Shown in pieces: positions 1-41,145 of a stretch of DNA of 41,145 nucleotides. This DNA comes from a virus: positions 1-41,145 of IMG/VR virus record IMGVR_UViG_3300042519_001014; one strand, given 5' to 3'. The translations under genes were made by a program, and so were the position numbers. How positions within the stretch are numbered: the stretch's first letter is position 1; every line of letters starts with the position of its first letter. A model generated the notes under the pieces. That model was not told where the DNA came from. It worked only from the letters and a program-made list of their open reading frames with translations, and made no database searches.

Positions 1-2
1 AT

Positions 3-620
3 AAACAGGACAAGGCCATCGAGCGCGCGGCTGGCTATGTCAAGGTGGCTAAGGATGTGAACGCTGGAGCCGAGCAGACCCCGCCGACCAAGACTGTAGG
101 CGTACTGCTGGAGGCCGCTGGCTCATACTTGGACAAGCCTTCCCAAAAGAACATCGACCACGCCCTTGCGCTGGCGGGCGATCATAGCAAACTGGCCAAG
201 GTCAAGGAAGAGGCCGACAAGACGATCAAGGAGATCAACGCGGCTTGGGAGGCAGTGGTCAAAGACGCCGAGCGCCGCCGCGTGGTGGCCGAGCAGAATC
301 TGGCCAAGAAGCATATGGAACTGGAAGCGGCCAATAAGGAGAAGCAGGACACCTACCTGCTGGCCCTAGGCGCTGGCCTGATCGCGATTGGCGCATTTGC
401 CCTGCTCTTTGGCCATTGGGTAGGCATAGGCAAGGTAGGGGCGATAAGCCTGATGGCCTCTGGCGCTGGCGTGGCGGCCCTTCCTAGGCTGTTTGACCAC
501 CCAGCCTTCATCTGGGTATCCCTTGGCCTGATCGGGGTGGCTGGAATCCAAGCCTTGTTTGCCTTATGGCGCCGATTGTTCCCCAAGGTTGACAAACCTG
601 ATCCAGATCCCACGCTCTGA
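3..620 (+). CDS. Membrane protein with coiled coil and about three TM segments, 5' truncated
   Basis: The frame is open to the left edge, so the true start is outside the window; a GTG at 45 is the only plausible internal start. About 205 residues are visible. A charged, Ala/Glu/Lys-rich helical stretch likely to form a coiled coil (about residues 60-115) is followed by three hydrophobic segments (starting around TYLLALGAGLIAIGAFALLF, then VGAISLMASGAGVAAL, then FIWVSLGLIGVAGIQALF) and a short basic-acidic tail. It is therefore likely an inner-membrane protein. Size and topology would suit a holin-like or infection-associated membrane protein, but no family is recognised. A strong terminator follows at 671-705, so it ends a transcription unit. 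Confidence 0.65.
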   Translation, partial: KQDKAIERAAGYVKVAKDVNAGAEQTPPTKTVGVLLEAAGSYLDKPSQKNIDHALALAGDHSKLAKVKEEADKTIKEINAAWEAVVKDAERRRVVAEQNLAKKHMELEAANKEKQDTYLLALGAGLIAIGAFALLFGHWVGIGKVGAISLMASGAGVAALPRLFDHPAFIWVSLGLIGVAGIQALFALWRRLFPKVDKPDPDPTL

Positions 621-652
621 GGTCTAGCGGATTGTCGTTCGCTGGGTGAAGC

Positions 653-670
653 AAAAGGCCGACAAGCCTT
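653..670 (-). terminator. Possible minus-strand terminator downstream of the tRNAs
   Basis: Read on the minus strand, a 5-bp stem (AAGGC/GCCTT) with a 6-nt loop is followed by TT. It lies 45 nt beyond the 3' CCA of tRNA-Arg and beside the plus-strand terminator, so the pair would act as a two-way stop. The stem is short and the T run weak. Confidence 0.4.
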
Positions 671-705
671 CTCCCGCCTGTCCTAAGAAAGCAGGTGGGA
701 GTTTT
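671..705 (+). terminator. Rho-independent terminator after the left-edge gene
   Basis: A 10-bp stem (671-680 pairing with 692-701, one G-T pair) with an 11-nt loop is followed by TTTT and then a further T-rich run. It lies about 50 nt after the stop codon at 620 and insulates the minus-strand tRNA genes from plus-strand transcription. Confidence 0.8.
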
Positions 706-714
706 GCTTTAGAG

Positions 715-789
715 TGGTGCGGGTGCTGGGAATCGAACCCAGATCAGCCGCTTAGAAGGCGGCGGTTCTATCCATTGAACTACACCCAC
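715..789 (-). tRNA. tRNA-Arg (anticodon TCT), CCA encoded
   Basis: The minus strand folds into a full cloverleaf: a 7-bp acceptor (GTGGGTG with CACCCGC, one T-G pair), D stem GTTC/GAAC, anticodon stem GCCGC/GCGGC around the loop CTTCTAA, T stem CTGGG/CCCAG around TTCGATT, discriminator A and an encoded CCA. The anticodon TCT reads AGA and AGG. Its first base directly follows the CCA of the upstream tRNA-Thr with no spacer. AGA is a preferred Arg codon in the late genes here and is absent from the sampled early gene at 11727-12818. Confidence 0.95.
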
Positions 790-864
790 TGGAGCCTCAG
801 GCAGGGATCGAACCTGCGACACCCTGTTTACAAAACAGGAGTTCTGCCGCTGAACTACTGAGGC
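790..864 (-). tRNA. tRNA-Thr (anticodon TGT), CCA encoded
   Basis: The cloverleaf is perfect: acceptor GCCTCAG/CTGAGGC, D stem GTTC/GAAC, anticodon stem CCTGT/ACAGG around TTTGTAA, T stem GCAGG/CCTGC around TTCGATC, discriminator T and encoded CCA. The anticodon TGT reads ACA, a codon common in late genes and absent from the sampled early gene at 11727-12818. The first ten bases of the tRNA (855-864) are also the last codons and the TAG stop of the upstream HTH gene, so the mRNA and the tRNA must be processed from one transcript. The 3' end abuts tRNA-Arg. Confidence 0.95.
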
Positions 865-1316
865 GGCAATTCTGGAGGGAGGTCAATGACCTGCCCGCGT
901 AGCATCTTGTCCAGATCATCGTGGCTGATCTTCAGCCTGTGTTCCGTGACTGTGGTAGGCTGATCGTTCAGGGAGAGCGCTTTGTCTGTGATGATCGCGA
1001 TGGCCAATGGTAGTTGCGATGGAGACAAGTTATCGACCTCAACCAGCAAGCGCTCTCCCATCCGCGCGGCGGCCGCCATCAGGTTGGCGCCGTGGGCTTT
1101 CTTCCAAGCGTTGGTATCAACGCCCTTCGTAAGATCGTTCCTGATCGCGGAGACAGTATGCTCGGACGATCCGACAGCCTTGGCCGTGGCCACGATGCCT
1201 TCGCCAGCCTCAAGGCGCTTCTCGATCTCTTCGCGCTTCTCCTTGGGGATCTTGGTTCCCTTGTGCCGCGACTTGATGTCGGTTCGGATCCGCTCTGGCT
1301 TAGGCTCGTATTCCAT
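855..1316 (-). CDS. HTH protein, candidate small terminase subunit
   Basis: This encodes 153 residues from ATG at 1316 (protein start MEYEPKPER). An upstream in-frame ATG at 1412 would run into the RusA gene and is less likely. An N-terminal helix-turn-helix follows a basic segment (around KREEIEKRLEAGEGIVATAK, then GSSEHTVSAI). The C-terminal half is helical and ends in a pattern (ITDKALSLNDQPTTVTEH) that I associate with small terminase-like HTH proteins. That assignment is inferred; it could also be a transcription regulator. It sits 13 kb from the large terminase gene, which would be unusual unless the genome is circularly permuted. Its stop codon lies inside tRNA-Thr. Confidence 0.6.
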   Translation of the reverse strand: MEYEPKPERIRTDIKSRHKGTKIPKEKREEIEKRLEAGEGIVATAKAVGSSEHTVSAIRNDLTKGVDTNAWKKAHGANLMAAAARMGERLLVEVDNLSPSQLPLAIAIITDKALSLNDQPTTVTEHRLKISHDDLDKMLRGQVIDLPPELPPQ

Positions 1317-1364
1317 TCCGTAACTTTGCTCGACTTGTACGAACTGGTCAACTACTGACAGCGT

Positions 1365-1829
1365 ATGAAAACCCTTCACTTCGACATCGCCCCGCCTGAG
1401 ACCACCCACCAAGCCGCGTTGCAGATCCTAAAGAACAAGCAGACAGGCAAAATGTTCGTAGGCAAGATGAAGAAGAGCGATGCCAAGAAATGGGAGACCG
1501 CCTTCCTTACCCTTCTGGCCGCCCAAAAGCCCAAGGCGCCCTACTTTGCTGGCAAGCCGTTACGGATCATTGTGGCCCTGTTCTACCTGCCGCCCAAGTG
1601 CAGACCCTGTAAGGAAATTGAATGGAAGACCACAAAGCCCGATGCGGACAATGTGGTCAAAACCATCTTGGACTGCTTAGTGATCGCTGGCTACATCGAG
1701 GCTGACCAGAAGATCGCCGACCTGCGCGTGATGAAACTGGAGTGGGATAAGGGTGGCTTCACCGAAGTGATGATCGATGGGTGCAACCCCTTTAGCCACC
1801 CTCAGGTCGCCTCGCCGCTGAAGTCGTAG
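1365..1829 (+). CDS. rusA: RusA-family Holliday junction resolvase
   Basis: The product has 154 residues, close to the usual RusA size. It shows the family signature KPDADNVVKTILDCL (residues 91-105, with D93 and D95) and the following acidic motif IEADQKIADL (D114), which together supply the metal-binding carboxylates. RusA dimers cut Holliday junctions, here probably resolving recombination or replication intermediates before packaging. It is the only plus-strand gene in a minus-strand block; its 3' end overlaps the 3' end of the convergent DnaC-like gene by 28 bases. The 48-base gap to the divergent HTH gene at 1316 must hold its promoter, but no clear consensus is visible there. Confidence 0.9.
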   Translation: MKTLHFDIAPPETTHQAALQILKNKQTGKMFVGKMKKSDAKKWETAFLTLLAAQKPKAPYFAGKPLRIIVALFYLPPKCRPCKEIEWKTTKPDADNVVKTILDCLVIAGYIEADQKIADLRVMKLEWDKGGFTEVMIDGCNPFSHPQVASPLKS

Positions 1830-2488
1830 AACTCTCGGAGTCTGGCCACGAATGCGGCCCCAGTTTCGGCGTCAGGAAATTTCGCCTTAAGGGTCGCGCC
1901 GTCATAGTTCGTGGTCAGCATCGTGGCGCGCTTGTTGGCGGCCCGCTCGTCTACGATCTGGAACAGGCAGGACTGGGTGCGCTCGGTCAACTTCTCCTTG
2001 CCTAGGTCATCGATGAACAGGAACGAGTGGCCGCACCAGCGATCTACCACGCGGTGCCAGTCTCCCTTCTGGAAGCCTTCCTGCAACTGGAACTCGATGT
2101 CGCGCATCGTCAGGGTCTTCACCTTGACTCCGCTGGCATCGAGCCGCTTGCAGATCTCCCAAGCCGTTCTGGTCTTCCCGATCCGCGTAGTTCCGTGGAG
2201 CAGGAGGTTACCCTTGCCGCTGTGGGGCGTCCAGTTCTTGGCCAAGTACGCCAGACGCGCGGGTAGCCTAGAACAATCAGTGTCCTGAAAGACGGCAGGT
2301 ACGGCCAGACCATCCCGCTTGATCCGCTTGGCCTCGGCCGCCGCGAAGGCGGCATCGGCCTTGGCCGTGCATTCAGGGGACGCGCAGACATCAGGCGCGC
2401 CGAACTGGACTGTCTTGCCGCCGATCTCAAACGAGAGGCCAGTGGTCTTGCTCCCGCAGTGGAGGCAGGTGCCGTGCTTAGAATCCAT
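1802..2488 (-). CDS. DnaC/IstB-type helicase loader ATPase
   Basis: This encodes 228 residues from ATG at 2488; that start overlaps the end of the upstream initiator-like gene by 11 bases, suggesting translational coupling. An N-terminal zinc-ribbon-like part (CLHC at 8-11, then C35 and C40) precedes an AAA+ core with Walker A GTTRIGKT (99-106), Walker B FLFIDD (156-161) and a sensor-1 type LTTNY (191-195). Proteins of this family open and load the hexameric replicative helicase. No phage helicase or polymerase is present in the window, so the partner is probably the host DnaB. Together with the next gene it forms a minimal helicase-recruitment cassette. Confidence 0.85.
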   Translation of the reverse strand: MDSKHGTCLHCGSKTTGLSFEIGGKTVQFGAPDVCASPECTAKADAAFAAAEAKRIKRDGLAVPAVFQDTDCSRLPARLAYLAKNWTPHSGKGNLLLHGTTRIGKTRTAWEICKRLDASGVKVKTLTMRDIEFQLQEGFQKGDWHRVVDRWCGHSFLFIDDLGKEKLTERTQSCLFQIVDERAANKRATMLTTNYDGATLKAKFPDAETGAAFVARLREFYDFSGEAT

Positions 2489-3161
2489 TCTTGTGATCCT
2501 CGCTGGTGAGCGTCTTCTTGGGCAGGTGCTGGTTGGCCTTGCGGACTGGGAACAGGCCGTACCAGCCGTTCCTGATCGAGGCATCGATCATCTCCTTGGC
2601 GGCATCCGCGAAGGTCAGGCCGTGCTTGTCGGCCTCGGCCTTAACGACATCCACATTGGCTTCCAAGGCGCGCTGGGTGAGCGGGCGCTTGATCTCCAGA
2701 CGATGGACGATGAACAGGCTGAAGGCTTCCTTGGCCTTGTCCGTGTTCTCTACCCTAGCCTTAACAAAAGCCTCAGAAACACATACGCTCTTATTCTTAT
2801 TATCTTTTACTTTATGTACTACCCTATTGATGGCAGTTTCCTGCCTAGGGGGGTGGCAGTTTTCCTCCTCCGAAGACTTGTTCGATGGCTTGGAGTAGGT
2901 GCTAGAGATCCTGCGGTTGCCGTCCTGACTCCAGCGCCTGAGGACATTGGCTTCCTCAAGGCGCGCTAGGTAGTCGCGGATCTGGCGCTCGCCGACCCCT
3001 ACAGTGTTCGCGAGGTAGGCGTTGGATGCCCAGCATCCATCTCCCCTGTCTAGGGCGTCTACGACCCCAGCAAGCACCTTCTCGGTGACGCTGAGATCGG
3101 GACGGAGCCAGAGATCGCGGGGGATGAAGATGCCGACAAAGCCGAGTGAAGGGTTTTCCAT
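2478..3161 (-). CDS. Replication-initiator-like winged-HTH protein
   Basis: The product has 227 residues. The N-terminal half has a winged-helix pattern (LSVTEKVLAGVVDAL, then SNAYLANTVGVGERQIRDYL and LEEANVLRRW). A low-complexity Ser/Lys linker follows, and the C-terminal region ends in IDASIRNGWYGLFPVRK, the short motif typical of phage replisome organisers (DnaD-like or lambda O-like). It lies directly before the helicase loader, as in many phage origins, so it probably binds the origin and recruits the loader. The start follows the previous stop by one base (TGATATGG). Around 2780-2830 the DNA is unusually AT-rich for this module and codes for the linker. Confidence 0.75.
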   Translation of the reverse strand: MENPSLGFVGIFIPRDLWLRPDLSVTEKVLAGVVDALDRGDGCWASNAYLANTVGVGERQIRDYLARLEEANVLRRWSQDGNRRISSTYSKPSNKSSEEENCHPPRQETAINRVVHKVKDNKNKSVCVSEAFVKARVENTDKAKEAFSLFIVHRLEIKRPLTQRALEANVDVVKAEADKHGLTFADAAKEMIDASIRNGWYGLFPVRKANQHLPKKTLTSEDHKNGF

Positions 3162-3162
3162 A

Positions 3163-3426
3163 TCAGTTGCTCAGGTAGACCACGCGGTTGCGGCCATCGT
3201 ACTCGTAGTGGGAGATCAGGCCAGCCTTGCGGAGGGCCGTGATCGCTCCAGTGATGTACCGAGGGGTGACGCCGAATACCATAGCGGCTTCCCTGTTGCT
3301 GACGCGGGCGATGCCGTCAACGGATCGCTCCTTGAGGTAGCCGTGGATGATGGCGAAGAAGCACTGGCCTCCCAGCGCGTTGAGCGCCGAGAGGTCAACA
3401 GTGACGGAGTTCGGGAGGTTTTCCAT
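3163..3426 (-). CDS. Small winged-HTH DNA-binding protein
   Basis: This 87-residue protein starts at ATG 3426, one base after the TAA of the RecE-like gene (TAATATGG). It has a short polar N-terminus, then an HTH (SNREAAMVFGVTPRYITGAI) and a wing (LRKAGLISHYEYDGRNRVVY). This is the MarR/replication-protein type of winged helix. It may be a regulator of the minus-strand operon or a partner of the initiator-like protein encoded next. The first five codons resemble those of the next gene (both start with Met-Glu-Asn), as if the start regions were duplicated. Confidence 0.7.
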   Translation of the reverse strand: MENLPNSVTVDLSALNALGGQCFFAIIHGYLKERSVDGIARVSNREAAMVFGVTPRYITGAITALRKAGLISHYEYDGRNRVVYLSN

Positions 3427-3427
3427 A

Positions 3428-4228
3428 TTAGGCTTCGATCTCGATGAAGTCGGAAGAGTAGCAGGGATAGACGCCGACATTCTCGGCCTTCTCCCACTGC
3501 TTGAACAGATCCGCGCGGATCGCATCCCACTTGGCCAAGGTCTCGGCCTTGATGGTATAGATCCCCACGGCGTAGGGGGCGACCTTCTCCACGGCGGCAA
3601 AGGCGAACTTGGTGTTCTTGTCGCCGAGGCCAGTGCGGCGGGCCAGATCCAGATAGTGGCTTGCTTGCAGGGCGTATGAATACTTGAACACCTCCTTACG
3701 CCAGCCAAACGGATCGGCCGCGATTGTGGTCTTGATGTCCCAGATGATGTTGCGCTCAGGGTCGAAGAGATCGAGGCGGGCCTTCAATTGGAGGCCGTTG
3801 TCGGACGGCGCGAACAGGCTGATCTCAGGGGTTCCGACTCGGAGGGATCCAGAGAAGTTCATCGTGTCCTTGAGGGACGCGGCTACCGAGACGGCCGTCT
3901 GGTAGTCCTCGGCCTTCAGCAGGTTCTTGCCAGCGTTGGCGGCCACGAACTCAGCATAGGCGGCCTTGCCGACAGTGGTTCGGCGATCAATGCCGACAGG
4001 CAGGACGGCCCAGTTCTTCAGGAACTTCTCAGGCTCCAGCGTGGCTTCGTGGATCGCGGTGCCGAGAAGCATATCGCTGGTCGGTTCCTCCTTCTCAGCC
4101 GACAGGTGCGCCTTGAGGTGCGCGGGCGACTTGAGCAGGTGGCCGAGCAGGGACTTGCTCAGGCCCGCGCTGGAGTGGTAGGTGGAGGCGTCCAGATCGT
4201 AGACGACTTTGGTGATCGGTGTGGTCAT
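3428..4228 (-). CDS. RecE-like PD-(D/E)XK exonuclease
   Basis: The 266-residue product matches the RecE/exonuclease VIII-type phage nuclease (DUF3799-like). Visible motifs are the N-terminal YHSSAGLSKSLLGHLLKSP, GTAIHEATLEP (56-66), E135 in TPEISLF, the catalytic D153 (RLDLF) and D164-x-K166 (IWDIKTT), and the RecB-family Q188xxxY192. It should resect double-stranded ends 5' to 3', leaving single strands for the Rad52-like annealing protein encoded at 6308-7069. The two partners are not adjacent; they sit on opposite sides of the divergent promoter region. Confidence 0.85.
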   Translation of the reverse strand: MTTPITKVVYDLDASTYHSSAGLSKSLLGHLLKSPAHLKAHLSAEKEEPTSDMLLGTAIHEATLEPEKFLKNWAVLPVGIDRRTTVGKAAYAEFVAANAGKNLLKAEDYQTAVSVAASLKDTMNFSGSLRVGTPEISLFAPSDNGLQLKARLDLFDPERNIIWDIKTTIAADPFGWRKEVFKYSYALQASHYLDLARRTGLGDKNTKFAFAAVEKVAPYAVGIYTIKAETLAKWDAIRADLFKQWEKAENVGVYPCYSSDFIEIEA

Positions 4229-4249
4229 TGGTGTGTTGGGGGGAAAGGG

Positions 4250-4489
4250 TTACTTGTTCTTCTTCTTGAGGCCGCCCACGAACAGGTAGTGAGCGAGGCC
4301 AGCATCGAGGGTCTTGAGACCGCCGTTATGGGTCTGGCAAGCCGCGATGACTTTGGCTTCGACATACTGGTCGAGCGCGTGGAGGAAAGCGCGGGAGACG
4401 CGCTTGCCTTGGGACTTGGCGAGACCACGGATGATGGTCGCCTTCAGGTAGTGGATCTTGTTGTGCATAGTGCGGGTGAAGGACTCCAT
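4250..4489 (-). CDS. Small basic protein, possibly histone-fold-like
   Basis: This encodes 79 residues from ATG at 4489, the first gene of the minus-strand operon. The core (KRVSRAFLHALDQYVEAKVI, then ACQTHNGGLKTLDAGL) shows a helix, strap and KT[IL]-type loop order resembling the second half of archaeal-type histones, and the C-terminus is lysine-rich (GGLKKKNK). This is a pattern resemblance only. It could equally be a small HTH-like or unknown conserved phage protein. A later ATG at 4468 is possible. Confidence 0.55.
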   Translation of the reverse strand: MESFTRTMHNKIHYLKATIIRGLAKSQGKRVSRAFLHALDQYVEAKVIAACQTHNGGLKTLDAGLAHYLFVGGLKKKNK

Positions 4490-4520
4490 TAGAACAGATC
4501 TTCGGCGTAAGTCAAGCCAC

Positions 4521-4549
4521 ATAAAAACACCTCTTGACACTTTGTGCAA
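4521..4549 (-). promoter_or_regulatory. Minus-strand early promoter for the 4489-1802 operon
   Basis: On the minus strand TTGCAC (4549-4544) and TTTTAT (4526-4521) are separated by exactly 17 bases, a sigma-70-like arrangement. The start codon of the first gene is about 30 bases downstream. It overlaps the plus-strand promoter at 4534-4561. Confidence 0.5.
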
Positions 4550-4561
4550 CATCCCTACACC
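4534..4561 (+). promoter_or_regulatory. Plus-strand early promoter for the 4585-7551 operon
   Basis: TTGACA (4534-4539) is followed after 16 bases by TACACC (4556-4561). The leader then reads ..TCTCACCCAGTCC.., similar to the CACCCA leaders of the four strong early promoters further right. The downstream ATG is at 4585. Confidence 0.5.
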
Positions 4562-4584
4562 TTGAGATCTCACCCAGTCCTACT

Positions 4585-5013
4585 ATGGAACACCAACCCA
4601 AAAATGACGCTGTTCGCGTCACGATCCCGATCAAAGGAGTCATCGAGTCTATCGATGGTTCCAAGCGCAAGTTCACTGTCTCAGCCGAGTTCGTTGTCGT
4701 GCTGTTGCAGATGGTCACCGCTCCTGAGTCCGATGAACACGGCGATATCTTCCACGCCACGCGAGTCCTCTTCACGACCAAGTCGTGCGGCTGGCTTCGC
4801 TGGCAAGATATCAAGTTCAAGGACAGCGATGAATTCCTAGCGAAGCGTAAGGCCGAACTTTCCGAAACGGAAATTTCTGGTATGGCCCACGATCACCAAG
4901 ACGAACAGGACGCCAAGGCGGCCGCCGTTCAGGCTATGGCCTACGGCAACAGCCAGTACGCCCGATCCAGCGTCATCCAAGTTCTACTCTCCCGATGCGA
5001 ATTCTCCTTCTAA
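4585..5013 (+). CDS. Hypothetical protein, first gene of the plus-strand operon
   Basis: This encodes 142 residues from ATG at 4585 (start MEHQPKNDAVRV). The N-terminal half looks beta-rich (VRVTIPIKGVIESI, KFTVSAEFVVVLLQMV); the rest is acidic and helical (LSETEISGMAHDHQDEQDAK). No family is recognised. It is the promoter-proximal gene, and its last 19 bases overlap the transglycosylase gene. Confidence 0.65.
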   Translation: MEHQPKNDAVRVTIPIKGVIESIDGSKRKFTVSAEFVVVLLQMVTAPESDEHGDIFHATRVLFTTKSCGWLRWQDIKFKDSDEFLAKRKAELSETEISGMAHDHQDEQDAKAAAVQAMAYGNSQYARSSVIQVLLSRCEFSF

Positions 5014-5432
5014 CCCTGATCTCCGCTACGGCTTGCTCGGCCAGCGAGATCGACTGGAAATTCGTAACCAGCGTGGCCGTGGCCGAATCGCGGATGCAGA
5101 ATTTGGCCATCGGCGACAATGGCGCCAGCCGTGGCGCTTGGCAGATGTCCGAGCGCGCGTGGGATCAGGTTAGCGCCAGCCGCCGCAAGCGCGGGGCCGA
5201 GGCTTACGACTGGTCTACCTACTGCTCCTACGAGGCCATCGCCCGCGAGTACGCCACCGAGTACCTGCGCTGGATCGAATCGCGCCTGATCGCCAATATG
5301 GGCCGCCAGCCTACCCGCTCGGAAATTTACGCCGCGTGGAACCTTGGCGTGACTGGCTTTGCCCGCGTGGGCTACAGGCTGGCCGCCGTCCCCTCCGTCA
5401 CCAAGCGCGGGATCTCCCGCCTGTCCCGATGA
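4995..5432 (+). CDS. Exported lytic transglycosylase (SLT/goose-lysozyme-like fold)
   Basis: This encodes 145 residues. A short hydrophobic signal-like N-terminus (MRILLLTLISATACSAS) would send it across the inner membrane. Then come the catalytic Glu31 in VAVAESRMQN, the active-site segment GDNGASRGAWQM (40-51), and YAAWNLGVTGFARV near residue 115, the order expected for soluble lytic transglycosylases. It should cut peptidoglycan between MurNAc and GlcNAc. It could be the endolysin, secreted without a holin, but its place in the early recombination operon and the lack of an adjacent holin are odd. The 3' end overlaps the next start (ATGA). Confidence 0.75.
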   Translation: MRILLLTLISATACSASEIDWKFVTSVAVAESRMQNLAIGDNGASRGAWQMSERAWDQVSASRRKRGAEAYDWSTYCSYEAIAREYATEYLRWIESRLIANMGRQPTRSEIYAAWNLGVTGFARVGYRLAAVPSVTKRGISRLSR

Positions 5433-5566
5433 AGCGGATCCACGGCAACTACCGCCGCAAGCACGGCAAGCGCTCTGGGCGCAAGCCCAACTGGTATGTG
5501 GCGATTGCCTACCAGATCGCCTTTATGCAACGAGTCCTGAACAAGTGGGACGCCCGCCGCCGATGA
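5429..5566 (+). CDS. Small basic protein of 45 residues
   Basis: The start ATG overlaps the stop of the transglycosylase gene (ATGA), and its own stop overlaps the next ATG in the same way, which strongly supports translation. The N-terminal third is very basic (MKRIHGNYRRKHGKRSGRK), followed by an amphipathic stretch NWYVAIAYQIAFMQRVLNKW. The charge suggests nucleic acid or membrane binding. No family is recognised. Confidence 0.6.
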   Translation: MKRIHGNYRRKHGKRSGRKPNWYVAIAYQIAFMQRVLNKWDARRR

Positions 5567-6021
5567 GCCGCCCGACCTACGAGAACGATGGCCACCTCAG
5601 GGATGAGGAGGTCTGCATTGAGGCCGTGGAGGCCGTCTGGGGCGTGGCCTGTGTGAAGACGCCGCGCTACTACAAGATCGACTACTGCGTGGTGGATCCG
5701 AACAACCGCGTGGTCGGCTGGATCGAGATCAGGTGCAAGAACTTCGCCCGATCCCAGTACAGGACATTCTACACCTCGCTGGAGAAGTACCTGAGCGTCT
5801 GCCGCGCGCAGTACGCCACCGCTCGGCCAGCCTTCCTGCTGGTCAAGTGGAGCGATGGGATCTTCATCTACAGGGTCAACGCTCAGGATCTGGCCCGCCG
5901 CGAGATCACTGTCGGCGGCCGCACGGCCAACTCGCGCGGTGACGATCAGGACATCGAGCCTGTGATCCACATTCCTATCGCCGAGTTCACCAAACTGTCC
6001 GACTCTCGGAACCCATTCTGA
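5563..6021 (+). CDS. Hypothetical protein, possibly a PD-(D/E)XK-type nuclease
   Basis: This 152-residue product starts at ATG 5563, overlapping the previous stop (ATGA). An N-terminal acidic helix (DEEVCIEAVEAVWG) is followed by KIDYCVVDP and VVGWIEIRCKN: an aspartate (D40) and an E55xR57..K59 arrangement on consecutive strands, which resembles the core of small endonuclease-fold proteins. The exact ExK triad is imperfect, so it may be an inactive relative or a coincidence. Its position among recombination genes fits a DNA-processing role. Confidence 0.6.
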   Translation: MSRPTYENDGHLRDEEVCIEAVEAVWGVACVKTPRYYKIDYCVVDPNNRVVGWIEIRCKNFARSQYRTFYTSLEKYLSVCRAQYATARPAFLLVKWSDGIFIYRVNAQDLARREITVGGRTANSRGDDQDIEPVIHIPIAEFTKLSDSRNPF

Positions 6022-6311
6022 TGAAGAAAAAATTCCAAGTCTACGATCACCCCACGCGGTACACGATGCCCTCGTCCAAGAAAGGTCAGGTACACCTGAT
6101 CGATCTGGCCGCCAACGATATGCTCGGCGAGTGTTCCTGCGAACACTTCCAGTGCGTTGTCCTTCCGCGCTGGCGTCAGGCCAGCGAACTGGAGCGCCAG
6201 TGGAAATGGGAGTACAGGTGCAAGCACCTGACGATCATCCGCGAAGAGATCGGCACGATCTTCATCGCCGCGCTCAACGCCACCACCGAAATTTCCCCCA
6301 ACACCAAATGA
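6021..6311 (+). CDS. SWIM-type zinc-finger-like protein
   Basis: The 96-residue product shows C38-x-C40 and C67-x-H69 (GECSCEHF and YRCKHL), the CxC..CxH spacing of SWIM zinc fingers, which bind DNA or proteins and in several organisms partner with recombination factors. The start overlaps the previous stop (TGATG), and the stop overlaps the start of the Rad52-like gene (ATGA). Being translated just ahead of the annealing protein suggests a mediator role, which is inferred. Confidence 0.65.
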   Translation: MKKKFQVYDHPTRYTMPSSKKGQVHLIDLAANDMLGECSCEHFQCVVLPRWRQASELERQWKWEYRCKHLTIIREEIGTIFIAALNATTEISPNTK

Positions 6312-7069
6312 GTAACCTAACACACCTCCGCGCTCCCTTCCCCGCCGACAGGGTCGAGTGGCGCATCCAGTCCTGCGGCACCAAGAACGATGGATCAGTC
6401 TGGGCGCGATGCCTTGCCTACATCGACAACCGCGCCGCGATGGAGCGGCTCGATGAAGTCTACGGCGAAGGCTGGAGCCACAAGGAAGAGTTCAAGCAGA
6501 TCGGATCCAGCGCGGTCTGCACTGTGACGCTGTCCTGCGGTGACCGCACTGTCTGCGGATCCTGCGAAGTCGAACTGAACAAGGGCGATGACATCGATCC
6601 GTTCAAGAGCGCCGCGTCTGGCGCGATGAAGAGGGCCGTGGTGAACCTAGGGATCGGCCGATATCTATACGAGTTGCCTGAGGCTTGGGCCGTGATCACC
6701 GACAGCGGCAAGTACCAAGGCAAGACGAAGGACGGCACTAAGTTCAAGTGGAACCCGCCCGATCTGGACGCGCCTGTCGCGCAGTACGCGGAGATCGCGG
6801 CGTCCCCTGCACCGCGCGCGCCCAGCGTACAGCCAGTCTCTGGCGGCGATTGGAAGAGCGTGATCATCCCTTTCGGGAAGCAACAGGGCAAGTCGCTTGG
6901 ATCGTTACCTGCGGCCAGTTTGAAGTGGTGGCAGGACAACTACCAGCCGAAGCCGTTCAAGGGCGCGATTAGCGCGAAGGACAAAGCCTTTCGTGATGCG
7001 CTCGATCAGTCTCTCGGCGTCACCTCCGCTCCCGCAACCGAAGCCCCTGATGACGATGTCCCGTTCTAA
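6308..7069 (+). CDS. Rad52/Rad22-like single-strand annealing protein
   Basis: This encodes 253 residues from ATG 6308. The N-terminal domain carries FPADRVEWRI, AYIDNRAAMERLDEVYGEGW and SAASGAMKRAVVNLGIGRYL, the hallmarks of phage Rad52-like annealases, which form rings that pair complementary single strands. A linker rich in Pro/Ala leads to IPFGKQQGKSL (187-197), a short fold found in other nuclease/recombination proteins, and an acidic tip DDDVPF (248-253) almost identical to the C-terminal peptide of bacterial SSB. It is the natural partner of the RecE-like nuclease at 3428-4228. Confidence 0.85.
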   Translation: MSNLTHLRAPFPADRVEWRIQSCGTKNDGSVWARCLAYIDNRAAMERLDEVYGEGWSHKEEFKQIGSSAVCTVTLSCGDRTVCGSCEVELNKGDDIDPFKSAASGAMKRAVVNLGIGRYLYELPEAWAVITDSGKYQGKTKDGTKFKWNPPDLDAPVAQYAEIAASPAPRAPSVQPVSGGDWKSVIIPFGKQQGKSLGSLPAASLKWWQDNYQPKPFKGAISAKDKAFRDALDQSLGVTSAPATEAPDDDVPF

Positions 7070-7370
7070 GAAATTCAAGAAGCCGAATCACCGCGCGCGC
7101 GAGTTCGTGGCCGAGGCGAATGAGGAAGCGTTGTTCCTCGATCCACCTGAGACCTACGATGCGGCCATCATCGGCCGCACCAGCGGATCATTCCCTGTCG
7201 CGATCTACGACTACCAGTTGCTCATCGAGCGCCTGATCGATGTCGAAGAACTGACCGAGGAACAGGCCATCGATCACATCGAGTACAACATCCTCGGATC
7301 CATCGGCGCAGAGAACTTCCCTGTAGTGATGAATCAACTACCCACTGACGATGACGACTCGCAAGTCTAA
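7050..7370 (+). CDS. Hypothetical acidic protein
   Basis: This encodes 106 residues from ATG 7050 (a second ATG lies at 7056); the start overlaps the 3' end of the Rad52-like gene in another frame. A basic N-terminus (SRSKKFKKPNHRAREF) is followed by an acidic helical body (YDYQLLIERLIDVEELTEEQ) and an Asp-rich tail (PTDDDDSQV). Function is unknown. The 3' end overlaps the next gene by 20 bases. Confidence 0.6.
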   Translation: MTMSRSKKFKKPNHRAREFVAEANEEALFLDPPETYDAAIIGRTSGSFPVAIYDYQLLIERLIDVEELTEEQAIDHIEYNILGSIGAENFPVVMNQLPTDDDDSQV

Positions 7371-7551
7371 GATCCCAGCGAAGCGCTGGCGCCAGATCAG
7401 GATCCACCCAGAGGAGGAGGCGCACATCCGCGAGCGCGCGGAGCGCTACGGCATCTCCTACCCTATGGCTGTGCGCCAGATCCTGAGGCGCGGCCTTGGC
7501 CTAGCCAGCGTTCTGATCGAAAACCCCAATGAAATAGGGGGGAAAAAATGA
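7351..7551 (+). CDS. Ribbon-helix-helix-like small DNA-binding protein
   Basis: The 66-residue product has a beta-strand plus two-helix pattern of the Arc/MetJ type: RWRQIRIHPEEEAHIRERAE, then YGISYPMAVRQILRRGLGL. Such proteins bind operators as dimers, and this one may autoregulate the operon. It is the last gene of the plus-strand operon. Its end is purine-rich (a G run and an A run before TGA), but no clear terminator follows. Confidence 0.65.
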   Translation: MTTRKSKIPAKRWRQIRIHPEEEAHIRERAERYGISYPMAVRQILRRGLGLASVLIENPNEIGGKK

Positions 7552-7600
7552 TGTTGCATTTGGCCCCACGCTGGGCATCGTTCAGTTCTCACCCACGCAT

Positions 7601-8089
7601 ATGAGCAATACCATCAAGCAGAACAACACGGCCGAGATCCTCGGCCTCTCCACCAAGTCCGAGCGCAACCGCGACAGCCAGATCTGGGCTGACGGCTCCA
7701 AGTACGGCCTCACCTTCAACATCGAAGGCGTGACCGATCAGGGCCAGTCCTACGCGGCCGATGTCGATGTCCTGATCCAGATCTGGACGGACATCAATGA
7801 TCGCGGCGGCCTCGTCCTCACCGCCGATGCCCGCATCGAGCGCTTCACCAAGGTCAGCGCTTACGGCGCGACCAAGTTCGGATCCGACTACACCGCCGAG
7901 CGCGCTCACCTTGAGACGCTCACCGAGGCCGAGCGCGATGCCTTCTATGACGCCGATGAGGCCGCTCAGGAAAAGGCTGACGCCGTGGTCGATGCCTACC
8001 TCGCCCGCGTCTGCTACGAGCCGCAGTTCAAGGCGCTCGCCGACTCCCTCAAGCAGTCCGCGATCAAGATCCACCTCAGCATCCGCTAA
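7601..8089 (+). CDS. Hypothetical early protein
   Basis: This encodes 162 residues from an ATG in a CGCATATG context without a Shine-Dalgarno sequence. The first half appears beta-rich (GLTFNIEGVTDQGQSY, DVDVLIQIWTDI), and the second half is acidic and helical (LTEAERDAFYDADEAAQEK). Codons end almost only in C or G. A possible weak promoter (TTGCAT at 7554-7559) lies just upstream, followed by the CACCCA-type leader seen at the stronger early promoters. No family is recognised. Confidence 0.6.
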   Translation: MSNTIKQNNTAEILGLSTKSERNRDSQIWADGSKYGLTFNIEGVTDQGQSYAADVDVLIQIWTDINDRGGLVLTADARIERFTKVSAYGATKFGSDYTAERAHLETLTEAERDAFYDADEAAQEKADAVVDAYLARVCYEPQFKALADSLKQSAIKIHLSIR

Positions 8090-8093
8090 TCCG

Positions 8094-8282
8094 ATGAGCG
8101 TTACCCGACTCCACTCCCTGCGCCAGCGCTCCCGCGATCTGGCCGCCATCCTCGCCGCGCCGCTTGGCTCGGCTGGGGATGACTACCTGACGCCTGATCA
8201 GCGCGAGCGTTACGAAATCGAACTGGTGAACCTACAGGTCGAGATCGAAGCGGAAATTCGCACCTCGGAAATTTCCCGATGA
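8094..8282 (+). CDS. Small hypothetical protein, helical
   Basis: This encodes 62 residues from ATG 8094, four bases after the previous stop; its own stop overlaps the next start (ATGA). Two helices are likely (LHSLRQRSRDLAAILAAPL and TPDQRERYEIELVNLQVEI), suggesting a small coiled-coil or helical hairpin. No family is recognised. Confidence 0.55.
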   Translation: MSVTRLHSLRQRSRDLAAILAAPLGSAGDDYLTPDQRERYEIELVNLQVEIEAEIRTSEISR

Positions 8283-8671
8283 GCGCGATCCAATTCGAAG
8301 CCACCCCCGCCGACAAGGGGTTCTGGGAGGCGCTCCAGATGACGCGCCTGTCGATGGCGCGAGACGGCCTGAGCGTGGCGCTGGCGCTGGCCGATCAGCA
8401 CATCGGGGTGATCCCCCGCGTTGACGGCCCGATCTACCTGATCGCGGACGCGAACCGCAAGGTGCTGGCGCTCGGATCCAGTGACGACCTGCTGGTCGGA
8501 TTCGGCACCCAGTTGTGGACGGCCTTTGAGCGCGTCACCCGCGTGGACGATCAGCGCGGCTTTGACGGCCGCCCGATCCTCAGCGGCGTAGATCTGGACG
8601 GCCGCCTAGATGCCTCCACGGCGCCGATCTACGGCGCTCCGATCTGGCAGGTGATCAACTGGGTCGAGTGA
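8279..8671 (+). CDS. Hypothetical early protein
   Basis: The 130-residue product is translated from an ATG overlapping the previous stop. The segment IYLIADANRKVLALGSSDDL looks like a beta hairpin, and the rest is mixed. No motif is recognised. It is the last gene before the first of the four strong early promoters. Confidence 0.55.
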   Translation: MSAIQFEATPADKGFWEALQMTRLSMARDGLSVALALADQHIGVIPRVDGPIYLIADANRKVLALGSSDDLLVGFGTQLWTAFERVTRVDDQRGFDGRPILSGVDLDGRLDASTAPIYGAPIWQVINWVE

Positions 8672-8697
8672 TCCAAGATCCCCTCCCAGATCGGGTG

Positions 8698-8726
8698 TTG
8701 ACACAGGGTAGAACACCTGTTCCACT
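8698..8726 (+). promoter_or_regulatory. Early promoter repeat 1
   Basis: TTGACA (8698-8703), exactly 17 bases, then TCCACT (8721-8726) followed by GCACTCCTTCACCCA. The spacer holds TAGAAC. Three further copies occur at 9361, 10519 and 11676. The start codon it serves is at 8761. Confidence 0.8.
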
Positions 8727-8760
8727 GCACTCCTTCACCCACCCAAAACCACACACGAAT

Positions 8761-9351
8761 ATGGCCATCACGATCCAGCCCTCCAACGCAGTTCACCCCA
8801 TCGCCGAAGCGATCCGCGCGCTCAACGCGATCAAGCCCATCGCGGCCAAGCGCACCGCGCTGATCGCCAAGCGCGTCACCGCGTACAAGGCCGCCTACGA
8901 GGCGTACCGCGATGGATCCAAGGCGCACTGTGACGCCGCCGTCAAAGACCTGCTGAAGGTCGGCGCGATGTTCGTGCCGTCCTCTGCGGTCACCCGCACT
9001 GTGGATCGCGCCTTCGCCGATTTCAAGCGCACCAGCGCCTACACGGATCTCACCAAGGCCAAGCGCGCCGTTACCTTCGCGCGCAAGTCGGCTGACGCCA
9101 CGCACGATCAGATCTGCGGCGCGGTCAACCTGCTGGAGCGCCACCTTGACGACATCCGCTTCACGCTGGAGGCCAACGCCGCTGGCAAGACGATGCTCTT
9201 CCGTGGCGAGTGGTCGTCCCGCCTGATGACCGAAGCCGAGGTCGCCCTGATGACCGCGATGCTTACCGATGGCACCAATGTCCTGACCGATCTGGACGAC
9301 CTTGAGATCGCCGTCAAAGCCTCGATCAAGACCACTTGGGGACTGATCTAA
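8761..9351 (+). CDS. Hypothetical early protein, helical
   Basis: This encodes 196 residues from ATG 8761, preceded by ACACACGAAT rather than a Shine-Dalgarno sequence. The sequence is Ala/Lys/Arg-rich and mostly helical (IAEAIRALNAIKPIAAKRTA, then DLTKAKRAVTFARKSADATH), with acidic C-terminal stretches. It has its own promoter and is apparently monocistronic. Its strong codon bias, like that of its neighbours, suggests high early expression. No family is recognised; a host-takeover or DNA-binding role is only a guess. Confidence 0.6.
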   Translation: MAITIQPSNAVHPIAEAIRALNAIKPIAAKRTALIAKRVTAYKAAYEAYRDGSKAHCDAAVKDLLKVGAMFVPSSAVTRTVDRAFADFKRTSAYTDLTKAKRAVTFARKSADATHDQICGAVNLLERHLDDIRFTLEANAAGKTMLFRGEWSSRLMTEAEVALMTAMLTDGTNVLTDLDDLEIAVKASIKTTWGLI

Positions 9352-9360
9352 AATAACCCC

Positions 9361-9389
9361 TTGACCCACCCTAGAACTTCTGATCCACT
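9361..9389 (+). promoter_or_regulatory. Early promoter repeat 2
   Basis: TTGACC (9361-9366), 17 bases containing TAGAAC, then TCCACT (9384-9389) and GCACTCCTCCACCCA. It begins ten bases after the stop of the previous gene and serves the ATG at 9437. Confidence 0.8.
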
Positions 9390-9436
9390 GCACTCCTCCA
9401 CCCAGTACTAACCTACACCAAACCACACACACGCAT

Positions 9437-10372
9437 ATGAACCACATCGTCCTCAAGTCCGCGCTCCTCCCGAAGTCGAAGATCAGCCTCAGCGGCCGAT
9501 CCGTCCACGCCGAGATCAACGAGATCATCGCTTCGATCACCGCCCTCTCGCCCGCTGGCATCGAGGTCGTCCGCGAGATCAGCACCGAGAAGTACACCGA
9601 CTACAATCCGACCACCAATGTCTGGACGAAGACGGATCTGATCAGCCGCGTCTCCGAGCGCATCCTGATCAAGGCCAACCTGTCCTCGACTTCCCACTAC
9701 GCCGCTTGGACGGCCGCCCGCGTGGACGCCTTCGCCAAGGGCGGTCTTGAATCCGACTCCAGCCTGTCTGGATCCATCGCCAACGCCGACCACTCCTACG
9801 CGGCCTTCGGCGCCAGCAAGGTCTACCTGACCATCGTGGTCAACTACGGCCCGACCCGCGCCTCCACCAGCGGCGAAGGCTACCAGCACAGGGTTCACGC
9901 CGAGATGGCCCCGCTGGCCGCGCTCGCTGAGGCCCGCGCGCTCTGGAGCGATGTCCAGATCACCATCAGCAACACCAAGGCGCGCCGCGAATCGTGGGGC
10001 CGCCACTTTATGCCGATCACCTGCGCGACTGTCGTGAAGAACTTCCTGACCGACCTCGACTACCAGATCGACCTCGTCAAGTGCCGCGCCGAGTGGGCCG
10101 CCAAGCGCGCCGCCGAACTGACGCCTGATCTGATCGCCGAGGAGGCCGCCCGCGTGGAGCGCAATCGGATCCGCGCCGAGCGCCGCGAAGCCGCTCTGGC
10201 CAAGGCCAACGCTGGTGACGAGAAGTACTGGCCCGCGATGGCCTTCGGCGGCACCGAACTGAAGATCAAGTCCAGCCTCCTGAACACCTCGGACATCGAG
10301 GCCATCGCCGAGATCATCGCCGCCGCCAAGGCGCGCAAGGCCGCCAAGGAAGCCGCCAAGAAGGCCGCCTAA
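9437..10372 (+). CDS. Hypothetical early protein with basic Ala/Lys-rich tail
   Basis: This encodes 311 residues from ATG 9437 in an ACACACGCATATG context. The first two thirds are mixed alpha/beta (VREISTEKYTDYNPTTNVW, KVYLTIVVNYGPTRA). The region after residue 215 is a charged helix (AAELTPDLIAEEAARVERNR), and the end is a run of Lys/Ala (KARKAAKEAAKKAA) that could bind nucleic acid. No family is recognised. It is served by its own promoter and followed by a small membrane peptide gene. Confidence 0.6.
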   Translation: MNHIVLKSALLPKSKISLSGRSVHAEINEIIASITALSPAGIEVVREISTEKYTDYNPTTNVWTKTDLISRVSERILIKANLSSTSHYAAWTAARVDAFAKGGLESDSSLSGSIANADHSYAAFGASKVYLTIVVNYGPTRASTSGEGYQHRVHAEMAPLAALAEARALWSDVQITISNTKARRESWGRHFMPITCATVVKNFLTDLDYQIDLVKCRAEWAAKRAAELTPDLIAEEAARVERNRIRAERREAALAKANAGDEKYWPAMAFGGTELKIKSSLLNTSDIEAIAEIIAAAKARKAAKEAAKKAA

Positions 10373-10394
10373 GCCCCTAGCCCAGCCGACCCCT

Positions 10395-10541
10395 ATGACT
10401 CTCTCGGAACTCGGATCCATCGCCCTCTTCGGGGCCATAGCGCTCGCCGCTGGTGCGGTGGCGCTTGGCCTCAGGATCGCGGCCAAGGTCGTCACCGCCC
10501 TGATCATCTGCTGGGTGCTTGACTCCCAGTCGAACAAGTGA
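10395..10541 (+). CDS. Small membrane protein of 48 residues
   Basis: ATG 10395 opens a 48-codon frame that is almost wholly hydrophobic: SIALFGAIALAAGAVALGL, two charged residues, then VVTALIICWVL. It would form one long or two short transmembrane helices. Its stop codon lies within the next promoter, immediately before the -10-like box, so the promoter at 10519 is embedded in its 3' end. The codon bias matches neighbouring early genes, which supports that it is translated. Confidence 0.55.
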   Translation: MTLSELGSIALFGAIALAAGAVALGLRIAAKVVTALIICWVLDSQSNK

Positions 10542-10547
10542 TCCACT
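10519..10547 (+). promoter_or_regulatory. Early promoter repeat 3
   Basis: TTGACT (10519-10524), 17 bases, then TCCACT (10542-10547) followed by GCCCTCCTCCACCCA. The -35 box and spacer are coding sequence of the small membrane protein. It serves the ATG at 10571. Confidence 0.75.
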
Positions 10548-10570
10548 GCCCTCCTCCACCCACCATACCG

Positions 10571-11551
10571 ATGAACATCGATCCCACCAACATCAACGCC
10601 CTGATCTCCCTCAAGCCGTCCGCTTTCCGCGCACTGCCCACGGAGATCCTCACCGCCGCCGCGCCGCACCTGTTCGCGGCCGAGAAGACCGCGATGGCCG
10701 CCGCCTGTGTCGCCCGCGATGGCCGCGCGCCCAGCGCCGAGGTCAACGCCCTGTTCGACAAGACTTGGCTGATCCGTGACCGCGCGGAGATCGCCCAGCG
10801 CCTTCCGAAGAAGCGCGCCCTCGATGCCGCCAAGGCCGAGCGCGCCGCCGCCAAGGCCAGCAAGGCCAAGGCCGAGAAGCAACTGGTCAACCTGCTCACG
10901 CCCGCCGTCACGCTGATCCGCGAGACGCTGGCCGATGCCGAGAAGCAGATCGCCGAGCGCATCGCCGAGCGCTACCTGCGCGACTTCGACTACCTCGTTG
11001 CGCTGGTCGCCAAGTACAGCGCCGAAGGCGTCACGCGCCGCCGCAAGAACGCCGAAGGCGTGATCGAGCCTGTCCTGTGCAAGGCCACCTACTCGGACTT
11101 CTACGATCTGGTCGGCGACAACCAGCGCTCGATGCCCGCGTGGCGCCTCCTGTTCTCGGACGAGGTCTGCTCGATGACCACGCTCCTGAGCGAGCGCAAG
11201 GTTCGTGATCGCGATGTCGCGGCCAAGCGCCTCGCCAAGGTCGCGGCCAATGAGGCTGATCAGTTCGTGGGCGGCTTCGCGTGGAAGATCGCCACGCGCA
11301 CGGCCGAGCGCCACTACGCCCACACTGGGATGACCGACTCCAAGATCGTGGCCGCCACCAGCAACGGCGCCGTCTGGGAAGGATCCACGATCCACATCAG
11401 CGCCACGAACCCCAGCGCCACGAACCCGATGACCTACACCTTCGAGACCAAGTGCATCGTGAACTTCAGCAAGTACGGCAAAGCCTTCAACCAGTGGCCG
11501 ACCCGCGAGATCGCGGCCGTGGGCGAGCGCCTCACCCCTCCCCTGAACTGA
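10571..11551 (+). CDS. Hypothetical early protein, 326 residues
   Basis: The start ATG 10571 lies in ATACCGATG with no Shine-Dalgarno sequence. Residues 90-125 form a charged coiled-coil-like helix (KRALDAAKAERAAAKASKAK). The C-terminal third (around MTYTFETKCIVNFSKYGKAF, then NQWPTREIA) looks like a compact beta domain and may be a conserved early-phage domain; I cannot name it. It has its own promoter and a strong terminator (11575-11595), so it is expressed as a single-gene unit. Confidence 0.6.
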   Translation: MNIDPTNINALISLKPSAFRALPTEILTAAAPHLFAAEKTAMAAACVARDGRAPSAEVNALFDKTWLIRDRAEIAQRLPKKRALDAAKAERAAAKASKAKAEKQLVNLLTPAVTLIRETLADAEKQIAERIAERYLRDFDYLVALVAKYSAEGVTRRRKNAEGVIEPVLCKATYSDFYDLVGDNQRSMPAWRLLFSDEVCSMTTLLSERKVRDRDVAAKRLAKVAANEADQFVGGFAWKIATRTAERHYAHTGMTDSKIVAATSNGAVWEGSTIHISATNPSATNPMTYTFETKCIVNFSKYGKAFNQWPTREIAAVGERLTPPLN

Positions 11552-11574
11552 TCGGCCCGCCAGCCGCCCGCCAC

Positions 11575-11595
11575 GCCCCCGCAAGGGGGCTTTTT
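11575..11595 (+). terminator. Rho-independent terminator with GCAA loop
   Basis: The perfect 6-bp stem GCCCCC/GGGGGC closes a GCAA tetraloop and is followed by TTTTT. It is 23 bases after the stop at 11551. Confidence 0.9.
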
Positions 11596-11675
11596 GTTGG
11601 CCGCCCTAGCCCACCCCTAGGCCCAGCCCTGATCGGGCCTCCTAGGCCGTCCTAGGCCACCCCCCAAAGAAGGTG

Positions 11676-11704
11676 TTGACAGGGGCTGGTAGATCCGTTC
11701 CACT
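11676..11704 (+). promoter_or_regulatory. Early promoter repeat 4
   Basis: TTGACA (11676-11681), 17 bases containing TAGATC, then TCCACT (11699-11704) followed by GCACCCCTCACCCA. It lies in the gap between a terminator and the ATG at 11727. The preceding 80 bases are C-rich with repeated CCTAGG. Confidence 0.8.
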
Positions 11705-11726
11705 GCACCCCTCACCCACCACCACG

Positions 11727-12818
11727 ATGACCACGATCCACAATCCCTCCCAGTTCAACCCGACCGACTACTCCGTCATCGACTACATCGATGCGGGCGA
11801 GATCGCTTCGATCTGGTTCGGCTACAACCAACTGGCCTCCTCGCTCCGCGAGATGGGCGAGATCTCCAGCGATCAGATCCGCGCGGCCTACGCCGCCGCT
11901 CAGGCCGATGAGAAGATCTGCCGCGACAAGTACGAGCGCTACTTCGGCGTCCGCACCTGCCCCACGCAGTGCCAGCACTGCGGCACTGGCCGCGCGCGCT
12001 ACTTCGCTGTCGCGCTCCACCAGCCCACCAACAAGCACATCGCTGTCGGCCACATCTGCGCGGATCACCGCCTCGGCATCTCGCTCGATCAGTACAAGTT
12101 TGATCGCCTGAAGGAGCGCGCCGCCGCGATCCGCACCGAGCAGAAGCGCGATGCCGCTTTGGCCAAGTTGGCCGAGACCGATGCCGAACTGGCTGACGCC
12201 ATCGACAGCGCGAACCGCGATGGCCGCTTCGAAGCCGCCGCGATCACGCGCGAACAGTTGGCCCTCGGCCTCACCTCCGAATCGCCCGCCGATGAACTGG
12301 CCGCAGTGGCACAGAACTTCACGCGCGGCATCCGTCTGCTCGCCGACATCTGCGCCTCGATCCGTCACCGCGACTACGCGGTCAGCGAGAAACAGCGCGC
12401 CGTGATCCTCAGCGGCCTCGACAAGAGCCGCGAGTTCGCCGCCCAGTCTCTCGCGCGGATCCGCGACAGCAAGGCCGTCACCGCCAGCCTCGCCGATCTG
12501 CCCGCGCTCACTGGCCGCATCACGATCACTGGCACTGTCGTCTCGTCCAAGCACTACAGCAACGACTACGGCACTGTGACCAAGTACCTGATCCGTCTCG
12601 CGGACGGCCGCAAGACCTTCGGCACCCTGCCCTCTGACTTCGGCTGGGAGAAGCACCCGCAAGGTGGCATCTCGTACAAGGGCATCGAGGTCGGCCAGCA
12701 GGTCGAGTTCGTGGCCACTGTCGAACAGTCGGATCGGGACGCCGCGTTCTACTTCCACAGCCGCCCCACCCTGACCAAGGCCGACAAGGCCGCGCGCAAG
12801 GCCGCCGAAGCCTCCTGA
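11727..12818 (+). CDS. Early protein with zinc-binding motif and C-terminal OB-like domain
   Basis: This encodes 363 residues from ATG 11727 with no Shine-Dalgarno sequence. A zinc-binding cluster (CPTQCQHCG, then GHICADH) lies near residues 75-115. A helical middle follows, with charged repeats (KLAETDAELADAIDSANRDG). From about residue 268 a beta domain (ITITGTVVSSKHYSNDYGTV, KYLIRLADGRKTFGTLPSDF, GQQVEFVATVEQSDRDAAFY) resembles OB-like modules of unknown phage and plasmid proteins. It may bind single-stranded nucleic acid; this is inferred. Of its roughly 25 Arg codons I found none that is AGA or AGG. Confidence 0.65.
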   Translation: MTTIHNPSQFNPTDYSVIDYIDAGEIASIWFGYNQLASSLREMGEISSDQIRAAYAAAQADEKICRDKYERYFGVRTCPTQCQHCGTGRARYFAVALHQPTNKHIAVGHICADHRLGISLDQYKFDRLKERAAAIRTEQKRDAALAKLAETDAELADAIDSANRDGRFEAAAITREQLALGLTSESPADELAAVAQNFTRGIRLLADICASIRHRDYAVSEKQRAVILSGLDKSREFAAQSLARIRDSKAVTASLADLPALTGRITITGTVVSSKHYSNDYGTVTKYLIRLADGRKTFGTLPSDFGWEKHPQGGISYKGIEVGQQVEFVATVEQSDRDAAFYFHSRPTLTKADKAARKAAEAS

Positions 12819-12850
12819 TCCAGATCAGATCAGGTCAGCCCCAGATCAAC

Positions 12851-12878
12851 GGCCCGCCGCAAGGTGGGCCTTCTTGTT
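12851..12878 (+). terminator. Rho-independent terminator with GCAA loop
   Basis: The 8-bp stem GGCCCGCC/GGTGGGCC (one G-T pair) closes a GCAA tetraloop and is followed by TTCTTGTT. It has the same loop as the terminator at 11575 and ends the early plus-strand region. Confidence 0.85.
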
Positions 12879-13400
12879 GCCCCAGTCCAGCCAAGCCCTC
12901 TAGGCGCCCCGCCAAGGCCCGATCAGCCCCCAGCCTAGCACCCTACAGCCCCAGCCCAGTCCAAGCGCCTCTCAGGCCAAGCCAAGCCCCCTAGCGCTCC
13001 CCCTAAATCCTCCCCAGCCTGTATCCCCTGATCCCCTACGCGGATCACCCAGTCGGTCACCCATCCTTCGGATGCCCCAGATAGCGTGGCAATGGCCCAA
13101 AAGAAGAGCGCTGTAGCCCCTCTGAGGCCAGATCAGCCCTGACCCAGCCTACCTGCCGTCCAGATCAGCCAAGGCGCCCCAGATCGGCGCCCAGCCAGTT
13201 ACGCGGATCAGGGTCACGGCCAAGGTTACGCGGCACCTGACCTATGGCACCTCAGCCCAGCCCTGCCAGCGCCCAGCCTGACCCCTCGGATCGGCCAGCC
13301 AAGGCCCGCGCGGATCAGGTCGGCTTTGCCTAGGGGGCGGGGGGGTCTTGGAAATTCGTTTGAAAAATTACGCTACGCATTCCAACAGAAGGAATTTTTT
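12879..13400. other. C-rich non-coding region between early and late genes
   Basis: No open frame of useful length is seen on either strand for over 500 bases. The plus strand is strongly C-rich. Short words recur: CCCAGCC, CAGATCAGCC (13131 and 13160 areas) and GCGGATCA (around 13038, 13203 and 13312), besides CTAGG-containing words. The last part (13345-13400) turns AT-rich, with a weak 5-bp hairpin and T run near 13379-13400. It could hold the replication origin, a packaging signal or regulatory sites. The sequence alone does not decide. Confidence 0.6.
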
Positions 13401-13410
13401 GCCAAAAGGC

Positions 13411-13439
13411 TTGACGAGGTGTGATTTACTGACCTAGGA
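13411..13439 (+). promoter_or_regulatory. Possible promoter at the start of the late region
   Basis: TTGACG (13411-13416) and CTAGGA (13434-13439) are 17 bases apart, nine bases before the ATG at 13448. An alternative is TTGCCA (13399-13404) with TGATTT (13422-13427), also 17 apart. The -10 match is poor in the first and fair in the second. Confidence 0.35.
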
Positions 13440-13447
13440 AAGCCGAT

Positions 13448-13909
13448 ATGGAACTGACTGTTATGGCCACGCGCGAAAGCGAACTGGCCAAGGCTATGGG
13501 CCTGACGCGGAAGGCGATGACCGATCTGCGGAACAGTCTGCTTCGCCCCCAAACTGATTGGTACCGCGAGGACACGAAGGCGCCTGAGGCCAAGCGTCCT
13601 GTTTGGATCACCCCAGAGGGTATGGTCAAACTTTCCGAACACTGGGGCATCAAGGCAGTGCAGGTAGAGGCCGAAAAAAAAATTCTGTCGGCCGCTAACG
13701 CGGCCGAGGTAGCAGAGTGTACTGTGCTGACTGTCTTCCCCAGAAATCCTCGGCTTGTGGAAGTCCTGCTGAACGGAGCGAAGCGGATGATGAGGGTGAG
13801 GGATAATTCCAAATGGGCTAGGGGAATGAAGGTTGAAGTCCGCACCGAAGGTGGGATGAGCAACTTTCTGATCCCGCTCAGAAACCCCAGATTTAAAGGC
13901 AAATTTTAA
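13448..13909 (+). CDS. HTH-containing protein at the head of the late region
   Basis: The 153-residue product starts at ATG 13448. An AGGAAAG sequence 4-10 bases upstream could act as a ribosome binding site. The N-terminus reads as a helix-turn-helix (ESELAKAMGLTRKAMTDLRN), then a segment WITPEGMVKLSEHWGI that looks like a second helical element. The C-terminal part is beta-rich and basic (RLVEVLLNGAKRMMRVRDNS, NFLIPLRNPRFKGKF). It might regulate late transcription or be a terminase small subunit; the position favours either. Confidence 0.6.
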   Translation: MELTVMATRESELAKAMGLTRKAMTDLRNSLLRPQTDWYREDTKAPEAKRPVWITPEGMVKLSEHWGIKAVQVEAEKKILSAANAAEVAECTVLTVFPRNPRLVEVLLNGAKRMMRVRDNSKWARGMKVEVRTEGGMSNFLIPLRNPRFKGKF

Positions 13910-13923
13910 CTTTTCCCACACAT

Positions 13924-13995
13924 ATGGCTAAATCCAAATCCAAGATGGCTCCCACGAAGGGATCCAAGAAGTCCACCTCCAAGAAGAAGTGCTAA
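13924..13995 (+). CDS. Lys/Ser-rich micro-peptide of 23 residues
   Basis: ATG 13924 lies in the same ACACATATGG context as several early genes and opens a 23-codon frame of almost only Lys, Ser, Thr and Ala (core MAKSKSKMAPTKGSKK), ending in Cys. It fills the gap between two clear genes, with 14 bases before and 2 after. The composition suits a DNA-condensing or packaging-aid peptide. It is too short for certainty. Confidence 0.45.
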   Translation: MAKSKSKMAPTKGSKKSTSKKKC

Positions 13996-13997
13996 CG

Positions 13998-14180
13998 ATG
14001 TTCTACATTCTTACTCTTCTTGTCGGTATTGTCCTCGGCGCTGTCGGTGCCGTTTTTGTCGCTCGCAACAATCGATCCAAGATCGACAAGGCTCTCGGCG
14101 CCGCCGATGCCGCCAGCGAGAAGTACAAGAACTATATGACCAAGTGGTCTGACGACATCAAGAAGGACGAACTGAAGTGA
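13998..14180 (+). CDS. Small single-TM protein
   Basis: This encodes 60 residues from ATG 13998. The N-terminal transmembrane helix FYILTLLVGIVLGAVGAVFV is followed by a charged cytoplasmic or periplasmic tail (KIDKALGAADAASEKYKNYM, then KKDELK). The size and topology suit a small holin or spanin-like protein, but no cassette context supports this. The stop overlaps the next start (GTGA). Confidence 0.6.
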   Translation: MFYILTLLVGIVLGAVGAVFVARNNRSKIDKALGAADAASEKYKNYMTKWSDDIKKDELK

Positions 14181-14368
14181 GGGAAGCGGCCAACAGTAAC
14201 CGATCCGCTGTTCGCAGATACGCGAAGGGCGCATCGTACTACCAGACGGCCGTCACGAAGCAGGTGAGGCGTAAGGGGACTACCCTTGCGTCCTCGCCTA
14301 AACTTCCGTCCAACAGGGCTTACCACAGGAACTACAGCAGGAAGTACAGACGGACGCACGGAGGTTGA
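14177..14368 (+). CDS. Small very basic protein
   Basis: This 63-residue product starts at GTG 14177, overlapping the previous stop (GTGA). It is rich in Arg, Lys, Tyr and Ser (RRYAKGASYYQTAVTKQVRR, RAYHRNYSRKYRRTHGG). High positive charge suggests DNA or RNA binding, for example at packaging. No family is recognised. Its 3' end provides the Shine-Dalgarno sequence of the terminase gene. Confidence 0.55.
   Translation: MREAANSNRSAVRRYAKGASYYQTAVTKQVRRKGTTLASSPKLPSNRAYHRNYSRKYRRTHGG
14360..14364 (+). promoter_or_regulatory. Shine-Dalgarno sequence of the large terminase gene
   Basis: GGAGG is located five bases before the ATG at 14370. It is worth noting because most starts in this window have no such sequence. 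Confidence 0.6.
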
Positions 14369-14369
14369 T

Positions 14370-15977
14370 ATGGCCAGTCTGGCTCTCACACCTCATCCAG
14401 TCCTCCACGCTCCCACAGAGGATGAAATCAAAGCCCTCGTCCAAAAAGTCGGCCACGAAAAGACCCTTGAGATCCTCCAAATCCGCGAGGACAAGATCGA
14501 AGCCGAAAAGCGCGACCCCTACCGACACGGCTATGAGCCTTGGTACTGGAAGGATGCCGATAGAGTTCTTGATCAGAATGATGAGATTCTACTTAGCGGT
14601 GGTAACCGCGCGGGTAAGACGGAGTACGCGGCAAAAAGGGTAGTCTACACCCTGATCAATAAGCCGAATTCGCGCGTATGGTGCCTCCATACGACCAACC
14701 AGTCTAGCATCCAGATGCAACAGAGCGTTGTCTGGAAGTACCTGCCCGCTGAGTTGAAACAGGCCAAGAAGACCAAGGTGACCAACATCGCGTACACCCA
14801 GAAGAATGGCTTCTCCGAGAACTCCTTCGTCTTGCCCAATGGAAGCCAGTGCTTCTTTATGAATTACGCTCAGGAGCGTACTGTGATCGAAGGTGGCGAA
14901 ACCGACCTGATCTGGTGCGATGAACTTGTGCCGCTTGACTGGGTGGAAACGCTGAGATTCCGTAACATCACCAGAAAGGGCAAACTGATCGTAACCTTCA
15001 CCCCTGTAACTGGTTACACCAATGTGGTGAAAGACTACCTCGCTGGGTGCAGGGTAGTGGAGTCAAAGCCAGCCAAGTTGCTGGAAGGAACCAATGCTGT
15101 AATCGGGTGCAAGTCTGGCGAGATGCCCTACATCGCCAAGTGCGTCCGCAGGGGCGCTTACGCGCTTTGGTTCTTCTCCGAGTTCAACCCTTACAACCCT
15201 TTCGACCACCTAGCCAAAAGCCTGAAGGGCAGATCCTCCTACGAGATCAAGATCCGCGCCTACGGCTGGGCTGAGTCGCTTCAGGGCAATCAGTTCCCCA
15301 GATTTGGGGACGCCAACATCATCGAGGCATCCAAGATTCCTGCCAATGGAACAAACTATCTAGCGACAGATCCTGCGGGGGCCAGAAACTGGTTTATGCT
15401 TTGGATGCGCGTCACAGAAGACGGCACCCGCTATGTCTACCGCGAATGGCCCGATGCGGCCGTTGGCGAGTGGGCGCTGGCATCCGATAAGGCCGATGGG
15501 AAGATTGGCCCTGCCCAGACCACCAACGCTGGAAGAGGCTTGGACGAGTACAAGGAACTGATCAGACACTTGGAAGGCGGGGAGACCATCGTGGAACGCT
15601 ATGTTGACCCACGCGCGGGCGCGCAACAGGCGGCTGGCCGAGACGGCGGCACCTCGATCATCGACCTATTTCAGCAGGGGGACGATCCGATGTACCTGAT
15701 CCAAGCGGCTGGCATCGCCATCGAAGAAGGCGTTGGGATGATCAACAACTGGCTGTCGTACGATCCGTCACAGCCAATAAGTTCAATTAACCAGCCCAAG
15801 TTGTATATTTCTGAAAATTGCCAGAACCTGATTTTCTGCTTGAAGGAGTGGACTGGCCAAGACGGCCAGAAGGGAGCCTCTAAGGATCCTATCGACTGCC
15901 TTCGCTACCTTGCGGTGATGAATCCAGAATTTGAGAACAACAACACCTACCAAGCCACGAAACCTTTCTCGTACTAA
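14370..15977 (+). CDS. terL: Terminase large subunit
   Basis: The product has 535 residues. The ATPase has Walker A GGNRAGKT (77-84), Walker B DLIWCDE (179-185) and the coupling segment FTPVTGY (210-216). The RNase H-like nuclease domain supplies D334 (ATDPAGARN), D413 (YVDPRAG) and D506/D509 (KDPIDCLRY). It is the motor that pumps DNA through the portal and cuts concatemers. The ATG at 14370 is fixed by a Shine-Dalgarno sequence. Codon use shifts here toward more AGA and T-ending codons than in the early region. The gene is followed within two bases by a small HTH gene and then the portal. Confidence 0.95.
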   Translation: MASLALTPHPVLHAPTEDEIKALVQKVGHEKTLEILQIREDKIEAEKRDPYRHGYEPWYWKDADRVLDQNDEILLSGGNRAGKTEYAAKRVVYTLINKPNSRVWCLHTTNQSSIQMQQSVVWKYLPAELKQAKKTKVTNIAYTQKNGFSENSFVLPNGSQCFFMNYAQERTVIEGGETDLIWCDELVPLDWVETLRFRNITRKGKLIVTFTPVTGYTNVVKDYLAGCRVVESKPAKLLEGTNAVIGCKSGEMPYIAKCVRRGAYALWFFSEFNPYNPFDHLAKSLKGRSSYEIKIRAYGWAESLQGNQFPRFGDANIIEASKIPANGTNYLATDPAGARNWFMLWMRVTEDGTRYVYREWPDAAVGEWALASDKADGKIGPAQTTNAGRGLDEYKELIRHLEGGETIVERYVDPRAGAQQAAGRDGGTSIIDLFQQGDDPMYLIQAAGIAIEEGVGMINNWLSYDPSQPISSINQPKLYISENCQNLIFCLKEWTGQDGQKGASKDPIDCLRYLAVMNPEFENNNTYQATKPFSY

Positions 15978-15978
15978 A

Positions 15979-16209
15979 ATGACCTACCCTCCCCTTCTCT
16001 CCCGCAAGGCCGCTTCTGAAATGACTGGCTTGTCCGCGCGGTACTTCGATAGGCTTCGCCTAGACGGAAAACTTTCTACCTACAAAACCCTCGGCGGCCA
16101 GCACCGCTTCCACCGAGACGAAATCCTAAAACATATCAATGAAAACCCTACCTTGGAACACGCCAACGACAGATGCTCTGGCGGCGGCGAAGAAGACTCC
16201 AGATCTTGA
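15979..16209 (+). CDS. MerR/excisionase-type HTH protein
   Basis: The 76-residue product starts at ATG 15979, immediately after the terminase stop. The segment LLSRKAASEMTGLSARYFDR, then LDGKLSTYKTLGGQHRFHRD matches the winged helix of excisionase/MerR-like DNA-binding domains, including the characteristic GGxHRF wing. The C-terminal 20 residues overlap the start of the portal gene in another frame. An architectural DNA-binding protein between terminase and portal could mark the packaging site (a TerS-like role) or regulate late genes. No integrase is present, so a classical excision role is unlikely. Confidence 0.75.
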   Translation: MTYPPLLSRKAASEMTGLSARYFDRLRLDGKLSTYKTLGGQHRFHRDEILKHINENPTLEHANDRCSGGGEEDSRS

Positions 16210-18568
16210 AACGCTCCTAAAGGAGTACAACGAGTCGCTTTATAACGGCTCTTCGCTTGAGCGCCTTGCGGCTCTTGACGATATCCGCTACTGCCGCTGG
16301 CACGGCCAGTCGGATGACGGCAAGAAGCACAGCGACCTTAGGCAGGACGGCAATCCTGCGATGCCTTGGGAAGGCGCGTCCGATGTGCGAGTCCGTCTGG
16401 TGGACAGAACCATCAACGATATCAGCGCCCTCCTGATCACCGCGTTCCAGCGCAGTCAGTTGCGCGTCAGCGGAGTCACTGTCGATGACGGCGGCCCTGC
16501 TACGGCCTGTTCGACTATGATGCGCTGGATCTTGGAGAACAGACAAAGCAGAGAATTGTACTCCGAGGCTTACCTTGGCGCCCAGTACGCCCTCACCTAC
16601 GGCTGGACTATCTTCCATATCACTTGGGATCAGGAAACGGCCATCAGACGGCAGAAGGTAACGATGGAGGATTTGGAGGCCATACAGGAGCAGTTCAAGG
16701 AGCAAGCGCCTGACTCCGTTCTGGCGAATGTCATCGAGATGATCCAGAGCGGATCCAATGATGATTATCTGGCGGCCAATCTTTCGCAGTTCCTTAACAA
16801 CGCCAGCGTAAAAGAGTGCAAGCGAATGGTCGTTGATCTCCGCGAAAAGGGAGAGGCTGAAATTGAAGAGCCGTATGTCATCAAGAACCTTCCGTGCGTC
16901 ACCGCGCTGAAGCCGTACGATGAAATTACATTCCCTCAGGAGACGACTGATCTCCAGCGCGCTCGCGTTATCTACAGACGGACATTCCTCACAGAAGTTG
17001 AACTTCGTGCGATGGAAGTAAACGATGGCTGGAACAAAGAGTTCATCGAAGCGGCCGCCGCTACCTTGGGCAGATCGTCTATGTATAACGATCCCAGCCT
17101 TACGCCTGTTACCAATGTCCTTACCACCAATGTCTGGCGCGGTAAGAATATGATTGAGATCGTGTACGCCTACGCGCGACAGATCGGCCCCGATGGCATT
17201 CCTGCCATCTATTACACGGCGTTCAGCCCTCAGGTTGGAACTAAACTGTACGCAAAGCACGAAATTCTGGATTACTACCACGGCAAGTATCCCTTCGTTG
17301 GCTACGCCAGAGAAGTCACCCGCCGCCCGATTATGGAGTCTCGCGGCATCCCTGAGGTGTCCAGAACAGATCAGGATGAGATCAAGGCCCAGCACGATTC
17401 CCTGCGCGATAGAACGGCCATTGAGACGCTTCCTCCGATCAAGGTTGCCAAGCGCATCGGCGCTATCAACCGCATCGGCCCTGCCGTCCAGTTGCCTGTC
17501 ACGACCAAGGACGATTACACATTCCTCGATCCACCCGCTGGCAACCCGCAGATCGCGTTCTCGATGATCGAGCGCGTGGAAGCCCAACACGCCGCTTACT
17601 ACGGCCTGACTTCCAAGTATGTGGAAGATGTCAGATCTCAACTGCTCCAGCAGTCTGTCGTCAATGGATGGCTCCATTGCTGGACTGAGATCTACCAGCA
17701 GGTCTTTACGCTGGCCTTGCAGTACCTTACGCCAGAAGAGAAGATGCGTATCTGCGGTATGGATCTTCCCGCGCGCGCGACTGATATCCACGGCGGCTTT
17801 GACTTCATCGTGAAATTCGATGTCCGCGAAGTTGATACGAATCTTGTTATGGAGAAACTTGATGCGATCTCCAAGTTCGCCGTCCCGATGGATGCTTCTG
17901 GCGTCATCGACAGGAATAAGTTGGTCAAGGCGATCCTTGAAACGATCTCTCCTGACGCCGCCAAGGATCTCATCGTGGAAACCGAACAGGCTTCCAACAA
18001 GATGTTCAGGGATGTGCAGACCGATATCGGCCTTATGCTGTTGGGCAATGCCCCGCAACTGGTCGAGAACGATCCGTCCTCACAGACCAAACTGCAACTG
18101 GCCCAGCAGATCCTCCAGCAGAACCCCAAGGCCCAACAGGCTCTTCAGGGCGATGAGATCTTCCAGCAGTTGTTCCAGCAGTATGTTCAGAACTTGTCTA
18201 TGTCCGTCCAGCAGGAACAGAACAAGCAGGTCGGAAGGACTGGCGTTGCCCCTCAGGGGCCGTCTATGGCCGATCAGGTCAAAGGCGTCATCGAACAGGC
18301 CAAAGCCGCTCGTACAGGCAAGGAAAGCGGTCAGGAGGCCGCGCGTCAGGATGTCGGCGCCGAAGCCATTGCTGGCCGACAGCAGATGGCTCAGGAACAG
18401 GCTCAAAGCAACGCTCAGGGCGGCCAGATGGCCCAAATGGTGATGGAACTGATGAATCAGGGCGCCACTGAAGAACAGGCGATCCAGATGATCCAGCAAC
18501 AGATGCAGGGCGGCCAGCAGGGCGCTCCGCAGGAACCCCAGATGCCTCCTGAAGGTATGCCTCAGTGA
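16139..18568 (+). CDS. Portal protein
   Basis: The product has 809 residues, the size range of large podoviral portals. The N-terminal and middle parts (RYCRWHGQSDDGKKHSDLRQ, then VRLVDRTINDISALLITAFQ; RRPIMESRGIPEVSRTDQDE, then IKAQHDSLRDRTAIETLPPI) fit phage portals that lie next to SU10-like capsids. The C-terminal 180 residues are very rich in Gln (QMVMELMNQGATEEQAIQMI, QQQMQGGQQGAPQEPQ) and probably form the barrel and an extension inside the capsid. Twelve copies would form the DNA channel and bind the terminase. The gene starts 71 bases inside the HTH gene. Confidence 0.85.
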   Translation: MKTLPWNTPTTDALAAAKKTPDLETLLKEYNESLYNGSSLERLAALDDIRYCRWHGQSDDGKKHSDLRQDGNPAMPWEGASDVRVRLVDRTINDISALLITAFQRSQLRVSGVTVDDGGPATACSTMMRWILENRQSRELYSEAYLGAQYALTYGWTIFHITWDQETAIRRQKVTMEDLEAIQEQFKEQAPDSVLANVIEMIQSGSNDDYLAANLSQFLNNASVKECKRMVVDLREKGEAEIEEPYVIKNLPCVTALKPYDEITFPQETTDLQRARVIYRRTFLTEVELRAMEVNDGWNKEFIEAAAATLGRSSMYNDPSLTPVTNVLTTNVWRGKNMIEIVYAYARQIGPDGIPAIYYTAFSPQVGTKLYAKHEILDYYHGKYPFVGYAREVTRRPIMESRGIPEVSRTDQDEIKAQHDSLRDRTAIETLPPIKVAKRIGAINRIGPAVQLPVTTKDDYTFLDPPAGNPQIAFSMIERVEAQHAAYYGLTSKYVEDVRSQLLQQSVVNGWLHCWTEIYQQVFTLALQYLTPEEKMRICGMDLPARATDIHGGFDFIVKFDVREVDTNLVMEKLDAISKFAVPMDASGVIDRNKLVKAILETISPDAAKDLIVETEQASNKMFRDVQTDIGLMLLGNAPQLVENDPSSQTKLQLAQQILQQNPKAQQALQGDEIFQQLFQQYVQNLSMSVQQEQNKQVGRTGVAPQGPSMADQVKGVIEQAKAARTGKESGQEAARQDVGAEAIAGRQQMAQEQAQSNAQGGQMAQMVMELMNQGATEEQAIQMIQQQMQGGQQGAPQEPQMPPEGMPQ

Positions 18569-18828
18569 GCGACAACCTAGACTTCAAGGCCACCGAGGAA
18601 ACCCTTCGCAAGTTGGGTTTCAAAGGCACCAACGAGGCGTTTGACGCGGTGATCGCGTTGCTCGACACCTTCATCTCTATCGAGACTGTCTCCGCAATTG
18701 GCGCCGAACTATCCAGCGAGAAACGGCATCACCAGTGCGGAAGGGTGGAAGCGCTGATCGACTACAAGGCTTACCTGATCGATGCCAGAACACAGGCGAT
18801 CAGAAGGAACGCTCCCGATGTGGTATGA
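18565..18828 (+). CDS. Small hypothetical protein after the portal
   Basis: This encodes 87 residues from GTG 18565, overlapping the portal stop (GTGA). It is helical and mixed-charge (LRKLGFKGTNEAFDAVIALL, RVEALIDYKAYLIDARTQAI). Its position between portal and scaffold suggests a morphogenesis accessory role. No family is recognised. Confidence 0.6.
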   Translation: MSDNLDFKATEETLRKLGFKGTNEAFDAVIALLDTFISIETVSAIGAELSSEKRHHQCGRVEALIDYKAYLIDARTQAIRRNAPDVV

Positions 18829-18910
18829 TTCTTGGCAAATCTTGTATAAGTTTGCCGATCCTTCCATCGCGCTGGTCACCCTGTTGACCTGTCCAAACAA
18901 TTGGGCCTAA
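18818..18910 (+). CDS. Possible 30-residue peptide
   Basis: ATG 18818 opens MWYDSWQILYKFADPSIA, a short hydrophobic stretch (LVTLLTC) and a stop at 18910. It overlaps the end of the previous gene by 11 bases and fills a gap otherwise without a gene. There is no Shine-Dalgarno sequence and no homologue known to me; it may be chance. Confidence 0.3.
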   Translation: MWYDSWQILYKFADPSIALVTLLTCPNNWA

Positions 18911-18912
18911 CT
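18884..18912 (+). promoter_or_regulatory. Possible promoter before the scaffold and capsid genes
   Basis: TTGACC (18884-18889) and CTAACT (18907-18912) are 17 bases apart, with the same spacing and the same ACT ending as the early promoters. It lies 60 bases before the scaffold ATG. The -10 match to the sigma-70 consensus is weak. Confidence 0.3.
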
Positions 18913-18970
18913 GGCCTCGGTTCTGAGATCCACAAAACTCTGTCGGACTTCTTACAAGTCCTTAAATTGT

Positions 18971-19975
18971 ATGCCCAACGCAAATAAAAACAGTACCGCT
19001 GAAAACGCGGAGCCGCAGGTGGACACCAGCCCCCTGTCGTTAGAAGGACTCGCGTCCTTCATCGAGACATCCTCGCTATCTGGTGGAGCGGGGACGGATG
19101 CTACCGAATCCGATATGCAGTCGGTGGAAGACCAGCCTAGACAACTCGACGACCCTCTGGCAGAGGGAATCCAGTCGTCCGTTGGCATTGATAACAGATC
19201 GTCAAAGAACTCGGCAGAGAATGTCGCAGGTAATGACGAGGATGAGGGAAATGGTATCCCGAACCACATCCAGAAGCGGATCGATAAGATCACAGCCAAG
19301 CGCCGCGAGGCCGAGGCTGAGGCCGAAAGGCTCCGACTTGAACTGGAAGAGGTCAAAAGCAAGAGAGACGAGCCAGTAGTCCCGCGCAGTAAGAATCCGT
19401 TTGGGAATGTCCTGAACGAGGCCGACCTGCAAAAGAAACTGGAACAAGCCCGACAGATCAGAGACTGGTGCGAAGAGAATCCCTATGGTGGCGAAGTTCC
19501 CAAGGGCGATGGTACAGTCATCCATATGGACGAATCCGAAGTCCGTAAGATGAAGATCAACGCTCTCAAGGACATCGAGACCAACATTCCCGCTCAGGCT
19601 CAGTTCATTCAGGCCCGCCGTCATTTCGATCCTATCGCGGAGAAAGAGTATCCGTGGTGGAGCAAGAAGGATACCAAGGAGTACAATACCGCCGTTGCGC
19701 TCCTTAAGAACTTCCCCGAACTTGGCGCCTTCCCTGACTACAAATTGGTTATCGGAGACTTCGTCTACGGAATGACCAATCGTCAGATGAGGCAGGTCAA
19801 GGAATCCTCGGCCCCTATCCAGCGCCGTCCTCAATACCAGCCCGCTCGCCCCTCCGTTAGCCCATCGGCTTCAAACCAAAATACGAATGCCACGGAAATG
19901 GAGAAAAGGTTTATTAAGAGTGGTTCCAGAGATGATCTCGCGTCCCTAATTGAGGCTAGGTTAAAGTCTCGTTAA
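18971..19975 (+). CDS. Scaffolding protein
   Basis: This encodes 334 residues immediately before the capsid gene. The first 100 residues are acidic, disordered and Ser/Asp/Glu-rich. A long coiled coil follows (QKRIDKITAKRREAEAEAER, LRLELEEVKSKRD), and the C-terminal part is basic and Pro/Gln-rich (RRPQYQPARPSVSPSA), with a final helix RDDLASLIEARLKSR that would bind the capsid protein. Length, acidity and position are those of podoviral scaffolds. No protease motif is seen. Confidence 0.8.
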   Translation: MPNANKNSTAENAEPQVDTSPLSLEGLASFIETSSLSGGAGTDATESDMQSVEDQPRQLDDPLAEGIQSSVGIDNRSSKNSAENVAGNDEDEGNGIPNHIQKRIDKITAKRREAEAEAERLRLELEEVKSKRDEPVVPRSKNPFGNVLNEADLQKKLEQARQIRDWCEENPYGGEVPKGDGTVIHMDESEVRKMKINALKDIETNIPAQAQFIQARRHFDPIAEKEYPWWSKKDTKEYNTAVALLKNFPELGAFPDYKLVIGDFVYGMTNRQMRQVKESSAPIQRRPQYQPARPSVSPSASNQNTNATEMEKRFIKSGSRDDLASLIEARLKSR

Positions 19976-20004
19976 TCCAAAACCGCCGCAAGGCACATAC
20001 TACT

Positions 20005-21159
20005 ATGGCAAGACTGTTTGAAAGAGATCTTCAGGGCTACAACTCCGCTACTGAAGCCAACCGCGTTGGTCGCCGCGAGGATATCGCGGATATGATCACG
20101 CTTGTCGAGGCGAAGGATACCCCCTTCACCACGATGGCTCGCAAGGGTGCCGAACCCTCCAACACCCTGTTCCAGTGGCAGGTCGATAAGAACCCCGACC
20201 CCCGCGTCCAGCCTGTCATTGACGGCACGGACGAATCCACGACTGGTGACACCGCTGGTGGCGCCAAGATGGAGCAGTTCACCATCGGCTACCGCGCTAC
20301 GCTGGCCGCCTACCCGCAGATCTTCCGCAGAAAGTTCCGCGTCTCCAAGTTGACCGAATCCAATATGGTTCGTCTCGCTGGTACGCCCTCGGAACGCTCG
20401 CGCCAGATGGCGAAGGCGATGCTCGCGATCAAGCGCGATGTCGAAGTGGCCCTCACCTCGTCCCAGACCGCTCAGGCCGACAACGGCACTGTCGGTTACC
20501 GCACCCGCGCTCTGGATTCGTGGACGAAGACCAAGTGGGAGAAGGATGCTACCCTTCCTGTTCCCGATCAGTATTGCACCCCTGCCGATAACATCATCGC
20601 GGCCTCGGCCACGAAGACCATCGGTGGTACCAGCCGTACTGTCGCTAACGCGAACACCTGCGCCTCCACAGCCGCGCTCAACGAATCCCACTGTCAGGAT
20701 ATGCTGACCGCCCTGTACAAGCAGATCGGCCAGAACCGCACTTGGGACGCTCTCGTTGCTGTCAACCTGAAGCGCGCGTTCTCCAACCTCGTCTACACGA
20801 CACCGAATGGTGGCGCTATGTCCTCGTCCCCGATCCGCACGATGCGCGAAGGTGGCGAAACGACCTACAGCCAGTACATCGATGTCTTCCAAGGCGACTT
20901 CGGTCAGATCAACCTCCACATCTCCAACTGGCTCGGCGATATCGATTCCGACCCTGCTTCTGGTACTTTCGGCGAATTCACGCCGAACCTGAACAAGGGC
21001 TTCATCGTTCCGTTCGAACACACGGAGATCCGCTACGGCGGCAACATCGCTGAAGTCATCGAACTGACTGACAACGGCGGTGGCCCTGCCAACGCTATCG
21101 AGATGGTTCTGGGTCTTTGCATCCATAACCCGCTCGCCTTCGGTAAGTTCGACCTCTAA
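20005..21159 (+). CDS. Major capsid protein, SU10-like
   Basis: This 384-residue product contains the SU10 capsid family pattern near the N-terminus: REDIADMITLVEAKDTPFTT, then NTLFQWQVDKNPDPRVQPVI, with a G-rich E-loop-like region around STTGDTAGGAKMEQF. The C-terminal part (GFIVPFEHTEIRYGGNIAEV) fits the P domain and A loop of the HK97 fold. It forms the icosahedral shell. The start ATG lies in ACTACTATGG without a Shine-Dalgarno sequence, although this must be among the most highly made proteins. Confidence 0.88.
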   Translation: MARLFERDLQGYNSATEANRVGRREDIADMITLVEAKDTPFTTMARKGAEPSNTLFQWQVDKNPDPRVQPVIDGTDESTTGDTAGGAKMEQFTIGYRATLAAYPQIFRRKFRVSKLTESNMVRLAGTPSERSRQMAKAMLAIKRDVEVALTSSQTAQADNGTVGYRTRALDSWTKTKWEKDATLPVPDQYCTPADNIIAASATKTIGGTSRTVANANTCASTAALNESHCQDMLTALYKQIGQNRTWDALVAVNLKRAFSNLVYTTPNGGAMSSSPIRTMREGGETTYSQYIDVFQGDFGQINLHISNWLGDIDSDPASGTFGEFTPNLNKGFIVPFEHTEIRYGGNIAEVIELTDNGGGPANAIEMVLGLCIHNPLAFGKFDL

Positions 21160-21170
21160 TCCGCGTAACA

Positions 21171-21536
21171 GTGGACATCTCCCGCCAGATCTCGGAGGCA
21201 GTACCTGAGGAACTCCTAAAGGATTTCCACAGGGAGATCCGAACTGGTTGGGAGATGCAGAAGGTCAGAACTCAGCACAACCTCAAGTGGGCGGCGAAAG
21301 CCAATCACAAAGGGGTAGATAAGACTGTGGATGGGATCGGGCAACTCATTGCCCGCATCCCTCCAGAGTCTTACCACTTTTGGGGACAGCACTTCGGCAC
21401 CTATGACTGTTGGAAGGACAAAGGGTTTCTCAGGGAGTTCCTGAAGGACAACCCAGAATGTATGGTCAACACTGCCAAGAAGAGCCAAGTCCTCGTTGAT
21501 AATAAGATCACTGATACAAGCGGCAAGATCCTGTGA
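21171..21536 (+). CDS. Hypothetical structural-region protein
   Basis: This encodes 121 residues from GTG 21171, eleven bases after the capsid stop. It has an amphipathic helical N-terminus (ISEAVPEELLKDFHREIRTG), many aromatic residues in the middle (PPESYHFWGQHFGTYDCWKD) and a polar tail. The position between capsid and adaptor suggests a head-completion role. The stop overlaps the next GTG start (GTGA). Confidence 0.6.
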   Translation: MDISRQISEAVPEELLKDFHREIRTGWEMQKVRTQHNLKWAAKANHKGVDKTVDGIGQLIARIPPESYHFWGQHFGTYDCWKDKGFLREFLKDNPECMVNTAKKSQVLVDNKITDTSGKIL

Positions 21537-22309
21537 GAACTGCCGATTTCAGTACGATCCTGTTCGATGCGGTCAACCTGTGTGGGTATGACTTGTCGAA
21601 CATTACAGAACAGCAGTTCCGCACAGTGCGGCAATTCGCTAACCAGCGCCTTCGGGTCGCTTGGGAGTCGTATCCTTGGTTCTCTCTGACCAGATACGCA
21701 GAAGTAGCCGTTGTAGAAAACACGACTACTGGCCTTAGAACAGTGGCTGTTCCCTCTGGATCTGGCGAGGTCGTAGGTGTGTTTACGATGAATCCGCTTA
21801 CGACCACACAATCGGTCTATGTGTCGTACGCACTTACTGAGATCAACAATGTAGAGACCATCATCGTCAATACTCCGATCTCAAAGGTGTGGGTGGAATA
21901 CAGGATCAAAAGACCTGAGTTCTTCGGCGATGTGTGGAGTCCATCGGTAACCTACCGCGCGGGCGCGCAGGTGTACTTCGATTCCCAATCTGGAGAGCCT
22001 AGCCTTATGCCTACCGCTGGGTATGCCCATACGGCCAATTTCTACACCACATCTTCCACGCTTCCTATCGGCACTAAACCAAAATGGACTGGCGGCGGCG
22101 ATACCAGATGGGTACTTGTCCCGATCCCATATATGTTCGCGTCCTATATCAGCCGCGCCGTTTATGCCGACTTCCTAAGATCTGAACAGCAGTACGAAGA
22201 CGCGGGCAAGGCCGACATCGATGCCGCCGCGATCCTTGAGCAGGAGTACGACAAGGAACTTCGCCAGCAGGGCCAGATCAGACGCATCAACTTTATCGAC
22301 TCTTACTAA
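21533..22309 (+). CDS. Head-tail adaptor-like structural protein
   Basis: This 258-residue product starts at GTG 21533. The N-terminal helical part (FSTILFDAVNLCGYDLSNIT, then RQFANQRLRVAWESYPWFSL) is the kind found in podoviral adaptor or tail-tube proteins. A beta-rich middle holds an inserted WSPSVTYRAGAQVYFDSQSG motif like a small carbohydrate-binding module. The C-terminus is a long helix (EQEYDKELRQQGQIRRI). It probably joins the portal to the tail nozzle. Confidence 0.6.
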   Translation: MRTADFSTILFDAVNLCGYDLSNITEQQFRTVRQFANQRLRVAWESYPWFSLTRYAEVAVVENTTTGLRTVAVPSGSGEVVGVFTMNPLTTTQSVYVSYALTEINNVETIIVNTPISKVWVEYRIKRPEFFGDVWSPSVTYRAGAQVYFDSQSGEPSLMPTAGYAHTANFYTTSSTLPIGTKPKWTGGGDTRWVLVPIPYMFASYISRAVYADFLRSEQQYEDAGKADIDAAAILEQEYDKELRQQGQIRRINFIDSY

Positions 22310-22310
22310 T

Positions 22311-22613
22311 ATGAGCAAAAACATCGCTTACCAAGGCGCCTTCATCAAGGAATACAACCACGCGGATGTCTCCGTTGGCACTGCGGCCACACAAGTCCTT
22401 CCAATCGCTCCTACTGGCACCCGCCGCGTTGCTCTGGTCATCCAGAACACATCTACCACGGCAACCATTCAGGCCATTCTTGCAAACTCTGGTTCCGTTG
22501 GGATTCGGATTGCTCCGCTTGGTAGCATCACTCAGGAGAACTACAACGGCCCTGTCCGTCTGATCTCTTCTGCCGCCGCTACACCTGTCCACATTGCTTA
22601 CGCCAATTCCTGA
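22311..22613 (+). CDS. Small beta-rich structural protein
   Basis: The 100-residue product starts one base after the previous stop (TAATATG). It is Thr/Ala/Ser-rich with alternating hydrophobics (RRVALVIQNTSTTATIQAIL, GIRIAPLGSITQENY), typical of small beta-sandwich virion decoration proteins. The specific role is unknown. Its stop overlaps the next ATG (TGATG). Confidence 0.6.
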   Translation: MSKNIAYQGAFIKEYNHADVSVGTAATQVLPIAPTGTRRVALVIQNTSTTATIQAILANSGSVGIRIAPLGSITQENYNGPVRLISSAAATPVHIAYANS

Positions 22614-23404
22614 TGAGCATCACGATCTCAGGCGGTGGCGTAGCAGGGATCACAGTTGAAACTGATCCTACCGCGCTGAAACTTACAGGCGGTACGCTGT
22701 CTGGCAAGTTGTTTACTTCTCCAACTTCTGGTGTTGCTGGTTTTAATATTGGCACTGGAGGAACTGATGCTGGAAGCACAACTGCTGGCGATATGTGGAT
22801 TGCTACTGGTGGTGCTACCCTTAATTTCCGTGATGGACTTGGTGCTTGGAGACAATGCCTTAATACCAATACTGCTGGAATAATCCAGACCACCTCTACC
22901 GCCCCCGCCCTTAGAGTCACCCAGATGGGAAATGGTGAGGCATTCCGTGTTGAAGATAGCACAACCCCAGACACTACTGCCTTTGTAATCAGCAATAACG
23001 GCAAGGTTGGCATTGGTGTTGCTCCTGATTCGTCCGCTTGCCTTCGCGTTGACCACACAGGGATTAAATTTGCAGATGGAAGCACTCAAACTACATCTTA
23101 CTCGCAAGAGAATCAGCAATCTCTTGCGGATTCAATCTGGCTCGCTCACAACTTCCGCAACTGCTCACTTTCTGGAAGTTACGACAGTTTGTCCAATCGT
23201 ACGACTATTAACTATTCTCATCCAGTTGCAGAAGCGTTGATCAACAACTATAGCGCGGACATTGAGATCCTTAACACAGGGAACGGATATCCTATTCAGT
23301 TAATAGGTACTGGATTTATAGAGGTTAATGGCGATCAGACAGGCGTCCCACTTCTTCTTAGAATGCGCGGCATTACTCTCACTGGTGGCGAGTTTACCTT
23401 GTAA
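22613..23404 (+). CDS. Tail fibre-like protein
   Basis: The 263-residue product begins with a Gly/Thr repeat region (TDPTALKLTGGTLS), then shows the common tail-fibre shaft pattern GEAFRVEDSTTPDTTAFVIS, NNGKVGIGVAPDS and IKFADGSTQTTS. The C-terminal 80 residues may be the receptor-facing tip. AT content rises relative to its neighbours, a frequent sign of exchange in host-range genes. No chaperone gene is adjacent. Confidence 0.7.
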   Translation: MSITISGGGVAGITVETDPTALKLTGGTLSGKLFTSPTSGVAGFNIGTGGTDAGSTTAGDMWIATGGATLNFRDGLGAWRQCLNTNTAGIIQTTSTAPALRVTQMGNGEAFRVEDSTTPDTTAFVISNNGKVGIGVAPDSSACLRVDHTGIKFADGSTQTTSYSQENQQSLADSIWLAHNFRNCSLSGSYDSLSNRTTINYSHPVAEALINNYSADIEILNTGNGYPIQLIGTGFIEVNGDQTGVPLLLRMRGITLTGGEFTL

Positions 23405-23412
23405 AATGCCTT

Positions 23413-25368
23413 ATGCCCAACCTTCAGTACCAGACAGATCGTGATGGGGGCTTCGTTGGAATGGAGTCTCGCACGAATCCTACGCTACTGAAGGAACAGT
23501 TCCTCCAATACGCCCAGAACATCAGGCTTGAGCGCGGTGTCGCTCAGGCCCGAAATGGGATGAAGCGGATGAACAATGAGGATCTGGATGGCCTGTTTAT
23601 CAGGGGGTCGGCTAAGTTCGTCACAGTAAGCGGAGAAGAGAAGATCGCGGTAATCACTTCGGACTCACTCAGGACATTCAATCCGTCCACAAACAGTTTT
23701 GATCTGACGGCGCCATTCCCGACAGGCAGGGGGATCTCTGAAACCGACAGCCTAGCAGTCGTACAGGCCGTCAATAGGCTCTACATCTTCAGAGGGCTTC
23801 CCGCGCACGAAACTCCGTATTTCGCCAAGTACGACCTTCCAGACAACCACACTACCCTCGTCACTGTTACGACTTATGAGGATAGTGCTAGGACAACCCT
23901 GAAGGCTCACGGATACGCCACAGGGGACGAGGTGACCATCGCTGAATCGGCTGATACTGTTTTCAACGGCAATTACATCATCACTAGGGTAGACGATAAC
24001 ATCTTCACCTACGATCTTCCGTCCAACCACAACAGCCATACGGATAATGCTGTAACCCAGAAGGCGAAACCCGCGTTCATCTTTGATGGTACTGAGATCA
24101 CAGTGGCGCCTCAGACTGTACTAAGTGGAGTGTCCGCTTCTTTGCCTTCTTCTGACGCGGCGATCTACCAAGGCAATCGGATCATCTTAAAGCAGGGCAG
24201 GGATAAGTTGGCCGTATCCGACTACCTAGACTTTACAGCGTGGGATCTTACCTTCGGCCAGTTTACGATCAACTTAGGATCTTACGACCAACTGGTAGGG
24301 TTCACCCCTTGGCTTGAAAACGAGTTCATCATTTTTCAGCGCAACTCGATCTATAAGGGCAGGGTTATCAACTCTTCCTATGTCACTGGGGAGAACCCAG
24401 ACCAGCAGTCCTACCTGACATCCATCTCCAATTCCTTCGGTTGCGTAGGCAAGCGGGCCATCGTGAACACAGGCAGGTTTGTGTTTTTCCTGTCCGACTC
24501 TGGCATCTATATGCTGGAACCCCAGTTAGATCTGAAAACGATCAACACGCTGGAGCCGCTGTCGTCCCCGATCAACGACCAGTTTGCAGATGCCAACAGG
24601 CAGTTCATTGACAAGGCCCACGGAGTGTTCTTTGACAACCGCCTGTTTATGGCCGTGCCGTGCGGAAACGATGTGGACGGCAACCCGCACCCAAGACCTA
24701 ACAGGGTGTTTGTGTACAACATCCTGAACAAGGCTTGGGAGAGTATCGATACTTACCCTAAGCGCGCCGCAGGAGTGGCTGGATCCAGAGACTTTTATGT
24801 CGATGACTTTTGCATCGTAAACTACGGATCCAGAAAGCGACTGTTCTTGGTTAACAATGGTGGCGGCCTTCAGACAAACACGACATCTTCTTCAGGTGGC
24901 GTGTTTCTGACAGAGGAACACATCTACGGAGACGAGACTGACAATCTTGGAACCCCTGTTCTTCCGTTCTCTCTTATCGAGGATGACCCTTCGACAGCCC
25001 CGATTGAGTACGGCGCTTGGCTTGGTGAATCTGAAGTGAGAGTTACCCCCACTGATAGTCGTATGATCACTAGGCGTTTTACGCTTGGTAGCCTTTACGA
25101 AAAGCGATTTTCCGCAGTCAATACGGATATGTCCCTTCCATACGGAGGCACTATCTTAACAACAGTAAAGATCATCAACCCTGATCGGGAGATTCTGGTG
25201 GATCGTCACCAGACTCTACCTGAGCCAGATACATCCCGAAGGGTTCCTATCGCCCTTAGAGGGTACTCGGCTCAAGTGGAGTACCAGATGATTACTGGCC
25301 AGCCCTCCGTAAGGGGTGTTACTATTGACGCTACGCTCACTGGAAGAAACATAGTGAGCAAAGACTAA
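23413..25368 (+). CDS. Tail nozzle protein, gp12-like beta-propeller
   Basis: The 651-residue product begins with MPNLQYQTDRDGGFVGMESR, and its body shows repeated propeller-like blades (FVTVSGEEKIAVITSDSLRT, NRLYIFRGLP, GRFVFFLSDSGIYMLEP, NRVFVYNILNKAWESIDTYP) as in T7 gp12-type nozzles. An inserted domain near residues 147-210 (LKAHGYATGDEVTIAES, then NIFTYDLPS) is shared with the next gene. It should form the hexameric tube exit below the adaptor. Confidence 0.75.
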   Translation: MPNLQYQTDRDGGFVGMESRTNPTLLKEQFLQYAQNIRLERGVAQARNGMKRMNNEDLDGLFIRGSAKFVTVSGEEKIAVITSDSLRTFNPSTNSFDLTAPFPTGRGISETDSLAVVQAVNRLYIFRGLPAHETPYFAKYDLPDNHTTLVTVTTYEDSARTTLKAHGYATGDEVTIAESADTVFNGNYIITRVDDNIFTYDLPSNHNSHTDNAVTQKAKPAFIFDGTEITVAPQTVLSGVSASLPSSDAAIYQGNRIILKQGRDKLAVSDYLDFTAWDLTFGQFTINLGSYDQLVGFTPWLENEFIIFQRNSIYKGRVINSSYVTGENPDQQSYLTSISNSFGCVGKRAIVNTGRFVFFLSDSGIYMLEPQLDLKTINTLEPLSSPINDQFADANRQFIDKAHGVFFDNRLFMAVPCGNDVDGNPHPRPNRVFVYNILNKAWESIDTYPKRAAGVAGSRDFYVDDFCIVNYGSRKRLFLVNNGGGLQTNTTSSSGGVFLTEEHIYGDETDNLGTPVLPFSLIEDDPSTAPIEYGAWLGESEVRVTPTDSRMITRRFTLGSLYEKRFSAVNTDMSLPYGGTILTTVKIINPDREILVDRHQTLPEPDTSRRVPIALRGYSAQVEYQMITGQPSVRGVTIDATLTGRNIVSKD

Positions 25369-25369
25369 T

Positions 25370-26881
25370 ATGCCTGACATTAACAGAACACAAAACTTCG
25401 TAGACGGAGACCTAGTCACCGCTCTTAAACTGAAGAACCTCATCGATCTATCGACTATCGATCACACCTTTGTTTCCAGTAAAAGTGAGTTGCTCTCTGC
25501 AAGCATCGATACGAACAACGACACTGTTCTTCTCCACGATGTAAGCGCCAGTTTGCTCAGAAAGATTAGAGTCAGGGAACTGCTCAGGGTGCCGCTCCTG
25601 ATCCCCACTGTCTCTGCCACTACCCTTGTAACTTCTGTCCTTAACGGAGAAACGAACAAGGGCGTAGCCGTTACGGCCAACAATGGCGTTGCTGTGACTG
25701 GAAAGAACTGGGTGTCTTCCAATGGGACGCTGGTAACTGTTACGGCCACCGCGCACGGCCTGACCACAGGCAATGTCTTGGCGATCACGGCGAGCAACCC
25801 CCAGTACAGCGCCGACACTGCGATCACAGTGACCTCGGTAGATGCGTTCACATATACCCTGCCTTCGTCTGTTACGAATGTCGCGTGGACTTCGTCTGTA
25901 ATCGTATCCACCCCGCCAGCCTACAATCAGGCGCTGATCACAGTAACTTCGCCCGCGCACGGCCTTACCACAGGCACATCGATCACTACCACCGCGAGCG
26001 ATACTAACTACAGCGCGGTTAACGCCACGATCACTGTCCTTAACGCCAACCAGTTTACCTACACCCTTACTACCTTCCCGCCTAGCAGACCTGCTTCGCA
26101 GGGGGTTCTTTCGTACACGCCCGCGCGCTCGGCGTCTGCTGGCACTCTTGGGTATACCTTGATTGGTTATGCCGCCGTCAACGGAAGACTCAGAGTAAGC
26201 GGAAACACCGAACTTGCTGGCACTAAGGTCAGCGGAGATCTGAGCGTCACAGGCAATTCTGTCATTGATGGAACATCCAGATTCACTGGTGCCACTTCCT
26301 TTGCGGCCCCAGCCACCTTTTATGGTGATGTGAAAGTCAAGGGCGTAGACATTAAGCCTAGGTTCGACTACTTCGTTCAAACCAGAGTCCAAGCCCAGTA
26401 TACTTCTGGATGGGGTGGCGCACAGAATCCTGCCAATCTTTACGGCACAAAAATCCCTCCCCTCGACATTACATTCACGCCGCAAAAGGCTGGTAATCGG
26501 GTTGTGCTTGATTGGGCTATTTTTGGAGAAGCGTGGAATAGCGGCGCCGATTGCGTCTTCCTTGTGACGAGAACTCCTAACACTGGAGCAGGGGCTGGCG
26601 TTCCTGTCGCCCTTCCAGACGCAGTTGATGCGCTTAACAATACTTGGTCTGGGGTAACGAGTGGTGGCTATGATGGAAATGACGCCACCACACCAAACAC
26701 AGTTAGGGTTCGGATCGTTGATCTAAACACACTTGATGTCTCTTGCACATACTCTGTTCACTTCAGAGCGGCTAACAACAGATCGACAAATTGGAACCTT
26801 AACAGATCTGCAAATGCGCTAGGACAAATTGATCACGAATCTGGACTGTCGATTGGCCACGCTCACGAAATTTCCACCTGA
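25370..26881 (+). CDS. Tail structural or fibre protein with two tandem HG-type repeats
   Basis: The 503-residue product starts one base after the nozzle stop (TAATATG). Residues about 120-165 and 188-235 are tandem repeats of one small beta domain (TVTATAHGLTTGN..FTYTLP and TVTSPAHGLTTGT..FTYTLT), also inserted in the nozzle. A fibre-like part follows (GNTELAGTKVSGDLSVTGNS, then VIDGTSRFTGATSFAAPA). The C-terminal 170 residues are a distinct beta domain ending in GLSIGHAHEIST. It probably attaches to the nozzle as a fibre or appendage. Confidence 0.65.
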   Translation: MPDINRTQNFVDGDLVTALKLKNLIDLSTIDHTFVSSKSELLSASIDTNNDTVLLHDVSASLLRKIRVRELLRVPLLIPTVSATTLVTSVLNGETNKGVAVTANNGVAVTGKNWVSSNGTLVTVTATAHGLTTGNVLAITASNPQYSADTAITVTSVDAFTYTLPSSVTNVAWTSSVIVSTPPAYNQALITVTSPAHGLTTGTSITTTASDTNYSAVNATITVLNANQFTYTLTTFPPSRPASQGVLSYTPARSASAGTLGYTLIGYAAVNGRLRVSGNTELAGTKVSGDLSVTGNSVIDGTSRFTGATSFAAPATFYGDVKVKGVDIKPRFDYFVQTRVQAQYTSGWGGAQNPANLYGTKIPPLDITFTPQKAGNRVVLDWAIFGEAWNSGADCVFLVTRTPNTGAGAGVPVALPDAVDALNNTWSGVTSGGYDGNDATTPNTVRVRIVDLNTLDVSCTYSVHFRAANNRSTNWNLNRSANALGQIDHESGLSIGHAHEIST

Positions 26882-27318
26882 TCACGGCGAATCCAGTCGA
26901 TGGGATCATAGATCTCGTTAAGCGCAGGGTCACCGATCCTGAGTTCTGGGAGTCTTCGTTTTCTGACGATAACTACCTAAAGCAGTACATTGCATTCCAT
27001 ATGCTTGGGGGCAATGGAGGCTGGGTGACCAACGATGACGGCCTGATCACAGGCGCGATGATCGCGTACGAGTGCGATGAGGAATACGCAAGAAATCGGT
27101 TTATCTGGAAGCCTCCTGTTGGAAAAACCTGTATCTTTGTTGCACAAGTTGTCGCGGACGATGATGAATCGCGCGATAAACTTGCCCATATGTTCTTAGA
27201 TATGTTCCCTACGCGGAAGCCCTGCTACGGACTTCGCAAGGGCGCTTTTACCGCTATGAATGGCCACGATATCGCTATCAAACTGATCGGAAGGAGAACC
27301 TCCAATGGGCGGCGGTAA
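26878..27318 (+). CDS. Possible GNAT-like protein with non-ATG start
   Basis: The first ATG of this frame (27001) leaves 40 well-formed codons upstream (..NPVDGIIDLVKRRVTDPEFW), and the frame begins at CTG 26878, overlapping the previous stop as CTGA, the same 4-base overlap used by ATGA and GTGA elsewhere here. That gives 146 residues. The middle (GGWVTNDDGLITGAMIAYEC, KTCIFVAQVVADDDESRDKL) recalls the acetyltransferase-like fold of T7 gp13-type proteins located before internal virion proteins. The fold assignment is tentative. Confidence 0.6.
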   Translation: MITANPVDGIIDLVKRRVTDPEFWESSFSDDNYLKQYIAFHMLGGNGGWVTNDDGLITGAMIAYECDEEYARNRFIWKPPVGKTCIFVAQVVADDDESRDKLAHMFLDMFPTRKPCYGLRKGAFTAMNGHDIAIKLIGRRTSNGRR

Positions 27319-28405
27319 AGGCCCAGAAACCCCTCCTCCGAGGGACTACTACAAGGAGACATCTGACGCCCTCAAGGCTCAGGTGAATATGGCTCCGCAA
27401 CTGTATGCCGCCGAGGCCGCATTCAGACCCCAGTACCAGCGCCTTGAACTGGCTGGGTACAGAAACAGCCTTCTAGGCAGAGTTACGACTGACGATCTAA
27501 GCGCTACCAGTAAGGCTGAATATGACGCGGCCGTGGCTGAAGTCGCTGGCGCAGACGCCAAACTTGCCGATCTTCAGAAGCAACGCTCGGCTATCCAGCA
27601 AGGCATCAGGGTAGGCAGGAGAGGCATTGTCTACGACAAGGTAGGTCTTGAGCGCGTTGATGCCGAGATCGATAGGCTCAACATTCTAAAGAAGACCCCC
27701 ATTGATCCTGCGTCCTTCAGCGACAGGGGTCTTATCGATATCCTCGAAAAGGATGTAATGCCCTCTATGGCCCGCGCGGAGGCGCTTACCACCTCCCGCC
27801 AGAGAGCCAACGACATCCTCGATGTTGAGGCACTAGGCCAGCGGGCATCCCAAGCCTACCTTGACGCTGATCCTAGGTCTAAGAGCCTGATCGAGACCCT
27901 TAACGCTCAGGCTATGACCGATCTGAGCGCGAATGGCGCCCTGTCCCCTGAACAGCAGAGATACGCCCTCCAGACCCAAAGAATCGGTATGGCTGATCGC
28001 GGACTGGGTATGGGCAACCAAGGTCTTGCGGCCGATGTTCTTGGTACCTACCAACTGGTGGAGGCCCGCAAACAGGCCGCTAGGCAGAATGCTGGCGCCG
28101 TGCTTGGCCTGAACAAGCAGTTCACCGCAGATCCGTTCCAAGCGATCCTCGGCCGTCAGGGTCAGGCGTTCAACGCGGGTATGAACCAGCAACAGTTCGC
28201 CAGCGGCTTTGCCGCCAACATCGGCCCGCGCCTGTTCAACCCTGAGTCCCAGTACGCGGCTGACCTGAACAACTCAAACCAGCAGACCGCCGCCGCCTAC
28301 GCGGCCGCTCGCGCGCAGGTGCAGTCCGCTACCATCGGCGCCGTTGGATCCGCTATTGGCGGCATCGGTGGCGGCTGGGCGCAGGGTCTTGCTAGTAAGA
28401 AGTAA
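27305..28405 (+). CDS. Internal virion protein, gp14-like
   Basis: This encodes 366 residues from ATG 27305, overlapping the previous gene by 14 bases. It is Ala/Gln-rich and helical with coiled-coil stretches (AGADAKLADLQKQRSAIQQG) and ends in a Gly-rich hydrophobic segment (TIGAVGSAIGGIGGGWAQGL) that could insert into the outer membrane, as the first ejected protein of T7-like phages does. Position ahead of two much larger genes matches the gp14-gp15-gp16 order. No sequence identity with T7 is claimed. Confidence 0.65.
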   Translation: MGGGKGPETPPPRDYYKETSDALKAQVNMAPQLYAAEAAFRPQYQRLELAGYRNSLLGRVTTDDLSATSKAEYDAAVAEVAGADAKLADLQKQRSAIQQGIRVGRRGIVYDKVGLERVDAEIDRLNILKKTPIDPASFSDRGLIDILEKDVMPSMARAEALTTSRQRANDILDVEALGQRASQAYLDADPRSKSLIETLNAQAMTDLSANGALSPEQQRYALQTQRIGMADRGLGMGNQGLAADVLGTYQLVEARKQAARQNAGAVLGLNKQFTADPFQAILGRQGQAFNAGMNQQQFASGFAANIGPRLFNPESQYAADLNNSNQQTAAAYAAARAQVQSATIGAVGSAIGGIGGGWAQGLASKK

Positions 28406-28414
28406 CCAAAATTT

Positions 28415-30796
28415 ATGGCTGAAGGATCTCGACCAATCTCTAAGCAGTACGAAGGACAGCGCGTCAGCGCCATTCCTGACGGCTTCCTACAGGCTTACGC
28501 CCAAGTCGGTGCCAACATTATGGGTACTGGCAAGGCGCTTGGAGAAGGGATCGGCGGGGCCATTGCCGCGTATAAGCAGAACCAGCAACAGCACGAAATC
28601 GCTGACGGCACTGCCAAGGCTCAGTTCGCTAAGGTCGGGGACATCAACTCCTACCTTGATGGCCAGATCAAGGCTACCCCTGACGAGGTGAAGGGTAAGG
28701 CCACTGACCCTAACTCGACAGACCCTGCCGTGCTGGCTTACAGGGCTATCATTGAAGCCAAGGACGCGCTGGCCAAAGACATTTCTGGATGGACGGATAA
28801 AAGCCTTTCAGGAAAAACGGCCGCTCTGGGCCGTATTGCGATCCTCGACAAGTTCTCTGAAGACTGGAAGACAGAACAAGCAAAGAAGGCCGCTGGCGTT
28901 GTTGCCGCTACACAATGGGCCGCAGAACAGTCCGTCAGGGAGGCTAATGCCGCGCTTGCCGCAAAGAAGGAAAGAACTGCTACGATTGGGATTAGGGCTA
29001 CAGGAATTACTGCTGGCGCTAGATCGGAACTCCCAGTTGCTAAGATCGATGAAAAGGCTGGGGTCATTGGAGTTAACCCTGAGTTCATCACTGCTTTTTC
29101 TCAGGCCAAAGCCCAAGTTCAGGCTCAGATTGCCGCTACACCTGCTGGCGACGCCCAGACTCTTGCGGCGCTTAAGTCAACCAGCGCTGAACTAGACACA
29201 CGATTTGCTCAGGCTGTTGCCTCCACAAGTTCTGCTCAACAGGCGGCGATCCAAGAAACGACAGCGGCGGCCGCCAAGTTTTCAGACCCTACTGAAGCGG
29301 CCAGACGCCTTGCTGACATTGACGGACGGATTGAAGAACTTACCAAGGATCGCGGCGGCTACGAGATGCTTCCTAAGCCTGTTAAGGATGAGATTGCCAT
29401 CCTTCAGAAGGAAAGAAACGAACTTGGACTTGCTTACGAAAAGGCTCAGGCCGAATCCAAGAAGACTGGCAAGCCAGTTGCGCTTAATTATCAGCCTACC
29501 ACATTTATACAGAAGTACGCTAGAGATGTTAATGCGTACACGGCCGCCAGCACTTGGGAGGCCAATATGAAGGCTCAGGATCTTCCTGTAACTCCTGAGG
29601 CGAAACAGTGGGTTTACGAAATGGCCCTGTACGATGGTGAAGTGACTTCTGACGGATGGAAGATCAGCGTAGATAAGACCACTGGCGCCCTTACGCGAAC
29701 AAGGGATCCTGAGTTTGTTCGATGGCACGACTCCAAGGCTGGCGGCGTAAATCTTGTTGGTGAAGCCGCCGCCAACTTCAGAAAGTGGCAGTCCGACCAA
29801 GCGGCCAGAAACATCACTGCGAGCGTCCAAACATTTGGTATCAAGACAGTTGATGGTATGGCTCCTTCCAACGAACTGTTTGATATGGATAGCGGAAGGC
29901 ACTCCGTCTTCGTCAAGGGTCGAATGTTGCTGGACGACACTGAGGCTTTGAAGGTTAAAAAGGCTATCCAAGTAGATCAAGAGTTGATGTATTCGCTTGG
30001 TCAGATCGCAAACCTGACAAAGCAAAGAACGGCTGACGGAACTGGAATAGTGTACGAACAGTTTACCCGACCAGCGACTGAAGAAGAAAAGAAAGCAAAC
30101 CCATCCCTGACCACAGTCACCGAGGACAGGATCGTTGATGGCTACAGGGTTCCTGTGCGCCGTAAGATCTCGGAGATGTCTTCTGCCGAGAAACAGCAAT
30201 TTGCGACTGCCGTTGCTACATTCATTAGAATCAAGGCCAAGGGTCTCGGCGTCCTGTCTAAGACTGACTGGGATTACCTAAGAACCCTAGCGCCTGATAT
30301 CGGTTCCCAGTTCCTTGAAAACGCGAACATCAAGGAGGACAACGCCATCAAGATCGTGGCGCAAAACCTAGTTTCCCGCGCTACTGTTGTTTCTGGTGAC
30401 TTTGCTTCTCGCGCCGAACAGCAAATGAAGGATGTGTCGAACACTATGCGGCTGACTCTTTCGTCCATTCCAGCCAGCGGCACAGCAAGCGGCAAACTTG
30501 AGGTTTCCTCTGGCGCCGCCACGCGGGTCGATGGAGGCCGATACTACGGCTCTGATCTGTCGAACTGGTGGGATACTGTCACATCCGCGAAGACGGACGG
30601 ACGGACATTCAACAACGACTGGTACGATCTCAGGGCTGATATCTCTGTCGCGTACATCAATCGCAATAGGGAGAACGGCCCTTCTAGTGGCCCTGAATAC
30701 TACAGAACGAAGTTGTCTGAGTTGAGAGCCGTCCTGAACCACTCTGGACTTGATCCTCAGCAGATTGAACAAATTGTAAGGAAATACCAAAACTAA
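28415..30796 (+). CDS. Internal virion protein, gp15-like
   Basis: The 793-residue product begins MAEGSRPISKQYEGQRVS. It is mostly helical and rich in Ala, Gln and Lys (ANIMGTGKALGEGIGGAIAA, EDWKTEQAKKAAGVVAATQW). Length and helical content match ejection proteins that build the periplasmic tunnel in T7-like phages (gp15 has about 750 residues). The gene uses AGA and ACA codons often. Its stop overlaps the ATG of the giant gene (TAATG), so the two are translationally coupled. Confidence 0.65.
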   Translation: MAEGSRPISKQYEGQRVSAIPDGFLQAYAQVGANIMGTGKALGEGIGGAIAAYKQNQQQHEIADGTAKAQFAKVGDINSYLDGQIKATPDEVKGKATDPNSTDPAVLAYRAIIEAKDALAKDISGWTDKSLSGKTAALGRIAILDKFSEDWKTEQAKKAAGVVAATQWAAEQSVREANAALAAKKERTATIGIRATGITAGARSELPVAKIDEKAGVIGVNPEFITAFSQAKAQVQAQIAATPAGDAQTLAALKSTSAELDTRFAQAVASTSSAQQAAIQETTAAAAKFSDPTEAARRLADIDGRIEELTKDRGGYEMLPKPVKDEIAILQKERNELGLAYEKAQAESKKTGKPVALNYQPTTFIQKYARDVNAYTAASTWEANMKAQDLPVTPEAKQWVYEMALYDGEVTSDGWKISVDKTTGALTRTRDPEFVRWHDSKAGGVNLVGEAAANFRKWQSDQAARNITASVQTFGIKTVDGMAPSNELFDMDSGRHSVFVKGRMLLDDTEALKVKKAIQVDQELMYSLGQIANLTKQRTADGTGIVYEQFTRPATEEEKKANPSLTTVTEDRIVDGYRVPVRRKISEMSSAEKQQFATAVATFIRIKAKGLGVLSKTDWDYLRTLAPDIGSQFLENANIKEDNAIKIVAQNLVSRATVVSGDFASRAEQQMKDVSNTMRLTLSSIPASGTASGKLEVSSGAATRVDGGRYYGSDLSNWWDTVTSAKTDGRTFNNDWYDLRADISVAYINRNRENGPSSGPEYYRTKLSELRAVLNHSGLDPQQIEQIVRKYQN

Positions 30797-33700
30797 TGGC
30801 TGATCTAACTTTCAGGGGTAGTGGTGAGGCTAATCTTAACTTCAAGGCCGCTACGCCTGAAGAGGAAGCCAAGAAGGCCGCTGAAGCATCTCCAGTAGAT
30901 CCTAAGGCTCCACTGGCACCGCCTACCCTTAGCAAGGAAGAGATCGAGAAGAACGAGGCCGAAGCCCGCAGATACCTTCTTACTGGTGGAGCCAGACCTG
31001 AAGAAGGCCAGTTGACCCCTGACGATGCCGCAGTCAAGCGAGTCGTTGACGAGCATTATGACCGCGTTTTGGCAGAGTCTAAAGAGCGCTTAGAGAAGCG
31101 CGCACCTGTCGTTGGCTACGCCGACTTGAGTCCTAGAGAAAAGGATATGGTAGCCGCGCGTAACTGGGAAGCGATCTCCAAGGATAGAACAACTTGGCGA
31201 TCCCTGACAGATGACGACAAGTACGAGATGATGCGATTTGGCCTCAAGAACCATAAAGAGGTTGAACGGATCAGAGACACATACGAACAGAACACGGCGT
31301 GGTATGAAGATCTTTACCACGGCGGCTGGGGGTACATTAAGTCTAAAAAAATCTACAGAGGCTTCTCTATCGGTCAGGTTCTTGGCGCTTACGAAGGAGG
31401 CGCGTCTCCTGCTGATTTGAGAAAAGCACAAAACGCTAAACAGCAGGTCGCGGATACAAAACTTTTTCTTGATACACTAAAAGAGTTTAGAGCCAATCCG
31501 AAGGCTTACAGAAAGGAAGTCGTAGATTCTCTGTTGGCTAAGGTAAAAGAAAAGCCAGAACTACTTACTAAATCTGGGATGAGAACAGATCCTGAGTTTC
31601 AGGCTACCCTGTCTTCCCTTAATAGAGTCGAAATGGCTGACTTTATGATGGCCCTCAAGGAAGAGGTTCCTTCGGTAGCCAAGAGAATAGGAAATGCAAA
31701 GGGAGAAACATTTTACGAAGGCCGTAAGGCTTTTAGCGCCAATCAACAGCCGCTTAGAATTACAGACTTTGATTTAGATATTCTGGATCAAAAAGAACCA
31801 GATGGAGACATTGCTTTTACGATTAATCCATTGGCTGGCACTGGTACACCCAAGGCATTGTCCAAAGAAGAAATAGCCCGATGGGATGCGCTCAGTAAAC
31901 AATCCCTCTTGAAGGGAAAAATTGAACCTTATCGCTGGGTTAGTATGGCTTGGGGTAGAGGAATGTTCGATCACGCGGACAGTGATACGGACGATGCCAT
32001 CAAAGATTTTGGATCTAAAGCCGTTAACTTTACTCCTATTGGCGTTGCTGATGCCGCCGTGTCTGGCGCGGAGGTTCTTGGAAGGCAGGTCTTTGGCCCC
32101 GCGCTAGATCCTACAAGCACTTGGGGACATTTAAAGAGCGGCAAGATCGGCGATTGGTGGAGAATGATCAATGGAGACCCTAGCCTCGCTGATCCTAGGA
32201 CTTTGGTAGCCAATTTTGACGCCGCGATGAGCAATCAGGATGAGATTGAAAAGGCAAGCAGTGGCCAGAAATCTCACCTCATTGCTCGCGCTGGTGCTAT
32301 GGTATCTCGGTATACCACCGAGGAGATGCAAGCATCTATGTACAAGTATGGTGCTATGAACGCCCAACTTGTTAATGTTGGTATGATGCGGATCAACCCA
32401 GCCGCTATTGTCGGAAGGGCTTCCGCGATCACTCGCGCTGGCCAGATCGAAGGTATGGGAGTATTTGGTGGACTTGGAAGAGCCGCTGAATGGAGCGCAA
32501 AGAACGGAATCGTAAAGATCGCCACAAAAGATGCTTTTAATGCAAGGCTTGCAGTATACGGAGGCTACCTGCAATCGCTTGAAGGTGCTACGCTTGGTGC
32601 GGCAACTAGAGTTACTGGTTGGGTCGTTGGAAAGGGCGGCCGCGTGATCGTTGGAGCCTTTGGTATTGCTGGAGAACAGGTGGCAAAACTTGCCGAGGTT
32701 GTTGCCTCAAAGGCTGGGATGACTTACAACCCTGCCGCGTTCAAGTACACTATGCGGACGCTGGGCATCACTGATGCTTTCTTTGGTCACGGAATTTCGA
32801 CTAAGTTTGCCGCTCTTTGGGGATTTGGTAAGGCGGCTGGCGAGATCGGAACTACACTTCAAAGGTACGGATACAGAGGAGCCGCCCGCACTGGAACTGG
32901 TATGGTGAGTACATTTGAGGCTATGGCCGCCGACACATCGCTTACGAGCGCTACTCGTATGATGTCCAAGGTGGCGGCTAACATTATGGGGCCGTTTTCC
33001 GCTCCGTTTTATGATTTCGTTAAGGGTACTTGGCACGGCGCTGGAGTTGGCTACGGCCTTGGATTTGTCCAAGACGGACACAGGGGCGGCGTCCGCGGCA
33101 TCTGGGGCGGTGTAGGCATTGGCGGCGCGTCCGCTGGTCTGGCGTCTTTTTCTCAGTACAGAGCGGGTATCTGGACTCATACAGGTGCTACTGCTGATGC
33201 CAGAAAGATGGCCAAGGGTACTGTAAACGAAAAGATCGTTGAGGATCTAATTAAAGGCGCTGAATTTGACAGGGACTGGAACCGAATCCCGCAACTTGTG
33301 GGAGCCGTGAAGGCGGCCAGCGGTATCAACACCAAGGTGATCTTTCACAGGGACGGCGATACGGCCCACATCAACGGCAATGTCCTGAGACTGGACGCTG
33401 TCCTTGATTCTGACTTCAACATTGGCGGCCGCCAGTATCGTGTCAGGGAACTCAAGGCTGAGGTTGAGCGCCTAAATCAACAGGCTCAAACCGAAGCAAT
33501 GAGCGATGCCACAAGAGATCTTGCGGCTGAGACCAGAAGAATTGCTGGCGAAAAGAACGCCGAATTGTCCATTGAGATTAACAAGTGGCTAGATGACATC
33601 AAACTAAACGGCACTAGAGATCAGAGATCCAGAATTAACACGCGCCAGAACGCCTACAACGGCGTCTTTATGGAAGGCGGCGCTGGAAACGGAATCATCT

Positions 33701-36700
33701 ATATCAACGCGGACAGATCTGGTCTGCTCGGTAGCAGTGGTATGGCTTCGAACACTGTCGGCGGCCACGAAGTGTTCCACGCTATCCACAAACTGATCGC
33801 GCGCGAAAAGGCTATTTCCTACTTCAACAATTCGCTGTTCGGCATCAGCGATGAGAACGGACTGCTTACTGTACAGAAGGGTGCAATGAACTCCCAGATG
33901 CTTAAGTCATTCGGTGAACTGTACATTGAGACACTACACGCGGACGATCCCGCTGGAGGTAAACAGGCAAAGGCAGACCTAGATGACGCTTGGAGCGTAC
34001 TCAACGATCAGACGGCTACACCCCAGCGGGTCAAGAAAGCCAAAGAACTTCTTAACCTATACGCCGAAGAGTTTGGCGCGTTTTACTTTGAATCGTACCT
34101 CCAGCGCAACAGATCCGACTTCCTGTTCAGGGGAGGAAACGGAAACGGACTCAGAAGGCTGACAAACCAACTGGAAAACTTCATCGACTTCCAGATCCAG
34201 AAAGATCTGAACGGACAAGGCATCGAACTTCGAATCAGGGATGTTCAAGCGCTCAGATCGTCTAACGAAGCAAAAGATCTTATCAACAGGCTGTCCAAGG
34301 TAAGCGCTGACTTTGGGCGAGTGATGGAACAAATGGAGCGTATTGTCGTTAGGAACCCTGACGGCACAGTCGCTAAGTATAAGAACCCCCAACTGTTTGA
34401 GGCTTTGGCAAAGAAGGCAGAGCGCCTCCGCGCGGACAAGATTGCTTTGGACAAGGCCATTAGCAAGCAGGGCATCGGCGAAATCTTCAGAACCAAGGAC
34501 GGCAAGTTCCTGATCAACCCTGCGGCCGAGCGCGCGATGGATGATCTGATGAAGCGAATCGCAAACAAGGGCGCAAGCAACGCTATGGATCTTTCTACGA
34601 TCCCGCCAGACGAACTGGCCTCTGTGCTTCAAAGGGCTGGCCTTGAGCATTGGGCTGACGCCAACGGAAAACTTAAGGCTCCTGAGGTTGTCGAAAGAGA
34701 GACTGCTGAACGAGGTCAAAAAATGCTTAACCTGCTTGAGGGTCAAGGCCCGCAGGTTACTGGCATTGTCGTAACTCAGGACAAGCACGGCAACAAGCGC
34801 GGCATTGGCATTCTTACGGACGCGGCCATCGTTGCGCTTAGGGATAGCGGCCTCCTGTTGCCCAAGGAGGTTATCAACCTTTCCGTGCTTAGGGATGTGA
34901 TCAATGGCGTTGGCGGCAACGGCCTTGGCGGTAGCCAGATCCAGTTCCTGTACAACGCGCTTACGCACGAATACTACGCGGACGATGGCTCTGTTGGAAA
35001 ACTTCGTAAGCCTAAGCATCAGGTGCTTCCGACTTTCAGGGAGATCGTTCCGTATAAGATGGAGTTTGTGATGACCTCAAAGGACAGGGACGGCAATGTC
35101 GTTACCCCTCACTTTGAGATTATGGTCACAGGCATTGACCTTGGCGTGATCCTCAGAAGAGGCGCGGCTGAGTTCAACAGCACCTATACCCTTCCCAGCG
35201 GCAAGACTGTCAATGTCTCAGATCTGTTTGGCGGCTCTATGGATGTGATGGTTCATCACCTCCGCAGATATACCGAGAACCTTTCTGACGGCGGCCTTCC
35301 CAGCGCCGAACTGTTTGGCGGCGGCGAGCAGGGGGAGGCGGTCAGGGACATTATGTTCAGGATTATGGGTGCCATCCCCAAGGGAGGCTTTGGCCCCAAC
35401 GGAGAAGCGCTCCTGTACAACAACCCGATCATCAGGCCGTTCCACGCTTGGGAGCGCGGCCCTGACTTTGCCTTCACGACATTCAGAATGGATCTGATGC
35501 AGGATCTGTCCGTGACCACTGGCAACTGGCGCCTGAACGAACCTAACTTTTACCCTAAGGCCGCTGGCAACTACCAGCCTCCTTCCTTTGGCGCTCCCAA
35601 GATCGTTGAGAAGGACGGCAAGAAGGTGACGATGATGACCGCGTCTTTCGCATTCGAAAAGATTGGCAAGAAAGACGGCATCTCAAAAGAGACATCGGTC
35701 AAGTACACCATCATCAATCAGGACAAGCGCTGGTTCGTGGCGGCCAATGACTTCGATAAGCCGTACTCGTTCTCCACGATTGAACAGGCAAAGGACTTCG
35801 TACATCTGGACTCCCAGAGGCGCAAACTGATCGGTAGCAACTTGCTTGGCGCTCACCTGATGGGTGGCGACAAGGGAATCGTTGTGGCCAACATCAACGG
35901 AAACTACCTCTTGGTAGATACGACCAAGAAGATGCGGATCGTTCCCAGCAGGGGATTTGTCACATCTTCCGAGGCTATCGTTGAGGCCACGAAGTTGCAC
36001 AACAAACTTCTGATTGATAACCTCCGCAGTCAGAAGCATCCGAGCCTTCGGTTGTTCGAACACTATATGTCCTATGTCGAAAGGATGCAGAGTGAGAATA
36101 GCGAACTGCTCCCTGCTAGACTCGATATGAACAGGGACGGAACGCCGAAGACAGAGGCTCTAAAGAATGCAGATGGAAAAGAAATCAAGTACACTGCTGA
36201 CGACAGAGAGGTTAAGAATGGTTACGCAAAGGTAGGGGATACGAAACGCACCCTTAAGTTCCAGAAGGTCAGTTACAGCCTTCTCGAAACCTTGGCTGGC
36301 GCTGATCACTACAGAATGGGAGATCCTGCCGTCAATGCCCACGCCGAAGAGGTTGCAGAACTGCTTGTACAGGAAGCCATTGATGCCGCCAAGGATCCCG
36401 CAAAGAAGAAGGGTCTAGGCTGGTACCGCAATATGGTTCGCGATGGCTACTCCATCTATGGATCCGTCTATGGTATGTTTGCCGAAGGTCAGGGCGCTAC
36501 CTCCGCGCGTACTCCTGTCAAAGAGAACTTCAAGCAAGCGGAAGAGGCTTTGGCGATGTTCTCGCAGGGCAAGTACAACGATGTCCTTTCGCAGATCCAC
36601 GAACAACTTCGCCTGATCCACGAAAAGGCTGGCCGCAAGGACGCTAACGGCGTCTCTGAGTTTGAGGCCGAAGCGGTTGATCTGCTCCGCGCCAAGGAGG

Positions 36701-39700
36701 CCGCCAACAGGGCAAACGAGATCAACAAGACCGATTACGAGTGGGATGACATCGTAAACTACAAGAATCTGGAAGGCGAAGACGCCATCCCAGAACAAGT
36801 AGTCATCGACTTTGTCGCGGCGATGAAAGAACTGGAGGCTACTCCGCGCAACAGGCTGACGCCCACCCAGTTGTCCGAAGGGATCAACGCCGCCAAGAGC
36901 AGGGTCTTTAGAGATAAGGCCAACCTGATGCTAAGGCAGAACGGCAAGAAGTATAACGCCAACACTGTCAAGGTAGGTCAGGTGATGTACAATCTATGGC
37001 ACGAACTTACCGAAGGCCCGAAGACTCCTAACTTTGCTGGCAACCTTGCTGGCACAACGCGCGCGGCCACTATCGATGTATGGGCGGCTAGAACGCTCCA
37101 CCGCCTGATCAATACCAAGATCAAGAACAGAAGCATCTGGCGTCTGAATGCCTCGATGGAAACAGGCGTTGATTACCTGTGGCATAACCACGGCACGGCC
37201 GAATTCCCCCAGTGGGAAGTTGGCGGCGACTTTGGCTTTGGTCAGTTGATCTTCGAAAAGGCGGCCGCTAGACTTCGTGATCGCGGAGGTGAGTTTGCCG
37301 AGATTATGCCTGACGATCTTCAGGCGCTCATCTGGTTCCACGAAAAGGGAGTCTGGGATAAGAACGGATGGACTAAGACCATCGGCGCTGAGATGTCTTC
37401 CTTTGAAGGCCCGATGTCTGAGTTCTCTGGCGCTCGCGATCCTGATCGGATCGATGACTACCAGAACATCCGCAGAATCGTTGCTGGGTTCGCTGGATCC
37501 TACGATGCAGTTGGAATCACCCAGATCAGAGGCGTACCCCTCAGCGGGTCTGGATCTGGTAGAAGATTCGCGTTCCCCAAGGAGAAGATCCAGCAGGTCA
37601 GCGGCTTTGTCGCCGATGCTCTAGGCAACGCCCTAAGAGGCTCTAACATTGGTCAGACCATTGGCGTTACCGCTGGCAGAGCAGAACACTCCCTGATGTT
37701 TGATGTCATCGCCCATAGGGGCAAGGCCACTGTTCTGGCCAACGCGCGCGGACTTGCTCTTACTAGGGTCAGCAACGAAGCCAGATTGCTTAGGCAGTAC
37801 TCCGAGCAGATGTCCGCGTCCGTGGATGTCAAAGTCCGCGATGAACTTCAGAAGAAGATCAACACGAAGACAAGAGACCTTAAGGCGGCCGAACTGGCCC
37901 TTGAGAACGCTGACTCCAACCTACAGCAGGAGATCCAGAATCCTACTGTAGCCAATCAACTTGGTCTGCTTGCCGACTACCTTGTCACACAGGCTAAGAA
38001 CTATTCGCAGAAGGATGTCTATGTTGCAGAACTTGTAGGCGAGAAGCATCCCAACGCCAGACCTGCTGGCGATGTTATGTTCGGTAGCGTTCTGTCTCAG
38101 GCTGACGCGATGCTGATTGCCAAGATGCTATCGGACAAGAGTCCGTTCATTGACGCTTTCACGCTGATCCCAGATCCGCGCAATCCGAATGCTGGCGAGA
38201 TCTCCAGACTCTCCAACGAGATGTCCAAACTGGATCCGAACAGCAAGGAAGCCAAAGCCATCCAGAAGAAGATCGATGGCCTTACAAAGTACATCGGCGT
38301 CCAAGCCATCAGCACTCCTGAGATCACGGCCCGCTACAGGGAGTTCAGCAAGATCCCTGAGATCCAGAGAGGTGAGCAGGATCTTTTGTCCGAGGGCGGC
38401 GCTCGCTGGTATATGGGCGAGTGGAGCCGATCCCTCAACGAACTAATCTCTAAAAACGCATCTATCAATGGAACCGAACTACGACTCAATGCCTTCCACA
38501 TCAGTGCCGAAACAGTCCCGCGTGGCGCCTTCGACACCTTCAACAGCGCCGAGATCGGAAGAGATGTCGGCCTTGCCGTCAGACTCCAGCGCTACAAGAA
38601 TGGCCTCGAAAGAGAGACAGCCCTCGCCGCAGAGAACCAGCGAACAGGAGACCTCTTCACAGGAGACACCACAGTCTTTGAGAATAATCGGACGACTTGG
38701 GCTGAAACCAGCACCGAGCGAGGAGTTGGAGGACGGCTCTCTGAGACTCTGGCAGATGATGCATCAAGACAGGGTCAGCCCAGTTCCAAGGGGAATGTCG
38801 TCCTAACGGCAGAGAAGGCCGACCAGTGGATCAAGGAGAAGTTGGCCAAGCCGATTATCACATCGGAAGGCGGCGTTGTCTGGGGTGACAAGAACTTCCA
38901 GATGACCCAGAAGAGGAACAAGGACGGCACCCTCAGCAACAACTACGAGATCATCGGCGCGTTTGACCGCAAGCCGATCAAGGTCACAGGCAAGAAGAAG
39001 GCTGAGGCGATGCTTCGCGGGCGCCTGACTGGAGAGGTCGCCGCCCAAGGCGGTGAGCGCATTATCGAGATCAACGGCGAGCAGTTCAAAGTTAACGAGG
39101 CTACTAATCCTATCTTCGCTCAAGACAGCCAGACTTTGGTAAACATCGGCGTCTACCCTGACACTTCCAATATCTTCAAGTATCGTCCTGACGACAGCCC
39201 TACTGTCGAATTCCACAAGTGGAACAGCAAGACAGTTGATGAAGCATTCCCCAAGGGCGGCTTTAAGGGAAGCGCTCCTATGCCTTATTCGCACAGAATG
39301 GCCAAGTACATTGCCAGACTTAATGCGCTTGTTAACAGGCTAACTACTCAAAGCGGGATGGTGTCTATTGACCTTAAGGTTGGATCTAGCGGAAGTGATA
39401 CCTCTGCCTCCTACACTGGGAACTGGGGAACCGCGCACAGCAGATCATTTGATGTGACTATTGTTGCCCAAGGCCCAGATCCGTATGCTGGATTCCCTTC
39501 TGGTGTTAGAAAGTACAATGTCGCTAGCACAGATGGTCACTTCAAAGCCGTTACAGTAACCGATCAAGCCGCGTATCAGGCTGATAGCAGTTATGTCCAA
39601 CAGCCTAATGACGCTCCTAACAGAACAGCGGAAGACTATGGTAAGATCAGCGGCACAAACGCAATGGAAGGAGCCACAAAGCCGACAGTAAAAGGTCTTA

Positions 39701-41145
39701 CTACATTCTTTGGAGACCCTTCGCTGGTGGCGAAGTATGAGGCTGACAAGGCACAGGCGATGTCTGTTTCCCCTGTCGGAGTTAACCCGACAAGATTCGG
39801 CGCTTATGCTGAATGGTCTTATTTCAGAATGTGGCTTGATGGACAAAGGAACAAACTTACAGCCGAGAAGGACGATCTAACTGACAAGAAACTAGCCGCT
39901 GGTGAAACACTATACAAACCAGACGGAACATATGTTGACGATGTTCAGGCTATCGTTGATCAGAGAACAAAAATCAACGAGATCAGAGACGATATGGGTT
40001 GGGGTAGCAATAACTTTGCCCATCTTGCTCAGGTTCTATCGATTGAGCCTACGCCTAAAAACATCTTTGAACTGGCCTATGAAATTCAGGGCGCTGGTGA
40101 TGCCGTAAACGGAGAGGCTGGGGCCAGATTCAAGGCGGCTGGATTGTTCTCTAAGGGATCGCAAGGTCTTAAGTCCTACATCGTCAATAAGAAGGGCGCC
40201 GTGTTTAAGAACAGACGCAACACATACGGAGAAGGCAACACAAGGTTCTCTATGCACGATATCGGGAACACTGTGACTTATGACACGCAAGAAGCCATTG
40301 ACATCAATGTCAACGAGCGCGTCAACGCCGACATCAAGACTTGGGTCGATCCTACCAGACTGTTCTCTCCGTCTAGCGTTTCGTTTAAGCGCGCGTTCAA
40401 CGACAGCGCACTCAAGGGTGACGGCGGCCTATACAGCGAATACGCGGAATACCACCTTCCAAAAGGAATTGGAATTCTGTTCAGAACGGACGGCGCTGTC
40501 GGAACTGGTCACGATGGAAACATCAGCGTCCAAGTTGTCTCCAAAGAAATTAATGGCGTCAACTTCGCGCAGGACTTCTCGTTTACAGTTCTTATCGGTT
40601 ACAAGCATCCTGCCGACTTTGAGGGAGCATACTATGAAAGACCTGATCTTCTACAGAAGACTGGCGAAGCGACCATCGATTATGTCGCTGGACTTGGCCG
40701 TCTTAACCCTGAACTGACAGTTGCCGTCTTTAGAGAAACCATTGCTAGACTTGCGGCTACTGGGATCAAGTCGGTCAGGTTTGGCGCCGCGTGGAACGAA
40801 ACAATCCAGCGCGCTGACGGATCTGAATACAGGATCCCGAATCTCGTAAGTGACTCGATTGAGTCCGCGATGGGCAAGGCTCCTGACAGACGCAAAAACG
40901 GCTGGGAGGGCGAAGGTGCAGATGCGGAATGGGACATTGATCCTAAGCGCAAATACAGCCCATCTTTTGTTCCGTTTGAGCGCCTGTTCGAACAGCGAGA
41001 TGTATCGGCTGGTGGAGAGTTCTGGAGCAAGCAAGCCGTCAGGGAACTGGCTGGAAGATACTCCGTGGACTTCGAAATGGTCAGGGACAACGAACTTAGG
41101 GAAGGTATGACCGATGCCCCTATGGGTGGCAACAAGCAGACTGGT
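30796..41145 (+). CDS. Giant ejection-type virion protein with HExxH metallopeptidase motif, 3' truncated
   Basis: The frame runs 3,450 codons from ATG 30796 to the window edge with no stop, so the protein is larger still. Residues 991-995 are HEVFH in the context VGGHEVFHAIHKL, and E1091/E1092 lie in YAEEFGAFYFESYL about 100 residues later: the pattern of a gluzincin-type zinc peptidase. Gly-rich hydrophobic stretches around residues 600-790 (VGYGLGFVQDG, WGGVGIGGASAGLASF) may contact membranes. No RNA polymerase or transglycosylase motifs were seen. Position fits the gp16-like protein ejected into the cell; it could also be a large polyvalent-type protein that protects incoming DNA. Confidence 0.8.
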   Translation, partial: MADLTFRGSGEANLNFKAATPEEEAKKAAEASPVDPKAPLAPPTLSKEEIEKNEAEARRYLLTGGARPEEGQLTPDDAAVKRVVDEHYDRVLAESKERLEKRAPVVGYADLSPREKDMVAARNWEAISKDRTTWRSLTDDDKYEMMRFGLKNHKEVERIRDTYEQNTAWYEDLYHGGWGYIKSKKIYRGFSIGQVLGAYEGGASPADLRKAQNAKQQVADTKLFLDTLKEFRANPKAYRKEVVDSLLAKVKEKPELLTKSGMRTDPEFQATLSSLNRVEMADFMMALKEEVPSVAKRIGNAKGETFYEGRKAFSANQQPLRITDFDLDILDQKEPDGDIAFTINPLAGTGTPKALSKEEIARWDALSKQSLLKGKIEPYRWVSMAWGRGMFDHADSDTDDAIKDFGSKAVNFTPIGVADAAVSGAEVLGRQVFGPALDPTSTWGHLKSGKIGDWWRMINGDPSLADPRTLVANFDAAMSNQDEIEKASSGQKSHLIARAGAMVSRYTTEEMQASMYKYGAMNAQLVNVGMMRINPAAIVGRASAITRAGQIEGMGVFGGLGRAAEWSAKNGIVKIATKDAFNARLAVYGGYLQSLEGATLGAATRVTGWVVGKGGRVIVGAFGIAGEQVAKLAEVVASKAGMTYNPAAFKYTMRTLGITDAFFGHGISTKFAALWGFGKAAGEIGTTLQRYGYRGAARTGTGMVSTFEAMAADTSLTSATRMMSKVAANIMGPFSAPFYDFVKGTWHGAGVGYGLGFVQDGHRGGVRGIWGGVGIGGASAGLASFSQYRAGIWTHTGATADARKMAKGTVNEKIVEDLIKGAEFDRDWNRIPQLVGAVKAASGINTKVIFHRDGDTAHINGNVLRLDAVLDSDFNIGGRQYRVRELKAEVERLNQQAQTEAMSDATRDLAAETRRIAGEKNAELSIEINKWLDDIKLNGTRDQRSRINTRQNAYNGVFMEGGAGNGIIYINADRSGLLGSSGMASNTVGGHEVFHAIHKLIAREKAISYFNNSLFGISDENGLLTVQKGAMNSQMLKSFGELYIETLHADDPAGGKQAKADLDDAWSVLNDQTATPQRVKKAKELLNLYAEEFGAFYFESYLQRNRSDFLFRGGNGNGLRRLTNQLENFIDFQIQKDLNGQGIELRIRDVQALRSSNEAKDLINRLSKVSADFGRVMEQMERIVVRNPDGTVAKYKNPQLFEALAKKAERLRADKIALDKAISKQGIGEIFRTKDGKFLINPAAERAMDDLMKRIANKGASNAMDLSTIPPDELASVLQRAGLEHWADANGKLKAPEVVERETAERGQKMLNLLEGQGPQVTGIVVTQDKHGNKRGIGILTDAAIVALRDSGLLLPKEVINLSVLRDVINGVGGNGLGGSQIQFLYNALTHEYYADDGSVGKLRKPKHQVLPTFREIVPYKMEFVMTSKDRDGNVVTPHFEIMVTGIDLGVILRRGAAEFNSTYTLPSGKTVNVSDLFGGSMDVMVHHLRRYTENLSDGGLPSAELFGGGEQGEAVRDIMFRIMGAIPKGGFGPNGEALLYNNPIIRPFHAWERGPDFAFTTFRMDLMQDLSVTTGNWRLNEPNFYPKAAGNYQPPSFGAPKIVEKDGKKVTMMTASFAFEKIGKKDGISKETSVKYTIINQDKRWFVAANDFDKPYSFSTIEQAKDFVHLDSQRRKLIGSNLLGAHLMGGDKGIVVANINGNYLLVDTTKKMRIVPSRGFVTSSEAIVEATKLHNKLLIDNLRSQKHPSLRLFEHYMSYVERMQSENSELLPARLDMNRDGTPKTEALKNADGKEIKYTADDREVKNGYAKVGDTKRTLKFQKVSYSLLETLAGADHYRMGDPAVNAHAEEVAELLVQEAIDAAKDPAKKKGLGWYRNMVRDGYSIYGSVYGMFAEGQGATSARTPVKENFKQAEEALAMFSQGKYNDVLSQIHEQLRLIHEKAGRKDANGVSEFEAEAVDLLRAKEAANRANEINKTDYEWDDIVNYKNLEGEDAIPEQVVIDFVAAMKELEATPRNRLTPTQLSEGINAAKSRVFRDKANLMLRQNGKKYNANTVKVGQVMYNLWHELTEGPKTPNFAGNLAGTTRAATIDVWAARTLHRLINTKIKNRSIWRLNASMETGVDYLWHNHGTAEFPQWEVGGDFGFGQLIFEKAAARLRDRGGEFAEIMPDDLQALIWFHEKGVWDKNGWTKTIGAEMSSFEGPMSEFSGARDPDRIDDYQNIRRIVAGFAGSYDAVGITQIRGVPLSGSGSGRRFAFPKEKIQQVSGFVADALGNALRGSNIGQTIGVTAGRAEHSLMFDVIAHRGKATVLANARGLALTRVSNEARLLRQYSEQMSASVDVKVRDELQKKINTKTRDLKAAELALENADSNLQQEIQNPTVANQLGLLADYLVTQAKNYSQKDVYVAELVGEKHPNARPAGDVMFGSVLSQADAMLIAKMLSDKSPFIDAFTLIPDPRNPNAGEISRLSNEMSKLDPNSKEAKAIQKKIDGLTKYIGVQAISTPEITARYREFSKIPEIQRGEQDLLSEGGARWYMGEWSRSLNELISKNASINGTELRLNAFHISAETVPRGAFDTFNSAEIGRDVGLAVRLQRYKNGLERETALAAENQRTGDLFTGDTTVFENNRTTWAETSTERGVGGRLSETLADDASRQGQPSSKGNVVLTAEKADQWIKEKLAKPIITSEGGVVWGDKNFQMTQKRNKDGTLSNNYEIIGAFDRKPIKVTGKKKAEAMLRGRLTGEVAAQGGERIIEINGEQFKVNEATNPIFAQDSQTLVNIGVYPDTSNIFKYRPDDSPTVEFHKWNSKTVDEAFPKGGFKGSAPMPYSHRMAKYIARLNALVNRLTTQSGMVSIDLKVGSSGSDTSASYTGNWGTAHSRSFDVTIVAQGPDPYAGFPSGVRKYNVASTDGHFKAVTVTDQAAYQADSSYVQQPNDAPNRTAEDYGKISGTNAMEGATKPTVKGLTTFFGDPSLVAKYEADKAQAMSVSPVGVNPTRFGAYAEWSYFRMWLDGQRNKLTAEKDDLTDKKLAAGETLYKPDGTYVDDVQAIVDQRTKINEIRDDMGWGSNNFAHLAQVLSIEPTPKNIFELAYEIQGAGDAVNGEAGARFKAAGLFSKGSQGLKSYIVNKKGAVFKNRRNTYGEGNTRFSMHDIGNTVTYDTQEAIDINVNERVNADIKTWVDPTRLFSPSSVSFKRAFNDSALKGDGGLYSEYAEYHLPKGIGILFRTDGAVGTGHDGNISVQVVSKEINGVNFAQDFSFTVLIGYKHPADFEGAYYERPDLLQKTGEATIDYVAGLGRLNPELTVAVFRETIARLAATGIKSVRFGAAWNETIQRADGSEYRIPNLVSDSIESAMGKAPDRRKNGWEGEGADAEWDIDPKRKYSPSFVPFERLFEQRDVSAGGEFWSKQAVRELAGRYSVDFEMVRDNELREGMTDAPMGGNKQTG

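Follow-up and report, generated by a model that had tools for sequence, protein, structure and literature searches.

A giant phage gene with a predicted zincin-like peptidase and a predicted DNA-glycosylase fold, probably encoding a new branch of the polyvalent proteins

The window analyzed here, all 41,145 nucleotides of the viral record IMGVR_UViG_3300042519_001014, carries genes for a large terminase subunit (TerL), an SU10-type capsid protein, and a tail-type protein, followed by a 366-aa gene, a 793-aa gene, and a giant gene that makes up about one third of the genome of this uncultured phage. The giant gene (30796..41145, + strand) starts with an ATG and encodes 3450 aa with no stop up to the contig edge; each of the remaining five frames across 30796-41145 contains 39 to 272 stops. 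The single open frame of more than 3,450 codons running to the edge, which had been noted in the original prediction from the sequence, is therefore real, but the length then given was too short. The gene is truncated because the record stops at 41145, the window's own end, and the 3' end is missing. In four relatives drawn from viral contigs, the whole gene is present as one ORF of 4879 (L002), 4883 (L003), 4621 (L011), or 4412 aa (L004); the closest full-length relatives thus reach ~4,900 aa, and the open frame in the window is only the 5' 3,450 codons of about 4,880. The gene is under purifying selection, with a dN/dS over the shared part of the ORF of 0.11 against L002 and 0.14 against L003, and of 0.07 to 0.14 in each segment tested against L002. 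With a dN/dS of ~0.11, the giant ORF is therefore a maintained protein and no chance open frame. Its residues 1-3000 have no relatives among isolated phages, and a sequence search against solved structures returned no direct homologue. Phage C75C1 (L005, L008), in which the capsid is similar and the tail genes are followed by a gene of 2,769 aa, was considered as a relative and rejected, as no shared module was visible by eye and no tblastn match was obtained. Elsewhere in the window, the 651-aa tail-type protein (23413-25368) shows weak kelch and endosialidase beta-barrel matches, a PDDEXK endonuclease gene (PF24579; 5359-6021) is followed by a gene for an Erf-like annealing protein (6131-7069), and two neighbouring tRNA genes, Arg(tct) and Thr(tgt), lie on the minus strand (715-864). 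After the giant gene, L002, L003, and L004 carry a 246-aa gene (25272-26012 in L002 and 25284-26024 in L003; 247 aa in L004) with no convincing family match, and a RusA-type resolvase gene also follows the giant gene in L003.

The giant gene closes a three-gene cassette of 366, 793, and ~4,900 aa. From gene order and size, the 366-aa gene (27305..28405, + strand), the smallest of the three, is a candidate for ejection protein 1, and the order likewise suggests that the 793-aa gene (28415..30796, + strand) encodes a candidate ejection (periplasmic tunnel-like) protein. A succession of small, medium, and large genes is also found for the ejection proteins gp14/gp15/gp16 of T7 (PMC12633501) and in the N4 order gp52/gp51/gp50, in which gp50 is likewise the largest member. 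Unlike these arrangements, the cassette shows no sequence match to the T7 families; no family match was found for the 366-aa gene, and the 793-aa gene has neither a family match nor relatives among isolated phages. The giant protein is also almost four times as long as gp16. It could be argued that it is a large intracellular late protein merely encoded beside virion genes, because neither the giant gene nor the two genes before it match a known ejection protein. We consider this very unlikely, because the same two genes lie directly upstream in all full relatives (a gene of 751-794 aa immediately before the giant gene in L002, L003, L004, and L011, and, at the position of the 366-aa gene, similar-sized genes in L003 and L004 and longer ones in L002 and L011), because the ATG of the giant gene overlaps the stop of the 793-aa gene (..CTAATGG..), and because its set of modules is common to polyvalent proteins, which have been placed in virions (PMC5512222). 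The original description of a giant late gene adjoining virion genes agrees with the terminase, capsid, and tail-type genes found upstream and, judging from gene order, the giant protein is probably packaged in the virion and ejected with the DNA. The best explanation, which we consider probable as a whole, takes the phage to be short-tailed with an SU10-type capsid protein.

A zincin-like metallopeptidase region is predicted at residues 837-1207 (33304..34416, + strand) from conservation and a profile match. It contains the zinc-binding motif HEVFH (residues 991-995; 33766..33780, + strand), which is the sole HExxH of the giant protein, and each close relative likewise has just one. One copy by itself is weak evidence (0.047 HExxH expected in the shuffled protein), and its retention in every close relative adds weight. 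Across 11 divergent giant phage proteins, down to ~20% identity, N971, D973, H991, E992, H995, Y1043, and E1092 are invariant, as are one Gly and one Ile in or near the strand preceding HExxH. The HExxH with a downstream Glu that is typical of a gluzincin-type MPTase is therefore present in all 11 sequences as H991, E992, H995, and E1092. The original prediction had built its gluzincin site from HEVFH plus E1091/E1092, of which HExxH and E1092 hold, but E1091 varies among the 11 proteins; the predicted third zinc ligand is thus settled as E1092 (34069..34071, + strand), within the motif EEFGAFYF, where N4 has NEFMAW. A profile of the region aligns over the strand and HExxH with that of the zincin in N4 virion RNA polymerase (vRNAP) (E 0.0015-0.0019; 0/60 column-permuted controls as good), and single family members match other zincin families weakly. 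The AlphaFold model of the region is of low confidence (pLDDT 63, below 50 around the motif); in it, HExxH and E1092 fall in two different helices, the arrangement expected for a zincin. No zincin appeared among its Foldseek or VIA-align matches, the lists being filled with long-helix matches, which we count neither way. Together, these data point to a credible embedded zinc site of the gluzincin type.

N4 vRNAP had been brought in as a contrast to the giant protein, an opposition that no longer stands given that an HExxH domain of this kind is also found in the C-terminal part of the N4 enzyme (PMC5512222, PMC12633501), with the E-F-x-A motif in common. The accompanying statement that polymerase motifs are absent was correct; unlike gp50 of N4 (Schitoviridae), the giant protein has no RNA polymerase domain and no overall similarity to gp50, as Pfam returned no RNA polymerase family for it and neither blastp nor profile comparison gave a meaningful match with the gp50 polymerase region. 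The two also differ in the position of the zincin, which is near the N-terminal third in the giant protein and C-terminal in N4, and the capsid type of this phage is not that of N4. An HExxH motif need not mean self-cleavage: in N4, whose vRNAP also has such a domain, encapsidation requires the HExxH region, yet the enzyme enters the capsid without being processed (PMC5512222). By analogy, the domain in this lineage might have a structural or regulatory part in packaging or folding and not be a working protease. This appears improbable to us, as the invariance of both His, both Glu, and a Tyr in 11 divergent proteins goes beyond what a scaffold would need.

The most conserved part of the giant protein, which had been overlooked in the original prediction, is a module at residues about 1818-2230 (36247..37485, + strand). 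Scanned alone, this segment matches PF23802 (DUF7178) with 31.6 bits against a cut-off of 27, and with the whole protein the score is 25.1, below the cut-off. All 45 aligned relatives match DUF7178 and share the invariant blocks WY, ATSA-T-V-N, PKTPNFAGNL-G, ATID-WA-R, and DDLQA-W-EK. To our knowledge, no function has been stated for this family, and our literature search found no paper naming DUF7178. No relatives of the module were found among isolated phages. The module motif recalls endonuclease III (GVGRKTAN...VDTH), and Lys2076 (37021-37023, + strand) and Asp2094 (37075-37077, + strand) are invariant in the 45 sequences with a spacing of 18, the same as that of K120/D138 in Nth. In the structural model (pLDDT 81), the Lys sits at a helix start and the following helix has the Asp as its N-cap, so that the module presents the helix-hairpin-helix followed by the catalytic Asp, with the Lys of bifunctional members, that defines the HhH-GPD superfamily. 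When 56 segments of the giant protein were compared with an Nth/MutY profile of 21 sequences, the module was the best (E 1.2e-4, next 0.011; 0/60 permuted controls as good); an earlier template of few sequences had given no match. VIA-align on Foldseek's top 1000 chains gave seven rows above Z 5, all of them DUF2419/QNG1, MagIII, or AGOG, with middling values of 5.9-7.2, the next and unrelated row scoring 3.6. Unlike the glycosylases of this superfamily, the module has a long insert, many family-specific invariant residues, and no match to PF00730; a PF00730 search of the L013 record also gave no match, nor did Nth alone against the DUF7178 profile, and Foldseek with the module model found no glycosylase. 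We therefore assign it an HhH-GPD DNA-glycosylase fold with moderate confidence, from sequence and model, and hold glycosylase activity to be less certain than the fold. A different function on this fold, as another enzyme (e.g. a nucleoside hydrolase like DUF2419/QNG1) or as a DNA-binding domain, is a serious though less favored candidate, as the DUF2419 rows, whose family we take to have a glycosylase-like fold, score as high as those of true glycosylases and many invariant residues lie outside the Lys/Asp pair. What speaks for a glycosylase is that both the Lys and the Asp of the bifunctional motif are invariant and keep the same spacing.

Other parts of the chain are less widely shared. 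Residues 500-830 (32293..33285, + strand) are Gly/Ala-rich (17% G, 15% A) and of low charge, a composition suggesting a possible membrane or channel segment; no classical transmembrane helix was found there by hydropathy. Downstream of the DUF7178 module, a short block at residues 2398-2498 (37987..38289, + strand) is common to distant giant phage proteins, where 14 matches fall beyond the closest relatives. No part of the protein other than the zincin, DUF7178, and this block has distant relatives in the set. Toward the C terminus, hhalign delineates repeat unit 0 (residues 3190-3386; 40363..40953, + strand), bounded by [FY]SPS linkers, and the start of unit 1 (40954..41145, + strand), which is cut by the record end; the C-terminal units match each other with E 1e-7 to 1e-8. 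In the full relatives, the C-terminal third comprises two to three related units and one further, unrelated [FY]SPS-bounded unit. The [FY]SP[SAK] linkers were considered as a family-wide cleavage signal and rejected; three lineages have them at domain borders (5, 3, and 3 against ~0.5 expected), but most others lack them.

A wider family extends beyond the close relatives. A search of viral contigs with the DNA pattern for the peptide KTPNFAGN, taken from the best conserved stretch of the protein, gave 51 stretches, almost all of which lie within large ORFs. A part of at least 1,000 residues precedes the DUF7178 module in 27 distant giant ORFs; 18 of these have an HExxH there, against 0.57 expected, and it was not seen in the other 9, some of which are cut at the 5' end. 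Distant relatives additionally carry an ART-PolyVal domain (L062, L063) or an acetyltransferase (GNAT) domain (L013). In whole genomes, matches to the KTPNFAGN pattern were discarded as mostly chance, with only L087 clearly a giant gene. The latter is a giant ORF with HEIGH and a DUF7178 module; its 40-kb contig was binned with a Verrucomicrobiales genome, which may hint at a host of the wider family. These architectures recall the polyvalent proteins, a class described in 2017 by Iyer et al., whose most frequent domain is the zincin peptidase (PMC5512222). An embedded zincin in a giant phage protein, originally presented as a rarity, is thus the commonest feature of a known class. Our protein is likewise a giant late-gene product with one predicted zincin combining HExxH and a downstream Glu, it is large and multi-domain (more than 2,000 aa being common in the class), with at least the zincin, the DUF7178 module, and the C-terminal repeats, and its gene lies downstream of TerL, SU10-type capsid, and tail-type genes. 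Of the catalogued polyvalent domains, the zincin is recognized by motif and profile, whereas no Pfam polyvalent model (LPD, MPTase, or ART) matches the protein itself and ART-PolyVal is matched by the distant L062 and L063. Of the matches from the viral fold library, the top ones are large phage proteins, most of them uncharacterised, and ART-PolyVal and LPD proteins rank below them. Also unlike the published examples, the protein is very long (~4,900 aa) and carries a DUF7178/HhH-GPD-like module that is not named in the main text of that work, where the word glycosylase does not occur. We regard it as probable, from these sequence features, that the giant protein is a phage-type polyvalent protein forming a new branch of this known class of injected phage proteins.

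The purge of restriction sites noted in the original prediction is real, extreme, and common across the lineage. ACGT, AGCT, CATG, and CCGG do not occur in the window, against ~480 expected together (roughly 90-160 each), and the same four sites are absent from the examined sequence of L002, L003, L004, and L011, down to 39% protein identity. Additional losses are found for GCGC in L004, AGCT and CATG in L059, and GATC in L013. The phage would thus seem to escape these enzymes through loss of their sites. Because every ACGT, AGCT, CATG, and CCGG site is lost, the phage is not being shielded from those enzymes by an injected protein. The purge had been read as a pointer to an anti-defence role, but it points the other way, speaking against an effective protein-based anti-restriction defence, and weakens an anti-restriction role of the giant protein. 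Of the roles proposed for the embedded protease, processing of the ejection complex stands as one option, whereas the anti-restriction role is weakened. More broadly, the peptidase might act after ejection as an effector cleaving host proteins (defence proteins, RNA polymerase, or others) and not the phage's own chain, a possibility named for some polyvalent zincins by Iyer et al. (PMC5512222) and consistent with the presence of other likely effector modules on the same chain and with strong constraint on the active-site residues. On the other hand, an early position between the putative membrane part and the effectors suits self-release, and loss of sites already takes care of at least the restriction systems; we therefore find a host target unlikely, if clearly worth keeping in view. 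Cleavage of the phage's own chain is favored because self-processing has been proposed for such peptidases (PMC5512222).

The explanation that we consider probable is that of a polyvalent ejection protein with an N-terminal channel part, a zincin cutting its own chain or partners, and a glycosylase-fold module downstream. A short-tailed phage would carry the giant protein inside its capsid and eject it along with the DNA, and the first ~830 residues of the protein, including the Gly/Ala-rich stretch, would join the inner-membrane end of a trans-envelope ejection channel, as does the N4 gp50 N-terminal domain. The zincin (H991, E992, H995, E1092) would most likely act while ejection is under way or once it is complete, cutting its own giant chain or partners of it, and this cleavage would free or mature the downstream effector modules from the membrane-held part. 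The module at residues 1818-2230, with the Lys/Asp pair of bifunctional glycosylases, would probably act on host or incoming DNA, or on nucleosides, early in infection. Only tentatively do we go further and propose an undescribed large branch in which a self-releasing zincin and a DNA-glycosylase-fold enzyme (DUF7178) are joined and a base-excising enzyme is delivered into the host with the DNA, e.g. for host DNA damage or for the removal of modified bases before phage gene expression. From the point of view of the family, these analyses assign a phage gene of very large size that had not been studied to an established functional class, bear on whether polyvalent zincins cut their own chain, and provide DUF7178, which is common to dozens of giant proteins of uncultured phages, with a predicted fold and candidate catalytic residues. 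If the glycosylase reading is true, infection by these phages would begin with the injection of a DNA-modifying, repair-type enzyme, an early weapon of a new kind.
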